Assembly: GCA_020161245.1 (NCBI GenBank)
Contig: JAIUOK010000010.1
Span: 1-64,000 of the forward strand
DNA from: Actinomycetota bacterium
GTDB taxonomy: Bacteria; Actinomycetota; Actinomycetes; S36-B12; CAIYMF01
Direction of reading: 5' to 3'
Length of the DNA: 64,000 bases
This document shows positions 1 through 64,000 of the stretch, in pieces. Each line of letters opens with the position of its first letter. Position 1 is the first letter of the stretch. The position numbers were made by a program, and so were the translations under genes. The notes beneath the pieces were generated by a model. That model worked only from the letters and a program-made list of their open reading frames with translations. It had not been told where the DNA came from and made no database searches.

Positions 1-227
1 ATCCGAAAGGAGCGGGTTCGGGCGTCGGCCCGCACCTCGTAGAGGTCACCCCGAAGGTGTTTGGCTGCTGAGAGGCCGTCACGCTGAACCTCCTTCATCG
101 CCGCCACCACCTCGGCCACTTCCTCATCGTCCAGGGTATCGATGAACTGCATGACAGGGCGACCGCCGGCCGCCGTCCGATAGTCACGCCAGCGACGCCG
201 GTGTTTCTTCTGCTCGCCCTGGGTCAC
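1..227 (-). CDS. RelE/HigB (Gp49-like) toxin, 3' end outside window
   Basis: This partial frame begins at a GTG preceded by a good AAGGAG ribosome site and encodes 75 residues before the window edge. The stretch RPVMQFIDTLDDEE followed by LRGDLYEVRADARTRSFR matches the N-terminal half of phage Gp49-like/HigB toxins, which cleave mRNA on the ribosome and are normally paired with an HTH antitoxin. The antitoxin would lie beyond the left edge and is not visible. About a quarter of the codons end in A or T (AAA, TAT, GAA, TCA, TTT), far more than in the nuo genes next door, so the gene looks foreign to this genome or belongs to another sequence joined here. Family assignment is by recognisable motif only. 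Confidence 0.7.
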   Translation of the reverse strand, partial: MTQGEQKKHRRRWRDYRTAAGGRPVMQFIDTLDDEEVAEVVAAMKEVQRDGLSAAKHLRGDLYEVRADARTRSFR

Positions 228-251
228 AACGTGCTCCTTCGGTCTCGCCGG

Positions 252-707
252 CTACTTCACCGCCGCCGAGATGGCCTTGAACTCGGGGCCACCGGCCTTG
301 CCGAGCGCATCGAACAACACCGTCTCGACGGTGGTGATCATCGCGCCCGCGTTCCGGCACAGCTCGAGGCCCACGCGCTCATCGACCTCGGTGCGTGACA
401 ACACCGCATCGGCCGCCAGGTACGCCGTCAGCTTCGCGTCACCCAGCCCGCGCACCGTCTGAAACACGCACACGTGCGTCTCCATGCCCGTCACCAGCAC
501 GCTGGAGCGCCCGGTCAGCCGCTCCTTCACCTCGGGCACGAAGGCCGAGAACTCGAGCTTCTCGATGGGCTTGAAGTCGGGAATGCGCTCCGAGACGACC
601 TTCATCGTCGGCCCCAGGCCCTTCGGGTACTGCTCGGTCACCACCCGCTTGAACATCTGCGAGAAGGGGACTCCGAAGCCCCGGAAGAACCGGCGCTCGT
701 CACTCAC
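252..707 (-). CDS. Chimeric frame: NuoI N-terminus joined to isochorismatase-family C-terminus
   Basis: The frame starts at a GTG overlapping the nuoH stop by 8 nt, exactly where nuoI is expected. Residues 1-28 (including FRGFGVPFSQMFKRVVTEQYP) read as a NuoI N-terminus. From about residue 22 onward the protein instead matches YcaC-like isochorismatase hydrolases: VTEQYPKGLGPT, TGMETHVCVFQT with the nucleophile-type Cys, LAADAVLSRT and GGPEFKAISAAVK at the end. None of the NuoI ferredoxin cysteines are present. The isochorismatase part lacks its own N-terminal strand with the catalytic Asp (usual length about 180-190 aa against 151 here), so neither half should be functional. The join lies in the VTEQYP codons common to both families (about 621-646). 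It is either a deletion/fusion or an assembly artefact. Confidence 0.8.
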   Translation of the reverse strand: MSDERRFFRGFGVPFSQMFKRVVTEQYPKGLGPTMKVVSERIPDFKPIEKLEFSAFVPEVKERLTGRSSVLVTGMETHVCVFQTVRGLGDAKLTAYLAADAVLSRTEVDERVGLELCRNAGAMITTVETVLFDALGKAGGPEFKAISAAVK

Positions 708-2055
708 GGGTGGACTCCTCCCCCTCGGGGCCCGCTTCGGGCTCCGGTGCCGGGACGGCGGTGGTGGTCACCGTGGCCTTGGCGCGCCGGGTGACGTTGA
801 GCTCCTGGCCGGGCAGCGGCGGGACGGGGTAGCCGAAGGACATGCCATCGAACTCCTCCGCCTCCTCCTCGTCGCCCTTGCTGCCGCGGCGCACGTCGAG
901 GATGAACGCGAACGCGGCGACGACGGCGAGCACGAGGCCCACCCACAGCAGCACCGTGCGCAGCTCGACCTGGTAGGTGTTGTTGATCGCGCGGATCGTC
1001 GCGACAGCGAGGATCCAGACGATCGAGACCGGGATGAGGACCTTCCAGCCGAACCGCATGAACTGGTCGTAGCGCAGCCGGGGAAGCGTGCCGCGCAGCC
1101 ACACGAACACGAAGATGAACGCGTAGATCTTCAGCACGAACCAGAGCAGCGGCCACCAGCCCTCGTTGGCGCCCGGCCAGATCGTGGCGATGGGGGCGGG
1201 CATCCGCCAGCCGCCGAGGAACAGCGTGACTGCCACGGCCGACACGTTGATCATGTTGATGTACTCGGCGAGGTAGAACGACGCGAAGCGCAGGCCGGAG
1301 TACTCGGTGAAGTAGCCCGCGACCAGCTCGCCCTCGGCCTCGGGGAGGTCGAAGGGCGCGCGGTTGGTCTCGCCGACCATCGCGATCAGATAGATCACGA
1401 ACGGCACCGGCAGCAGGATCGCGTACCAGAGGTTGTTCTGGGCGGCGACGATGCCCGACGTCGACATCGTGGACGCGTAGAGGAACACCGAGACGAACGA
1501 CAGGCCCATCGCGATCTCGTAGGAGATCATCTGCGCGCTCGAGCGCAGGCCGCCGAGCAGCGAGTACGTGGAGCCCGAGGACCAGCCCGCCAGCACGATG
1601 CCGTAGATGCCGATCGACGCGACGGCCAGCACGTAGAGCACGGCCACCGGGAAGTCGGTGAGCTGCAGAGGGGTCTGGACGCCGAAGATCGACACGACTG
1701 GGCCCACCGGGATGACGGCGAACACCATGAACGCGGCCATCGCGGAGAGCGCCGGCGCGAGCAGGTAGACGAACGTGTCGGCGTTCTTCGGCGTGATGCC
1801 CTGCTTGAGGGCCAGCTTGATGCCGTCGTAGATCGGGCCCAGCAGCCCGAAGGGGCCCCACTGCTTCGGGCCGGTGCGCTGCTGCATGCGCGCGACGACC
1901 TTGCGCTCGAACCAGGTCGTGAACAGTGTCAGCAGGATCAGCGCCAGGAAGACGACGACGCACATGATCAGCGTCAGCCAGAACGGCCGGTTGCCGAACA
2001 GCGCGAGGTCGCCGTACTGCGGCGTCGGCGTCGTGGTCTGGGCCAGGACGTTCAC
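700..2055 (-). CDS. nuoH: NADH-quinone oxidoreductase subunit H
   Basis: This is the eight-helix membrane subunit that connects the peripheral arm of complex I to the proton-pumping arm and helps form the quinone site. The 451-aa product shows the family hallmarks [19 protein letters not shown] near the N-terminus, then [29 protein letters not shown] and [14 protein letters not shown]. The hydrophilic, acidic tail of about 60 residues after the last helix is common in actinobacteria. The GTG start at 2055 overlaps the nuoG stop as GTGA. It is the last intact nuo gene here; nuoI to nuoN are not found downstream. Confidence 0.96.
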
Positions 2056-4538
2056 GCGGCACCTCCGCTGATGCGCACGACGTCGCCGCTGCCGGCACCG
2101 AGGGCGGTGCTCGGCACGGAGCCGTCGGAGTTGGCCGGGAGCCAGACGACGCCGTCGGGCATCGCCGTGACGACGAGCGGCAGGGTGAGCGAGCCGGCGT
2201 CGGTCGAGACGGTCAGCTCGCCGCCGTCGACGGCGCCGACGGACGCGGCCGTGGCCGGCGACAGCCGTGCCACCGCCGGCCGCGCGGTGGCCTGCAGGTA
2301 GGGGTCGCCCTCCTGCAGCACGCCGCGGTCGAGCAGCTGGCGCCAGGTGGCAAGGACGGCCTCGCCGGCACCGGGCTCGACGGGCGAGCCGGCAGGGACG
2401 CTGGGGGCCTCGGCGCGCTCGCCGTCCCACGTGCCCAGCGCAGCGAGCTCGGCGCGCACCGACGCGGTGTCGCCGCGGCCGAAGGACACGACGTCGAGCT
2501 CGTCGGCGATCATGCCGAGCACGCGGGAGTCGGGCAGCGCCAGGCTGGCGCGGAACACCTGCGCGAACTCGCGCGGGCGGCCCTCCCAGTCGAGGAACGT
2601 GCCGGCCTTCTCGGCGACGGTGGCCACCGGGAGGACGACGTCGGCGAGGGCCGTGACAGCCGAGTGGCGCTGCTCGAGCGACACGACGAACGGCACGGAC
2701 TCGACCGCCTCGAGGAACGCGGCGGGGTCGGGCAGGTCGGCGGCCTCGACGCCGCCGACGAGCAGCGCGCCCACCGAGCGGACGACGTCGGCCGGGTCGG
2801 TGGCCGCGGCCAGGGCGGCGCGGTCGGCCGTCGCGGCGGCGACGACCTCGGCCAGCGACCGGCCGGCCTCGGCCGGCAGCGCGGCGGGGTCGACGCCCCA
2901 GACCGAGGCGACCTGAGCACGGGCCTGCTCGTCGGCCAGCGGACGGCCGCCGGGCAGGAGGCTGGCGAGCGCACCGGCGTCGAGCGCGCCGCGCTCGCCC
3001 GCACGGCGCGGCACCCAGCCGAGCGAGGCGCCGGTGGCGGCGGCGAGACGGGCGGCTGCGGACAGCGCGCCCTCGGACTGCGCCAGGCGCTCACCCACGA
3101 GCAGCACGGCGCCGGGCTGGCGCAGCAGCGACGCGGCGGCAGCGGCGTCGCCCTCGAGGCCCGCCTCGTCGGCGAGGGAGTCGAGGACGCCGGCCTCGGC
3201 GCCGGGCGCGGTCGGCAGGACCGTGCCCTTGGCCTTGGTGACGCCGGGCGAGGCGAACGGAGCGACGCTGAAGACGCGCACGCGGCCCTTGCGGGCCGCC
3301 TTGCGCAGGCGGAGGAAGACGATCGGCGACTCGTCCTCGGGATCGATCCCGGCGAGGACGACGACCGGGGCGCTCTCGAGGTCGTCGTAGGTCGGGCCCA
3401 CCGGGCGGCCGGCCACGACGGCGGCGAGGAACGCCGACTCCTCGTCGGAGGCGGCCCGGGCACGGAAGTCGATGTCGTCGGTGCCGAGGGCCACGCGGGC
3501 GAACTTGGCCCAGGCGTAGGCGTCCTCGACGGTGAGGCGACCGCCGGGGAGCACCGCTGCGGAGGCGCCTGCGGCGCGCAGCCCCTCGGCAGCGATGGCG
3601 ATGGCCTCGGGCCACGAGGCGGCGACGAGCCTTCCGTCGTCCTCGCGCACGAGCGGGTGCTCGAGGCGGCCCTCCTGCGTGTGGGCGAAGGCGAAGCGGC
3701 CCTTGTCGCAGTTCCACTCCTCGTTCACCGCCGGCTCGTCCCAGGCGAGGCGACGCATGATCGTGGAGCGGCGGACGTCGGTGCGCAGGCTGCAGCCGGA
3801 AGCGCAGTGCTCGCAGACCGTCGGCGTCGAGACGAGGTCGAACGGGCGCGAGCGGAACCGGTACTTCGCGCTGGTGAGCGCGCCGACCGGGCAGATCTGC
3901 ACGGTGTTGCCGGAGAAGTACGAGTCGAACGGGGTGTCGCTGGAGATGCCCACCTGCTGCTTGGCACCGCGCTCGAGCAGCTCGATGAACGGGTCGCCCG
4001 CGATCTGGTCGGCGAAGCGGGTGCAGCGCGCGCACGACACGCAGCGCTCGCGGTCGAGCAGGATCTGCGCCGAGACGTTGATCGGCTTGGGGAACGTGCG
4101 CTTGACGCCATCGAAGCGCGACTCGCCGCGGCCGTGGCTCATCGCCTGGTTCTGCAGGGGGCACTCGCCGCCCTTGTCGCAGACCGGGCAGTCGAGCGGG
4201 TGGTTGATGAGCAGGAACTCCATGACGCCCTGCTGCGCCTTCTCGGCGACCTCGGACGTCAGCTGCGTGCGCACCTTCATGCCGTCCATGACGGTCATCG
4301 CGCACGCGGGCTGCGGCTTGGGCTGGCCCTCGATCTCGACCAGGCACATGCGGCAGGCCGCGACCGGGTCGAGCAGCGGGTGGTCGCAGAACCGCGGGAC
4401 GCCGATGCCGAGCTGCTCGGCGGCGCGGATGACGAGCGTGCCCTTGGGCACGACGACGTCGATGCCGTCGATGCTGACGGTGACGCCGTCGGCGGGGGCG
4501 GCGGCGGGCACGTTCGTGCCGGACGAGGTGACGGTCAT
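2052..4538 (-). CDS. nuoG: NADH-quinone oxidoreductase subunit G
   Basis: The 828-aa Fe-S subunit carries electrons from NuoEF along the peripheral arm. The N-terminal ferredoxin-like part has a [2Fe-2S] set ([15 protein letters not shown] and a later Cys), then the His/Cys [4Fe-4S] motif around [13 protein letters not shown], then the two four-Cys sets [10 protein letters not shown] and CPVG. These are followed by [10 protein letters not shown], the extra cluster motif of the molybdopterin-oxidoreductase-like C-terminal domain. The C-terminal half is Ala/Gly-rich and less conserved, as usual. The ATG at 4538 overlaps the nuoF stop as ATGA, supporting translational coupling. Confidence 0.96.
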
Positions 4539-5839
4539 CGCGCTGCAGCTCCGGCGAAGACGGTGGCGGCGACCGGGTCGAAGAGCTGGTCGGCCGGGGT
4601 GTGGGTGCCCGCGAGGAACTCCTCGCGGAAGTGGCGCAGGGCGGGGGCGTACGGCGTCGACGCGGCGTCGCCGAGGGCGCAGAACGAGCGGCCGCTGATC
4701 TGCTTGCAGATCTCGTCGACGGTCTCGATGTCGGCCTCGGCCGCCGTGCCGGCCTCGAAGCGCGCGAGCATCTGGTCGAGCCAGAAGGTGCCCTCGCGGC
4801 ACGGGGTGCACTTGCCGCACGACTCGTGCTTGTAGAAGTGGATCCAGCGGGCGATCGCGCGCACGACGCTCGTGGTCTCGTCGAAGACCATCGGGGTGCC
4901 GGTGCCGAGCATGGTGCCCAGGCCGGCCATGTCCTCGTAGGTCAGCGGGGTGTCGAGGTGCTCGGGGGTGAGCATCGGCACCGACGAGCCGCCGGGGATC
5001 CAGAACTTGAGCTGGTGGCCCTCGCGGATGCCGCCGGCGTACTCGAGCAGCTCGCGCATGGTGGTGCCGAGCGGCGCCTCGTAGATGCCGGGCCGCTGCA
5101 CGTGGCCGGAGACCGCGAACAGCTTGAAACCGGGCGACTTCTCGGTGCCGAACTGGCGGAACCACTCGGCGCCGTTGCGCACGATGGTCGGGATGTTGGC
5201 GATCGTCTCGACGTTGTTGATGACCGTCGGCGACGCGTACAGGCCGGCGACCGCGGGGAACGGCGGCTTGAGGCGCGGCTGGCCGCGACGGCCTTCGAGG
5301 CTGTCGAGCAGCGCCGTCTCCTCGCCGCAGATGTAGGCGCCCGCGCCCGAGTGCACCACGATGTCGAGGTCGAAGCCCGAGCCGAGGATGTCCTTGCCGA
5401 GGAACCCGGCGCGGTACGCCTCCTCGACGGCGTTGCGCACGCGGCGGATCACGTGCGGGACCTCGCCACGGATGTAGATGAAGGCGTGGTTGGCCCGGAT
5501 CGCGTAGGAGGCGTGGATGCAGCCCTCCACCAGCGAGTGCGGGTTGGCCATCATGAGCGGGATGTCCTTGCAGGCGCCCGGCTCGGACTCGTCGGCGTTG
5601 ACCACGAGGTAGTGCGGCTTGCCGTCGTTCTGCGGGACGAAGCCCCACTTCATGCCAGTCGGGAAGCCCGCACCGCCGCGGCCGCGCAGGCCGGAGTCCT
5701 TGACCAGCGAGATGATCGCGTCGGGGTCGGCGCCGAGGGACACCTCCACCATGTCGTAGCCCCCGTGACGGCGGTAGCCGTCGAGGGTCCACGAGTCCGC
5801 CTCGTCCCAGTGGGCGGTGAGGATCGGGGTGAGCGGCAC
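4535..5839 (-). CDS. nuoF: NADH-quinone oxidoreductase subunit F
   Basis: This is the NADH-oxidising flavoprotein of complex I; it binds FMN and the N3 [4Fe-4S] cluster. Visible motifs are [16 protein letters not shown] (nucleotide/FMN loop), [27 protein letters not shown] and [15 protein letters not shown] with the cluster cysteines, plus a final Cys in SFCALGDAA. The length of 434 aa is normal. The GTG at 5839 lies two bases after the nuoE stop; upstream in-frame codons run into nuoE and have no support. Confidence 0.96.
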
Positions 5840-5841
5840 GA

Positions 5842-6513
5842 TCAGCCCTCCGTCTTCGCGAGCGGGGAGCGCTCGGGACCGGCGGGCGCCGCCATCCCGT
5901 GCTGCTGGGCGTAGGACAGGCCGGCGGTCATCTTCTCGTCGGTGCGCCCCTCGCCGTAGAGGCCGTCGTCGAAGCCGGCGAGCTGGCGCTCGATCTCCTC
6001 GTAGGTGCCGATGCGCGGGCCGCGGGTGGAGAAGACCTCCTCGCCGGCCTGCAGCTTCTCGACGACCTCGAGCGCGCGCGCGACGTCCATGTCGTCGAGG
6101 AACTCCCAGTTGGCGGTCATCACCGGCGCGTGGGTGCAGGCGGCCTGGCACTCGATGCGCTCGAGGGAGATGGCGCCGTCGGCGGTGACCTCGTCGTGGC
6201 CGACGCCGAGCCGCTGCGACAGGGCGTCCCAGATGGCGTCGCCGCCGAGGACCGCGCAGAGCGTGTTGGTGCAGACGCCGACGTGGTAGCGGCCGACCTT
6301 GTGGCGCTTGTACATCGTGTAGAACGTCGCCACCGCGGCGACCTCGGCGGTGGTGAGGTCGAGGACCTCGGCGCACAGCGCGATGCCGGCCGGCGTGACC
6401 TGGCCCTCGGCCGACTGCACGAGGTGCAGCATCGGCAGCAGCGCCGAGCGGCTCTGCGGGTAGCGACCCGCGAGCTCCACCGCGTCGGCGCGGGTCTGCT
6501 CCGTCAGTGCCAT
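5842..6513 (-). CDS. nuoE: NADH-quinone oxidoreductase subunit E
   Basis: This is a thioredoxin-fold subunit with the N1a [2Fe-2S] cluster that pairs with NuoF. The ligands are seen as CTNTLC (residues 81 and 86) and CQAAC (122 and 126). The helical N-terminus contains [15 protein letters not shown], typical for the family. The 223-aa protein has a C-terminal extension of about 60 residues beyond the fold that is Gly/Asp-rich, as in other actinobacterial NuoE. It sits 67 nt downstream of nuoD and two bases before nuoF. Confidence 0.96.
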
Positions 6514-6580
6514 GTCGTCTCTCGGTCTCTCTCGCTCGTGCGTGCTCGTCCGTGCTGCTCGTGCCGTGCTGGTCGCCCGT

Positions 6581-7957
6581 CTACCGGTCGACGCCGCCCA
6601 TGACCGGGTCGATCGACGCGACCGCGCCGATGACGTCGGCCACCTGCCCGCCCTCGCACATCGCGGCGACGGCCTGCAGGTTGTTGAACGACGGGTCGCG
6701 GAAGTGCACGCGGTAGGGGCGGTTGGCGCCGTCGCTGACGATGTGCACCCCGAGGGCGCCGCGCGGCGCCTCGATGAAGGAGTACGCCTGGCCGGCCGGC
6801 ACGTGGAAGCCCTCGGTGACCAGCTTGAAGTGGTGGATCAGCGCCTCCATCGACTCGCCCATGATGTGGCGGATGTGGTCGAGGGAGTTGCCCATGCCGT
6901 CGCCGCCGATGGCGAGCTGGCTCGGCCAGCCGATCTTCTTGTCCTCGATCATCACCGGGCCCGGCGTCTTCTCGAGCAGGTCGAGCGCCTGGCGGATGAT
7001 CTTCTTGGACTCGTCGAGCTCGCGCAGGCGCACCAGGAACCGGCCGTACACGTCGGCGGTGGTCTCGGTGGGGATCTCGAAGTCGAACTGGTCGTAGCCG
7101 AAGTAGGGCTCGCTCTTGCGGATGTCGTAGGGCAGGCCCGCCGAGCGCAGCACCGGTCCGGTGACGCCGAGGGCCATGCAGCCCGCAAGGTCGAGGTAGC
7201 CGATGCCGACCGTGCGGTCCTTCCAGATGCCGTTGTCGACGAGCAGCTTCGGCACGCCGTCGAGCTGGCGGTCGAGCTTGTCCATGGCGGCGCGGATCTC
7301 GCGGATGCCGTTCTCCGGCATGTCCTGCGCCACGCCGCCCGGGCGGATGTAGGCGTGGTTCATGCGCAGGCCGGTGATCATCTCGAGCAGGTCGAGGGTG
7401 ATCTCGCGGTCGCGGAAGCCGTTGGTCATCGCGGTGAGCGCGCCCATCTCGAAGCCGCCCGTGGCGAGCGCGACGAGGTGGGAGCCCATGCGGTTGAGCT
7501 CGAGGGTGATGACGCGCATGAGCTGCGCGCGCGGCGGCACCTTGTCGACGATGCCGAGGGCCTTCTCGACCGCGAGGCAGTAGCCGGCCTCGTTGGCCAG
7601 CGGCGCGAGGTAGTCCATGCGCGTCACGTACGGGACGGCCTGGACCCAGGTGCGGTACTCGAGGTTCTTCTCGATGCCCGTGTGCAGGTAGCCGATGGCC
7701 GCGCGGGCCTCGGTGATGACCTCGCCCTCCATCTCGAGGATGAGGCGGAGCACGCCGTGGGTGGACGGGTGCTGCGGGCCCATGTTGACCACCACGCGCT
7801 CGTGGTGGCCCTCCTCCGGCGCGAGGACGGAGTCCCAGTCGCCGCCGGTGACGGTGTAGACGCGGCCCTCGGTGGTGTCGTAGACGCCGGCGTCGTCGAT
7901 CGGGTCGCCGTCGCCGAGGACGTCGCCGTACGCGGCCTCGTAGGTGATGTCGCCCAT
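6581..7957 (-). CDS. nuoD: NADH-quinone oxidoreductase subunit D (49 kDa)
   Basis: NuoD, together with NuoB, lines the quinone-binding pocket of complex I and is related to NiFe-hydrogenase large subunits. The 458-aa product has [55 protein letters not shown] and the C-terminal DPVMGGVDR. The ATG at 7957 shares its last base region with the nuoC stop (TGATG), which fixes the start. Confidence 0.97.
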
Positions 7958-8676
7958 CAGGTGTACGACCTCCGCGTGTCGGGCGGCGGGATGCTGGCGC
8001 CCTTGTACTCGACCGGGATCCCGCCGAGCGGGTAGTCCTTGCGCTGGGGGTGCCCGTACCAGTCGTCCGGCATGAGGATCCGGGTGAGGCCCGGGTGGTC
8101 GTCGAAGACGATGCCGAACATGTCGAACGTCTCGCGCTCGTGCCAGTCGTCGGCCGGGTACACCGACACGATGCTCGGCACGTGCGGGTGCTCGTCGGGG
8201 GCGGTCACCTCGACGCGGATGCGGCGGTTCCAGGTGACCGACTGGAAGTGCCACACGGCGTGCAGCTCGTGGCCCTTCTGGTTCGGGTAGTGCACGCCCG
8301 AGACGCCGAGGCAGATCTCGAAGCGCAGCGCCGGCTCGTCGCGCAGCCGGCGGACGAAGGCGAGCAGGTGCTCGGCCTTGACGTAGAAGGTGATCTCGCC
8401 GTTGGAGACGACGACGGCGTCGGTGGCGGCGTCGAGGGACAGGCCGTCGTCCTGCAGCGCGAGGTCGAGCTCGTCGGCCACCTCGTCGAACCAGCCGCCG
8501 TAGGGGCGGGCGGACGGCGCCGGCATCTCGATGACGCGGACGAGGCCGCCGAAGCCGGACGTGTCGCCGGAGCCGCTGCCGCCGAACAGGCCCTGGCGGA
8601 CGTCGACCACGGGGAGCGTGGGGACGTCGGCGGGGACGACGTCGAGCTCGGCCGGGGTGCCGGGGGTCTCGGTCAC
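7957..8676 (-). CDS. nuoC: NADH-quinone oxidoreductase subunit C (30 kDa)
   Basis: This peripheral-arm structural subunit binds NuoD. The 239-aa product contains the family signature [19 protein letters not shown] and the C-terminal [29 protein letters not shown], followed by [11 protein letters not shown]. An N-terminal extension rich in Gly/Ser precedes the conserved fold. The GTG at 8676 overlaps the nuoB stop by 4 nt. Confidence 0.96.
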
Positions 8677-9227
8677 CGGAGCAGCCCCTTCATCTCACCG
8701 GTGGTGGGGGCCACGAGCGCGGCCTCCTCGAGCTCGGTGATCTCGGCCTGGCGGTTGGCGCCGAGCTTCCGCTCGCGCGACTTCTCGTGGATCTTCATGA
8801 TCGCGTCGATGAGCATCTCGGGCCGCGGCGGGCAGCCGGGCAGGTAGACGTCGACGGGCACGATGTGGTCGACGCCCTGCACGATCGCGTAGTTGTTGAA
8901 CATGCCGCCGCTCGAGGCGCACACGCCCATCGCCAGGACCCACTTGGGCTCCGGCATCTGGTCGTAGATCTGGCGCACGATCGGGGCCATCTTCTGGCTC
9001 ACCCGGCCGGCGACGATCATGAGGTCGGCGTGGCGCGGGGAGCCGCGGAAGACCTCCATGCCGAAGCGCGCGAGGTCGTAGCGGGGACCGCCGGTCGACA
9101 TCATCTCGATCGAGCAGCAGGCCAGGCCGAACGTCGCGGGCCACATGGACCCTGCGCGCCCGTACCCGGCCATCTTCTCGACGGTGGTGAGCAGGATGCC
9201 GCTCGGGAGGCTCTCCTGGAGTCCCAT
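8673..9227 (-). CDS. nuoB: NADH-quinone oxidoreductase subunit B
   Basis: NuoB holds cluster N2, the last Fe-S centre before quinone. The four ligands are visible in LACCSIEMM (adjacent cysteines), [14 protein letters not shown] and LPGCPPRPE. The 184-aa length is normal. A 77-nt gap separates it from nuoA, the only noticeable spacing within the front half of the operon. Confidence 0.97.
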
Positions 9228-9304
9228 GGCCTAGCCCTCCTGTCCGACTGCTGGTGCTGTGGTCCGGTCGACTGCGTGTGCGGGGTGCCCCGCGGTCTGC
9301 GGCG

Positions 9305-9667
9305 TCAGTCCCACTCGAGACCGCCGCGGCGCCAGACGTAGGCGTAGACCACCAGCACGGTGATGATGAACAGCGCCATCTCGACCAGGCCGAACAGTGC
9401 GAGCTGGTCGAAGGCGACGGCAAACGGGTAGAGGAACACGATCTCGATGTCGAAGACGATGAACAGCATCGCCGTCAGGTAGTAGCGGATCGGGAACCGG
9501 CCGCCGCCGATGGGCTGCGGCGTGGGGTCGATGCCGCACTCGTAGGAGTCGAGGCGGGCGCGGTTGTAGCCCTGGGCGCCGAGGAACGTGGGGGCCGCGA
9601 TGGCGAAGACGCCGAAGAGAGCACCGAGGATGCCGAGGATCAGGACCGGCAGATAGATCTCGCCCAC
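9305..9667 (-). CDS. nuoA: NADH-quinone oxidoreductase subunit A
   Basis: This is a small three-helix membrane subunit at the hinge of complex I, 120 aa. It shows YECGIDPTPQPIGGGRFPIRYYLTAMLFIVFDIEIVFLYP, abbreviated here as YECG then FDIEIVFLYP, the standard signature. The chosen GTG at 9667 has AGGAG eight bases upstream; a longer reading would add a proline/arginine-rich stretch without homology. It is the first gene of the operon, and a Rex-type operator lies about 275 nt upstream. Confidence 0.95.
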   Translation of the reverse strand: MGEIYLPVLILGILGALFGVFAIAAPTFLGAQGYNRARLDSYECGIDPTPQPIGGGRFPIRYYLTAMLFIVFDIEIVFLYPFAVAFDQLALFGLVEMALFIITVLVVYAYVWRRGGLEWD

Positions 9668-9941
9668 GGGTGGCGCTCCTTCACGTCGTGCGAACCGACG
9701 AGATCCTAGTGGCCTGCGCAGAGGCCCCCGGACCACGTCCTCCTGACGGTTGCTACGGGGTGGTGCTGTGCCGTCGAGCCGGTCGTGCGGGTCGTTCTCG
9801 TGCTCGTCGGAGCCTCCGGGAGAAGGTCCGGCGGGGTGGTGCGCGCGCGGCCGAGGCAGCGGCCGGGGAGCGGGTCCCCGGGCGCCACGGAGGGCCACGG
9901 AGGAGAAGGCTCCTCGCCCGCGGACCGGTGCGCGCGTGCGC

Positions 9942-9959
9942 TTGTGAACGCGTTCACGA
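9942..9959. promoter_or_regulatory. Rex operator (ROP) upstream of nuo operon
   Basis: TTGTGAACGCGTTCACGA matches the palindromic Rex operator TTGTGAA-N4-TTCACAA at 13 of 14 defined positions. It lies about 11 nt downstream of a minus-strand TAGGCT -10 candidate, so a bound repressor would cover the start of transcription. Rex itself is encoded at 30373-31065, and nuo is a known Rex target in Streptomyces. NADH/NAD+ control of nuo is inferred. Confidence 0.75.
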
Positions 9960-10104
9960 GCGCGTGGGTAGCCTACCCGCTCCCCCGGGGCCTCCGGAGG
10001 CGGTCCGCCCGGTGAGACGCAGGTGCGACGGAGCCGAGGCTCGGCCCGGGAGCAGCCGGTGCGGCGGCGTCCGGCGGGCAGCAGCGAGGAGGATCGGCCC
10101 CGGG

Positions 10105-10123
10105 GAATCCACGCGGTGGATTC
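10105..10123. repeat. Perfect inverted repeat GAATCCAC-GCG-GTGGATTC
   Basis: An 8+3+8 perfect palindrome sits 133-151 nt upstream of the collagen-like gene. It may be an operator for that gene; no known regulator consensus is recognised. Confidence 0.45.
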
Positions 10124-10255
10124 ACGCGGCCGTCACCCGCCCGGGCGTACCGGCTGCTCCCGGGCCGGACGCCGCGGGGACGCAGCTGCCCGACGTCCGG
10201 GCCCTTCTCCCCCGCGGGCGCGCGACCCGGCCTCGCGACCCGCTGCCCTGGTCTC

Positions 10256-11452
10256 ATGACCGCCACGACCTCCGAGTCCACCTCCCGCCCGCTCCGCCGC
10301 CGCGCCCGCGCCGCCCTGCTCGTCCCGGCGGTGGCCGCCGGGGTGCTGCTGGCGGGATCGCTGGCCGCCGGCGCCACCACGCCCGTCTCGACCACCGCGA
10401 TGATCGTGTGCCTGCGTCCGGGGTCGTCGCTGGTCGCCCGCAACAGCCAGGGCGTCTGCCCGGCGGGCTTCCGGATGGTCAAGGTCATCGGCCAGCGCGG
10501 CCTCACCGGCGCAGCCGGAGCCACCGGAGCCACCGGAGCCCAGGGCGAGCCGGGCGAGCAGGGCGAGCAGGGACCCGCCGGACCGGCGGGCGCAGCTGGC
10601 GCCGCTGGCACCGACGGCTCAGCCGGCGCAGCCGGACTTGACGGCGCGACCGGTCCGCAGGGACCGCAGGGCGTGCCGGGACCGCAAGGCGATCAGGGCC
10701 TCCCCGGCCTGCAGGGTGACCAGGGACCGCAGGGCGATCAGGGCCTCCCCGGCCTGCAGGGTGACCAGGGACCGCAGGGCGAGCAGGGGCCGCAGGGGAC
10801 GTCGGGCGCCACGGGGCTCACCGGGCTCGACGGCGAGCTCGGCCCGCAGGGCGAGCGCGGCGCGACCGGCGAGCAGGGCCCCGCCGGGCCCCAGGGCGAG
10901 CCGGGAGCGACCGGAGAGCAGGGACCCGCCGGCCCGCAGGGCGAGCAAGGCCCGACCGGCCCCCAGGGCGAGCCAGGGGCAGCCGGAGCCACCGGCGCGA
11001 CCGGACCCCAGGGAGAGCAGGGTCCGCAGGGACCTCAGGGCCTCCCCGGCGCGAACGGCACCGGTCCGGCCTGGTTGGACGTCGGCTCAGCGACGAGTTT
11101 CGTCAGCGGCGATGGGCACGTGCTGGTGACAGTGGACCTGCCGGAGGGCGTCTACGCGGTCGCCGCGTCTATCTCCGTGTCCGGTACGAGCGGTCAGGCG
11201 GGAACCGCGGTCCTCACCTGCAGTTGGAGCGCCGGTGGTGACGCAGAGATGTACGGGCCTCAGCCAGCCACGATGAAGGACTCCGAGGCAGACCTGAAGG
11301 ACGATCTGCTGGCGCTGGCTCCCAACGCCGTTGGCGTTGGCTCCGGCGGGGGATCCCTGTCACTCCTGTGTGTGGCCAGCTTCCCCAGTGCGTCGATGAC
11401 GTTGACGGGGACGCTGCTGGCCACGCAGGTGACGTCGGTGACGGTCACCTGA
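10256..11452 (+). CDS. Secreted collagen-like (Gly-X-Y) repeat protein
   Basis: The 398-aa product has a basic N-terminus (RRRAR) followed by a hydrophobic segment (about residues 19-40), a signal peptide or anchor. A short Cys-containing segment (C52 and C68) follows, then roughly 63 consecutive Gly-X-Y triplets from about residue 79 to 268, rich in GPQGEQ, GATGAT and [10 protein letters not shown] non-collagen C-terminal domain of about 130 residues follows (starting [13 protein letters not shown], with Cys residues in VLTCSW and LLCVAS) that could trimerise the stalk as in BclA-type proteins. No sortase motif is seen. No clear ribosome site precedes the ATG. Function is unknown; a surface or adhesive fibre is an inference. 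Confidence 0.8.
10679..10768 (+). repeat. Two 45-bp tandem repeats inside the collagen-like region
   Basis: Positions 10679-10723 and 10724-10768 are nearly identical (one A/G difference seen) and encode [15 protein letters not shown] twice. The phase is a multiple of three codons, so slippage would lengthen or shorten the Gly-X-Y stalk without breaking the frame. Confidence 0.85.
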
Positions 11453-11493
11453 GGTCCGTCGACCCCGCACGCCGCCCGATGGGCGGCCCCTCG

Positions 11494-11550
11494 AGCTCCG
11501 GCCGCTCCCCTCCCGGTTCCAGCGCCCCCCGGGACGGGAGCGGCCGAGCT
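11494..11550 (+). terminator. Hairpin after collagen-like gene
   Basis: AGCTC-C-GGCCGCTCCC pairs with GGGAGCGGCC-GAGCT across a 26-nt loop, with a single bulged C, 42 nt after the stop. No U-run follows, as is common in actinobacteria. Confidence 0.5.
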
Positions 11551-11643
11551 GCGTCCGGATACCCCCTCCGGGCATCCACGGGGCGGGACGAGACGTGCGC
11601 CACGCCTCACGTCGCTCGGGCTGCCGGGGCGGCGCGGTAGCCC

Positions 11644-11649
11644 TAGCCT
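11644..11649 (+). promoter_or_regulatory. -10 box of menF (leaderless)
   Basis: TAGCCT ends six bases before the menF GTG and no Shine-Dalgarno is present, so transcription probably begins at the start codon. Confidence 0.5.
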
Positions 11650-11655
11650 TCCCTT

Positions 11656-12963
11656 GTGTCCACTGCGCCGTACGCCGTCCCGGCACCGCCGGCGACCGTA
11701 CGGACGGTCCTGCTCCCGGCGGACCTCGACGCCCGGCCGCTGCTGTCGCTGCTGCCGCGCGGCATCCCGACGACCTCCTGGGTGACCAGCGGCGCCGACG
11801 GCCGCGACGAGGGGCTGGTCGGCTGGGGCGAGGCGGCGCGCGGCGAGTTCGCCGGCGCCGAGCGGTTCTCCCGGGCCCAGCGCTGGTGGCACACCTGGAC
11901 CGACGGCGCCGACGTGCAGGACGAGGTCGGCCTCGCCGGCACCGGGCCGGTCGCGTTCGCGTCGTTCGCCTTCGACGCCGCGCCCGGATCCTCCGTCGTC
12001 GTGGTGCCGCGCGTCGTCGTCGGCCGCCGCGACGGCGTCAGCTGGCTCACCGTCGTGGCCGGCAGCCCGCGCGAGGCCCGCAACGCCCTCGCCGAGACCC
12101 TCGCCGCGCTGCACCACCCGACCGCTGTGCCGGAGGCGCCCGCCGGCGTCGCGTACTCCGAGGGCTCGCTGTCGGTGCCCGACTGGCAGGCGGCGGTGGC
12201 CGAGGCGCTGCAGCGCATCGACGACGGCGAGCTCGACAAGGTGGTGCTCGCCCGCGACGTGGTCGTCACCACCGACGCACCCGTCGACACCCGCTACCTG
12301 CTGACGCGCCTGGCCCAGCGCTACCCGTCGTGCTGGACCTTCATGGTCGACAACATGCTCGGTGCGACGCCGGAGATGCTGGTGCGGCGCGTCGGCGACA
12401 CCGTCACCAGCCGGGTGCTCGCGGGCACGATGCGCCGCTCGAGCAACGCGGCGTCCGACGCGTCGCTGGCCGAGGCCCTGCTCGACTCCGCCAAGGACCA
12501 CGCCGAGCACGCCTACGCCGTCCAGTCGGTCGCGCTCGCGCTCGCCGCCCACTGCACCGACCTCGACGTCCCTCCGACGCCGAGCCTGCTGCGCCTGGCC
12601 AACGTGCAGCACCTGGCCACCGACGTCCGCGGCGCCCTCGCCGACGGCGCCCCCGCGCTGGCGCTGGCCGCCTCGCTGCACCCCACGGCGGCGGTCTGCG
12701 GCACGCCCACCGAGCGCGCCTTCTCGCTCATCCGCGAGCTCGAGGGCATGGACCGCGGCCGCTACGCCGGGCCCGTGGGCTGGATCGACTCCCGTGGTGA
12801 CGGCGAGTTCGGCATCGCACTGCGTTGCGCCTCCGTCGAGGCCGACGACCGCCTGCGCCTCTACGCCGGCGTGGGCCTGGTGTCGGGTTCCGACCCCGAG
12901 TCCGAGCTCGCCGAGACCGTGGCCAAGCTCGTCGCCATGCGGGACGCCCTCGAGTCGGACTAG
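11656..12963 (+). CDS. menF: Isochorismate synthase
   Basis: It converts chorismate to isochorismate, the first committed step of menaquinone synthesis. The 435-aa protein has the chorismate-binding C-terminal domain with DKVVLARDV, MLGATPEML, LAGTMRR, a KDHAEHAYAV helix, SLHPTAAVCGTP and GWIDSRGDGEFGIALR. The GTG at 11656 is chosen because a -10 box directly precedes it. The stop TAG overlaps the menD stop on the other strand within a CTAG palindrome. The neighbouring men genes support MenF rather than a siderophore EntC role. Confidence 0.9.
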   Translation: MSTAPYAVPAPPATVRTVLLPADLDARPLLSLLPRGIPTTSWVTSGADGRDEGLVGWGEAARGEFAGAERFSRAQRWWHTWTDGADVQDEVGLAGTGPVAFASFAFDAAPGSSVVVVPRVVVGRRDGVSWLTVVAGSPREARNALAETLAALHHPTAVPEAPAGVAYSEGSLSVPDWQAAVAEALQRIDDGELDKVVLARDVVVTTDAPVDTRYLLTRLAQRYPSCWTFMVDNMLGATPEMLVRRVGDTVTSRVLAGTMRRSSNAASDASLAEALLDSAKDHAEHAYAVQSVALALAAHCTDLDVPPTPSLLRLANVQHLATDVRGALADGAPALALAASLHPTAAVCGTPTERAFSLIRELEGMDRGRYAGPVGWIDSRGDGEFGIALRCASVEADDRLRLYAGVGLVSGSDPESELAETVAKLVAMRDALESD

Positions 12964-14828
12964 GCGGGCTCAGCCGGGCCGTCGAGGTCGTCGAGGTCGA
13001 CCAGTGCAGCGCTGACCTCCGCCTGGATCTCCTTGAGCAGCGCGGCCTCGGACTCGCGGTCGCCGACCTTGGCGATGACGACGCGGACGCCGCCCGACGC
13101 GGTCGCGTCGTCGATGGCGTCCACCAGAGCAGCCACGTCGGTGACCGTGCGGACATGGTCGACGGCGGCCGCCTTGGCGACAGCCTCGAGGTCGAGGCCG
13201 AGAGGCGTGCCGAACACGCGCTCGAAGTGCTCCGTGCCCTGCTGCTCGAGCTGGCCGAAGATGCCGCCGCCGTCGTTGTCGACGACGACGATCACGAGGT
13301 CGGGCCGGGGCTCGTCGTCGCCGACGATCAGGCCGTTGTGGTCGTGCAGGAACGCGAGGTCGCCGAGCAGCGCGTACGCCGTGCCGCCGGTGACCGTGAC
13401 GACCTCGGCCATGCCCTCGTCATCGACGTGGACGGTGGAGCGCGGGGTCTGGTGCGCGAGGGCTGCTCCCCACGCCGTCGACACGAGGCCGTCGATGCCC
13501 GAGGCGCCGCGGTTGCCGATGACGAACGGCGCGTCGTCGCCCTCGCGCACGCGTGCGAACGACTCGAGGTGGCGCACGGGCCACGACGAAGCCGCGAGCA
13601 GGAGCGCGCTCGAGTCGAGCACGTCCCAGAGCGTGCGTGCGACGTCGGGGCCGGTGAGCCCCGCGGCGTCGTCGAGACGCTTGCTGATGGCGGCGTCCGC
13701 GCGGGCGTCGGCCGCCAGCCACTCGTCGAGCCACGAGTCGTCGTAGAGCTCGTACTCCCCCGGCGGCTCCGGCACGACGCCGACGAACACGGTGGCGTTG
13801 CGCGTGGGGTCGGGGCGCTGCAGCGCCTGACGGTCGTCGGCGACGACGACGAGCGGCGCCTCGCGCACGAGCCTGAGCACCGAGCGCGACAGGCCCGGCC
13901 GCCCGACGCAGACGACGATCTCGGGCGCGTGCTCCTCGGCGAAGACGGCGTCGGCGAGCAGCAGCGGGCCGTGGGCCAGCGTGGTGTCGCCGCCCCGGGC
14001 GTTGCCCGACGGCTCGGAGACGAGCGGCCAGCCGCAGGCCTCGGCGAGCGCGATCGCGGCGTCGCTAGCCTCGACGTCGGGCACGTCGCCGACGACCACC
14101 ACGCCGCGGCTGGGCACGAGCTCGGCGGGCGAGGCGTCCGGGCCGGCGATGAGCGCCAGGATCTCGTCGAGCGGCTGCGCGGCCGCCATGGCCAGCCGGG
14201 CGTCGACCGCGACGGGCATGCGGTCCTCGTCGACCGCGCCCGGCTCGGCCAGCCCCAGGGGCTCGACCCACGACGGCTCGCCGTCGGGCACGAGCGGGTC
14301 GCGGAAGGCGACGTTGAGGTGCACCGGGCCGGACGCGCCGGGCTCCGTCGCCACCGACACCGCTCGGGCGACCACCGAGCGCCAGTAGCGCACCTGCCCC
14401 GGGCGGGCCTCGGCGACCGCGACCTCGTGCGCCCAGCGGACCGTGGCGCCGAAGACCTTCACCTGGTCGACGGTCTGGTGCGCGCCGGTGTCGCGGAGCT
14501 CGGCCGGGCGGTCGGCGGTGATCGCCATGACCGGCACGCCCGCGAACTGCGCCTCCACGAGGGCGGGCATGAGGTTGGCCACCGCGGTGCCGCTCGTCGT
14601 CACGACGGCGACGGGCTCCTTGGCCACCTTCGCCAGCCCGAGCGCGACGAAGCCGGCGCTGCGCTCGTCGACGCGCACGTGCAGGCGCAGGTCCTCGCGC
14701 GCGTCGGCCTCGGCCAGCGCGATCGCGAGCGCGGCGCTGCGGCTGCCGGGCGCGAGCACGACCTCGGTGACGCCGTTGGCGACAAGCTCGTCGACGATCA
14801 CCCTCGCCATCGCGGTGCTGGGGTTCAC
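12960..14828 (-). CDS. menD: SEPHCHC synthase (thiamine-diphosphate enzyme)
   Basis: MenD joins 2-oxoglutarate-derived succinic semialdehyde to isochorismate. The N-terminal pyrimidine-binding domain shows VVLAPGSRSAALA and TTSGTAVANLMPAL; the C-terminal domain carries the TPP/Mg motif starting GDLAFLHDHNG and ending DNDGGGIFGQLEQQ. Length from the GTG at 14828 is 622 aa. That start overlaps the menC stop as GTGA, so menC and menD form one minus-strand unit with menC first. The 3' end is convergent with menF, sharing the CTAG tetranucleotide. Confidence 0.94.
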   Translation of the reverse strand: MNPSTAMARVIVDELVANGVTEVVLAPGSRSAALAIALAEADAREDLRLHVRVDERSAGFVALGLAKVAKEPVAVVTTSGTAVANLMPALVEAQFAGVPVMAITADRPAELRDTGAHQTVDQVKVFGATVRWAHEVAVAEARPGQVRYWRSVVARAVSVATEPGASGPVHLNVAFRDPLVPDGEPSWVEPLGLAEPGAVDEDRMPVAVDARLAMAAAQPLDEILALIAGPDASPAELVPSRGVVVVGDVPDVEASDAAIALAEACGWPLVSEPSGNARGGDTTLAHGPLLLADAVFAEEHAPEIVVCVGRPGLSRSVLRLVREAPLVVVADDRQALQRPDPTRNATVFVGVVPEPPGEYELYDDSWLDEWLAADARADAAISKRLDDAAGLTGPDVARTLWDVLDSSALLLAASSWPVRHLESFARVREGDDAPFVIGNRGASGIDGLVSTAWGAALAHQTPRSTVHVDDEGMAEVVTVTGGTAYALLGDLAFLHDHNGLIVGDDEPRPDLVIVVVDNDGGGIFGQLEQQGTEHFERVFGTPLGLDLEAVAKAAAVDHVRTVTDVAALVDAIDDATASGGVRVVIAKVGDRESEAALLKEIQAEVSAALVDLDDLDGPAEPA

Positions 14829-15853
14829 GCGGGTCCTCCCTCGAGCAGATCGGCGCACCGGGCCAGCCGGTCGAGCCACCACCGCCGGCGGTCGTCGTCG
14901 ATGCGGGCGGCGGCCGCGGCCAGCGCCGCGTCGTCGGGCAGCGGGCGCACGACCGACAGTCTGCCGTCCTCCGGCACCAGCGTGCGCGCGACGGTGTCGG
15001 CGGCGAGCAGCCGGCCGGTGCCGAGGCCGCACGCATGGTCGAGCTGCGGCAGCGACGCCGCGAGCGCGAGGCCGGACGCGAGGCCGACGCTGGAGTCGAG
15101 CGAGGAGCTCACCACGGCCGGGAGGCCGAGGAGCCCGGCGACCACGAGCGCGGGCCGCACCCCGCCGAGCGGGATCGACTTGAGCACCACGACGTCGGCG
15201 GCCGCACGGATCCGCTCGACGACGGCGTCGTCGATGCGGCCCGCGAGCCGCACGCCCTCGTCGACCGCGACGGGCACCGACGACCGCGACCGCACCTCGG
15301 CCAGCTCGTCGAGGCCGGCGCAGGGCTGCTCGGCGTACTCGAGGCCGAGAGCCACGTCGTCGAGCACCTCGAGGCGCTCGACGGCGTCGTCGACCGACCA
15401 GGCGCCGTTGACGTCGATCCGAATCCGGCCCTCGGCGGCCCCCGCGTCGTCGAGCGACTCGCGCACGGCAGCGACCCGGGCGACGTCGTCGGCGAACTGC
15501 TGGCCGCGCTCGGCGACCTTCACCTTGATCGTGGTGCAGCCGTCGACGGCGACGGCGTCGAGGACCAGCTGCGCGGCCTGGTCGGCCGGAAGGGCGGGCA
15601 CGATCGCGTTGACCGGCACGGCCGCGCGGACCGGCTCCGGCCAGTCGCCGCGCGCCTGCTCGAGGGCGGCCGCGAGCCAGCGGGAGGCGGCGGCGTCGTC
15701 GTACTCCGGGAAGGGCGCCCACTCGCCCCAGCCGTCGGCGATGCGCAGCAGAACGCCCTCGCGCACCTCGGTGCCGCGGAAGCGGCGGGTCAGCGGGAGC
15801 GCGAACGGGACGGCGTCGTCGATCCTCACCCGAGCCCGCTCACGAGGGCGCAC
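14825..15853 (-). CDS. menC: o-Succinylbenzoate synthase
   Basis: This enolase-superfamily dehydratase makes o-succinylbenzoate from SHCHC. Catalytic motifs are present in order: TTIKVKVAE (Lys pair), RIDVNGAWS (metal Asp), YAEQPC (metal Glu), PVAVDEGVR (metal Asp) and VVLKSIPLGG (second catalytic Lys). The product is 342 aa from the third of three consecutive in-frame GTGs (15853), chosen for an 8-nt spacing from a GAGG ribosome site; the two upstream GTGs are equally open. It is divergent from menE with 82 nt between. Confidence 0.92.
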   Translation of the reverse strand: MRPRERARVRIDDAVPFALPLTRRFRGTEVREGVLLRIADGWGEWAPFPEYDDAAASRWLAAALEQARGDWPEPVRAAVPVNAIVPALPADQAAQLVLDAVAVDGCTTIKVKVAERGQQFADDVARVAAVRESLDDAGAAEGRIRIDVNGAWSVDDAVERLEVLDDVALGLEYAEQPCAGLDELAEVRSRSSVPVAVDEGVRLAGRIDDAVVERIRAAADVVVLKSIPLGGVRPALVVAGLLGLPAVVSSSLDSSVGLASGLALAASLPQLDHACGLGTGRLLAADTVARTLVPEDGRLSVVRPLPDDAALAAAAARIDDDRRRWWLDRLARCADLLEGGPA

Positions 15854-15922
15854 CACCACGACCTCGCCTGGCGGACGAGGTGCCGGAGGCGGTCTCGGGT
15901 GCTGGGCTCCACGGGTCAACCC

Positions 15923-15928
15923 TAGGCT
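15923..15928 (+). promoter_or_regulatory. -10 box of menE (leaderless)
   Basis: TAGGCT ends seven bases before the menE GTG, with no ribosome site between them. Confidence 0.5.
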
Positions 15929-15935
15929 GCACGGC

Positions 15936-17099
15936 GTGGGCGAGCGCGGCGTGCGGCTGGTGCGGGCGGCTCCCGGCGCGGCCGGCGCCGAGGCGCTGCT
16001 CGAGCTGCTCCCCGCCGCCCTCGCCGGCGACGGGCCGGCGGTGGCGATCGCGCCCGACGGCGACGACGAGGTCGCCGGTGCAGCCCGCGCGGCGGTGCTC
16101 CCCGACGACGCGATGACGGTCGACGCCGACGTGGCCCTGATCGTGGCGACGAGCGGCTCGACCGGCTCGCCCCGCGGCGTCCTGCTGCCCGGCCCGGCGC
16201 TGCTGGCCTCCGCGCGGGCGACCGAGGAGCGCCTCGGCGGCCCGGCCGCGTGGAGCCTCTGCCTGCCGGTCACCTCCATCGGCGGCCTCATGGTGCTGGT
16301 GCGCTCGCTGGTGGCCGGCACGGAGCCCGAGGTGCTGGCCAGCATCGGCGGCGCTGCGCCCTTCTCCCCCGCGGCGTTCGCCGCCGCCACGTGGCGGCTC
16401 GACCCGAGCGTGCCCGCGGTGACGTCCGTCGTCCCGGCCCAGGCCGCCCGGCTGCTCGACGACCCCGAGGGCCGCGCGGCGCTGCAGGCCTACGACGCCG
16501 TGCTCGTGGGCGGCGGCCGGCTCTCGTCGTCGTTGCGCGGACGGGTGCTCGAGGCGCACGTGGCGGCGGTATCGACGTACGGCATGACCGAGACGTGCGG
16601 CGGCCTGGTGTACGACGGCATCCCCCTGCCCGGCGCTGACGCCGCGATCGTGGAGCCGGACGCCGACGGCGTGGGCCGCGTGAGCCTCGGCGGCCCGATG
16701 GTGGCCCGCGGGTACGTCGGCGATCCTGCGCCGTCGTCGTTCGGCGGCGGGCGGCTCCTCACCCAGGACCTCGGGCGCGTGGTCGACGGCGTCCTCGAGG
16801 TGCTCGGCCGCGCCGACGACGTGGTGCAGGTGGGCGGCGTCAACGTCGCGGTCTCGGCTGTCGAGGATGCCCTCGTGCCCCCGGCCCGCGAGGCGGTGGT
16901 GCTCGCGGCACCGGACGAGACGTGGGGCGCGCGGCTCACGGCGTACGTCGTCGACGGGCCCGCCGACGACGACCTCGCCGCTGCCGTGTCGTCGCGGCTC
17001 GGCCGCGCTGCGGTGCCGCGCGCGTGGGTGCGGCTCGACTCGCTGCCGCTGCTGGCCAACGGCAAGCCCGACCGCGGAGCGCTGCGCCGCCTGGGCTAG
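15936..17099 (+). CDS. menE: o-Succinylbenzoate-CoA ligase
   Basis: This ANL-family enzyme adenylates o-succinylbenzoate and transfers it to CoA. Visible motifs are the P-loop VATSGSTGSPRGV, the A5 motif STYGMTETCGG, LLTQDLGRV and the C-terminal catalytic Lys in LANGKPDRGALRRLG. At 387 aa it is short for the superfamily because the N-terminal subdomain is abbreviated, as is normal for actinobacterial MenE. The start is set by the -10 box immediately upstream. Confidence 0.93.
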   Translation: MGERGVRLVRAAPGAAGAEALLELLPAALAGDGPAVAIAPDGDDEVAGAARAAVLPDDAMTVDADVALIVATSGSTGSPRGVLLPGPALLASARATEERLGGPAAWSLCLPVTSIGGLMVLVRSLVAGTEPEVLASIGGAAPFSPAAFAAATWRLDPSVPAVTSVVPAQAARLLDDPEGRAALQAYDAVLVGGGRLSSSLRGRVLEAHVAAVSTYGMTETCGGLVYDGIPLPGADAAIVEPDADGVGRVSLGGPMVARGYVGDPAPSSFGGGRLLTQDLGRVVDGVLEVLGRADDVVQVGGVNVAVSAVEDALVPPAREAVVLAAPDETWGARLTAYVVDGPADDDLAAAVSSRLGRAAVPRAWVRLDSLPLLANGKPDRGALRRLG

Positions 17100-17206
17100 G
17101 GGGCGGGGGGCCGCACCGGCCGTGTCGGACGCAGAGGGGCGGTGCACGGAGGACGGCGGCTCTGCGTCGCCGTGAGCCGCCGGGCTGCGCCCGGATCGTG
17201 AGCGCC

Positions 17207-17212
17207 TAGGAT
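17207..17212 (+). promoter_or_regulatory. -10 box of menA (leaderless)
   Basis: TAGGAT ends eight bases before the menA GTG; no ribosome site is seen. Confidence 0.45.
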
Positions 17213-17220
17213 CGCCGCTC

Positions 17221-18270
17221 GTGGCGACGTTCGGTCAGTGGGTGCAGGGCGCCCGTCCGCGCACCCTGCCCGCCGCCGTCGCCCCCGTCCTCGTCGGAGC
17301 CGCCGCAGCCTGGTGGCTCCTCGGACGGTTCCTCACCGACCCGGACCGCGAGGCCCTGTCGTCAGCGGCTGCCGGCCTGGCGAGCAGCGGTGGCGGATGG
17401 ACCGTCCTGGTGGGCACTGGCGCCGTCTCGTCGTACTCGTCGTCGGGCCCGGTGCCGCTCCCTCCCGCTGCGGACACGCCGCTCGCCTTCGCGGTGCGCG
17501 TGCTGCTGGCGCTGGTCGTCGCGCTGGCGCTGCAGATCGGCGTCAACTACGCCAACGACTACTCCGACGGCATCCGCGGCACCGACGAGGCGCGTGTCGG
17601 CCCCGTCCGGCTGGTGGGCCAGAAGCTGGCATCGCCGCGCTCGGTCAAGGTCGCAGCATTCGCGTGCTTCGGCGTCGCGGCGCTGGCGGGCCTCGCCCTC
17701 GTCGTGATGACGCAGGCGTGGTGGCTGCTGCTGGTGGGTGCGGCCGCGATCGTCGCCGCGTGGTTCTACACCGGCGGCCCGAGCCCCTATGGCTACGCCG
17801 GGCTCGGCGAGGTGTTCGTCTTCGTCTTCTTCGGCCTCGTGGCCGTGATGGGCACGACCTACGTGCTCGCCCTGCAGCTCACCGGGCTCGCGCTCGCGGG
17901 CGGCATCGCCTGCGGATCGCTGTCGGTGGCGATCCTGCTGGCGAACAACCTGCGCGACATCCCCACCGACGCGGTGTCGGGCAAGCGCACGCTCGCCGTG
18001 CGCCTCGGCGACGCCCGCACGCGCACCGGCTACATCGCTGCGCTGGCGGTGCCGTTCGTCGTCGCCGGTGTCCTGGCGCTCACGACCACGCCGTGGACGC
18101 TGCTGGCGCTGGTGGCGCTGCCGCTGGCCGCAGCGCCCGCCCGCACGGTCCGGCAGGGCGCACTGGGCCGTGACCTCGTGCCCGTGCTCGCCGGCACCGG
18201 CCGCCTGCTGCTGGTCTACGCCGTCCTGCTCGCGGCCGGCATCGTCGTCGGCTGGTCCCTCGCCGGCTGA
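17221..18270 (+). CDS. menA: 1,4-Dihydroxy-2-naphthoate polyprenyltransferase
   Basis: This UbiA-family membrane enzyme attaches the polyprenyl chain to DHNA. The 349-aa product has about nine hydrophobic helices, the prenyl-diphosphate/Mg motif VNYANDYSDGIRGTDE and the second Asp-rich loop NNLRDIPTDAVSGKRTLAVRLG. Between the first helix (ending near residue 36) and the second (near 90) there is a polar Ser/Gly-rich insert of about 50 residues that most MenA proteins lack. It is followed by a hairpin terminator and convergent genes. Confidence 0.93.
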   Translation: MATFGQWVQGARPRTLPAAVAPVLVGAAAAWWLLGRFLTDPDREALSSAAAGLASSGGGWTVLVGTGAVSSYSSSGPVPLPPAADTPLAFAVRVLLALVVALALQIGVNYANDYSDGIRGTDEARVGPVRLVGQKLASPRSVKVAAFACFGVAALAGLALVVMTQAWWLLLVGAAAIVAAWFYTGGPSPYGYAGLGEVFVFVFFGLVAVMGTTYVLALQLTGLALAGGIACGSLSVAILLANNLRDIPTDAVSGKRTLAVRLGDARTRTGYIAALAVPFVVAGVLALTTTPWTLLALVALPLAAAPARTVRQGALGRDLVPVLAGTGRLLLVYAVLLAAGIVVGWSLAG

Positions 18271-18282
18271 GGTACCTGCTGT

Positions 18283-18322
18283 GGATGGCTGAGCGACGTC
18301 TCTAGCCGTCGCTCACCCATCC
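18283..18322. terminator. Bidirectional hairpin terminator between menA and DUF4229 gene
   Basis: GGATGG-CT-GAGCGACG pairs with CGTCGCTC-AC-CCATCC around an 8-nt loop. It starts 12 nt after the menA stop and ends 13 nt before the end of the convergent gene, so it can serve both. Confidence 0.7.
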
Positions 18323-18335
18323 AGAGCGGTAAGAG

Positions 18336-18749
18336 TCAGGGCTTGTCGTCGTGGGGGGCGAACTCGTCGAGGTCGTCGTCGGCGGGGATGCCGGGCTTCG
18401 ACGGGGCAGGTGACGGTGCGCCGCCTGCTGCGCCGTCGACGAGGTCGTCCTCCTTGGACGCCGACGCCTCGATGCGGCTGTTGACCTTCTGGACGGCGCC
18501 GACGACGCCGCCCGCGGCGGCCTCCCGGCTGCGGTCGAGCACGAAGATCGACACGATGCCCGAGATGAGGAACGCGAACAGCAGCAGCCACATGGGGTCG
18601 CGCAGGCCGAGAAGGTAGAGGACGGCGGCGGTGCCGATGAGCACCAGCACGCGCTGCAGCGTGTAGACGAGGACGGGGTGCGCGCCCCGGCGTGCGGGCT
18701 GCGCCTCGGCGGGCTCCGGCTCGGCGGCCGGGGTGACGTCGTCGCTCAC
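18336..18749 (-). CDS. DUF4229-type small membrane protein
   Basis: The 137-aa product has an acidic/proline N-terminus, two closely spaced hydrophobic helices (VLVYTLQRVLVLIGTAAVLY and MWLLLFAFLISGIVSIFVL) and a charged cytoplasmic-type tail (KEDDLVDG, DDDLDEFAPHDDKP). This arrangement and the place next to menA match DUF4229 proteins of actinobacteria, whose role is unknown. The GTG at 18749 is preferred over one at 18758 because the latter falls inside a TACGGT -10 box; the shorter start is seven bases downstream of it. Confidence 0.65.
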   Translation of the reverse strand: MSDDVTPAAEPEPAEAQPARRGAHPVLVYTLQRVLVLIGTAAVLYLLGLRDPMWLLLFAFLISGIVSIFVLDRSREAAAGGVVGAVQKVNSRIEASASKEDDLVDGAAGGAPSPAPSKPGIPADDDLDEFAPHDDKP

Positions 18750-18756
18750 GGGTTCC

Positions 18757-18762
18757 ACCGTA
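18757..18762 (-). promoter_or_regulatory. -10 box of the DUF4229 gene (leaderless)
   Basis: Read on the minus strand, TACGGT ends seven bases before the GTG at 18749. Confidence 0.45.
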
Positions 18763-18773
18763 CGTCGGCGCCG

Positions 18774-19193
18774 TCAGTCGGACGGACCGGGGCTGCCGCT
18801 GTCGACCGCCGGACCGTCGGCCGCGGGGTCGGAGGTGCCGCCGGACGGGCGCTCGGTCGCCGCCGGCGGGGTCTGGCCGCGCTGCTGCTCGTGGCGACGC
18901 CGCATCTGCTCGCGGAAGGCCTGGTCCTCGAGCTCGCGCAGGAACGTCGGGTCGTCGTCCGGGGCGACAGGGCCCCCACGCCCGAGCCCGCGCCGCCCGC
19001 CGGCAGCGTCGTCGCGCCCGGGACGGCCGAGCAGGAACCAGGCCACGGCGCCGAGCACGGGCACGATGACGACGAGCAGGGCCCAGAGCCACTTGGGCAG
19101 TGTGCGCACGCGCGCCGACTGCGTCTGCAGGACGTCGATGAAGGCGTACAGGACGACGACGAAGACCGCGCCGTACAGCAGAACCCGGCCCAT
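18774..19193 (-). CDS. PLDc_N (phospholipase D nuclease N-terminal-like) membrane protein
   Basis: The 139-aa protein starts with a hydrophobic helix (LLYGAVFVVVLYAFIDVL), a short loop with VRTLPKWLW and a second helix (ALLVVIVPVLGAVAWFLLGRP). This is the two-helix PLDc_N module, with its typical LPKWLW...W.LLGRP pattern. A disordered, charged and Pro/Gly-rich tail of about 80 residues follows; no nuclease domain is present. The ATG has GGAGG upstream. It lies between the cytochrome c biogenesis genes and the DUF4229 gene. Function is unknown. Confidence 0.7.
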   Translation of the reverse strand: MGRVLLYGAVFVVVLYAFIDVLQTQSARVRTLPKWLWALLVVIVPVLGAVAWFLLGRPGRDDAAGGRRGLGRGGPVAPDDDPTFLRELEDQAFREQMRRRHEQQRGQTPPAATERPSGGTSDPAADGPAVDSGSPGPSD

Positions 19194-19308
19194 GCCGTCA
19201 CCTCCTTGGCCTACGAGCGTACGTCGGCCGCGCGCACGCGGCGAACCGTCCGGCCGATCGGCCCGGCCGGCGGCCCGTGGGAGGACGGCGCCCGGCCCGC
19301 GCGACCGG

Positions 19309-20331
19309 TCAGACGCCGCCGTAGGAGTGCAGGCCGCTGAAGAAGATGTTCACGCCGAAGTAGTTGAAGACGAAGCACGCGAAGGCGACCAGCGAGATGT
19401 AGGCGGCCTTGCGGCCCTTCCACCCGGCGGTCGACCGGGCGTGCAGGTAGGCGGCGTAGCCGACCCAGGTGATGAACGCCCAGGTCTCCTTGGGGTCCCA
19501 GCCCCAGTAGCGGCCCCACGCGTTCTCGGCCCAGATGGCGCCGGCCACGATGGCGAAGGTCCACAGCGGGAACATGAACGCGATCGTGCGGTAGGACATG
19601 CCGTCGAGCTTGGTCGACTCGGGCAGGCGCTTGGCCAGGCCGGTGCCCCAGTAGGACCGCCCCTCGGCGGTGCGGCGCTCGGCCTTCTCGGAGATCAGGT
19701 AGAGGCTCGAGAGCGCGGCGGCGACGCAGAACGACGCTCCGCAGATGATCGCGATCGCGACGTGGATGACCAGCCAGTACGACTTGAGCGCGGGGACGAG
19801 CTGCGCAGCCTCGGTGTAGAGGACGGTGACCGCGAGGCCCAGGCTGAGCAGCACCGGGATGACGACGAAGATGCCCAGCCACCGGACGTCGCGGCGCAGC
19901 GCGATGATCAGGTAGGTCAGCGAGATGGCGAATGCCGTCGTGATCGAGAACTCGTACATGTTGCCCCAGGGGGCACGCATGACCGACAGGCCGCGGAACA
20001 GGACGCCGGCGCCGAGAAGGATCGTGGCCAGCCACATGACCGAGATGGCGATGTTGCCGGCGCGGCGGCCGGGGGCCAGCGGCTCAGAGCCGCCGTCGCC
20101 GATCCCCGTCTCGGTCTCGATTCGGGTGGCGACGAGGACCGAGCCCTCGGCCTCGGCCTTCTCGGCCGCCTTCGCCGAGCGGCGGCTGACCGGGGCGGCG
20201 GCCTGGGTCAGGTCGCGGCCCTTGGTCGCGGCGAGCGAGGCGGCGAAGGAGACCGTCGACACGGCGTAGGCCACCATCGACGCGTACACCAGCTGGTTGC
20301 TCAGCTGGGCCAGGGTCTCGTTCGTGCTCAC
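19309..20331 (-). CDS. ccsB: Cytochrome c biogenesis protein CcsB/ResC (system II)
   Basis: This membrane heme-handling subunit of the system II cytochrome c synthase acts with ResB. The 340-aa protein has multiple helices and the tryptophan-rich heme motif WGRYWGWDPKETWAFITW near residue 285, with flanking His residues in VIHVAIA and YLHARS. A poorly conserved charged loop separates the first helix from the conserved core. The GTG at 20331 overlaps the resB stop by 4 nt. Confidence 0.94.
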   Translation of the reverse strand: MSTNETLAQLSNQLVYASMVAYAVSTVSFAASLAATKGRDLTQAAAPVSRRSAKAAEKAEAEGSVLVATRIETETGIGDGGSEPLAPGRRAGNIAISVMWLATILLGAGVLFRGLSVMRAPWGNMYEFSITTAFAISLTYLIIALRRDVRWLGIFVVIPVLLSLGLAVTVLYTEAAQLVPALKSYWLVIHVAIAIICGASFCVAAALSSLYLISEKAERRTAEGRSYWGTGLAKRLPESTKLDGMSYRTIAFMFPLWTFAIVAGAIWAENAWGRYWGWDPKETWAFITWVGYAAYLHARSTAGWKGRKAAYISLVAFACFVFNYFGVNIFFSGLHSYGGV

Positions 20332-21929
20332 GCGGGCTCCTCCTGATCGGCCGTGCTCGCGGCCGGCTCGCCCAGGGCCGAGGCCAGCTCGTCGACCTCG
20401 TCGGCGACGGTGGTGTGCTCGGACCGGGTCAGGCCGGCCACGTCGACGAGGGTACTTGCTGCTGCTGCGGCCGACACCCGGACCCACACGCGGCGGCGGC
20501 GCACCAGCAGCGAGAGCGCGAGGCCCGCCATCGAGATGACGACGGCGGCCAGCGCCAGCTCCTTGCCGGGGTCCTTGGCCACCGCGAACGAGGCGAACCG
20601 CACGTAGCCCTCGAAGGCGACGACGGTGCCGTCGGGCAGCGTCCAGCTCTCGCCGGGCCGCATCGCCTCGATGCCGACGCGGGTCATGTTCTCGGTCTCG
20701 AGCTTGAAGACCGACTGGGGCGCCCCGGAGTCGAGGCCGAGGTCGCCCTCCCACGCGGACATGAACACGGCGGGGTCGTCGGCCGCGGGGAAGGTCGAGT
20801 GCGGGCCGCGGATGTCGTCGACGGCCGCGGTGGGCAGGAAGAAGCCGGTGAGGCCGAGCTGCGGCGTCGTGTCAGGCACCTTCACCACGCACGACGACGT
20901 GAAGTTGCCGTCCTGCGGCAGGCAGACCACCGAGTCCTTGAAGACGACGTCGCCGGCCTTGTCGGTGATCCGGAAGGTCGGCGCGTAGCCGTGGCCCACG
21001 AGGAAGACCTTCTCGCCACCCACGACGAGGGGCTCGTTCACCTCGATGGTCCGCGTCTCCGGCGCCGCGCCGGGCTCCGGCACGAACGTCACGTCGGCGG
21101 AGAACTCGCGCGCTGCACCGTTCTGCATCCCGCCGCGCTGGAACTCGGCGGTGAACCTGTCGAGGGTGAAGCTGAACGGCGCCAGGCTCGACTCGTCGAA
21201 GCCCCGGCCCGGCGCGAACGAGTCGAACTGGGCCAGGGTGTTGGCGAAGGACGACCCCTCGCGCACCACCACGTTGCCGCGGAACCCGCCGTAGGAGCCG
21301 AGCGCGACGCCGACGAGCATGACGACCAGCGCGAGGTGGAACACCAGGTTGCCAGTCTCGCGCGAGTACCCCTTCTCGGCGGCGACCCAGCCCTGCTCGC
21401 GGTCGACGTCGACCCGCCAGCGCCGGGAGCGCAGGTGCTCCGCGGCCGCGTCGAGGACGTCGTCGGGCGTGTCGTCGGACACGACCTCGCGGTGCTCGGG
21501 AAGGCGCGAGAGGTTGCGCGGCGCCGCCGGCGGCCGGGCGCGCATCGCGCGCCAGTGCTGCACCGAGCGCGGGATGACGCAGCCGGCCAGGGAGATGAAC
21601 AGCAGCAGGTAGATCGCGGCGAACCACGGCGAGGCGAAGACGTCGAACATGCCGAGCCGGTCGAGGATCTGGCCCTTGACCGGGTCGTCGGCCAGGTAGG
21701 CCGCAACCTTCGCAGGGTCGGTGCCGCGCTGCGGGAAGACCGAGCCGGGCACCGAGGCGATCGCGAGGAGGAACAGCAGCACCAGCGCGGTGCGCATGCT
21801 CGTCAGGGTGCGCCAGGCCCAGCGCAGCCAGCCGCGGACGCCGAAGCCCGCGGGCGCGCCGGCGTCGACCTCCTGCGGCACCGTCGACAGGCCGTCGTCG
21901 ACCGTCCGCTCCGTCACGTCCTCGCTCAC
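20328..21929 (-). CDS. resB: Cytochrome c biogenesis protein ResB (system II)
   Basis: ResB is the second half of the system II synthase. The 533-aa protein has three N-terminal helices (SMRTALVLLFLLAIASVPGSVFPQ with the conserved PG.FPQ, and FAAIYLLLFISLAGCVIPR), a third at LVFHLALVVMLVGVALG, a large extracytoplasmic domain with GRGFDESSLAPFSFTLDRF, and a final helix (ALAAVVISMAGLALSLLV). The GTG at 21929 gives a 4-nt overlap with ccdA; another GTG lies two codons upstream. Confidence 0.93.
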   Translation of the reverse strand: MSEDVTERTVDDGLSTVPQEVDAGAPAGFGVRGWLRWAWRTLTSMRTALVLLFLLAIASVPGSVFPQRGTDPAKVAAYLADDPVKGQILDRLGMFDVFASPWFAAIYLLLFISLAGCVIPRSVQHWRAMRARPPAAPRNLSRLPEHREVVSDDTPDDVLDAAAEHLRSRRWRVDVDREQGWVAAEKGYSRETGNLVFHLALVVMLVGVALGSYGGFRGNVVVREGSSFANTLAQFDSFAPGRGFDESSLAPFSFTLDRFTAEFQRGGMQNGAAREFSADVTFVPEPGAAPETRTIEVNEPLVVGGEKVFLVGHGYAPTFRITDKAGDVVFKDSVVCLPQDGNFTSSCVVKVPDTTPQLGLTGFFLPTAAVDDIRGPHSTFPAADDPAVFMSAWEGDLGLDSGAPQSVFKLETENMTRVGIEAMRPGESWTLPDGTVVAFEGYVRFASFAVAKDPGKELALAAVVISMAGLALSLLVRRRRVWVRVSAAAAASTLVDVAGLTRSEHTTVADEVDELASALGEPAASTADQEEPA

Positions 21930-22735
21930 AGCCACACCCCGTACTGGCCGGCCCACGAGCGCAGGCCGATGGTCAGGTCGTCCCAGAGGCCGGTGACCAG
22001 CAGCAGGCCGATGAGCACGAGCATCGCGCCGCCGACCTTCATGACGACGTCGGTGTGCCGGCGCACCCAGCCGATCGCGCCCAGCGCCCGGCGGTAGAGC
22101 AGGCCGACGACGACGAAGGGCAGGCCGAGCCCGAGGCAGTAGACGGCCGACAGCAGGGCGCCGCGCGCGGCGCTCGCCTCGGCGAACGCGAGCGTCTGCA
22201 CCGCTCCGAGGGTCGGGCCGATGCACGGCGTCCAGCCGAGCCCGAACAGCACTCCGAGGACGGGAGCGCCCCAGACGCCCACCTGCGGCAGCGTGTGCAG
22301 CCGCCACTCGCGCTGCATGCCGGGGATCAGGCCGAGGAAGGCCAGGCCGAGCAGGACCACCACCACGCCGAGGGCGCGGGTGATCGGCTCCTGGTAGCGG
22401 AACAGCGCCTCGCCGAGCGCGCCGAACAGCGCGCCATAGGCCACGAACACCGCCGTGAACCCCAGCACGAACAGCACCGACCCGAGCAGCACGCGGGTGC
22501 GCGGCGACGCCGTGCGGGTGCGCTCCTCCGCGAGGACCGCGCCGGCCGGCGCCGCCTTGGCGGCCGCGGGCGCCTCGCCCGCGAGCTCGGCGCCGGACAG
22601 CCCCGTGACGTAGGACAGGTAGCCGGGGACGAGGGGCAGGACGCAGGGCGAGAGGAACGAGACCAGGCCCGCCGCGAAGGCGAGCAGCGACGCCAGGACG
22701 ATCGAGCCCTGGACGACGGTGTCGGTCACGTTCAC
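21926..22735 (-). CDS. ccdA: Cytochrome c biogenesis thiol transporter CcdA
   Basis: CcdA moves reducing equivalents across the membrane to keep apocytochrome c thiols reduced. The two membrane cysteines are seen in SFLSPCVLPLVPGYLSYVTG and GLGWTPCIGPTLGAVQT. The 269-aa product has six helices and a charged loop of about 35 residues after helix 1. It overlaps resA and resB by 4 nt each, indicating one transcript. Confidence 0.94.
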   Translation of the reverse strand: MNVTDTVVQGSIVLASLLAFAAGLVSFLSPCVLPLVPGYLSYVTGLSGAELAGEAPAAAKAAPAGAVLAEERTRTASPRTRVLLGSVLFVLGFTAVFVAYGALFGALGEALFRYQEPITRALGVVVVLLGLAFLGLIPGMQREWRLHTLPQVGVWGAPVLGVLFGLGWTPCIGPTLGAVQTLAFAEASAARGALLSAVYCLGLGLPFVVVGLLYRRALGAIGWVRRHTDVVMKVGGAMLVLIGLLLVTGLWDDLTIGLRSWAGQYGVWL

Positions 22736-23358
22736 GAGCCGCTCGCGGCTGGGCTCACGGAGGATCCGCCCTCGGCCAGCACCGGCTCGATCATGCCGAG
22801 CAGCCGCGACCGGTCGACCTCGCCGAGGGCCCGCGCAGCGACGCGGCCCTCGCGGTCGAGGACGAGGGTGGTGGGGATGGCCGACGGCGGCAGCTGGCCG
22901 CTGAAGGCCAGGACGACGCTGTTGTCGCCGTCGTAGATCGAGGGGTACGAGACGTCGAACTTGCGGGTGAAGGCCCGCGCGTTCTCCACCGAGTCCTTGC
23001 CGCCCGACACGATCCCGACGAACTCCACGCCCTTGGCGCGGGTCTCGCCGTAGACGTTCTCGAGCGACGACGCCTCCGCCCGGCACGGCGCGCACCACGA
23101 GGCCCACAGGTTGACCACGACGACCTTGCCGCGCAGCGACGCGAGGTCGAGCGTCGTCCCGTCGAGGGTGGTGCCTCCGGCGGTGATCGCGTCCTGCCGG
23201 TCGGCGGGGGCGAGCAGCACGGTGGAGCCGTCGCCGGCGACGTAGCGCGTGGAGGAGTCGACCGAGCCGGTCTGGGCGGAGCAGGCCGAGAGCGCGACGG
23301 ACGCGGCGGCGGCCACGAGCAGCCATCGGGCGGCGAGCAGCCGGCGGGCGGCGGTCAC
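22732..23358 (-). CDS. resA: TlpA/ResA-type thiol-disulfide lipoprotein
   Basis: This extracytoplasmic thioredoxin-like reductase receives electrons from CcdA. The 208-aa product has a signal peptide with a lipobox (LSAC, Cys 26) and the active site WASWCAPC (Cys 89 and 92) in a redoxin fold, with the cis-Pro region SAIPTTLVLD. The GTG at 23358 has GAGGAG nine bases upstream. It heads the ccdA-resB-ccsB set. Confidence 0.92.
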   Translation of the reverse strand: MTAARRLLAARWLLVAAAASVALSACSAQTGSVDSSTRYVAGDGSTVLLAPADRQDAITAGGTTLDGTTLDLASLRGKVVVVNLWASWCAPCRAEASSLENVYGETRAKGVEFVGIVSGGKDSVENARAFTRKFDVSYPSIYDGDNSVVLAFSGQLPPSAIPTTLVLDREGRVAARALGEVDRSRLLGMIEPVLAEGGSSVSPAASGS

Positions 23359-23500
23359 GCGGTCAGCTCCTCAGGTCGGCCGGGGCAGGTCGGGCGGCGC
23401 TGGGCCGATCCGATCCGCGAGTCAGCGCGGTGTCGCGGGGTGGACGTGCGGGGTGCCGCCGGGGTTTCCGCCCGGACGGCGACATGGCTCACACCGGCCG

Positions 23501-24151
23501 TCAGGCGCCCTTGGCCTGCGCGGCGCCGGGCGACTGCCGGAGCAGGTCGGCCGAGGGCTCGGTGTAGGTGATCGCGACCAGGCTGTCGTCGTCGAAGGTC
23601 AGCGACGTGATGCTCGCGAGCGAGCACTGGCGCTTGCGCGGGTCGTGGACGAAGCGGCGCTGCTCGGCGTCGAGGCGCGCGATCCAGACCGGCAGCTGGT
23701 GGCTGACGAGCACCGCCTCGTGGCCGCGGGCCTGCTCGCGGGCGCTGGCCACGGCGCCGCGCATGCGGCGGGCCAGGGCGGCGTAGGGCTCGCCCCAGCT
23801 CGGCGTGAACGGGTTGTACAGGTGGCGCCAGGACTTCGGGCTCTTGAGCACGCCGTCGCCGACGCCGACCCGCTGTCCCTCGAAGACGTTGGCGGCCTCG
23901 ATGAGGCGGTCGTCGATACCCACGGTCAGCTCGTGGCGCGCGGCCACCGGGGCTGCGGTCTGCTGGGCCCGCTCGAGCGGCGAGGATGTGACGACCGTGA
24001 TGTCGCGGTCGGCGAGCGCGTCGGCCGCGCGCTCGGCCATCTGGTGCCCGAGGTCGGACAGCTGGAAGCCGGGCAGCCGGCCGTACAGGACGCCCGTGGG
24101 GTTGAAGACCTCGCCGTGGCGCAGCAGGTGGACGACGGTGCGGGTGCTCAC
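23501..24151 (-). CDS. Histidine phosphatase family protein
   Basis: The 216-aa protein carries the phosphoglycerate-mutase-like signature [14 protein letters not shown] near the N-terminus, [11 protein letters not shown] with the conserved Arg, EAANVFEGQ and VLVSHQLPV with the second catalytic His. The substrate cannot be told from sequence. The GTG at 24151 overlaps the hemL stop by 4 nt. A gene of this family between hemL and the ccs genes is a recurring actinobacterial arrangement, which hints at, but does not prove, a heme/cytochrome-linked role. A 142-nt gap follows before resA. Confidence 0.85.
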
Positions 24152-25491
24152 GCGTACTCCTTCGCGACGTCGGGGTGCGCCGTGGCGGCGGCCCGGGCGG
24201 CGGCGGGAAGCGCGTCGACCAGGCGGTCGAGCGCGGCGTCGTCGTGCGCGCCCGAGACGAACCAGGCCTCGAACGCGCTCGGCGGCAGGTAGACGCCACG
24301 GTCCAGCATGGCGTGGAAGAAGGCGGCGTACCGCCATGACTCCTGGGTCCGGGCCTCGTCGTAGTCGCGCGGGCGCTCGGCGGTGAAGAACACGGAGAAC
24401 AGGTTGCCCGCCGTGGCCAGGCTGTGGGCCACCCCCTCGGCGGCCAGCGCCTCGGACACCAGCGACCCCACTCGCGCCGCCGTCGCGTCGAGATGGGCGT
24501 AGAGCTCGGGCGTGCAGTGCTGCAGCGTGGTGAGGCCGCAGGCCGCCGCGACCGGGTTCCCGGCGAGTGTGCCGGCCTGGTAGACCGGGCCGGCCGGCGC
24601 GAGGTGGGCCATGACGTCCTCGCGGCCGCCGAACGCCGCGGCCGGGAGGCCGCCGCCCATCACCTTGCCGAAGGTGACCAGGTCGGGGCGCCACGTCGCG
24701 TCGGCGCGGGCCTCGAGCTCGAGCCAGCCGCCGCGCGCGACCCGGAAGCCGGTCATCACCTCGTCGACGACGAGCAGGGCGCCGTGCTCGTGGGCGATGC
24801 GGGCCAGGGCAGCGTTGAAGCCCGGGTCCGGTGCCACGACGCCCATGTTGGCGGCGGCCGCCTCGGTGATGACGACGGCGATGTCCGAGCCGTGGGCGGC
24901 GAACGCGGCCTCGACGGCGGCGACGTCGTTGTAGGGCAGGACGATCGTCTCGTGGGCCTGCGCGCCGGTCACGCCGGGCGTGTCGGGCAGGGCGAAGGTG
25001 GCGATGCCGGAGCCGGCCGCAGCCAGCAGCGAGTCGACGTGGCCGTGGTAGCAGCCGGCGAACTTCACCACCTTCGAGCGGCCGGTGAACCCCCGTGCGA
25101 GACGGATCGCCGACATGGTGGCCTCGGTGCCGCTGCTCACGAGGCGCACCTGGTCGACGGCGTCGACGCGCGACACGATCTCCTCGGCGAGCAGCACCTC
25201 GCCCGCACCGGGTGTGCCGAAGGAGAAGCCGCGGCTCGCGGCCTGCTGCACAGCGTCGACCACGGCCGGGTGGGCGTGGCCGAGCACCATCGGGCCCCAC
25301 GAGCACACCAGGTCGAGGTACTCGCGGCCGTCGACGTCGGTGATGAACGGCCCGCGTCCGCTCGCCATGAACCGCGGGGTGCCGCCGACGGCACGGAACG
25401 CGCGCACGGGCGAGTTGACCCCGCCCGGCGTCACGGCGCGGCCGCGGGCGAACAGCTCCTGCGAGCGGGGGGCGAGGTCGTCGTAGGTCAC
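24148..25491 (-). CDS. hemL: Glutamate-1-semialdehyde 2,1-aminomutase
   Basis: This PLP enzyme forms 5-aminolevulinate from glutamate-1-semialdehyde. The 447-aa product shows [44 protein letters not shown] and the PLP lysine in [17 protein letters not shown]. The GTG start overlaps the hemB stop by 4 nt. Confidence 0.96.
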
Positions 25492-26474
25492 GCGCGTCCT
25501 TCCGCGATCCAGCGGGCCGCCTCGGCGGCCCAGTAGGTCAGCACGATGTCGGCGCCAGCACGGTGGATCGAGAGCAGCGACTCGACGATGGCGCGGTCGC
25601 GGTCGATCCAGCCGCGCTCGGCGGCGGCCTCCACCATCGCGTACTCGCCGCTCACCTGGTACGCGGCGACGGGCACGTCGACGGAGTCGGCGACCTCGCG
25701 GAGGACGTCGAGGTAGAGGCCCGCGGGCTTCACCATGACGAGGTCGGCGCCCTCCTCGACGTCGAGGCGCACCTCGCGAAGCGACTCGCGACGGTTGGCG
25801 GAGTCCTGCTGGTAGGTGCGGCGGTCGCCCTGCAGCTGCGAGTCGACGGCCTCGCGGAACGGGCCGTAGAGCGCGGAGGCGTACTTCGCGGCATAGGCCA
25901 GCACGACGGTCTGGTCGTGGCCCGCGCCGTCGAGCGCCCTTCGCACCGCGCCGACCTGGCCGTCCATCATCCCGCTGGTGCCGACGACGTCGGCCCCGGC
26001 CTCGGCCAGCGCGATCCCCATGGCGGCGTAGCGCTCCAGCGTGGCGTCGTTGTCGACGTGGCCGTGCTCGTCGAGCACGCCGCAGTGGCCGTGATCGGTG
26101 AACTCGTCGAGGCAGAGGTCGGCCATCACGACGAGGCCGTCGCCCACCTCCGCGCGCACGTCGGCGACGGCGGCGTTGAGGATGCCGTCCGGGTCGGTGG
26201 CCGCGCTGCCCTCGGCGTCGCGCACCTCCGGGACGGCGAAGAGCATGACGCCGCCGAGGCCGAGGTAGGCCGCCTCCGCCGCAGCGGCGCGCAGCGACTC
26301 GCGCGAGTGCTGCACGACGCCGGGCAGCGACGTGATGGGAGCGGGGTCCGAGAGCCCCTCGCGGACGAACAGCGGCAGGACGAGACCGGCCGGGTGCAGC
26401 CGGGTCTCGGCCACGAGCCGGCGCAGCGCCGGGGTGCGGCGCAGCCGGCGGGGGCGCTCGACCGGGAACGGCAC
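25488..26474 (-). CDS. hemB: Porphobilinogen synthase
   Basis: It condenses two 5-aminolevulinates to porphobilinogen. The 328-aa product has the metal-site stretch [15 protein letters not shown], the Schiff-base lysines in [15 protein letters not shown] and [11 protein letters not shown], and a C-terminal [11 protein letters not shown]. The GTG at 26474, one base after the hemD stop, is preferred over a GTG ten codons upstream because homologues begin with the [13 protein letters not shown] segment. Confidence 0.96.
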
Positions 26475-26475
26475 G

Positions 26476-28086
26476 TCAGGTCGCCTTGCGGCGCGCTGCC
26501 CCACGGCGCTTGCTCGGACGCCACACCTGCTCGCCGGCCTCGGCCGCGGTCAGGCGCAGCGCGTCGCCGTGCGCCGCGAGGGCCTCGGCGAGCGCAGCGA
26601 CCGACGGCGTCTCCGCGAGGACGTCGACCCGCAGGCCGTGCTCCTCGGCGGTCTTGGCCGTGGCCGGGCCGATGCAGGCGACGACGGTCGTGGCGTGCGG
26701 CTTGCCCGCGATGCCCACGAGGTTGCGGACCGTGCTCGACGAGGTGAACAGCACCGCGTCGAAGCCGCCGGTCTTGATGGCCTCGCGCGTCTCGGCGGGC
26801 GGCGGTGCCGCGCGCACGGTGCGGTAGGCGGTGACGTCCTCGATCTCCCAGCCGAGCTCGACGAGGCCGGCGACGAGCGTGTCGGTGGCGATGTCGGCGC
26901 GCGGCAGGAACACGCGGTTGATCGGGTCGAAGACCGGGTCGAACTCCGGGAAGTCCTCGAGCAGGCCGGCGCTGCTCTGCTCGCCGCTCGGCACGAGGTC
27001 GGGGCGGACACCGAACGCGACGAGCGCACCCGCGGTCTGGTCGCCGACCGCGGCGACCTTGAGGCCGGCGAACGCGCGGGCGTCGAGTCCGTACTCCTCG
27101 AACTTCTCGCGGACGGCCTTGACGGCGTTGGCGCTGGTGAACACGACCCACTGGAAGCGGCCCGAGACGAGGCCGGTGATCGCGCGCTCCATCTGCTGCG
27201 GGGTGCGCGGCGGCTCGACCGAGATGGTCGGCACCTCGACGCCGACAGCGCCGTAGCGTGCGAGCTGGTCGGACAGCGCGCCAGCCTGCTCCTTCGTGCG
27301 CGGGACGAGCACGCGCCAGCCGAAGAGCGGCTTGGTCTCGAACCACGACAGCTTCTCGCGCTGCGCCACGACCTCGCCGACGACGACCAGGCCGGGGCCG
27401 GCCTGCTTGGCCGCCTTCACTGCAGCGGGGAGGTCGGCCAGCGTGGAGGTGATCGTGCGCTGCTCGACGGTGGTGCCGCCGCGGGTGATGGCGACGGGGG
27501 TGGCCTCGGCGCGGCCGCCCTGCATGAGCGCGCGGGCGACCTCGACGGCGCGGTCGGCGCCGTTGACCACCACGACGGTGATGCGCGGGTCGGAGTGGGC
27601 CGACCAGTCGACGGCGGGGTCGTCGGCGTCGACGACGTGCACCTCGCGCGCCTTGCCCCCGAGCAGGCCGATGCCGGCGTAGGCCGGGATGCCGGTCAGC
27701 GTGGAGACGCCGGGCGCGACATCGAACGCGAGCTTGGCCTTGGTGAGGGCCGCGGCCTCGGTGAGCAGCGAGCCGTCGAGGAGCGGGTCGCCGGAGAACA
27801 GGCGCACGACGGAGCGGCCCGCCTTGGCGGCGTCGCCGACGACCTTCGCGCGGGCGGCGTGCCCGAGCGGCAGGCCGTCCTCGTCGAGGGCGGCGACGAC
27901 CTCGGCCCCGGCGCTGGCGAGCGTGCGCGCCAGGTCGACGACATCGGCGTCGGCGACGACCAGGTCGGCCTCGCGGAGCAGCGCGGCGGCGCGCAGCGTC
28001 AGCAGGTCGGGGTCGCCGGGACCGACCGCCACGAGGGCGACGGCGCCGATCGGCTTCTTCTTGGCGCGGGCTGAGGTGGGGCTCAT
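26476..28086 (-). CDS. hemD: SUMT-like / uroporphyrinogen-III synthase fusion
   Basis: The 536-aa protein fuses an N-terminal tetrapyrrole-methylase fold ([34 protein letters not shown]) of about 240 residues to a C-terminal uroporphyrinogen-III synthase domain ([63 protein letters not shown]). The methylase part has lost the usual GDPFVFGRG-type loop ([11 protein letters not shown] here), as in many actinobacterial HemD fusions, so methylation activity is doubtful while HemD activity is expected. The ATG overlaps the hemC stop as ATGA. Confidence 0.92.
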
Positions 28087-29030
28087 GGTGCGATTCCGTT
28101 CGACGGCACGGAGAGGAGACCGGGGGCGCCGGCGGCGAGGAGCGCGGACGCGAGATCGCGACCCACCCGCTCGGCGTCGACGGCCGGTCCGGAGGCGGAC
28201 TCGCGCACCTGCGTACGGCCGTCGTCGCTGACGACCGAGCCGGTGAGGTGCACGACGGGCGCGCCGTCCTCGGAGGTGACGGTCGCGTGGGCGCCGACAG
28301 GCGCCGAGCAGCCGGCCTCGAGGGCGGCGAGGAGCGAGCGCTCCGCCACGACGGCGGCGCGCGAGGCGTCGTCGTCGAGGTGGCGCAGCGCATCGAGCAG
28401 CGCGGCGTCGTCCTCGACGTCGCGGCACTCGACAGCCAGCGCGCCCTGTCCGGGCGCGGGCAGCATCTGGTCGGGCTCGAGCACCTCGGTCACCGCATCG
28501 AGGCGGCCGAGGCGGGCGAGGCCCGCACGGGCGAGGACGACGGCGTCGAGCTCGCCCTCGGAGACCTTGCGCAGCCGGGTGTCGACGTTGCCGCGCACGG
28601 GCACGACGTCGAGGTCCGGGCGCAGGGCGCGCAGCTGGGCGGCGCGCCGAGGCGAGCCGGTGCCGACGCGAGCACCGGCCGGCAGCTCGGCCAGCGAGGC
28701 GCCGTCACGGGCGCAGATGACGTCGCGGACGTCCTCCCGCTCGGGCACGGCGGCCAGCCGCAAGCCGGGTGCCGGTGCGGTGGGGAGGTCCTTGAGCGAG
28801 TGCACGGCGACGTCGGCCTCGCCGCGCAGCAGCGCCTCGCGCACCGCGACGACGAAGACCCCCGTGCCGCCGAGCTGGGCGAGGGGCGTGCGCTGGTCGG
28901 CGTCGCCCTGCGTGCGCACCTCGACGAGCTCGACCTCGCGGTCGAGACGCTGGCGCAGCGCGTCGGCCACCAGTCCGGACTGCGTGCGCGCCAGCAGGCT
29001 GCCGCGGGTGGCGACGCGGACGGCGGTCAC
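28083..29030 (-). CDS. hemC: Hydroxymethylbilane synthase
   Basis: It polymerises four porphobilinogens into hydroxymethylbilane. The 315-aa product contains RVATRGSLLARTQS, VHSLKDLPT, VGTGSPRRAAQL, RGNVDTRLRK, LPAPGQGALAVE and LEAGCSAPVGAHA with the dipyrromethane-binding cysteine. The GTG at 29030 overlaps the hemA stop as GTGA. Confidence 0.96.
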   Translation of the reverse strand: MTAVRVATRGSLLARTQSGLVADALRQRLDREVELVEVRTQGDADQRTPLAQLGGTGVFVVAVREALLRGEADVAVHSLKDLPTAPAPGLRLAAVPEREDVRDVICARDGASLAELPAGARVGTGSPRRAAQLRALRPDLDVVPVRGNVDTRLRKVSEGELDAVVLARAGLARLGRLDAVTEVLEPDQMLPAPGQGALAVECRDVEDDAALLDALRHLDDDASRAAVVAERSLLAALEAGCSAPVGAHATVTSEDGAPVVHLTGSVVSDDGRTQVRESASGPAVDAERVGRDLASALLAAGAPGLLSVPSNGIAP

Positions 29031-30376
29031 TCGAGGCCCCCGAGCACGTCGTCGAACGACGCGTCGCCGCCCTCGGCGATCGCGGGTGCGGTGGTGCCGC
29101 TGACCGACTCGATGGCCTCCGGCTCGAGGTCGAACAGCCGGTGCAGCGTGGTCGCGTAGCGCTCGCCGTCGGGATCCGCGGCGAGCTCCTTCATGCGGAC
29201 GGTGGGGGTGTGCAGCAGCAACGAGACCGTGCGCCGCATCGCGCGTGCGACCTCCTCGACCGCCTGCTCGTCGAGGCCGGGCAGGCGGAGGCGCAGCCGC
29301 TGGATCTCGGCCTCGACGACCCGCTCGGCGTGCGAGCGCAGCGAGACCACGATCGGCTCGACGCGCTGGGCGGCGATGGCCGCGATGTGCGCGCGCACCT
29401 CCTCGGCGACGATCGCGCGGGCGAGGTCGACGTCGCGCTCGGAGGCGTGGGCGTCGGGGCGCTCGGAGAGCTGGGCGAGGTCGATGCGCGTGACGCCGGG
29501 CAGGTCGGCCACCGACTCCTCGGTGTCGTGGGGCAGCGCGAGGTCGACGATCACGAGCGGCCGGTCGCTGCCGGCGCGGGCCGCCTCGACCTCGGCGCGC
29601 GTGAGCACGAGGCCCGTGGATCCCGTGCAGGACACCAGGATGTCGGCGTCGGCAAGCTCGTCGACGACCGTGTGCAGGTGGATCGCGCGACCGCCGCTGC
29701 TGGTCGCGAGGTGGGCGCCGCGCTCGAAGGTGCGGTTGGCCACGACGATGTCGCCGACGCCGGCCCGCACGAGGTGGGCCGCCGCGAGCCCGCTCATCGC
29801 GCCCGCGCCGACGACGAGCGCCCGGGCACCGGCGAGGCCGCCGGGGAGGGCGTCGTCGGCGATGCCGAGGGCGACGGACACGACCGAGGCGCCGGCGCGG
29901 TCGATGCCGGTGTCGGCGTGGACGCGCTTGCCGACGCGCAGCGCCGCCTGCGCGAGATCGTTGATGGCCCGGCCGGCGGTGGCCTGCTCCTGCGCACTGC
30001 GCAGCGCGGTGCGGACCTGGCCGAGGATCTGCTGCTCGCCGACCACCATCGAGTCGAGCCCCGCGGCCACCTCGAAGAGGTGCTGGACGGCGCGGTCCTC
30101 GTAGCGGACGTAGAGGTGCGGGGTGAGCTCGTCGCGGCTGACGCCGGTGGCCTTCGCGAGGGTCTCCGTGACGTCGAGGACGCCGCCGTGGAACTTGCTC
30201 ACCTCGGCGTACACCTCCACGCGGTTGCACGTGGAGAGCACCATCGACTCGGCGACGTGCGGCGAGCCGAGCAGGTCGACCGACACGCGCTCGGCGGCGC
30301 CGTCGACGAGCGCGACGCGGTCGAGCAGCGGGACGGGCGCGGTGCGGTGGCTGACGCCGACGACGAGGAGGGTCAC
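29027..30376 (-). CDS. hemA: Glutamyl-tRNA reductase
   Basis: This first enzyme of C5-pathway heme synthesis reduces Glu-tRNA to glutamate-1-semialdehyde. The 449-aa product has VVGVSHRTAPV, the active-site LSTCNRVEVYA (Cys 50), EVAAGLDSMVVGEQQILGQVR, an NADPH Rossmann loop ALVVGAGAMSGLAA and a dimerisation tail. It starts with a GTG overlapping the rex stop by 4 nt, so heme entry is translationally coupled to the redox repressor. Confidence 0.96.
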   Translation of the reverse strand: MTLLVVGVSHRTAPVPLLDRVALVDGAAERVSVDLLGSPHVAESMVLSTCNRVEVYAEVSKFHGGVLDVTETLAKATGVSRDELTPHLYVRYEDRAVQHLFEVAAGLDSMVVGEQQILGQVRTALRSAQEQATAGRAINDLAQAALRVGKRVHADTGIDRAGASVVSVALGIADDALPGGLAGARALVVGAGAMSGLAAAHLVRAGVGDIVVANRTFERGAHLATSSGGRAIHLHTVVDELADADILVSCTGSTGLVLTRAEVEAARAGSDRPLVIVDLALPHDTEESVADLPGVTRIDLAQLSERPDAHASERDVDLARAIVAEEVRAHIAAIAAQRVEPIVVSLRSHAERVVEAEIQRLRLRLPGLDEQAVEEVARAMRRTVSLLLHTPTVRMKELAADPDGERYATTLHRLFDLEPEAIESVSGTTAPAIAEGGDASFDDVLGGLE

Positions 30377-31065
30377 GCGGTGACCTCCGCCCGGCCGGAG
30401 CGGCGCTGCTCGTGGAACGCCAGGATCTGCAGCTCGGTGGCGAGGTCGACCTTGCGCACGCCGACGTGGTCGGGCGTGGTCAGCACGACGGGAGCGAAGT
30501 TGAGGATGCTCGTGACGCCGGCGCTCACCAGCCGGTCGCAGACCGACTGGGCGGCGCCCGCGGGGGTCGCGATGACGCCGATCGCCGCGCCGCCGTCGGC
30601 GACGACGTCCTCGAGGTCCTGCAGCGGCCGTACCGCGATCGGCGCTCCGTTGGGGCCGGCGTTGATCTGCTCGCCGACGCGCGAGGGGTCGGCGTCGACG
30701 AGCCCGACGACGCGGAATCCGCGCGACGCGAACCCGCCGTAGTTGGCCAGCGCGTGCCCGAGGTTGCCGACCCCGACGATGACGACCGGCCAGTCCTGCG
30801 TGAGGCCGAGCTCGCGGGCGATCTGGTAGACGAGGTACTCGGTGTCGTAGCCGACGCCGCGGGTGCCGTAGGAGCCGAGGTGGCTGAGGTCCTTGCGCAG
30901 CTTCGCGCTGGTGACGCCGGCGGCCGCGGCGAGCTCCTCGCTGGAGACCGTGGCGACGCCGCGCTCGACGAGGTGCGCGAGCACCCGGTGGTAGACCGGG
31001 AGGCGGGCGACCGTGGCGTCCGGGATGCCGCGGCGCGACGACTCGTTCGCGCGAGGCAGCGGCAC
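30373..31065 (-). CDS. rex: Redox-sensing transcriptional repressor Rex
   Basis: Rex binds DNA when NADH is low and is released by NADH. The 230-aa protein has an N-terminal winged helix (LPVYHRVLAHL, SSEELAAAAGVTSAKLRKDLSHLGSYGTRGVGY) and a C-terminal Rossmann domain (VVIVGVGNLGHALANY, VVGLVDADPSRVG). It is the first gene of an operon running through hem and ccs genes. Candidate Rex sites lie upstream of its own promoter region and of nuoA, consistent with autoregulation and control of complex I. The GTG at 31065 is the only sensible start. Confidence 0.95.
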   Translation of the reverse strand: MPLPRANESSRRGIPDATVARLPVYHRVLAHLVERGVATVSSEELAAAAGVTSAKLRKDLSHLGSYGTRGVGYDTEYLVYQIARELGLTQDWPVVIVGVGNLGHALANYGGFASRGFRVVGLVDADPSRVGEQINAGPNGAPIAVRPLQDLEDVVADGGAAIGVIATPAGAAQSVCDRLVSAGVTSILNFAPVVLTTPDHVGVRKVDLATELQILAFHEQRRSGRAEVTA

Positions 31066-31156
31066 CGGTTCACCCCGAAGGTCGGTCAGGCGCCTCCTGC
31101 CGGGCCGGCTCGATGCCGGTCGTCTCAGCCCGGAGGACCTCCGTCAGGGTAGGTAC

Positions 31157-31174
31157 TCGTGAACGAGCGCACAA
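31157..31174. promoter_or_regulatory. Rex operator candidate in the rex leader
   Basis: TCGTGAACGAGCGCACAA matches TTGTGAA-N4-TTCACAA at 11 of 14 positions. It lies about 22 nt downstream of the putative rex -10 box, the same side as in the nuo promoter. Confidence 0.55.
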
Positions 31175-31216
31175 AGTTGCGCAGTGGCGCCGTTCCAGCA
31201 TACGGACGGGTTGATC

Positions 31217-31232
31217 TGTGACCTGGGTCACC
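31217..31232. promoter_or_regulatory. CRP/GlxR-like operator upstream of rex
   Basis: TGTGACCTGGGTCACC fits TGTGA-N6-TCACA at 9 of 10 positions and sits where the -35 element of the rex promoter would be. Binding by a cAMP-type regulator is inferred only from the motif. Confidence 0.45.
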
Positions 31233-31460
31233 CGTTCCGACCCCCGGTGACAAGAAGATGATCTTCCTCGCGGCTCTGACCTGCACAGACGTCCGTTCGG
31301 ATCCGAGCGATAACGCTTGCACAGACCACCGTGCCGAGACCCACGCCACCCACCCGGAACCAGAACGATGACCCCGCAGACACCCCGCCCGCCCGGCGAA
31401 CGGGCCGAACGGGGCGACACTGCGAGCGCAGCGAGCGGGGCGGACGACCTGGCGAGCGGC

Positions 31461-31503
31461 GCCCCGACGCGGGGCCGACGAAGGAGGCCCCGCTTGGAGG
31501 GGC
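31461..31503 (-). terminator. Possible terminator of the desaturase gene
   Basis: Two small GC hairpins (GCCCCG-ACG-CGGGGC and a GCCCC/GGGGC pair) follow the stop of the desaturase on the minus strand. They are short and not decisive. Confidence 0.3.
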
Positions 31504-31505
31504 TA

Positions 31506-32453
31506 CTACACCCGCGCGGCTGCGCGCTCGGCCCTCGCGGCGCGCTTCTCCTCGAAGCGGGTGGCGGCGGCGTCGAGGCCGGCCATGAAGGCGGCGAGCT
31601 GCTCGCGGGCCTTCTCGCCCTCGGGGCCGAGGTCGTCGCGCTCGAACACCCGCCAGGCGCGCAGCACGGGCGAGAGCACCTCGTCGTGATGGATGCGCAG
31701 GTCGTAGATGCCGGCCATGGCGATCTGCACGGAGCGGCGGGTGAAGCCCTCCACCTCGTTGCCGGGCATCTGGAAGTTCTCCACGACGTCGAGCACGGCC
31801 TGCATCGCGGCGTCGGGGTGCAGGTCGAACGCCGCGTTCAAAGTGTTGCGGTACATGAGCATGTGGAGGTTCTCGTCCGCAGCGATGCGGGCGAGCAGGC
31901 GGTCGAGGCCCGGCTCGCCGGCGTACTTGCCGGAGTTGCGGTGCGAGATGCGGGTGGCGAGCTCCTGGAACGACACGTAGGCGATGGTCGACAGGACGTG
32001 GCCCTCGGCCTGGCCGACGAAGCCGCGGCTCATGTGGTCCATGCGCTCGCGCTCGAGCTGCACCGGGTCCACGGCACGCGTGACGAGCATGTAGTCGCGC
32101 ATCGCGATCGCGTGGCGGCCCTCCTCCGCCGTCCAGCGGTGCAGCCACGTGCCCCACGCGCTGTCGCGGCCGACGGTGTCGGAGATGGCGCGGTGGTAGC
32201 TGGGGAGGTTGTCCTCGGTCAGGAGGTTGACGACGAGCGCCGTGCGGGCCGGGCCGTCGACGGGTGACTGCTCGACGTCCCACGGGTCGCCCTCGTACAG
32301 GCCGTCGAAGTTGGTGCCCTCGGTCCACGGCACGTACTCGTGCGGGAACCACTCCTTGGCCATGGTCAGGTGCCGCTCGAGCTCGACGCCGACCACCGGC
32401 TCGAGCTCGCGCACGAGGACGTCGTTGGGGGCGATCTCGTCGAGGACCGTCAT
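31506..32453 (-). CDS. Ferritin-like acyl-ACP desaturase
   Basis: This soluble di-iron desaturase introduces a double bond into acyl-ACP. The 315-aa product has the four-helix-bundle iron ligands: a Glu in VNLLTEDNLPSYH, EEGRH in WTAEEGRHAIA and the second pair in IAADENLHMLMY, with a further Glu in SFQELATRISH. It resembles mycobacterial DesA proteins. The ATG has AGGAG seven bases upstream. An iron-box-like palindrome is found in the promoter. Confidence 0.9.
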   Translation of the reverse strand: MTVLDEIAPNDVLVRELEPVVGVELERHLTMAKEWFPHEYVPWTEGTNFDGLYEGDPWDVEQSPVDGPARTALVVNLLTEDNLPSYHRAISDTVGRDSAWGTWLHRWTAEEGRHAIAMRDYMLVTRAVDPVQLERERMDHMSRGFVGQAEGHVLSTIAYVSFQELATRISHRNSGKYAGEPGLDRLLARIAADENLHMLMYRNTLNAAFDLHPDAAMQAVLDVVENFQMPGNEVEGFTRRSVQIAMAGIYDLRIHHDEVLSPVLRAWRVFERDDLGPEGEKAREQLAAFMAGLDAAATRFEEKRAARAERAAARV

Positions 32454-32492
32454 GGCGTCTCCTCCGGCCGGGCCGATGGTTACGGAACCGTA

Positions 32493-32508
32493 GGTAGGCG
32501 AGCCTACC
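32493..32508. promoter_or_regulatory. Possible DtxR/IdeR-like box upstream of desaturase
   Basis: GGTAGGC-GA-GCCTACC is a perfect palindrome. The 19-bp window around it matches the iron-box consensus TTAGGTTAGCCTAACCTAA at 13 positions, weaker than the efeO boxes. Confidence 0.4.
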
Positions 32509-32546
32509 CTCCCCGCCTCCGGCTCTCGACCCTTCCCCGCACGCGG

Positions 32547-33776
32547 TCAGGCGAACAGGGTGCTGCCCCAGAAGTCGCCCTCACCGGGGCCGGGCGGCAC
32601 TGCGAACAGCGCCGAGCCCACGTGCACGAGGTACTCGTTCAGGGCGTCGCTCGCGGCGAGTCGCCTCTGCACCGCGACGAAGGCCGTCCGGGGGTCGCGC
32701 TGGAAGGCCAGGAAGAACAGTCCCGCGTCGAGGCGGCCGAGGCTGTCGGCGCCGTCGACGTAGCTGAACCCCCGCCGAAGCATCCGGACGCCGTTGTTCG
32801 ACTGCGGGTGCGCGAGCCGCACGTGCGACGTCGGGGGCAGCTCGCCGAGCACCGGCGCGGTCATCTCCGTGCCGCCCGACAGCGGTGCGCCCTCGCGCTT
32901 GTCGCGGCCGACGATCTCCTCCTGGGCCTTCAGCGACGTGCGGTCCCAGGTCTCGATGGTCATCCGGATCTTGCGGGCGACGAGGTAGCTGCCGCCGGCC
33001 ATCCAGGCGGCTCCGTCGGACTCCTGCGCCCACAGGTGCGTGTCGAGCTCGGCGGTCTCCTCGGCGCGCAGGTTCGACGTGCCGTCCTTGAACCCGAACA
33101 GGTTGCGCGGCGTGGCCTGCGAGTCGGACGTCGACGACGTCCGGCCGAAGCCGAGCTGCGCCCACCGCACGCGCACCACGCCCATGCCCATCCGCACGAG
33201 GTTGCGCACCGCGTGGACCGCGACCTGGGGGTCGTCGGCGCACGCCTGGACGCAGAGGTCGCCGCCCGACCAGGCGTCCTCGAGCCGGTCGCCGGCGAAG
33301 CCCGGCAGGTCGGCCAGCGCCTCGGGACGCCTCGAGGCCAGGCCGAATCGGTCGCGCCCGTCGGCGTCCACGAACAGCGACGGGCCGACGCCGAAGGTGA
33401 GCGTGAGCCGGGCCGGGGAGAGGCCGAGCGCCTCGCCGGTGTCGTCGGGCGGGGCATCGGGCAGCCCGTCGACGGCGCCGACCGGGCCCGCGCCCTCGCC
33501 GCGCGTCATCCGCTCGGCGGCCAGGGTCCAGCGCCGCAGGAGCTGCTCGAGCTCGTCGCGGTCGTCGGTGATGACGTCGAAGGCCACGAAGTGCAGCCGG
33601 TCCTGCGCGGGCGTGGTGATGCCGGCCTGGTGCGCGCCGCGGAACGGCACGACGTCGGACGGTACGGCGTCCGATGCCGACGCCGTCCGTTCCACCAGCA
33701 CCGTGGCCGCGCTGGCGCCGACGGCGACCGCCCCGAACGACGCGAGCAGCCGGCGGCGGGAGAGCTCGACCGTCAC
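32547..33776 (-). CDS. efeB: EfeB/DyP-type heme peroxidase
   Basis: This Tat-exported dye-decolourising peroxidase belongs to the EfeUOB iron system, where it helps oxidise ferrous iron or release iron from heme. The 409-aa product starts with a twin-arginine signal (SRRRLLASFGAVAVGASAA). Its DyP core has FGFKDGTSN (the GxxDG motif), the distal Arg region and WDRTSLKAQEEIVGRDKREGAPL. The GTG at 33776 overlaps the efeO stop by 4 nt. Confidence 0.92.
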   Translation of the reverse strand: MTVELSRRRLLASFGAVAVGASAATVLVERTASASDAVPSDVVPFRGAHQAGITTPAQDRLHFVAFDVITDDRDELEQLLRRWTLAAERMTRGEGAGPVGAVDGLPDAPPDDTGEALGLSPARLTLTFGVGPSLFVDADGRDRFGLASRRPEALADLPGFAGDRLEDAWSGGDLCVQACADDPQVAVHAVRNLVRMGMGVVRVRWAQLGFGRTSSTSDSQATPRNLFGFKDGTSNLRAEETAELDTHLWAQESDGAAWMAGGSYLVARKIRMTIETWDRTSLKAQEEIVGRDKREGAPLSGGTEMTAPVLGELPPTSHVRLAHPQSNNGVRMLRRGFSYVDGADSLGRLDAGLFFLAFQRDPRTAFVAVQRRLAASDALNEYLVHVGSALFAVPPGPGEGDFWGSTLFA

Positions 33777-34909
33777 CCGTTCACCACCGACGCCGTGAGG
33801 TTCGACAGCGGCTCGGCCAGCGCGTCGACGGCGTCGGCGAGCTCGCGCACCTGGGCCTTGCTGAGGTCGTCGTAGAGCACGAAGCCGTCGTCCTGCTTGA
33901 GGGCGTCGAGCTTCGCCTGCAGAGCCGCGAACCGTGACTCCAGCGTCGTCGCGAGGCCGGGGTCGGCGTCCTTCAGGGCCGGGGCGAGCGCGTCGTACGC
34001 CGCCCGGGCGCCGTCGACGTTGGCCTGGAAGTCCCAGAGGTCCGTGCGGGAGTAGCGCTCCTCCTCGCCGGTCACCTTGCCCGTGGCGACCTCCTCCATC
34101 AGGGCGGTGGCGCCGTTGCCGATGAGGCTCGGGCTCAGCTCGATCGACGGGATGCGGCCCACGAGGTCCTCTGTGTCGGCGAGCAGCTGGTCGGCGACCG
34201 GCGTCATACCGGTGAGGCTCTTGTCGATCCAGAGCGCCTTCTCGAGGCGGTGCCAGCCGGTCCACTGGGTGCCGGGCTCGACGCCGTCCTCACGGGCGTC
34301 GAGGGAGTAGTCGAGGTCGGCGAAGGACTCGACCACGGGCTCGATGCGCTCCCAGTGCGTGCGCACCTGCGGGTAGAGGGCCTTGGCCTGCGCGACGTCG
34401 CCGTCCTTCACGGCGGCGACGAACGCCTCGGTGCCCGCCAGCAGCGCGGCGGTCTCCTCGGCGACGAAGCCGCGGTACTGCTCGACGGCCTGGGCCAATG
34501 ACGGCTTGGCCGTGGCGCTCAAGGCGCCCGACGCCGTGACCGTCAGGTCGGTGCTGATCCCGTCGACGCCGTCGCTCGGGCGGCAGGTGGTCTTCGCCGT
34601 ACCGGCGGCCAGCTCGACGACGAGCTCGCGGGTGACGCCGGGGCCGACGTTCTCGACCTCGCTGAGGATGGTGGTGCCGTCGGCGGCGTAGACGTAGAAC
34701 TCGGCGACCTGCGAGCCGGTGTTCTGCACGGCGAAGGTGACGACGCCGGCCGGGACGGACGTAGCGGTGAGCTCGCACGTGCCGTCGCCGGCGGTGACGC
34801 CGACGCGGGCGCCGGACGCCGTCGCGTCGGCCGACGAGCAGGCCGACGCCCCGAGGGCGGCGGCGAGGAGGACGGAGGGCAGCGCGAGCGCGCGGGCACG
34901 GAGCAGCAC
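33773..34909 (-). CDS. efeO: EfeO iron-uptake protein (cupredoxin + M75 domain)
   Basis: The 378-aa lipoprotein-like product has a signal with LGASACSS, a cupredoxin-like domain of about 90 residues (including TCELTATSVPAGVVTFAVQNTG), then the helical imelysin/M75 domain with YRGFVAEETAALL, HWERIEPVVESF (the HxxE motif) and TGWHRLEKALW. It is expected to bind iron and hand it to an EfeU permease, but no efeU is present up- or downstream here. Tandem iron boxes lie 24-57 nt upstream of the GTG start. Confidence 0.92.
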   Translation of the reverse strand: MLLRARALALPSVLLAAALGASACSSADATASGARVGVTAGDGTCELTATSVPAGVVTFAVQNTGSQVAEFYVYAADGTTILSEVENVGPGVTRELVVELAAGTAKTTCRPSDGVDGISTDLTVTASGALSATAKPSLAQAVEQYRGFVAEETAALLAGTEAFVAAVKDGDVAQAKALYPQVRTHWERIEPVVESFADLDYSLDAREDGVEPGTQWTGWHRLEKALWIDKSLTGMTPVADQLLADTEDLVGRIPSIELSPSLIGNGATALMEEVATGKVTGEEERYSRTDLWDFQANVDGARAAYDALAPALKDADPGLATTLESRFAALQAKLDALKQDDGFVLYDDLSKAQVRELADAVDALAEPLSNLTASVVNG

Positions 34910-34932
34910 AGGGGACCTACAGACCGGGAGAG

Positions 34933-34966
34933 TTAGGCAAGCCTTACTTAGGTGACCCTAACAGAC
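34933..34966. promoter_or_regulatory. Tandem DtxR/IdeR iron boxes upstream of efeO
   Basis: TTAGGCAAGCCTTACTTAG (34933-34951) matches the 19-bp DtxR/IdeR consensus at 16 positions. An overlapping second box at 34948-34966 matches at 14. The placement directly upstream of efeO predicts iron repression of efeO-efeB. Confidence 0.75.
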
Positions 34967-35001
34967 TGCCCCGGGCTGACCTGTCACCGGCGTCGAGTGC
35001 G

Positions 35002-35063
35002 CGAGTAACTGGCGTTGTCCTCGGTTTCGCGGGGCCGAGACCGAGGTCAACGCCAGTTACTCG
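35002..35063. repeat. 24-bp-stem inverted repeat after glutaredoxin gene (likely terminator)
   Basis: The arms 35002-35025 and 35040-35063 are complementary at 23 of 24 positions (first half begins CGAGTAACTGGCGTTG), with a 14-nt GC-rich loop. It lies 7 nt beyond the stop of the minus-strand glutaredoxin gene. The stem is much longer than a usual terminator, so it may also be a repeat element. Confidence 0.65.
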
Positions 35064-35070
35064 GGGTCGG

Positions 35071-35313
35071 TCAGTGGCCGAGGGCGGCGCGGAGGCGGGC
35101 GGGGTCGACCCGCCAGAAGTCGTGCTGGACGCCGTCGACGAGGGTGACCGGGATCTGCTCCCAGTAGAGGTCGGCGAGCTCGGGGTCGTCGAGGACCGAG
35201 ACCTCCTCGAACGACTCCCCCGTCTCGGCGCAGACCCCCTCGATCACGCGGCGGGCGTCCTCGCACAGGTGGCAGCCGGGCTTGCCGACGAGCGTGATGC
35301 GCGCCTGCGTCAC
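35071..35313 (-). CDS. Glutaredoxin-like protein
   Basis: The 80-aa thioredoxin-fold protein has the redox motif [14 protein letters not shown] near the N-terminus and the cis-Pro segment [10 protein letters not shown], as in the glutaredoxin-like DUF836 family. The GTG at 35313 is chosen because upstream sequence reads as composition-driven Arg/Pro-rich peptide. The partner or substrate is not evident. Confidence 0.85.
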
Positions 35314-35371
35314 GCGGTCGCCCCGCGCAGCGCCGACGGGCCCGGCGCGCAGGCCCCGGTGCGCCGCAGGC

Positions 35372-36895
35372 TCACGCCTTCTCCTCGCGGAGTCGGCCCT
35401 TGGCCAGCTTGCCGGTCGAGGTGTGCGGCAGCGCGTCAACGATCTCGATCACCGTGGGGCACTTGAACCGCGCGAGGCGCTGGCGGCACAGGTCGCGGAC
35501 ATCCTCGGCGGTCAGCCCGCTCCCCTCGATCGGCTGAACGTACGCCGCGACCGTCTCGCCGGTGCCCTCGTGCGGGATGCCGATGACGGCGACCTCGGCG
35601 ACCGCGGGATGCGACGCGATGACGGTCTCGATCTCGTACGGGTAGACGTTGAAGCCGCTCACGATGACGAGGTCGCGCCGCCGGTCGACGAGGTGCAGGT
35701 CGCCGTCCTCGTCGCGGACGGCGACGTCGCCGGTGGCGTACCAGCCGTCTGCGTCGGGGCCGTCAGCGCCGTCGGGCCAGTAGCCCGAGAACAGGTTGGC
35801 GCCCCGGACCCAGATCTCGCCCGGGTCCTCGGGATCGGCGTCCTCGCCGGACTCGTCGACGAGACGGATCTCCACGCCCGGCAGGGGCGCCCCGACGCAG
35901 CCGGGCTTGGCACGGCGTCCGACCATGGTGGAGCTCACGACGGGCGAGGCCTCGGTGAGGCCGTAGCCCTCCCACACGGGACGGCCGGCGCGGACGTCGA
36001 ACTCCTCGAACACCGCCGGCGCGAGCGGCGCGGCGCCAGAGATCATCGTGCGGACACCGGCGAGGCGGCGGTCGAGATCGGGCAGCGACGCCCATGCCAC
36101 GAACACGGGCGGCGCGGCCGGGACATTGGTGACGCCGTGGGACTCGATCGCCTCGAGCGCCGCGACCGGCGAGAACCTCGGAGTCAGCACGCACCTCGCG
36201 CCGGTGGCCACGGCGAGTCCGAGGACGGCGTTGAGCGCGTAGACGTGGAACAGCGGCAGCACCAGCAGGACGACGTCGTCGTCGGCCATGGCCGGGGGTT
36301 CGAGCGAGAGCAGCTGCTGCACGTTGGCGAGCAGCGCGCGGTGGCTGAGCATCGCGCCCTTGGACGGGCCGGACGACCCCGATGTGAACAGCAGCACGGC
36401 GATCGACTCGGGGTCGGTGACGACGTGGGTCACCTCGGCCTGGGCATCGGCACGGGTGCCCAGCCGCGACAGCGAGTCGAACGACGGGTCGCCCACGACG
36501 ACGACGTCGCAGCCCTCGCCGGCCGCAGCAGCCGCGACGACCTCCGTGGCCTCGTCCGCGACGACGAGCCGTGCGCCCGAGCGCGCGAGCAGGTCTCGCA
36601 CCTCGTGGGAGGTGTAGCCGGTGTTGAGCGGCAGCGAGACCAGGCCGGCGCGCAGCGTCGCGAAGTAGGTCGCGACGAACTCGATCCGGTTGCCCAGGAG
36701 CATCGCCACGCGGTCGCCCGAGGACAGACCTCGCCTCAGCAGCCCCGCCGCGAGCATGTCGACGGCGTGGTCGAGCTGCGCCCACGTGGTCTCCACGCCG
36801 GTGGGCCCGTCGACGAACGCCACGTCGGCACCGTGCGCCGCCGCCGTGGCGCGCAGCAGGTCGGCGAGGTTGGTCGGGGTCCCCTGGTCCGTCAC
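35372..36895 (-). CDS. Acyl-CoA ligase (AMP-forming, FadD-like)
   Basis: The 507-aa ANL enzyme activates a carboxylic acid, probably a fatty acid, to its CoA thioester. Motifs in order are [18 protein letters not shown] (P-loop), [54 protein letters not shown] and the C-terminal catalytic Lys in [14 protein letters not shown]. It is divergent from the HAD gene with 39 nt between the starts. The true substrate cannot be read from sequence. Confidence 0.88.
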
Positions 36896-36922
36896 ACCAC
36901 GATCGTGGCACACCTGCGTCGG

Positions 36923-36928
36923 TACTCT
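36923..36928 (+). promoter_or_regulatory. -10 box of HAD-IB gene (leaderless)
   Basis: TACTCT ends six bases before the ATG at 36935. Confidence 0.5.
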
Positions 36929-36934
36929 CTCGAC

Positions 36935-37816
36935 ATGAGCGGGAGCACCCCAGCGGATCTCATCCGGGCGTCGCAGGTCGCCGGCGAGGCCTCGGCCGCC
37001 GCCGCCGAGGTCGAGCCGCATGCCACGGTGGAGCCCGATCTCACCGGCGCTGCCTTCTTCGACGTCGACAACACCGTCATGCGTGGGGCGAGCATCTTCC
37101 ACCTCGCCCGGGGGCTGGCCCGCCGCAAGTTCTTCACCGCCCGCGAGGTCGGCGACTTCGCGATGAAGCAGGCGAAGTTCGTCGTCAACGGCGCCGAGGA
37201 CCTCGAGGACATGGCCGACGCCACGGAGGCCGCGCTCGCCTTCGTCAAGGGGAAGCGGGTGGAGGAGGTCGTCGCCCTCGGCGAGGAGATCTTCGACGAG
37301 CTGATGGCGCGCAAGCTCTGGCCCGGCACCCTGGCCCTGGCCCAGGGCCACCTCAACCGCGGCCAGCGCGTGTGGCTCGTGACCGCCACCCCCGTGGAGC
37401 TCGCCTCGATCATCGCCCAGCGGCTCGGCCTGACCGGCGCCCTGGGCACGGTCAGCGAGATCGAGGACGGCGTCTACACCGGCCGGCTCGTCGGCTCGGC
37501 GCTGCACGGCAAGGCCAAGGCCGACGCGGTCCGCGCGCTTGCCGATCGCGAGGGCCTCGACCTCGTGCGCTGCGCGGCGTACTCGGACTCCGCCAACGAC
37601 GTGCCGATGCTCTCGATCGTGGGCCGCGCCGTCGCGGTCAATCCCGACGGCGCCCTGCGCAAGCACGCACGCGCAGTCGGCTGGGAGATCCACGACTACC
37701 GCCGCACCCGCATGAACCAGCGCTACTACGTGCCGGCCGGCCTCGCGGCTGCCGCAGGTCTCGGGATCGGCGTGGGCCTGGGCATCGCCGCCGCCCGTGC
37801 GCCCCGCAAGTCCTGA
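36935..37816 (+). CDS. HAD-IB family phosphatase, SerB/CicA-like, membrane-tailed
   Basis: The 293-aa hydrolase has the catalytic DxDxT-type loop [13 protein letters not shown], motif II in [11 protein letters not shown], a Lys in [10 protein letters not shown] and motif [17 protein letters not shown]-terminal hydrophobic segment ([21 protein letters not shown]) suggests membrane attachment. Actinobacterial members usually sit next to glutaredoxin and acyltransferase genes, as here; a lysophospholipid or phosphoserine-like substrate is possible but unproven. The start is set by an immediately upstream -10 box. Confidence 0.87.
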
Positions 37817-37822
37817 CCCGCG

Positions 37823-38347
37823 TCAGTCGCGGACGTACTGCAGGTTGACCATCCCGCTCGGGAACACCTGCGAGCCCACCAGCCGCAGCGGTGTCGACAC
37901 CGGGATCCGGTGGAAGAGCGGCTTGCCCGAGCCGAGCAGGACGGGCGCCGTCGTGATGGTGAGGTCGTCGACCAGCCCCGCTTCGAGGAACTGGCTGATG
38001 ACCGACCCGCCGTCGATGTAGACCCGGCCGAATCCCTGCTCCTCCCACGCGGCCACCGCATCCTGCGGGGTGCGGGCGTAGAACTCGAAGCCCTCGCGCG
38101 GACCGAGCGCCTGCGTGGTGAGGACGTGCACCGGCCGTCCGCCGTAGGGCAGCTCCGGGAAGTCCTTGATGAAGTCGTAGGTGGCGCGGCCCATCGCGAT
38201 GACGTCGACATCGGCGAGGAACGCGTCGAACCCGTAGTCCTCGCCCTCCGCAGCGGCGGCGTCGAGCCACTCGAGGGTGTCGTCGTCGGTCGCGATGTAG
38301 CCGTCGAGGGATCGAGCGATGAACACGGAGATGCGCGGCCGGGTCAT
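37823..38347 (-). CDS. Dihydrofolate reductase/RibD C-terminal family protein
   Basis: The 174-aa protein shows ISVFIARSLDGYIA at the N-terminus, VIAMGRATYDFI and YIDGGSVISQFLEAGLVDDLTITTAPVLLGSG, abbreviated as IDGGSV then PVLLGSGKPLF, the pattern of RibD_C-type reductases. The substrate is not known; such stand-alone proteins are common. The ATG at 38347 is chosen over a GTG two codons upstream because a TACGGT box lies seven bases before it. Confidence 0.82.
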   Translation of the reverse strand: MTRPRISVFIARSLDGYIATDDDTLEWLDAAAAEGEDYGFDAFLADVDVIAMGRATYDFIKDFPELPYGGRPVHVLTTQALGPREGFEFYARTPQDAVAAWEEQGFGRVYIDGGSVISQFLEAGLVDDLTITTAPVLLGSGKPLFHRIPVSTPLRLVGSQVFPSGMVNLQYVRD

Positions 38348-38354
38348 GCCCACG

Positions 38355-38360
38355 ACCGTA
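38355..38360 (-). promoter_or_regulatory. -10 box of RibD_C-like gene (leaderless)
   Basis: Minus-strand TACGGT ends seven bases before the ATG at 38347. Confidence 0.45.
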
Positions 38361-38394
38361 CGTCGGCGATCCGACGGACGTCAGCCCCGTTGTG

Positions 38395-39406
<1,012 letters not shown>

Positions 39407-39414
<8 letters not shown>

Positions 39415-40483
39415 GACCGTGCGCCTCCTCCCGCAGCCGCGCGGCGAGCCGCGCCTCGGACAGCGTCGACGTGCCGAGCGCGTGGGCGAGCCCGCGCTCG
39501 ATCGCCTCGGCCTGGTGCTTGGGCAGCTGGTGGTCGAGCCCACGCTCCTGCACGAACTCCTCGAACGCGTCGCGGGTGGAGTACGTCGGCTGGAAGCCGA
39601 GCACCTCCTTCATCCGCGTGGTGTCGAGCCCACGGCCATAGGTCAGGAACTTGATCTGCTCGGGCGAGAAGTCGGCGAGCCCGGCGCGGCGGAACCAGCC
39701 GCCCACGAGGCCGACCATCGGAGTCGGCACCGGCAGCACGGTCTTGCCCGCGAGCCTCAGCGCCTGCGACAGCATGAGGACGCCGTCGCCGCTGATGTTG
39801 AACGTGCCCTGCTGGTCGGAGTGCACGGCGACGCGGGTGGCCTCGAGGCCGTCGTCCTCGTGGACGAACTGGAGGCGGGCGTCGTGGCCGAGGACCGTCG
39901 GGACTACCGGCAGGCCGAAGTAGGCGGCCATCGGGGTGTCGACCTTGGGGCCGATGAAGTTGGCGAACCGCAGCGTCGTCACCGTGACGTCGGGACGCCG
40001 GCGCGCGAAGCCGCGCACGTAGGCCTCGACCTCGACGGAGTCCTTGGCCCAGCCCGACCGCGGCTGGCTCTTGGGCTCGGTGTCCTCGGTGAACATCGCG
40101 GGGTCCTTGGGCCCGGCGCCGTAGACCGACGACGTCGACTTCACGACCAGCCGCTGCACGCCTTCGGACTTCTGGCAGGCGGCGAGCAGCTGCATCGTGC
40201 CGATGACGTTGATCTCCTTCATCGACACGCGCCCGCCGGCCTGCACGGGCGTGGAGATGACGCCCATGTGCACGACGGTGTCGACACCGGCCGCGGCGAT
40301 GACCTTGCCGATGATCGGGTTGCGGATGTCGGCGCGCACGAACTCGGCGCTGCCGATGTCGGACCGCGGCGGGATGACGTCCACCCCGACGACGCGGTCG
40401 ATCGCGGGATCGTGCGACAGGATCCGCGCCATGCGGCTGCCGAGGTGCCGCGAGACGCCCGTGACCAGCACGACCCGTGCCAT
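39407..40483 (-). CDS. NAD-dependent epimerase/dehydratase (extended SDR)
   Basis: The 358-aa protein begins MARVVLVTGVSRHLGSRMA, an SDR dinucleotide loop, and continues with VVHMGVIS, STSSVYGAG and TTLRFANFIGP. The substrate is unknown. The ATG has GGGAGG upstream. Pairing with the PlsC-like gene is a conserved actinobacterial arrangement, which points to lipid or envelope metabolism by association only. Confidence 0.85.
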
Positions 40484-40825
40484 CGACGCCTCCCTCGGTG
40501 CCCCGGCTACCCGGCGGTAGCCACCGCTCCCATCCTGCCCCACCCGCGTCCCCGGAGCACGCCCCCGCCCCGGACCCGCGCGGTCCGCCGTTTCCGGGTG
40601 AAGGTGCCCCTCCTTGCGATAGAAGCAAGAAAAGCGCCCCAGGCTGTCCACAGCTCGCGGCTCGGCTCGAGGCCTTGTGGACAGCCTGGGGCGGAAAACT
40701 TGCTTCTATCGCAAGCGGGGGCACCCTCACCGTGAACCGGACCAGCGGCACGAGGGGGCCGCCGAACGAGCACGAGGCGGGATCCCCGGGGGGATCCCGC
40801 CTCGTCAGGCTGTGCGAAGCAGCAG
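40484..40825. other. 342-bp intergenic region with palindromic repeat A
   Basis: Apart from the 135-bp palindromic repeat (40597-40731) no gene or promoter is evident. It separates the epimerase gene (5' end) from the 3' end of the bS22 gene. Confidence 0.5.
40597..40731. repeat. 135-bp palindromic repeat, copy A
   Basis: Outer arms GGTGA-A-GGTGCCCC / GGGGGCACC-C-TCACC enclose CTTGCGATAGAAGCAAG and its complement, a short purine-rich mismatch (AAAAGC against GGAAAA) and an inner stem GCCCCAGGCTGTCCACA / TGTGGACAGCCTGGGGC with a loop near 40653-40675. A second copy lies at 61249-61373 in the opposite orientation. Confidence 0.85.
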
Positions 40826-40915
40826 CTACTTCTTGTTACGACGCTGCACGCGCGTCTTCTTGAGCAGCTTGCGGTGCTTCTTCTTGGCCATGCGCTTGCG
40901 GCGCTTCTTGATCAC
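40826..40915 (-). CDS. Small basic ribosomal protein bS22 (AURKAIP/COX24-like)
   Basis: The peptide [20 protein letters not shown] followed by TRVQRRNKK is the highly conserved 30S-associated bS22. Family members begin [11 protein letters not shown]. Here the expected GTG at 40925 has an ideal GAGG ribosome site but is out of frame because the run after it reads GGGG instead of GGG. Reading in frame requires the internal GTG at 40915 (29 aa). Either the start is internal or there is a 1-nt insertion or sequencing error. Too short for most gene callers. Confidence 0.75.
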
Positions 40916-41111
40916 GGAGCCCACGGGCCGACCTCACTTGTCCTGGACTGCGGCCCGGCGGACCGCTGAGGGAAGGCGCACGGGGTGCCGCGCGCGACCG
41001 GGCCCCACCCTACCCGCCCGTACGGGGTGCCCGTGCCGGGTGGTCGAAGGCCGCGGTCCGCACGTGCAGACCCGGCACGCGGCGCCGGGTCGCAGCGAGG
41101 CGGGGCCTGGC

Positions 41112-41315
41112 TCAGGCGGTCTCGACGAAGGAGTCGCGCAGGTAGTCGCGGACGGCCTGCTCGGGCACGCGGAACGACCGGCCGACGCGCACGGCGGGCA
41201 GCTCGCCGTCGTGCACGAGGCGGTAGACGGTCATCTTGGACACGCGCATCACGGTCGCCACCTCGGCGACGGTGAGGAACTTGACCTCGGACAGAGGCCG
41301 GTCGTTGCTCGCCAT
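41112..41315 (-). CDS. Small helix-turn-helix (excisionase/MerR-like) DNA-binding protein
   Basis: The 67-aa protein is almost entirely one winged-HTH: LTVAEVATVMRVSKMTVYRL is the helix-turn-helix and VRVGRSFRVPEQAVRDYL the wing. It belongs to the HTH_17 excisionase-type group found in single copy next to bS22 and proC in many actinobacteria. Targets are unknown. No phage genes are nearby, so a chromosomal regulator is more likely than a recombination factor. Confidence 0.85.
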   Translation of the reverse strand: MASNDRPLSEVKFLTVAEVATVMRVSKMTVYRLVHDGELPAVRVGRSFRVPEQAVRDYLRDSFVETA

Positions 41316-41497
41316 GGTTCTTCGGACAGCTAGGTGGCAGATCCGGCTTCCCCACCTGACCCGCGACGACACGCGCTGCCGCTCCTTCTGGCGCCAGAGT
41401 AGTGGCGGACGTGACGGTTGGGAATGGTGTGACGAACAGTGAGACGCCAGACCACCCGGACGGCGTACACCCGACGGCGCGCCGCTCCCGCACAGGG

Positions 41498-42691
41498 TCA
41501 GAAGCCGTGGTACGGATCCGCGTTGAGGCCGTGCCAGGGGTAGACCGCCTCGCGGGTGCGCAGCACGGCGGCGTCGACCGGGTCGGCAGGGTCGTAGCCG
41601 GAGTCCCACGCCCGCACCCTCGGGGTGCGCCCGTCGGTCATGAGGGCCGGGGTGGGCACCTTGAGCCAGTTCTCGACGAAGTCGCGCCACACCGCGGGCA
41701 CCGGCGTCTCGGGCGGGACGGGCGTGCCGACCACCTCGCCGACCAGGTGCGACCACGCGCGCGGGACGACGTCGATCCACGAGTAGCCGCCGCCGCCGAG
41801 GGCCACCCACCGGCCGTCGCACACCTCGTGGGCGAGGCGGTGCAGGGCGGCGTAGGTCAGCCGCTGGCCGTCGATCGAGAGCTCGAGGTGGGCCAGCGGA
41901 TCGTCGGCGTGGCTGTCGCACCCCTGCTGGGTGACAAGGATCTGCGGCTTGAAGCTGTGCAGCAGCTGCGGGACGACGCCGTCGAAGGCACGCAGCCACG
42001 CGTCGTCGCCGGTGTGCGGCGGCAGCGCGAGGTTGGCGGCGGTGCCGAGCGCGTCCGGGCCGCCGATCTCACCGGGGAACCCGGTGCCGGGGAACAGCGC
42101 CCGTCCGGACTCGTGGACGGAGACGGTGAGCACGCGAGGGTCGTTCCAGAACGCGGCCTGCACGCCGTCGCCGTGGTGGACGTCGACGTCGATGTAGGCG
42201 ACGCGCTCGACGCCCTGGTCGAGCAGCCACTGGATCCCGACGGCGATGTCGTTGTAGACGCAGAAGCCCGACGCCGATGCCGGCATGGCGTGGTGCAGCC
42301 CCCCGCTGAGGTTCACCGCGTGCAGCGCACGGCCGGAGTGCACCGACTGCACGGCGGCGAGGGTGGCCCCGACGACGGCGCGCGAGGCCTCGTGCATGCC
42401 TGCGAAGGTGGGCACGTCCTCGGTGCCGAGCCCGCGGTGCAGGTCGACGTGCGACGGATCCGCCGACGCCGTGCGGACCGCCTCGACGAACTCGGGCTTG
42501 TGCACGGTCAGGAGCATCTCGTCGTCGATGACGACGGGCGGCACGACCTCGACATGATCGGGCTGGACGAGGCCGAGGTCGCGGGCGAGCCGCATCGCGA
42601 GCTGCACGCGCACGGGCGCCAGCGGATGGCCCGGCCCGAAGTCGTACTTCGCCAGGGAGTCGTCCCAGACGACGTGGGCCTGGCCGGTCAC
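41498..42691 (-). CDS. acuC: Histone-deacetylase-fold acetoin utilisation protein AcuC
   Basis: The 397-aa zinc hydrolase has VWDDSLAKYDFGPGHPLAP at the N-terminus, SGGLHHAMPASASGFCVYND (active-site His pair), YIDVDVHHGDGVQ (zinc Asp and His) and QQGCDSHADDPLAHL (zinc Asp). In Bacillus AcuC deacetylates acetyl-CoA synthetase; here protein deacetylation is inferred. It lies four bases downstream of proC in its direction. Confidence 0.9.
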   Translation of the reverse strand: MTGQAHVVWDDSLAKYDFGPGHPLAPVRVQLAMRLARDLGLVQPDHVEVVPPVVIDDEMLLTVHKPEFVEAVRTASADPSHVDLHRGLGTEDVPTFAGMHEASRAVVGATLAAVQSVHSGRALHAVNLSGGLHHAMPASASGFCVYNDIAVGIQWLLDQGVERVAYIDVDVHHGDGVQAAFWNDPRVLTVSVHESGRALFPGTGFPGEIGGPDALGTAANLALPPHTGDDAWLRAFDGVVPQLLHSFKPQILVTQQGCDSHADDPLAHLELSIDGQRLTYAALHRLAHEVCDGRWVALGGGGYSWIDVVPRAWSHLVGEVVGTPVPPETPVPAVWRDFVENWLKVPTPALMTDGRTPRVRAWDSGYDPADPVDAAVLRTREAVYPWHGLNADPYHGF

Positions 42692-42695
42692 GCCG

Positions 42696-43499
42696 TCACG
42701 AGCCCGACGCGAGCTGCTGGCTGCGGTCGCGCGCGGCCTCCAGCGCGGAGATGAAGGCGGCGCGCACCTTGTGGTCGTCCAGCGTGCGGAGCGCGGCGAC
42801 GGTGGTGCCGCCGGGCGAGGTCACGTTCTCGCGCAGCACGCCGGGGTGCTCGCCGGTCTCGCGGAGCATCGTCGCGGCGCCGTAGAGCGTCTGGACGACG
42901 AGCTCGGTGGCGGTCACGCGCGGCAGGCCGAGGAAGACGCCCGCCTCGATCATCGCCTCGGTGACGTAGAAGATGTATGCCGGCCCGGAGCCGCTGATCG
43001 CGGTGACGGCGTCCTGGTGCTTCTCGGGAACGCGCACGACCTTGCCGACGGCGAGTAGCAGCGACTCGGCCTCGGCCAGGTGGTCGTCGTCGCAGTGCGC
43101 GCCGGCCGAGATGGCCGCCATCCCCTGGTCGACCAGCGCCGGGGTGTTGGGCATGACGCGCACGACGGGGGTGCCCGCGGGCAGCCGCGACTCGAGGAAC
43201 TCGGTCGTGATGCCCGCCGCGAGCGAGACGACGAGGGTGCCGGGCTGCACGGAGCCGGAGACCTCGTCGAGCACCGAGGCCATGTCCTGCGGCTTCACCA
43301 CGAGGACGAGCGTGGACGCCTTCTGCGCGGCCTCGGTGTTGCCCAGGACCTCGACCCCGTACTTCGCGCGCAGCTCCTCGGCGCGCTCGGGGCGGCGCTC
43401 GGCGACGACGAGGTCGGCCGGCGCGCGGCCCGCGCGCAGGAGGCCGGAGAGCAGCGTCTCCCCCATCACGCCGGCGCCGATGACAGCGACGAGTCCCAT
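42696..43499 (-). CDS. proC: Pyrroline-5-carboxylate reductase
   Basis: This is the final step of proline synthesis. The 267-aa product has the NADPH loop VAVIGAGVMGETLLSGLL, VVKPQDM, VVRVMPNTPALVDQGMAAI, AISGSGPAYIFYVTEAM and VTSPGGTTVAALRTL. The ATG at 43499 lies two bases after the proline dehydrogenase stop, so the synthetic and degradative enzymes are co-transcribed. Confidence 0.95.
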   Translation of the reverse strand: MGLVAVIGAGVMGETLLSGLLRAGRAPADLVVAERRPERAEELRAKYGVEVLGNTEAAQKASTLVLVVKPQDMASVLDEVSGSVQPGTLVVSLAAGITTEFLESRLPAGTPVVRVMPNTPALVDQGMAAISAGAHCDDDHLAEAESLLLAVGKVVRVPEKHQDAVTAISGSGPAYIFYVTEAMIEAGVFLGLPRVTATELVVQTLYGAATMLRETGEHPGVLRENVTSPGGTTVAALRTLDDHKVRAAFISALEAARDRSQQLASGS

Positions 43500-43501
43500 G
43501 G

Positions 43502-44455
43502 TCAGCCCTTCGAGGTGAGCGCGCGTGCGAGCAGGGTCAGGTTCGCAGGTCGCTCGGCGAGGCGGCGCACCAGGTAGCCGTACCACTCGTCGCCGTAGGG
43601 GACGTAGACCCGCATGCGGTGGCCCTCGGCGGCCAGGCGCAGCTGCTCGTCGGTGCGGACGCCGAAGAGCATCTGGAACTCGTAGCTGCCGGGCGCGCGG
43701 TCGGCGCGGATCGCGAGGGCCTCGCCGATGTCGATCAGCCGGGGGTCGTGGGTCGCGAGCATCGGGTAGCCGTCGCCCTGCAGCAGGATCTTCGCGCAGC
43801 GCACGTAGGCCTTGTCGATGTCGGCGCGGTCGGTGAAGGCGACGGTCTCGGGCTCGCGGTAGGCGCCCTTGCACAGCCGCACTCGGGAGCCGGCGGTGGC
43901 GAGGTCGCGGCAGTCGGCCTCGGTGCGGCGCAGGTACGCCTGGAGGACGACGCCGAGCCACGGGAAGTCCGCGCGCAGCTCGCGCGCGACGCCCAGCGTG
44001 GAGTCGGTGGTGGTGTGGTCCTCCATGTCGAGGGTGACCGTCGTGCCGACCTCCTTCGCCTTCTCGCAGATGGCGCGCGCGAAGTCGAGCGCGATCTTCT
44101 CGCCGTCGCCGGGCAGCGCCTGGCCGACGGCGGAGAGCTTCACCGACACCTCGGCGGCCGCGGTGAGCCCGGCGTCGTCGAGAGCGCCGAGCAGGGCGAT
44201 GTAGGCGTCGCGGGTGGCCTCGGCCTGGGCGATCTCGACGGTGTCCTCGCCGAGGCGGTCGATGGTGACGAGGCGCCCGGTCGCCTGCAGCTCGGCGGAG
44301 GCGCGCACGGCGTCCTCCGTGCGCTCCCCGGCGACGAAGCGGTCGACGAGGGCGCGGGCCGGCGCGGCCTCGCTCGCGACCTGCTGCAGCTTCTCGTTGC
44401 GCGACGCGGACAGCAGCAGGCTGCGCAGCACCTCGGACTCCCGACGAGGGGGCAC
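43502..44455 (-). CDS. Proline dehydrogenase
   Basis: This monofunctional FAD enzyme oxidises proline to pyrroline-5-carboxylate. The 317-aa TIM barrel shows LDMEDHTTTDSTL, VVLQAYLRRTEADC, RVRLCKGAYREPE and a C-terminal VYVPYGDEWYGYLVRRLAERPANL with the substrate-binding Arg pair. No P5C dehydrogenase is nearby. A GTG start is used. Confidence 0.92.
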   Translation of the reverse strand: MPPRRESEVLRSLLLSASRNEKLQQVASEAAPARALVDRFVAGERTEDAVRASAELQATGRLVTIDRLGEDTVEIAQAEATRDAYIALLGALDDAGLTAAAEVSVKLSAVGQALPGDGEKIALDFARAICEKAKEVGTTVTLDMEDHTTTDSTLGVARELRADFPWLGVVLQAYLRRTEADCRDLATAGSRVRLCKGAYREPETVAFTDRADIDKAYVRCAKILLQGDGYPMLATHDPRLIDIGEALAIRADRAPGSYEFQMLFGVRTDEQLRLAAEGHRMRVYVPYGDEWYGYLVRRLAERPANLTLLARALTSKG

Positions 44456-44513
44456 GGGCGTCCCGCCTCGCGGCCCACGCTACCGGTGGGCGGGGCGGTG
44501 GTGGCTGCCCGAT

Positions 44514-44546
44514 CCGCGCGCCGCCGCCGTGCGGGGCGGCGCGCGG
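44514..44546 (-). terminator. Hairpin terminator of the basic-protein gene
   Basis: CCGCGCGCCGCC pairs perfectly with GGCGGCGCGCGG around a 9-nt loop, 8 nt beyond the stop of the gene at 44555. Confidence 0.65.
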
Positions 44547-44554
44547 CCGACGGG

Positions 44555-45064
44555 TCAGCGGCTGTCGCGCTTGGCCTGGCGGCGGGCGCCTGCGGCCAGG
44601 GTCGAGGCGTTCTTCTTGCTGACGGCGGAGGCGTCAGAACGGGTGCGCTTGGTGGGCGCGGCCGGTGCAGCCTTGCGAGCACGGCCGGTCGACGCCGGCG
44701 CGGCCACCGGATTGGCCTTGGCGGCGCGGGCGGCCTCGAGGCGCTCGGCCTTGAGCTCGGCGGCGCTGCGGCGCGCGGCGGCGGCGAGGGCGGAGCTGAC
44801 GGCGGCGAGCGCGACCTCGAAGGCCTCGGCCTTGTCGCGGGCGCGCTGGTTCTGCTGCGACGCCTTGCCGCGGCCGCCCTTGGCGCCGACCTTCGACGCC
44901 CCGCCGCGGCGGTACTGGCCGACCGTCTTGTTGCGCGCGCGGCGGATGCGGTCGTGGAGGTCGGCGAGGCCGTCCTCGTCGAGCTTGGCGAGCTCGGCCT
45001 TCTCGGTCTGCAGGACCAGCAGGCGCTCGGAGTCGTTCAGCACCGACAGAAGGCGCTTGTCCAC
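44555..45064 (-). CDS. Basic Ala/Lys/Arg-rich protein of unknown function
   Basis: The 169-aa protein has a helical N-terminal part (VDKRLLSVLNDSERLLVL, LDEDGLADLHDRIRRARNK) and a glycine-containing stretch KVGAKGGRGKASQQ. A long low-complexity tail rich in Ala, Lys, Arg and Pro follows (KANPVAAPASTGRARKAAPA), reminiscent of histone H1-like tails. It may bind nucleic acid, but no known domain is recognised. The GTG at 45064 has GAGG eight bases upstream. It is flanked by proline dehydrogenase and a TetR gene on the same strand. Confidence 0.7.
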   Translation of the reverse strand: MDKRLLSVLNDSERLLVLQTEKAELAKLDEDGLADLHDRIRRARNKTVGQYRRGGASKVGAKGGRGKASQQNQRARDKAEAFEVALAAVSSALAAAARRSAAELKAERLEAARAAKANPVAAPASTGRARKAAPAAPTKRTRSDASAVSKKNASTLAAGARRQAKRDSR

Positions 45065-45158
45065 GGTGTCCACCTCGGGTGAGTGCGGCCGGCCCTCGCG
45101 GCCGGCGTCGTACGACCACCCTGCCGGATCCCGGCGGGGCACGCCATGGCGGGCCCGG

Positions 45159-45803
45159 TCAGCCCTTCTCGCGCTGCGCCTTCGTGGGCTGCGTCGGGGT
45201 GGTCAGCGCGGCCTGGATGGCGGGCGCCACGAGCGCGACGATCTCGTCCTCGGTCGCCGACGCCAGCGGCTCGATCTGCAGCACGTAGCGCGAGGCCGCG
45301 ACGCCGACGAGGTACGACGTCGCGAGCGACACGCGCATGCGTGCGTCGGGCACCCCGAGTACACCGACGACGCGATCGACCACCGCCGACTCGAGGAACT
45401 CGCGCAGCGACGCCGTGGCCTTCGACGCACCGGCGCCGTCGCGCACCATCTCCGCGAGCTGGTCGCGGGTCTCGGGGTCGTCGAGCATCCGCAGCGTGAT
45501 GCGCACGAGGCGCTCGCCCATGCCGTCGATCCCGGGCGCGAGCAGCTGCGCCACCGACGTCGCCGGGTCGAAGGGCAGTCGCATGGCGGCCGCGAAGAGC
45601 TGCTCGCGGTTGCGGTAGTACCGGGACATGACGTCCGGCGCCACGCCGGCGGCTGCGGCCACCCCCTTGAGCGTCGTCCCCACGTATCCGCGGCGGGAGT
45701 AGGCCGCCCGTGCGGCGTCGAGGACGACGCGGGAGACGTCGTCGAGCTGCTGCTGGCGCTGCTCGTGGTCGGGATGCGGGGTCTGCCCCTGGTCCTCGGT
45801 CAT
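45159..45803 (-). CDS. TetR family transcriptional regulator
   Basis: The 214-aa protein has a TetR N-terminal HTH ([44 protein letters not shown], read as [17 protein letters not shown] then [13 protein letters not shown]) and an all-helical ligand domain. The ATG overlaps the sugar-isomerase stop as ATGA, making it part of that transcript. The ligand and operator are unknown. Confidence 0.9.
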
Positions 45804-46615
45804 CGACGCACGCTCACAGGGTCGAACTCCTCGGACGCTCCGGAGAGGTGGTGGCGGGCGAAGGCCAGCGACTCGACGAGGTCGAGCTCGCGCGACTCGC
45901 GGTCGACGGCCTTGCGGGTGGAGATCTCGACGACGACCTGGCCGTCGAAACCGCGGTCGACGAGGCCGCGCAGCACCTCGGCGCACGGCTGGTTGCCCCG
46001 GCCGGGGACCAGGTGCTCGTCGCGGGTCGACCCCGAGCCGTCGGCGAGGTGGACGTGGACGAGCCGGTCGCCGAGATCGTCGGCCATCTCGACGGCGTCG
46101 CTCTGCGACACCGACGTGTGGCTGAGATCGAGCGTGGTGTGGAGGTAGTCCTCGTCGCGGACGTCCCAGCCCGGCACGTACGCGGCGAACTCGCGGCTCG
46201 CGGCCTTCCAGGGGTACATGTTCTCGACCGCGAACCGGACGTCCGTCTCGTCCTGCATGCGCCGGATGCCCTCGACGAACTCGCGGCCGTAGTCGCCCTG
46301 CCACCGGAAGGGCGGGTGGACGACGACGGTCTGCGCGCCGAGCAGCTCGGCGGCCGCCTGGGCTCGCACGAGCTTGGCCCACGGGTCGGTGCCCCACACC
46401 CGCTGCGTCACGAGCAGGCAGGGGGCGTGGATGGAGGTGATCGCGATGCCGTAGTGGTCGCGCAGGCGCAGCAGCGCCTCGGGGTCCTGGCTGACGGCGT
46501 CGGTGAGGACCATGACCTCGAGCCCGTCGTAGCCGAGCCGCGCGGCGGTCTCGAACGACGCAGCCGTCGTCTCCGGGTAGGTCGACGCGGTCGACAGGGT
46601 GACGAGCGGGCTCAC
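45800..46615 (-). CDS. Sugar phosphate isomerase/epimerase (xylose-isomerase-like TIM barrel)
   Basis: The 271-aa protein shows the AP-endonuclease-2 type barrel: [46 protein letters not shown] with a metal Glu, [10 protein letters not shown] and [23 protein letters not shown]. The substrate is unknown. The GTG at 46615 is chosen with CAGGAT six bases upstream as a possible -10. It lies four bases after ctpE and is coupled to the TetR gene. Confidence 0.85.
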
Positions 46616-46619
46616 ACCC

Positions 46620-48998
46620 TCATCCTGCGTCGTGCGGGGCCTCGTCACCAACCGGGTCGCCGGAATCGTGACGGATGCCGGCCACCGCGTGGACGATGCT
46701 GATGGCGGCTGCGCCCAGGATGCCTACCCCGACCGCGATCAGCCCGTCGGTGTCGGGCGCCCACGAGATGGCGAACAGCTTCGAGAACAGGGGGATGTAC
46801 AGCACCCCGAGGAAGGCCACGAGCATGGCAGCGCAGATGCCGACGCGGATGAGGTCGTAGGGCCGGGCGACCTGGACGAGGATCCACCACGACACGATGA
46901 ACAGCGTCACGCAGGCGGCGGCCTGGGCCTGCGGCACGTCGTCGCCGGTGACCTTCATGACGCTGAGGTAGGTGATGTACGCCGAGATGGCGATGACCGC
47001 GCCGGAGGGCATCGCGAACTTGATCACGCGGCCGAAGAAGCCCTTCTTGAACCGCTGCGTGTTGGGCAGCAGGGCCAGGAAGAACGCGGGCGTCCCGATG
47101 GTGAGCGCGGTGACCACCGTGAGGTGGCGGTTGAGGAACGGGAAGGGCAGCGTGAGAAGGATCGTGGCGACCGAGACGAGCATCGCGTAGAAGCTCTTGC
47201 TCAGGAACAGCTGGGAGACGCGCTCGACGTTGCCGAGCACCCGGCGGCCCTCGGCCACCACCGACGGCATGACGGCGAAGCGGTCGTCGAGCAGCACGAT
47301 CTGCGCGACCGACCGGGTGGCCCCGGCCCCCGACCCCATCGCGATGCCGAGGTCGGCGTCCTTGAGCGCGAGCACGTCGTTGACGCCGTCGCCGGTCATC
47401 GCGACGACGTGCCCCTTGCTCTGCAGCGCACCGACCATGGCCCGCTTCTGCGCGGGCGTCACCCGGCCGAACACGCTGTGCGTCTCCAGGATCTCGGCCA
47501 GCTCGGCCTGGTCGTCCGGGAGCGTGCGCGCGTCGACGGGGTCGTCGGCCCCGGGCACGCCGGCCTGCGTCGCGATCGCGCCCACGGTGACGGCGTTGTC
47601 GCCGCTGATCACCTTGAGCTTCACGTTCTGGTCGAGGAAGTAGGCCACGGTGTCGGCGGCGTCGGAGCGCAGGGTCTGGTTGATGACGACCAGCGCCGCC
47701 GGACGGATCGGGCCGGTACCGGCGTCGGCGTCGGGCTCGCCCTCGGCGGCGGCGAGGACCAGGACGCGTGCCCCGGCGGAGGCGAGGCCGTCGCCCTTCT
47801 GACGCACCGGGTCGCCGTCGGGCAGCAGCATCTCCGGTGCCCCGAGCACCCAGGCGCCACGCCCCTCGAAGGTGGCGCTCGACCACTTGCGCGCGCTGTT
47901 GAACGGCACGGCCGACGTCGCGGTCCAGCCCTCGGGTCCGGGGTAGGACGACGCGATGGCGGCGAGCGTCGCGTTGGGGTCCTGCTCGCTGGCGCCCAGC
48001 GCTCCGAGGACGGCGCCGACATCGACCGACTCGTCGAGCGTCACGACCTGGTGCACCGACATGCCCGGCTCGGTGAGGGTGCCGGTCTTGTCGACGCAGA
48101 CGACGTCGACGCGGGCGAGCACCTCGACTGCCGGCATGTCCTGCACGAGGGCCTTGCGCTGGGCCAGCCGGATGACGCTGACCGCCATCGCGACGCTGGT
48201 GAGCAGCACCAGCCCCTCGGGCACCATCGTGATGACGCCCGGCACCGTGCCGGCGACCGACTTCTTGAGGTCGCCGTCGGTCGCCTGCCACTGCGACCAG
48301 AACAGCAGCGCGCCGACCGGGATGAGGAAGTAGGACACGATCCGGATGAACCGCATGATCGAGTAGCGGAGCTCGGACCGGGTCAGGGAGAACTTGCTCG
48401 CCTCGTCGACGATCTGCGAGGCGTAGGAGGCGTGCCCGACCTTCGTCGCGCGGACGATCCCCGAGCCCGCGACGACGAACGACCCCGACAGCACCTCGTC
48501 GCCGACCGCCTTGTCGACCGAGTCGGCCTCGCCGGTGAGCAGCGACTCGTCGAGCTCGAGCCCCTGCGACTCCACCACCTCGGCGTCGACGAGCATCTGG
48601 TCGCCGGTGCGCAGCAGGATCAGGTCGTCCTCGACCACCTCGTTCGGCGGGATCTCGGCGTCGACGCCGTCGCGGCGCACCATCGCCTGCTGCTGGCCGA
48701 CGAGGCTCAGCTTCGCCAGCGTCCGGGCGGCTCGGTACTCCTGGATGATGCCGATCGCCGTGTTGACCACGATGACGAGCCCGAACAGCGAGTCGATGAG
48801 CGGCGCCGCCCACAGCATGAGGATCCAGAGGGACCCGATGAGGGCGTTGAAGTAGGTCAGCGTGTTCGCGCGGACGATGTCGGAGAGGCTGCGTGCGTTC
48901 TTGTCCTTGACGTGGTTGACGCGGCCGGCGGCCACCCGCTCGGCGACGTCGGCGGCGGACAGGCCGCGGGCGGGATCGATCTCGGCGGCCGTCGTCAC
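46620..48998 (-). CDS. ctpE: CtpE-like cation-translocating P-type ATPase
   Basis: The 792-aa pump has [19 protein letters not shown] (A-domain TGE), [16 protein letters not shown] in the transmembrane ion site, the phosphorylation motif [13 protein letters not shown], an N-domain with [10 protein letters not shown], and [22 protein letters not shown] in the hinge. Ten helices are predicted. Length and overall layout match mycobacterial CtpE, implicated in calcium uptake. There are no N-terminal metal-binding cysteines. The GTG at 48998 follows a TACGGT box by six bases. Confidence 0.9.
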
Positions 48999-49004
48999 CG
49001 GCCC

Positions 49005-49010
49005 ACCGTA
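49005..49010 (-). promoter_or_regulatory. -10 box of ctpE (leaderless)
   Basis: Minus-strand TACGGT ends six bases before the GTG at 48998. Confidence 0.5.
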
Positions 49011-49125
49011 CGGCCTGCTCCGCGCGCCCGTGGGCCCGCGCCCGACGAAACCGTGACGTAGGGGACCCGCTGGGCAAGTGCGACGCGTCGGAAGAGCGAC
49101 GCCTCGCCCCTCCGGATCGAGCCGG

Positions 49126-50052
49126 TCAGCGGTGCAGGCCGTCGAGCAGCTCGAGGATGATCCCTTCGCGCAGAGCCCACGGCCCGATCTCGACACGCTC
49201 GACGGCGAGGATGTCCATGGCCGCCTCTGCCACGACGGCGCCCGCGAGCAGCTGGCCGGCGCGCCCGGGGCTGACGCCGGGAAGCGCGGCGCGCTCCTTC
49301 GTGGTCATGGTCGCGAGCTTGGGCACCCAGGTGCGGAGGTCGTCGCGGGCGAGGTAGCGCTTGGCGAACGGGCCCTCGCTGTAGGGCGCCGCCCCGGCGA
49401 TGCGCGCGAGCGAGCGGAAGGTCTTGCTCGTGGCGACCACATGGCGGGGCTCGCCGGCGCGCGCGACCCGGTGGGCGACGTCGGCGATGGTGGCGCGGGC
49501 GTGCTTGCGCATCGCGCGCACCTCGTCGGACTGCGGCGGGTCGTGATGCACGAACGCGCGCGTGGTGCGGCCGGCGCCGAGGGGCACGGAGATCGCGACG
49601 TCCGGCGCCTCGTCGGCCCCCACCGCGATCTCGAGCGAGCCGCCGCCGATGTCGAGGCAGAGCAGGCGGCCCGATGACCAGCCGAACCAGCGGCGCACCG
49701 CCAGGAACGTCAGCCGGGCCTCGTCCGGGCCGGACAGCACCGTGAGGTCGACGCCGGTGCGCTCCCGGACCGTCGTCAGCACGTCCTCGCCGTTCGCGGC
49801 CTCCCGGATCGCCGACGTCGCGAACGCATGCATCTGGGTGACGCCGAGGTCCTCGGCGACATCCTGCGCCGAGCGGACGAACGTCACGAGCTTGTCGATG
49901 CCCACGTCGCTGATGCGCTCGCCGACGAGGTGCTCCGCCAGGCGCATCTCGGTCTTGTGCGAGTGGGCTGGCAGAGGCGCCGCGCCGTGGTGCGCATCGA
50001 CGACGAGCAGATGGACCGTGTTGGATCCGACGTCCAGAACACCCAGGCGCAC
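49126..50052 (-). CDS. Ppx/GppA phosphatase family protein
   Basis: The 308-aa protein has the ASKHA phosphate-1 loop [29 protein letters not shown], the phosphate-2 loop [15 protein letters not shown] and [12 protein letters not shown]. Members cleave polyphosphate or pppGpp; short actinobacterial forms like this lack the C-terminal HD domain. The GTG follows a TAGCCT box by six bases. Confidence 0.9.
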
Positions 50053-50058
50053 ACCGCC

Positions 50059-50064
50059 AGGCTA
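50059..50064 (-). promoter_or_regulatory. -10 box of the ppx-like gene (leaderless)
   Basis: Minus-strand TAGCCT ends six bases before the GTG at 50052. Confidence 0.5.
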
Positions 50065-50067
50065 GTG

Positions 50068-50141
50068 GCCCCCCGGGTTTCCCGATGAAGGGTCCCTCGG
50101 ACCATGAGAGCCAGACACTTCTGCCCTTCATCGCCGGGGCC
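50068..50141. repeat. GATGAAGGG-type palindromic repeat, copy C
   Basis: GGCCCC..CGG and GATGAAGGG on the left pair with CCCTTCATC and CCGGGGCC on the right around a 31-nt loop. It lies between two divergent promoters. The first 13 bases of its inner arm (GATGAAGGGTCCC) are identical to the repeat ends near 52679, and one base differs from those at 51532. Confidence 0.7.
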
Positions 50142-50204
50142 GTGACGGAGTCGTGGTCGTGGCCCGACCCGCGGGTCCGTCACACCGGCGTCACGTGCAG
50201 CGCC

Positions 50205-50210
50205 TAGGGT
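50205..50210 (+). promoter_or_regulatory. -10 box of Cys-rich protein gene (leaderless)
   Basis: TAGGGT ends six bases before the GTG at 50217. Confidence 0.5.
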
Positions 50211-50216
50211 GACGCC

Positions 50217-51077
50217 GTGGCTGCCAAGAACAAGAGCACCCCCGTCGACGTCGTCATCGGCCGTCGCGGCGACGAGGTACCGCTGGACTTCCCGCGCGCG
50301 TACGTCGAGTTCCCGGACCCGGCCGACTCCGACGGCACGACGGTCTACCGGTGCGATCTCACGTGGCTGACGAGCCGGTGGACCTGCATCTACGGCAACG
50401 GCTGCCACGGCATCGACGCGAGCAAGCCCGACGACGGCTGCTGCGTGCTCGGCGCGCACTTCGCCGACAAGGACGACGAGAAGCGCACCAAGAAGTACGC
50501 CGCGATGCTCACGCCCGAGACCTGGCAGTTCCACAAGCAGGGCACCAAGAAGGGCTTCGTCGAGAAGGACGAGGACGGCGCCCGCAAGACACGCGTGCAC
50601 GAGGGTGCGTGCATCTTCCTCAACCGGCAGGGCTTCGAGGGCGGCGCCGGGTGCGCGCTGCACCAGCTCGCCGGCCGGATCGGCGAGCCGATCACCGTCG
50701 TCAAGCCCGACGTGTGCTGGCAGCTGCCGGTGCGCCGGACCTTCCAGCACGTCGAGCGGCCGGACGGCACCGAGATCCTGCTGGTGACCATCGGCGAGTA
50801 CGACCGCCGCGGCTGGGGCTCGGGCGGCCACGACCTCGACTGGTACTGCAGCGGGTCGACCGAGGCGCACGTCGCCGCGGAGCCGGTCTTCGTCACCGAG
50901 AAGGGCACGCTCGTCGAGCTCATGGGCGAGGCGGCCTACCACGTGCTCGCGGCCCACTGCGAGGCGCGGATGGCCGCCCTCACCGCCGCGCGCACGGTCG
51001 CCGCCAAGCAGCGCTCCGCCGCCGCGCGCGAGGCCGCCCTCCTCCCGTTCGCCCCCCACCCCGCCGACCCGGTCTGA
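50217..51077 (+). CDS. Cysteine-rich protein of unknown function (YkgJ/DUF3109-like)
   Basis: The 286-aa protein has clustered cysteines in [21 protein letters not shown] and [20 protein letters not shown], plus VCWQLPV and DWYCSG. This resembles the metal- or Fe-S-binding YkgJ/DUF3109 type arrangement; the ligands and role are unproven. An Ala/Arg-rich helix closes the protein. It is transcribed divergently from ppx and is followed 39 nt later by the YjbR gene. The start is fixed by the -10 box. Confidence 0.7.
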
Positions 51078-51104
51078 CCCGCCGGAGCTGTCGGGGCGAC
51101 GACG

Positions 51105-51110
51105 TACGGT
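51105..51110 (+). promoter_or_regulatory. -10 box of YjbR gene (leaderless)
   Basis: TACGGT ends six bases before the ATG at 51117. Confidence 0.5.
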
Positions 51111-51116
51111 CGGGGC

Positions 51117-51536
51117 ATGGCCCGACGCCGCCCGAGCGACCAGCGCGCCCTCGCCGAGTCGGTGCTGCGCGAGCTGCCCGGCGTCGCGCTCACCCATCCG
51201 TTCGGCGACGACGTCGACGTCTGGAAGGTCGCGGCCGGCCCTGAGGGCGGCGGCGGCAAGATGATCTGCATCGCCGACCTCGACGCCGACCCCGGCCGAG
51301 TGACGCTCAAGGTGGATCCGCCGATCGGCGTCGCGCTCGTCGCGGAGCACGAGGCGATCACGCCGGGCTACCACACCGACAAGCGGCACTGGATCACCGT
51401 CGTCCTCGACGGCACCGTGCCCGACACCCTCCTGCGCGAGCTGCTCGAGGACTCCTACGACCTCGTCGTCCACGCCCTCCCCGCCCGCACCCGCTTCCTC
51501 ATCGACCCAGACCGCTTCCCGCCCCCTTCTCGATGA
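51117..51536 (+). CDS. MmcQ/YjbR (CyaY-like fold) protein
   Basis: The 139-aa protein shows LRELPGVALTHPFGDDVDVWKV, MICIADLD, LKVDPPIG and TPGYHTDKRHWITVVLDGTVPDTLLRELLEDSYDLV, the YjbR signature. YjbR proteins have a double-wing DNA-binding-like fold with no settled function. The TGA stop lies inside the left end (GATGAGGGG) of the palindromic repeat at 51532. Confidence 0.87.
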   Translation: MARRRPSDQRALAESVLRELPGVALTHPFGDDVDVWKVAAGPEGGGGKMICIADLDADPGRVTLKVDPPIGVALVAEHEAITPGYHTDKRHWITVVLDGTVPDTLLRELLEDSYDLVVHALPARTRFLIDPDRFPPPSR

Positions 51537-51581
51537 GGGGTCCCCATGACCAATAGACCGGTACAGGGGTTCCACTCATCG
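51532..51581. repeat. Palindromic repeat, left copy flanking the AbiEi/DUF559-like gene
   Basis: The element runs from GATGAGGGGTCCCC to GGGGTTCCACTCATC and is itself an imperfect hairpin. Its two ends supply the TGA stops of the converging genes (51534-51536 plus, 51578-51576 minus). Positions 51532-51565 are repeated inverted at 52646-52679 with 32 of 34 identities. Confidence 0.85.
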
Positions 51582-52562
51582 GGCGCACGGCGTGACGAGG
51601 ACTGACGGTGCAGGGCGCCCGGCCGCCGAGCGGATTGCTGTCCAGACCTCATCGAGAACGGCCTCGTGGTCCCCGTCGAGCCTTCGCGGCGATGCGTGGA
51701 TCACGCTCAGGCCATGGGCAGTCATGCGGGCATGTCGGCGCATCGTCGCCTCCCAGGACTCGACGCCGAAGTGGTACTCGCGCGAATCGATCTCCAGGGC
51801 AACGCCGGTTGCCGGGTCGTAGGCGTCAGGGCAGGCCAAGAAGGTGCCGTCCAGGAGATGGATCTGCGGATTCAACACCATGCGGCTGAGGCCGACGGCG
51901 TCCAGGAGCTCGGGTAGGCGAGCCTCAGGGACCGAGCGCGCGCCAGCGAAGACCGCCTCGAGCGCGAGCCTCGCGAACCTGGAGCCGCGCTTCTGGCCCT
52001 TGATGCGCTCGTCGTTCAGAGCCTCAGGCGAAGCCAGCCGGCGCTGGACCACTTCGAAGATGAGCGCCTGCACCGCCTCCTCATCCGTGCAGCGCCGGCA
52101 CGCATCCAGCACTGCGCGGTACATGGGCGCGACTCTGAGGAGTCCGTCGTTCCGCGCCACTGGCAGCGATCTCGTCCGCTCCACGACGACGAAGTCCCGG
52201 CTGCTGCGTCGAGCGACATGGTCTACGAGGAGCAGCGCCTCGTTCTCGAGCCCGAACGCAGGACGGAACGCGGCCTTCAGGCCCCGCCGGCGCAGGATCG
52301 CAGCGCCGGACAGCACCGACTCGGGGCCGCCGTAGAGCTGAGCGCCTGCGAGGTACTGCGCGGGGCTGACGGTGTGCCTGGGCTCGAAGCGGTGGACGCC
52401 GTAGATCAACCGGCTGAACATCCCTCCGACTTGTTGCTCGTGCCAGAGGACCGTCTGCCGAGGTACGCCCAAGTCGCGCAACTGGGCAGACGTGATGAGC
52501 CCGTACTGCTGGGCGGCGACGTCTCGGACTTGCTCTCGGGTCCAGGTAGCTCGGGGCGGCAT
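51576..52562 (-). CDS. AbiEi-type wHTH plus DUF559/PD-(D/E)XK-like protein
   Basis: The 328-aa protein begins with a winged-helix region like type IV antitoxin AbiEi (REQVRDVAAQQYGLITSAQLRDLGVPRQTV), written as VAAQQYGLITSAQLRDLG. A middle segment with LSGAAILRRRGLK and VVVERTRSLPVA follows, and a C-terminal Vsr/DUF559-like nuclease fold with ACPDAYDP (near residue 243) and VALEIDSREYHFG (E257-x-D259). Hand counts on sample lines give about 65-70% GC against 78% in radA, suggesting transfer. It is framed by 34-bp inverted repeats. No toxin partner is adjacent. The role is unknown; defence or DNA processing is conjecture. Confidence 0.7.
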   Translation of the reverse strand: MPPRATWTREQVRDVAAQQYGLITSAQLRDLGVPRQTVLWHEQQVGGMFSRLIYGVHRFEPRHTVSPAQYLAGAQLYGGPESVLSGAAILRRRGLKAAFRPAFGLENEALLLVDHVARRSSRDFVVVERTRSLPVARNDGLLRVAPMYRAVLDACRRCTDEEAVQALIFEVVQRRLASPEALNDERIKGQKRGSRFARLALEAVFAGARSVPEARLPELLDAVGLSRMVLNPQIHLLDGTFLACPDAYDPATGVALEIDSREYHFGVESWEATMRRHARMTAHGLSVIHASPRRLDGDHEAVLDEVWTAIRSAAGRPAPSVLVTPCAR

Positions 52563-52645
52563 GGGGGCAGCGTGAGGCAGCGGGCCGCCCGGTCCGCGGG
52601 GCGCGCCGCTGTCCTGTGGACGACGGCCACCGTGAGGGGAGCCTG

Positions 52646-52679
52646 TGTACGGGTCTATTGGTCATGGGGACCCTTCATC
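52646..52679. repeat. Palindromic repeat, right copy (inverted relative to 51532)
   Basis: Its complement begins GATGAAGGGTCCCCATGACC and matches 51532-51565 at 32 of 34 bases; weaker similarity continues inward. It lies between the start of the DUF559-like gene and the radA promoter. Confidence 0.85.
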
Positions 52680-52703
52680 TGAACCCCTGTCGGGCGGGGT
52701 CCG

Positions 52704-52709
52704 TAGGGT
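52704..52709 (+). promoter_or_regulatory. -10 box of radA (leaderless)
   Basis: TAGGGT ends six bases before the radA ATG. Confidence 0.5.
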
Positions 52710-52715
52710 GCGGGC

Positions 52716-54125
52716 ATGGCGAAGGCGAGGGCGGCGGGGTTCCGGTGCACGGAGTGCGGGTGGATCTCGCCGAAGTGGGTCGGGCGCTGCGGGGAGTGCC
52801 AGGCGTGGGGCACCGTGGCGGAGCAGTCGGCGCCCACCTCCGCGACGGGCCTCAAGAGCCGCACCGACGGCGTGGCGCCGACGCGCCGGGCGCGCCCGGT
52901 GTCGCAGATCGCCGAGGAGCACGTCGTCCGGTCGACGACGGGCATCGGCGAGTTCGACCGGGTCCTCGGCGGCGGCCTCGTCCCGGGGCAGGTCGTGCTG
53001 GTGGCGGGCGAGCCCGGGGTCGGCAAGTCCACCCTGCTGCTCGCGGTGGCCCACGAGGTCGCCGAGCGCGGCGGCGGCACTGTCCTGTACGTCAGCGGCG
53101 AGGAGTCGGTCGAGCAGATCGGCGTCCGCGCCCGGCGTACCGGGGCCGGCTCCGACCGGCTGCTGCTCGCCGACGAGAACGACCTCGCCACGGTCCTCGG
53201 CCACGTCGAGGAGCACGACCCCGCGCTCATCGTCGTCGACTCCGTCCAGACCATCGCCAGCTCCGACGTCGAGGGCCGCGCCGGCGGCGTCGCCCAGGTC
53301 GTCGAGGTCACCCAGGTCCTCAGCCGCGTCGCGAAGTCACGGCGCACCCCGCTGCTCGTCGTGGGTCAGTCCACGAAGGACTCCAGCATCGCGGGGCCGC
53401 GCGCCCTCGAGCACCTCGTCGACACCGTGCTCACCTTCGAGGGCGACCGCCACACCGCCCTGCGACTGCTGCGCGCCGTGAAGAACCGCTACGGCCCGGC
53501 CGACGAGATCGTCTGCTTCGAGCAGACCGAGGACGGCCTGCGCGAGGTCGTCGACCCCAGCGACCTGTTCCGCGAGCACCGCGAGAAGCCGGTGCCCGGC
53601 ACCTGCGTCACGGTGACGGTCGAGGGACGCCGGCCGATGCTGGCCGAGGTCCAGTCGCTCGTGACCGAGTCGGCCACGCCCAACCCCCGCCGCGGTGTCA
53701 GCGGCCTCGACGCCGCACGCGTGGCGATGCTGGTGGCCGTCACCGAGCGGTCGGTGCGCCGGCGCATCTCCGACCGCGAGGTGTACGTCGCCACCGTCGG
53801 CGGCGCCAAGCTCGCCGATCCCGCCGTCGACCTCGCCGTCTGCCTGGCGATCGCGTCGGCCAGCCTCGGCCGGGCGCTGCACGCCGACGTCATCGCGATC
53901 GGCGAGGTGGCGCTGTCGGGCGACGTCCGGCGCGTGCCGTTCCTCGCCCAGCGCGTCGCCGAGGCGCGCCGCCTGGGCTACCAGCGCATCCTCGTGCCGC
54001 GGGGCACGAAGTCCCTGCTGCCGGCCGAGCTGCAGGGCGGGCCGGGGCCCGACGGCGTCCGGGTCACCGAGGTCGGCCACCTCGAGGAGGCGCTCGGCAT
54101 GCTCCGCCACCTCTCCGTCGTCTGA
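52716..54125 (+). CDS. radA: DNA repair protein RadA/Sms
   Basis: This RecA-like, DnaB-type helicase aids recombination branch migration. The 469-aa product has the N-terminal zinc finger CTECGWISPKWVGRCGEC, Walker A GEPGVGKSTL, Walker B region ALIVVDSVQT, the RadA motif VKNRYGPADEI and a Lon-protease-like C-terminal domain (GVSGLDAARVAMLVAV). The usual neighbour disA follows. The last 27 or so codons are duplicated 150 bp downstream. Confidence 0.95.
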   Translation: MAKARAAGFRCTECGWISPKWVGRCGECQAWGTVAEQSAPTSATGLKSRTDGVAPTRRARPVSQIAEEHVVRSTTGIGEFDRVLGGGLVPGQVVLVAGEPGVGKSTLLLAVAHEVAERGGGTVLYVSGEESVEQIGVRARRTGAGSDRLLLADENDLATVLGHVEEHDPALIVVDSVQTIASSDVEGRAGGVAQVVEVTQVLSRVAKSRRTPLLVVGQSTKDSSIAGPRALEHLVDTVLTFEGDRHTALRLLRAVKNRYGPADEIVCFEQTEDGLREVVDPSDLFREHREKPVPGTCVTVTVEGRRPMLAEVQSLVTESATPNPRRGVSGLDAARVAMLVAVTERSVRRRISDREVYVATVGGAKLADPAVDLAVCLAIASASLGRALHADVIAIGEVALSGDVRRVPFLAQRVAEARRLGYQRILVPRGTKSLLPAELQGGPGPDGVRVTEVGHLEEALGMLRHLSVV

Positions 54126-54179
54126 CCATCGCCCGCGAGACGAGGACGGCGGGCAGACGTCCAGCGCACGACTGCGTTG

Positions 54180-54274
54180 CTGCAGGGCGGGCCGGGGCCG
54201 ACGGCGTCCGGGTCACCGAGGTCGGCCACCTCGAGGAGGCGCTCGGCATGCTCCGCCACATCGCCGACCTCTGA
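54180..54274 (+). pseudogene. Duplicated 3' fragment of radA
   Basis: Positions 54180-54259 repeat 54030-54110 (radA codons ending in LEEALGMLRH) with one deleted C in the GGCCGGGGCC run and no other difference seen. The tails then differ (HLSVV against HIADL) before a TGA. The fragment has no start or upstream domain and is separated from the radA stop by 54 nt of unrelated sequence. It is a remnant of a partial tandem duplication or of recombination with a variant radA. Confidence 0.85.
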
Positions 54275-54425
54275 CCGGACCCGCCCCGTCGCGAGGACGG
54301 GGACGAGGCGGCCGCTGACGGCAGCGGGCAGGCCGCCCACGGGGCGGCGTCGCCCGGTCGGCGCAACGGCGTCCCGCAGACGGGCACCCGTCGGCCGCGC
54401 GGCAGGCGTCGCTCCCGCAGCCCGA

Positions 54426-54431
54426 TACAGT
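54426..54431 (+). promoter_or_regulatory. -10 candidate of disA
   Basis: TACAGT lies about 48 nt upstream of the disA GTG, giving a short leader that contains the GGGGG ribosome site. Confidence 0.35.
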
Positions 54432-54478
54432 GGCGGTGTCCGGGACGCCGGACATCTCCAGCAGACCCGGGGGCAGCA

Positions 54479-55576
54479 GTGGCGGCCGAGAAGACCGACG
54501 TCGACGCTGCGCTGCGCGCGGCGATCGCCCAGGTGGCTCCCGGCACGGTGCTCCGCGACGGCCTCGAGCGCATCCTGCGCGGCCGCACCGGCGGTCTCGT
54601 CGTCCTCGGCCACGACCGCCAGGTCGAGGCGATGGCGTCCGGCGGCTTCTCCCTCGACGTCGAGTTCTCGGCGCAGCGCCTGCGCGAGCTGGCGAAGATG
54701 GACGGCGCGGTGATCTGCGACCGCGACGCCACCCGTCTGCTGCGCGCGGCCGTGCAGCTGCTGCCGGATCCCACCATCCCCACCGACGAGCAGGGCACGC
54801 GCCACCGCACCGCCGACCGCGTCTCCAAGAGCAGCGGCTTCCCGGTGGTCAGCGTCAGCAAGTCGATGAACACGATCGCGCTCTACGTCGCCGGACGCCG
54901 CTACGTGCTCGAGGACTCCGGCGCCATCCTCAGCCGCGCCAACCAGGCGCTGGCCACGCTCGAGCGCTACAAGATGCGCCTCGACGAGGTGAGCGGCACG
55001 CTCTCCGCCCTCGAGATCGAGGATCTCGTGACGGTCCGCGACGTCTGCTCGGTCGCGCAGCGCCTGGAGATGGTGCGCCGCATCGCGGCCGAGATCGCCG
55101 ACTACCTCGTCGAGCTCGGCACCGACGGCCGCCTCATGAGCCTGCAGCTCGACGAGCTGGTCGCCGGAGTCGAGACCGACCGCGAGCTAGTCGTCCGCGA
55201 CTACCTGCCGCCGTCGACGAGCGCCAAGAAGAGCCAGCGCGGCCTCGAGCAGGCCCTCACCGACCTCGATGCCCTGACGGCGACCGACCTGCTCGACCTC
55301 GCCAACGTGGCGCGGGCGATCGGCTTCGCGCAGGCACCCGACCAGCTCGACCAGGCGGTGAGCCCCCGCGGCTACCGCCTGCTCGCGCGGGTCCCCCGGC
55401 TCCCCGAGGCCGTGCTCGAGCGGCTCGTCTCCCACTTCGGCGGGCTGCAGCGCCTGCTGGCGGCGTCGATCGACGACCTGCAGGCCGTCGAGGGCGTCGG
55501 CGAGGCCCGGGCGCGATCGATCCGCGAGGGCCTGTCGCGCCTCGCCGAGTCGAGCATCCTCGAGCGGTACGTCTGA
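54479..55576 (+). CDS. disA: DNA integrity scanning diadenylate cyclase DisA
   Basis: DisA makes c-di-AMP and senses branched DNA. The 365-aa product has the cyclase motifs [18 protein letters not shown] (DGA) and [12 protein letters not shown] (RHR), a helical linker and a C-terminal helix-hairpin-helix DNA-binding domain ([19 protein letters not shown]). The GTG has a purine-rich GGGGGCAGCA site upstream. The radA-disA order is typical of actinobacteria. Confidence 0.95.
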
Positions 55577-55577
55577 C

Positions 55578-56135
55578 TCAGGACCGGGCTGCGGGCTCCG
55601 CCTGCACATCGTCGGCCGGCACCAGGCCGAAGGTCACGTCGCGCAGTCCGAGCAGCTTCTCCACCACTCCGCGGCGCGCGTCGTCGAACAGGGCTGTGGC
55701 CAGCGCGACGAGGACGAGCGCGACGCCGATGAGCAGGCCGCCGGAATCGTGCCGCACCGACATCACCGCGAGGACGACGCCGGACAGCAGAGCGGGGCGC
55801 GTCGCACGGCGCAGATAGCCCAGCTCGCGCCCGGCGGGGTCGACGACACGCAGCTCGGCCCACTTCCAGACCATGCCGCTGCCCGGGCCGGCGGTCACCA
55901 TCGCGATCGCGACGAGCCAGGCGACGCCGATCGCGACCCACGACGCCCAGCCGTCCCACGAGACGCCGAGCGGGTTGCTCGCATCACGATGCGCGGCCGC
56001 GGGCGACAGCACGAACATCATGCAGATGAGGATCGCCACGAAGGCGAACGAGAACACCGCCGCTGACAGCCCCCACGCGAACGCGATCGTGCCGCGCCCG
56101 GGGACGACCTGCCCCAGCCTGGTCGAACCGCTCAT
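55578..56135 (-). CDS. RDD-like integral membrane protein
   Basis: The 185-aa protein has about four hydrophobic helices (FAWGLSAAVFSFAFVAILIC, ASWVAIGVAWLVAIAMVTAG, ALLSGVVLAVMSV, LLIGVALVLVALATALF). Between and after them are polar stretches resembling RDD proteins (VVDPAGRELGYLRRATRPALL, LFDDARRGVVEKLLGL). Assignment to RDD is tentative. The ATG at 56135 has GGGGGAG seven bases upstream and is preferred over one ten codons earlier. It converges on disA with a single base between the stops. Confidence 0.6.
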   Translation of the reverse strand: MSGSTRLGQVVPGRGTIAFAWGLSAAVFSFAFVAILICMMFVLSPAAAHRDASNPLGVSWDGWASWVAIGVAWLVAIAMVTAGPGSGMVWKWAELRVVDPAGRELGYLRRATRPALLSGVVLAVMSVRHDSGGLLIGVALVLVALATALFDDARRGVVEKLLGLRDVTFGLVPADDVQAEPAARS

Positions 56136-56214
56136 GGCCGCACTCCCCCTCGAGATCCGTGCCATCAGAGTGGCATGTCCGCGCGGCGGCAGGCGGCGGA
56201 ACCGCCCGGAAGCC

Positions 56215-56766
56215 TCAGCCGGCGTCGCGGTCCGCCGACGGCAGATCCACCACGACGACGGCCTCGCCGCCCCCGACCGGCCGCACGACGCCACGCGCGT
56301 AGGCGGGCAGCACGGCCGCTGCCGCACCGGGCTCCGCCTCGAGCTCGCCGGGCCCGGTCACCGCGACGACGTGGTCGACGACGAGCCCGGCGTGGCGGCG
56401 CCACAGCGGCAGCAGCACATCGCCGTCGCCCTGGGGGTCGCGGCGCAGGTCGACGACCGGGACCGACCGGCCGTGCACGTCGACGAGGGCGAGAGCCCGC
56501 CCGAAGCCGGCCGAGTCGAGCACGGGCAGCCGGGTCAGCCGCGGCGAGCGCGCGATCTCGCGGACGTCGCCGATGGGCACCGCCATCGTGGTGCCATCGA
56601 CGGAGAACAGCACGTAGCCGGCATCGGACGCCGGGCCCGCGGCCTCGGCCGTGGCGGCGGACTGCGCCGTATCGACCGGCGCGGGCGGCTCGAGGTCGGC
56701 GGGTGCCGGGTCCTCAGCGGGCCGGCGCAGGGCGGCCGGCACCGGGGCGCTGGTGAACAAGCTCAT
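56215..56766 (-). CDS. cheW: CheW-like chemotaxis coupling protein
   Basis: The 183-aa protein has an Ala/Pro-rich N-terminal extension of about 50 residues before the CheW SH3-like core: YVLFSVDGTTMAVPIGDVREIARSPRLTRLP, FGRALALVDVHGRSVPVVDLRR, GLVVDHVVAVTG and a final ARGVVRPVGGGEAVVVVDL. It should link receptors to a CheA kinase, which is not in the window. It lies two bases after cheR in its direction. Confidence 0.85.
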   Translation of the reverse strand: MSLFTSAPVPAALRRPAEDPAPADLEPPAPVDTAQSAATAEAAGPASDAGYVLFSVDGTTMAVPIGDVREIARSPRLTRLPVLDSAGFGRALALVDVHGRSVPVVDLRRDPQGDGDVLLPLWRRHAGLVVDHVVAVTGPGELEAEPGAAAAVLPAYARGVVRPVGGGEAVVVVDLPSADRDAG

Positions 56767-56768
56767 GG

Positions 56769-58166
56769 TCAGACCGCCTCGGCGGCCCGCCGCTCGGCCT
56801 CGTCGGCCAGCCGGCGGCACAGCGCGACGAGCTGCTCGACGTCGCAGCCGTCGAGCAGGTCCTCGAGGTCGGCGGCGTCGGTCGCCGGCAGCGCGACCGC
56901 GGCGGCGCGGTACTGCGTCGCAGCACCGCGATGCTCCCCGCAGCGCGAGAGCGCGCCAGCGAGGGCGAACAGGGCGTGCCCCGCGTGCGGCGCGAGGTAG
57001 ACGGCGCGTCGTAGCACGGGGACGGAGGCGGCGTCGTCGCCGGCGTTCGCCAGCGCCTTGCCCTGCAGCACGTAGGCGTCGACCTCCAGCGGGCTGGCCG
57101 TCGCCGCCAGCCGTGCGAGCTTGGCCGCCTCGGCGTAGCGGGTCTGCGCCATGGCTTCGCGGGCGAGGCCGAGCAGCTCGTTGGCACGGTCAGGGTCGGG
57201 CAGCTCGTCGCCGGACAGCGCACGCCTGCGCGCGCTCGGCGGCGCCACGCGCGGCACGGGCAGTGGGCGCCGCGGGCGCTCGGGCTCGGGCTCCGGCTCG
57301 GGCAGGCGTCCGGCGGGGACGTCCTTGCGGTAGACGAACGCGTCGCCGAGGGTCACCAGCGTGAAATCGTCGGTGAGCTGCCACAGCGTCTCGGCGTGGC
57401 CGAGCATGAGGTAGCCGCCTGCGGCGAGCACCGAGTGGAACCTCCCGACGACCTCGCGGGTGGTGTCCTTGGCGAAGTAGATGGTGACGTTGCGGCACAC
57501 GACGAGGTCGACGTCGCCGGGGCCGAACGGCGGAGCCTCGGCGACGAGGTTGTGCAGGCGGGCGACGACGAGGCCGCGGGCCGCAGGTGCCACGACCGAC
57601 GCGCGGCCGGACCGCTCGAAGAACCGGGCCGCGCGCTCCTCGCTCACCAGCTGCAGCGACCGGCCCTCGTAGCGGGCCCGCTTGGTCGCGGCGACAGCCA
57701 CCGTCGACAGGTCCGTCGCCACGATCCGGATCTCGGGCGACTCCTGCAGCGAGTCGGCCACCTCGAGGGCGAGCATCGCCAGGGAGTACGGCTCCTCGCC
57801 GGTCGAGCAGCCGGCGCTCCAGATCGTCAGCGCCCGTCCGCGTGCGAGGGCGCGTCGCATCAGCTCGGGCAGGATGCGGTGGCGCAGCGCGTGCATCTGC
57901 GGCGGGTTGCGGAAGAACTGTGTCTCCGGGATGGTCACGGCGTCGAGCAGCCGCTGGCGCTCGTCGGCCCCCTCGGGCGAGCTGATCCGCGCGAGGTAGG
58001 CGCCGAGATCCGCGGCGCCCATGGCCGCGACCCGCTCCGCGACGATGCTGGCGAGCACCGGCCGGCGCGACGAGTCGAAGACGAGGCCCGCCGTGGTGGC
58101 GAGGTACTGCGCGATCGCCGCGTGCTCGGCGTCGGTGAGGTCGTGGGCCGGGGTCGAGACGGTCAT
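56769..58166 (-). CDS. cheR: CheR methyltransferase with C-terminal TPR region
   Basis: The 465-aa protein has an N-terminal CheR helical domain (VTIPETQFFRNPPQMHALR), a SAM-binding domain (LTIWSAGCSTGEEPYSLAML, CRNVTIYFAKDT, GGYLMLGHAETL), then a proline-rich linker and helical TPR-like repeats from about residue 345 (NELLGLAREAMAQTRYAEAAKLARLAA, AYLAPHAGHALFALAGALSRCGEHRGA). CheR-TPR fusions methylate receptor glutamates or tie into non-flagellar systems. The ATG at 58166 is one base after the cheB stop. Confidence 0.92.
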   Translation of the reverse strand: MTVSTPAHDLTDAEHAAIAQYLATTAGLVFDSSRRPVLASIVAERVAAMGAADLGAYLARISSPEGADERQRLLDAVTIPETQFFRNPPQMHALRHRILPELMRRALARGRALTIWSAGCSTGEEPYSLAMLALEVADSLQESPEIRIVATDLSTVAVAATKRARYEGRSLQLVSEERAARFFERSGRASVVAPAARGLVVARLHNLVAEAPPFGPGDVDLVVCRNVTIYFAKDTTREVVGRFHSVLAAGGYLMLGHAETLWQLTDDFTLVTLGDAFVYRKDVPAGRLPEPEPEPERPRRPLPVPRVAPPSARRRALSGDELPDPDRANELLGLAREAMAQTRYAEAAKLARLAATASPLEVDAYVLQGKALANAGDDAASVPVLRRAVYLAPHAGHALFALAGALSRCGEHRGAATQYRAAAVALPATDAADLEDLLDGCDVEQLVALCRRLADEAERRAAEAV

Positions 58167-58167
58167 G

Positions 58168-59253
58168 TCACACCGCCTCCGGCACGACGAGGCGCGCGAC
58201 CGCGTCGACGACAGCGGCAGGGATGTCGGGCAGCGCCAGCTCGACGCTCGCAGCATCGATCGACATCGCGGCAGCGGGCATGCCCCACACCGCGCTCGAC
58301 GACTCGTCCTGAGCGACGGTGAACGCGCCGGCGCGGCGCAGCGCCAGCAGGCCGGACGCCCCGTCGCGGCCCATCCCCGTCAGCAGCACGCCCACAGCGC
58401 GGTCGCCGCACACCTGCGCGACCGAGCGCATCGTGCGGTCGACCTCGGGGATGTGCAGCTGGTTGGGCCGGGGGTCCTCGATCTCGATGCGCAGCCCGGG
58501 CCCGAGCACCAGGTTGCCGTCGCTCGGTGCGACGACGACGTGGCCCGGGCGCAGCCGGTCGCCGTGCAGCGCCACGGACACGGGCAGGTCGACGACGCCG
58601 TCGAGCCAGCCGGCGAGGCCCTCGACGAAGCCGGTGGCCATGTGCTGGACGACGACCACGGGGGCCGGCAGCTCGACGGGCAGGCCGCCGAGCAGGCTGG
58701 CGAGGGCGGGCGGACCGCCGGTCGAGGCGCCGATGACGACGACGGGAGCGGTGCGCCGCGGGTCGCGGCGGACGGGCGGGGCCTCGCCGTCGAGGCCGCG
58801 CTCGCGCAGTCGGTCGCGGGGGTGGGTGATGACGCGGACGCGGGACGCGACGCCGAGGTGCCGGGCCAGCACGCGGGCGAACGGCGCGGGGCCCATGTGC
58901 TCGGCGGTCGGCGCGATGACGTCGACGGCGCCGGCGGCCAGGGCCAGGTCGGCGTTCTGCGACGCCGCCCCGGTGAGCACGATCGGCGTCGGGCAGCGGG
59001 CCATGAGCCGCTCGACCGTCTCGAGGCCGCCTGCCCCGAGCGCGAGGTCGAGCAGGACGGTGTCGGGCGCGAGCTCCACGACGGCGGTGACGGCCTCGTC
59101 GGCGCCGCGGGCCGTGCCGAGCACCTCGATGCCCGACAGCGACAGCAGATGGGCCAGGCGGGCGAGGCGCACATGCGTGCCGGCCACCACGACGACGGTC
59201 ACCGGCCGCGCCGGGACGGCAGGCACGCCGATGTCGGACGCCGTCGACGACAC
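58168..59253 (-). CDS. cheB: CheB methylesterase with degenerate receiver domain
   Basis: The 361-aa protein joins a receiver-like N-terminal domain to a CheB esterase. The esterase triad region is intact: VVVIGASTGGPPALASLL (Ser), VVVVQHMATGFVEGLA (His) and LLTGMGRDGASG (Asp). In the receiver the usual acidic pair is replaced (VVVVAGTHVRLARL) and the switch lysine is missing (VDVIAPTAEH), while the phospho-acceptor-type Asp in LLDLAL remains. Phosphorylation control is therefore doubtful. The GTG at 59253 with GGGAGG upstream is preferred over one ten codons earlier. Confidence 0.9.
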   Translation of the reverse strand: MSSTASDIGVPAVPARPVTVVVVAGTHVRLARLAHLLSLSGIEVLGTARGADEAVTAVVELAPDTVLLDLALGAGGLETVERLMARCPTPIVLTGAASQNADLALAAGAVDVIAPTAEHMGPAPFARVLARHLGVASRVRVITHPRDRLRERGLDGEAPPVRRDPRRTAPVVVIGASTGGPPALASLLGGLPVELPAPVVVVQHMATGFVEGLAGWLDGVVDLPVSVALHGDRLRPGHVVVAPSDGNLVLGPGLRIEIEDPRPNQLHIPEVDRTMRSVAQVCGDRAVGVLLTGMGRDGASGLLALRRAGAFTVAQDESSSAVWGMPAAAMSIDAASVELALPDIPAAVVDAVARLVVPEAV

Positions 59254-59381
59254 GCAGCCCTCCCAGGGTGTCCCTGCGGGCACGGCGGCGCCGGACCCGC
59301 TCCTACCCCAGGGATGTCGTCACGACCGCCGGGTTCCTTGACCCGTTCGAGCGACCCTGTTCCGGTGGGTCGCCGGCCCCG

Positions 59382-59630
59382 TCAGCGGCGGTGGCGGGCG
59401 GCCATCACGCCGCCGACCGAGCGCCACGACATCGCGGAGAACGCCGACGCGGCCGACAGCGCCGAGCACACGCTCGCGAACGACCCCACCGAGAACAGCG
59501 ACAGGGCGCTGCCCAGGCTGCCGATCGAGAGCACCGAGCCGGTCGAGCCGATCGACAGGACCGAGCCGGTCGAGGCGATCGAGAGGATCGAGCGCTCGGA
59601 GCGCCACGACAGGCGCGACGTCGCGGGCAT
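59382..59630 (-). CDS. Small Ser-rich protein with 9-residue LSIGS repeats
   Basis: The 82-aa product has basic ends (SRLSWRSERS and AARHRR) around about five tandem nonapeptides of the form S-x-G-S-x-L-S-I/L-x: SIASTGSVLSIGSTG, SVLSIGSLG, SALSLFSVG, SFASVCSAL. The regular spacing of Ser, Gly and aliphatic residues suggests a beta-solenoid-like or self-associating peptide. The ATG overlaps the stop of the upstream membrane protein as TGATG, so it is translated with it. No named family is recognised. Confidence 0.65.
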   Translation of the reverse strand: MPATSRLSWRSERSILSIASTGSVLSIGSTGSVLSIGSLGSALSLFSVGSFASVCSALSAASAFSAMSWRSVGGVMAARHRR

Positions 59631-60295
59631 CAGCCGGCCGCCGTCAGGGAGAAGACCGCGGGCTCGCTCACGACCTCGCCGTTGCGGCCGGTGAGCTTGT
59701 AGGTGCCGGCCTGGGCCAGCGGCTGGTCGGCCGGACAGTTCTTGGCCGACAGCCGGCCCAGCCACGTGACGGACACCGAGTACGACTGCTGCGGCTTGAG
59801 GGTGACGACCTGCGGGTCGCCCCCGGGGTTGCAGTCGTCGGACGACCACACCTGGGTGCTCCCCGAGGTGATCACCAGCTCGTTCTTCGCCGCCCCGATG
59901 TCGCGCCGGCACGCGTTGTCGGAGGTGTTCTGGATGCGCATGCGCAGGCGCGGCGTCGCGCCGACCTGGTAGGTGGCGGCGTCCGTGGACGCGGTCACCG
60001 TGATCTGGGAGTCCTTGCACAGCGGGGTGCCGCCCGACGACGACGAGGCCGACTTCGACGGCGAGGCCGAGCCGGTGGTGGTGGGCTCCGGCGTCCCGGA
60101 CTTCGACGTCGAGGCCGACGGCGACGCGGTGGGCGAGGTGGAGGGCTCCGGCGCTGCGGTGCCGCTGCCCCCGCCGTTGAAGAAGGCCAGCTTGATCCCC
60201 ACGATGAGTGCGACGACCACCGCGAGCACGATGAGACGGCGCAGCCAGTAGACGCCCGGCGTCTGGGGGCCCACCGGGTGCAGCAGGGAGCTCAC
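59630..60295 (-). CDS. Membrane-anchored protein with Ser/Thr/Pro linker and extracytoplasmic beta domain
   Basis: The 221-aa product has a single N-terminal helix (WLRRLIVLAVVVALIVGIKLAFF), a low-complexity linker of about 50 residues ([28 protein letters not shown]) and a C-terminal domain of about 130 residues with four cysteines (PLCKDS, NACRRD, DDCNPG, KNCPAD). That domain has a beta-sandwich-like pattern (RLRMRIQNTSDNAC, QSYSVSVTWLG) resembling BsuPI/DUF4232-type folds. The role is unknown. It is divergent from mutY and coupled to the repeat protein downstream. Confidence 0.7.
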   Translation of the reverse strand: MSSLLHPVGPQTPGVYWLRRLIVLAVVVALIVGIKLAFFNGGGSGTAAPEPSTSPTASPSASTSKSGTPEPTTTGSASPSKSASSSSGGTPLCKDSQITVTASTDAATYQVGATPRLRMRIQNTSDNACRRDIGAAKNELVITSGSTQVWSSDDCNPGGDPQVVTLKPQQSYSVSVTWLGRLSAKNCPADQPLAQAGTYKLTGRNGEVVSEPAVFSLTAAG

Positions 60296-60302
60296 GGTGC
60301 CG

Positions 60303-60308
60303 ACGCTA
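60303..60308 (-). promoter_or_regulatory. -10 box of membrane-anchored protein gene (leaderless)
   Basis: Minus-strand TAGCGT ends seven bases before the GTG at 60295. Confidence 0.45.
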
Positions 60309-60356
60309 CCGGGCCGGGGTGCGCCGCCGCGGGCAGGTGCGAGGATGCGGGACGTC

Positions 60357-61253
60357 ATGCCGTCGTCGCCGCTGCACGCACCGCTCCTCGCGTGGTACTC
60401 CCGGACTGCCCGCGACCTGCCCTGGCGGCGTCCCGATCGCACGCCGTGGGGCGTGCTGGTCAGCGAGGTGATGCTGCAGCAGACGCCCGTCGACCGCGTC
60501 GTGCCGGCGTGGGAGGCGTGGATCGCGCGCTGGCCCGCCCCGGCGCCCCTGGCGGCCGAGCCACCGGGCGAGGCGGTGCGGATGTGGGGCCGCCTGGGCT
60601 ACCCGCGCCGGGCCCTGCGGCTGCACGCCGCCGCCGTGGCCTGCACCGAGCGCTTCGACGGCGAGGTGCCGTCGTCGGAGGCCGACCTGCGCTCGCTGCC
60701 GGGGGTCGGCGACTACACCGCGGCCGCGGTGCGGGCATTCGCGTTCGGGCAGCGCGCCGTCGTCCTCGACACCAATGTGCGACGGGTGCTGGCGCGGCTG
60801 CTCGAGGGGGCCGAGCATCCACGGCCGTCGATCACCGTCGGCGAGCGCGCGCTCGCCGAGTCGGCGCTGCCGGATCTCGACGGCGAGGCCGCCGTCTGGT
60901 CGGTGGCCACGATGGAGCTCGGCGCCCTGGTGTGCACCGCGTCGTCGCCGTCCTGCCACGCCTGCCCGGTGGAGGCCCAGTGCACGTGGGTGGCGCTGGG
61001 GCGGCCGGCGTACGACGGGCCGGCGCGGCCGGTGCAGCGCTTCGCCGGGACGGACCGGCAGGTGCGCGGGCTGCTCATGGCCGTGCTGCGCGAGGCCCAC
61101 GGCCCCGTGGCCAAGGCCGCCCTCGACGCCGTGTGGGACGACGCCGTCCAGCGCGAGTGCGCCCTCGACGGCCTCGTCGCCGACGGCCTCGTGGAGCCGC
61201 TCCCCCGCCACCGCTACCGCCTCCCCGGTGTCGGTGCCGGCCATGACGGGTGA
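60357..61253 (+). CDS. mutY: A/G-specific adenine glycosylase
   Basis: It removes adenine mispaired with 8-oxoguanine. The 298-aa product has LPWRRPDRTPWGVLVSEVMLQQT, the helix-hairpin-helix LPGVGDYTAAAVRAFAFG, VVLDTNVRRVLARL and the [4Fe-4S] loop CTASSPSCHACPVEAQC (C-x6-C-x2-C-x5-C). The C-terminal MutT-like domain is largely lost, replaced by a short winged-helix-like tail, as in many actinobacteria. ATG 60357 is chosen; an ATG four codons upstream is possible. The TGA stop lies in the end of repeat B (GGTGAAGGG). Confidence 0.93.
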   Translation: MPSSPLHAPLLAWYSRTARDLPWRRPDRTPWGVLVSEVMLQQTPVDRVVPAWEAWIARWPAPAPLAAEPPGEAVRMWGRLGYPRRALRLHAAAVACTERFDGEVPSSEADLRSLPGVGDYTAAAVRAFAFGQRAVVLDTNVRRVLARLLEGAEHPRPSITVGERALAESALPDLDGEAAVWSVATMELGALVCTASSPSCHACPVEAQCTWVALGRPAYDGPARPVQRFAGTDRQVRGLLMAVLREAHGPVAKAALDAVWDDAVQRECALDGLVADGLVEPLPRHRYRLPGVGAGHDG

Positions 61254-61373
61254 AGGGCCCCCTGCTTGCGATAGGAGCAAGTTTCCCGCCCCAGGCTGTC
61301 CACACCCGCCGAGGTGTGTGGACAGCCTGGGGCGCTTTTCTTGCTTCTATCGCAAGCGTCGCTGGGCCCCCTC
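61249..61373. repeat. 125-bp palindromic repeat, copy B
   Basis: It contains CTTGCGATAGGAGCAAG and CTTGCTTCTATCGCAAG around GCCCCAGGCTGTCCACAC / GTGTGGACAGCCTGGGGC, the same architecture as copy A at 40597. The mismatched spacers (TTTCCC left, GCTTTT right) show it is inverted relative to copy A. Its left end supplies the mutY stop. Confidence 0.85.
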
Positions 61374-61425
61374 TGGTCGCGGCGGAGGAACGACGCCGCG
61401 GCCAGTAGGTGACTTCACCGCGAAC

Positions 61426-61465
61426 GGCGAGGGCCGGACCCCGGGATCGGGGTCCGGCCCTCGCC
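61426..61465 (-). terminator. clpC terminator hairpin
   Basis: A perfect 17-bp stem (first arm GGCGAGGGCCGGACCCC) closes a 6-nt GGGATC loop, 14 nt beyond the clpC stop. It could also stop readthrough from mutY. Confidence 0.8.
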
Positions 61466-61479
61466 GGTGAAGCGCGTGC

Positions 61480-64000
<2,521 letters not shown>

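Follow-up and report, generated by a model that had tools for sequence, protein, structure and literature searches.

The window, by which we mean the whole 64,000-nucleotide stretch of the actinobacterial contig that was analysed, carries on its minus strand a real protein-coding gene under selection, whose 82-residue product is built on Sxx triplets, with a serine at every third residue. The product belongs to a widespread, conserved actinobacterial family (Sxx proteins), which apparently has been undescribed so far. Motif-string searches of the open-access literature returned no paper with these motifs or with this serine-every-third-residue pattern; the family may have been published under another name.

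The translation of the minus-strand frame 59630..59382 is MPATSRLSWRSERSILSIASTGSVLSIGSTGSVLSIGSLGSALSLFSVGSFASVCSALSAASAFSAMSWRSVGGVMAARHRR. It agrees exactly with the frame reported in the first-pass annotation, and the features of the locus are collected in Table 1. A single triplet register holds all 23 serines of the protein. When the residues of the protein were shuffled 100,000 times, no Sxx run was longer than 11, compared with the 23 observed; the earlier claim that the spacing is too regular for chance was thus borne out, and more strongly than it had been made. A nonapeptide super-repeat with the consensus SVLSIGSVG overlies the triplets. At the DNA level, the array was detectable as a 27-bp repeat only over 59520-59593, which indicates that most copies are old in DNA and have been kept as protein. 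The basic caps described earlier were also recognised, and the C-terminal tail of the window protein is basic only, without a hydrophobic segment. The protein has the features by which we define the family, namely at least ~20 Sxx triplets, a nonapeptide unit, an uncharged core, and basic borders.

Table 1. Features of the Sxx locus in the window.
Feature	Coordinates	Strand	Basis or remark
82-aa Sxx-repeat miniprotein gene	59382..59630	minus	translation, triplet register, homologues, selection
23 Sxx triplets (residues 5-71), no breaks	59418..59618	minus	triplet-run analysis
Best-kept 27-bp (nonapeptide) tandem repeats, 2.7 copies	59520..59593	minus	Tandem Repeats Finder, score 120
TGATG stop/start overlap with upstream gene	59628..59632	minus	sequence; upstream comparison
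Upstream gene: one TM segment and extracytoplasmic domain	59630..60295	minus	no Pfam family; core gene of order

The antisense frames of Sxx genes are frequently open and encode acidic or proline-rich repeats, which would suit an explanation without any gene: the frame could be an antisense shadow, could be open by chance in GC-rich sequence, or could stem from a repeat at the DNA level. We regard this explanation as extremely improbable. A switch between TCN and AGY serine codons takes two substitutions. Across such switches, 22 serine columns of the family retained Ser (TCN codons, 1176; AGY codons, 136), and in column S53 AGY (AGC) prevails; the switches would disrupt an antisense pattern. 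The dN/dS values of 16 close pairs ranged from 0.10 to 0.53, indicative of purifying selection, and in 15 of these pairs the pN/pS of the sense frame was below that of all three antisense frames. Taken together, the retained serines, the dN/dS values, and the comparison of sense with antisense pN/pS rule out an antisense or DNA-only reading, and the promoter hexamer at a locked distance from the start codon (see below) also speaks against the absence of a gene. The first-pass annotation had proposed to look for homologues with a conserved frame in relatives and for selection at the protein level; both were found.

Homologues with a conserved frame were present in at least 26 of 60 relatives. 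In the window's order, they occurred in at least 43 of 85 genomes, spanning 20 of 30 genera, and ~37 of 396 genomes sampled phylum-wide contained one, including weak matches at the lower end; the counts from all genome searches are approximate. A scan of a named collection, run with a consensus-like query, yielded at least 80 Sxx loci (L061-L140), distributed over Streptomyces, Kitasatospora, Nocardia, Rhodococcus, Frankia, Modestobacter, Kribbella, Nocardioides, Terrabacter, Sinomonas, and Cellulomonas, as well as actinobacterial MAGs, Acidimicrobiales among them. The gene is usually present in one copy per genome.

Members of the family share a common layout. The N-terminal cap is short, basic, and often contains Trp (S[RK]WS or SLWS). 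It is followed by two to six nonapeptides of the consensus S[VIA]LS[IV]GS[VI]G, most commonly SVLSIGSVG (110 times) and SALSVGSIG (36 times), and then by a conserved C-terminal Sxx module that ends near SWRS, so that Trp and basic residues lie near both ends of the repeat. The serine recurs every third residue for up to ~30 triplets. Among 81 members, non-serine residues had an identity of 0.44 when compared at lag 9 and of 0.36 when compared at lag 18; for lags that are multiples of three but not of nine, the identity was 0.15-0.20 (0.16-0.20 over lags 3, 6, 12, and 15). The 9-residue unit of the first-pass annotation therefore stands, although Sxx triplets grouped in threes describe the window protein better than a count of about five nonapeptides. 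The distance between the N- and C-terminal landmarks was a multiple of 9 (36, 45, 54, 63 or 72 residues) in 70 of the 81 members, a count inflated by kinship among Streptomyces, and length differences between members come mainly in 9-residue steps. The core consists of 33% S and 16% G, with the remainder chiefly L, V, A, and I; charge and proline are nearly absent (Asp, 0.6%). The median length of the longest stretch without charge is 57 residues. The residue following Ser is most frequently V or I, and glycine is present in two of three triplets.

The C-terminal ends are more variable. Many members, those of Streptomyces foremost, have an extra hydrophobic segment after the basic residues, which possibly serves as an N-in tail anchor; 13 of the 81 members passed a strict threshold for such a tail, based on the unweighted insertion sum. 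In the Nocardia/Rhodococcus branch, the hydrophobic tail is replaced by a conserved acidic one (EPDLR...), terminating in CHCQT in most Nocardia members. Ten loci with the acidic tail (L078, L090, L101, L112, L119, L120, L122, L127, L128, L140) share one gene context.

We also analysed the region in front of the start codon. In 49 of the 74 members that start with ATG, a hexamer [TC]A...T was located exactly at positions -12 to -7, and no other hexamer offset exceeded 8 members. A Shine-Dalgarno-like sequence preceded only 2 of the 74 Sxx genes, vs 99 of 343 neighbouring ORFs. A -10 hexamer placed 6 nt before ATG, together with the near absence of Shine-Dalgarno sequences, is characteristic of a leaderless mRNA, with the 5′ end predicted at the A of ATG, and indicates that the Sxx gene normally has its own promoter. 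Such a promoter is typical of the family and not required for membership; the usual -10 hexamer was not found upstream of the window gene.

The window gene overlaps the stop codon of the gene in front of it, as the first-pass annotation had noted. In a second genome of the same genus (G001), the Sxx gene has a GTG start two bases past the stop of the same upstream gene. The upstream membrane protein was found in 21 of the 21 genomes searched, and the Sxx gene lay directly behind it in 2 of 20 loci, i.e. the window and G001. The coupling is therefore local and provides no evidence of a functional pair. Functional coupling to this extracytoplasmic protein was accordingly rejected; the overlap itself was confirmed, but not the importance attached to it.

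The search for other partners gave a similar picture. When neighbours within 8 kb were clustered, only lineage-specific contexts emerged, and the 130 immediate neighbours of Sxx genes contained 136 Pfam families. The most frequent of these, the thioester domain TED (15 neighbours), came from Streptomyces loci, and Nocardia and Rhodococcus had a separate context in common. Clustering and the Pfam scan revealed no universal neighbour, and a conserved operon partner was rejected. CheB adjoins the Sxx gene in the window and in G001, and in G011 a paralogue lies next to a CheB-like gene; across loci, the link to the downstream chemotaxis genes formed no general pattern and was likewise dismissed.

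Several observations on gene context are recorded here in their own right. In the window, 54479-63942 contains disA and genes for an RDD protein, CheW-like, CheR, and CheB proteins, the Sxx protein, and the TM protein, along with mutY and clpC; CheW, CheR, and ClpC were named by reading the sequences, without a family search. The grouping disA-mutY-clpC is the usual actinobacterial neighbourhood, and the chemotaxis genes of the window sit inside it. A palindromic element lies between mutY and clpC (61264-61357; also 40613-40730), with 42-nt arms that are 86% complementary and a 10-nt loop. It has ~40 copies in the window genome (82 matches on both strands) and none in 11 relatives, which makes it a genome-specific, expanded REP/MITE-like repeat. 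Similar NAD-binding proteins of ~372 residues are encoded beside the Sxx gene in Intrasporangiaceae (L129:6680-7798) and Modestobacter (L095:8608-9729); these loci belong to distant families, and their contexts differ apart from the NAD-binding protein.

Searches of Pfam, PHROG, PADLOC, and the PDB revealed no fitting family, and none of the NCBIfam models fitted either, in line with the first-pass annotation, which knew of no named family for the miniprotein. The best PDB profile matches were to GSTGST linker sequence, and a solved relative was not found. A role as a defence system was dropped for lack of a PADLOC match. A tblastn search of plasmids and phages returned zero matches, a result that is uninformative owing to the low-complexity masking of BLAST. 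Phage origin was rejected as well, as the sole viral match was a collagen-like tail protein. The repeats of such tails (e.g. locus L060) resemble Sxx proteins in their triplets rich in S, G, and I, but they are glycine-based GSx repeats in proteins of 650-950 residues, without the Trp/Arg-bordered module. The RTX nonapeptide beta-roll (PF00353) is likewise a 9-residue unit of variable copy number; PF00353 was unmatched in Pfam searches of the window protein and 61 members, the near absence of Asp leaves the Sxx core without the calcium-site motif (GGxGxDxLx), and no large secreted protein with Sxx repeats was seen, in contrast to RTX. Bactofilins (PF04519) are small, cytoplasmic, membrane-associated, and self-assemble through repeats, and can serve as an analogy only: a Pfam search of the 61 members with E values of up to 1 did not return PF04519, and Sxx proteins have no confident solenoid model. 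Serine-rich repeat adhesins share the serine-rich repeats, whereas Sxx genes are single and small, and encode cytoplasmic-type products with hydrophobic repeats, in which neither a signal peptide nor a sortase motif was seen by inspection of the sequences.

The closest profile was that of HxsA4 (NCBIfam NF038313), a His-Xaa-Ser repeat protein whose name likewise implies triplets with Ser as each third residue. It weakly matched 58 of the 61 members (best E 2.5e-5), and the window protein reached 15.8 of the 55 bits that the cut-off requires. HxsA4 was above the cut-off in none of 149 phylum genomes, and HxsB (TIGR03978) in none of 30 genomes. Sxx proteins differ from HxsA4 in having neither the His-Xaa-Ser motif nor adjacent radical-SAM partners. 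We must also note a radical-SAM-like protein on another contig (G000:C36:20231-20716), whose HxsB score of ~75 bits is well below the cut-off; similar proteins were found in G001, G004, G010, G013, and G028.

As for the product, we tentatively favour a cytoplasmic, membrane-associated, self-assembling repeat protein of stacked nonapeptides. The product would be cytoplasmic, as no signal peptide is visible, and would be held at the inner face of the membrane via its basic ends and, where present, the tail anchor; for the window protein and other members without a C-terminal tail, the membrane attachment is putative. The stacked nonapeptides would self-associate into a small solenoid or a cross-beta-like oligomer serving as a structural element. 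In the window species, the gene would have lost its own promoter, and its translation would be coupled to the gene in front. The lag-9 periodicity and the multiple-of-9 landmark distances fit the stacking of 9-residue units, V or I after Ser favours beta structure, and the combination of beta-branched residues, glycine, 9-residue indels, and the lack of charge and proline favours self-association. Other points weigh against stacked nonapeptides. AlphaFold2, at low confidence, leaned towards a helix rather than a solenoid: with 61 homologues, the window protein was modelled at a pLDDT of 52.8, with a weak helix over residues 33-81 and no solenoid, and a single Streptomyces sequence gave 47.5. 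Moreover, the 9-residue indels could also arise by slippage of a 27-bp DNA repeat. Since the AlphaFold2 models are not confident, they speak neither for nor against the beta-solenoid or membrane-associated assembly suggested in the first-pass annotation, and the structural claim rests on sequence logic.

The main rival to stacked nonapeptides is a membrane-inserted, serine-striped oligomer, which we consider unlikely. The uncharged Ser/Gly/aliphatic core would insert either in hairpin form or as 3-10-like helices that carry a stripe of serines; it would oligomerise, perhaps into a pore. The long uncharged stretch, the Trp and basic residues flanking the repeat at both ends, and the helical leaning of AlphaFold2 in the C-terminal half are consistent with insertion, and a period of three would place the serines on a single face of a 3-10 helix. 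However, with a third of its residues Ser and a sixth Gly, the core has an insertion sum of ~+4 kcal/mol (median; unweighted, 19 residues), and the separate, more hydrophobic C-terminal segment of several lineages would be odd if the core already spanned the membrane. The low pLDDT of both models and the low-complexity composition could instead indicate an intrinsically disordered protein without a fixed fold, acting in condensation or as a linker. Yet conservation covers hydrophobic positions and not serine alone, length changes mostly by 9 residues, and the exclusion of charge and proline sets the sequences apart from typical disordered linkers; we find disorder distinctly improbable. It is very unlikely that Sxx proteins are RiPP precursors of the His-Xaa-Ser or TVGG type, with repeats that a radical-SAM or lanthipeptide-type enzyme would modify. 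Their repeated Ser motifs and the weak HxsA4 match would agree with such a role, and TVGG-repeat precursors, in which successive valines are modified, provide a precedent for repeat modification (PMC9062424). Nevertheless, the TVGG precursor shares one gene cluster with its enzymes (PMC9062424), whereas no RiPP maturase occurred among the recurrent neighbour families of Sxx genes; the HxsA4 score and the HxsB searches stayed below their cut-offs, and a conserved leader/core split is absent.

In broader terms, it is quite possible that Sxx nonapeptides, in a fold as yet unknown, form polymers or pores at the membrane, as products of an autonomous, leaderless gene without fixed partners. A common and strongly conserved gene of Streptomyces, Nocardia, and other actinobacteria has gone unrecognised by the family libraries searched. 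As it is usually single-copy, short, and promoter-bearing, and occurs in genera amenable to genetics, it should be straightforward to delete or tag. The regularity of the repeat fits no assignable fold, and the structure of an Sxx protein could therefore reveal a new repeat architecture.
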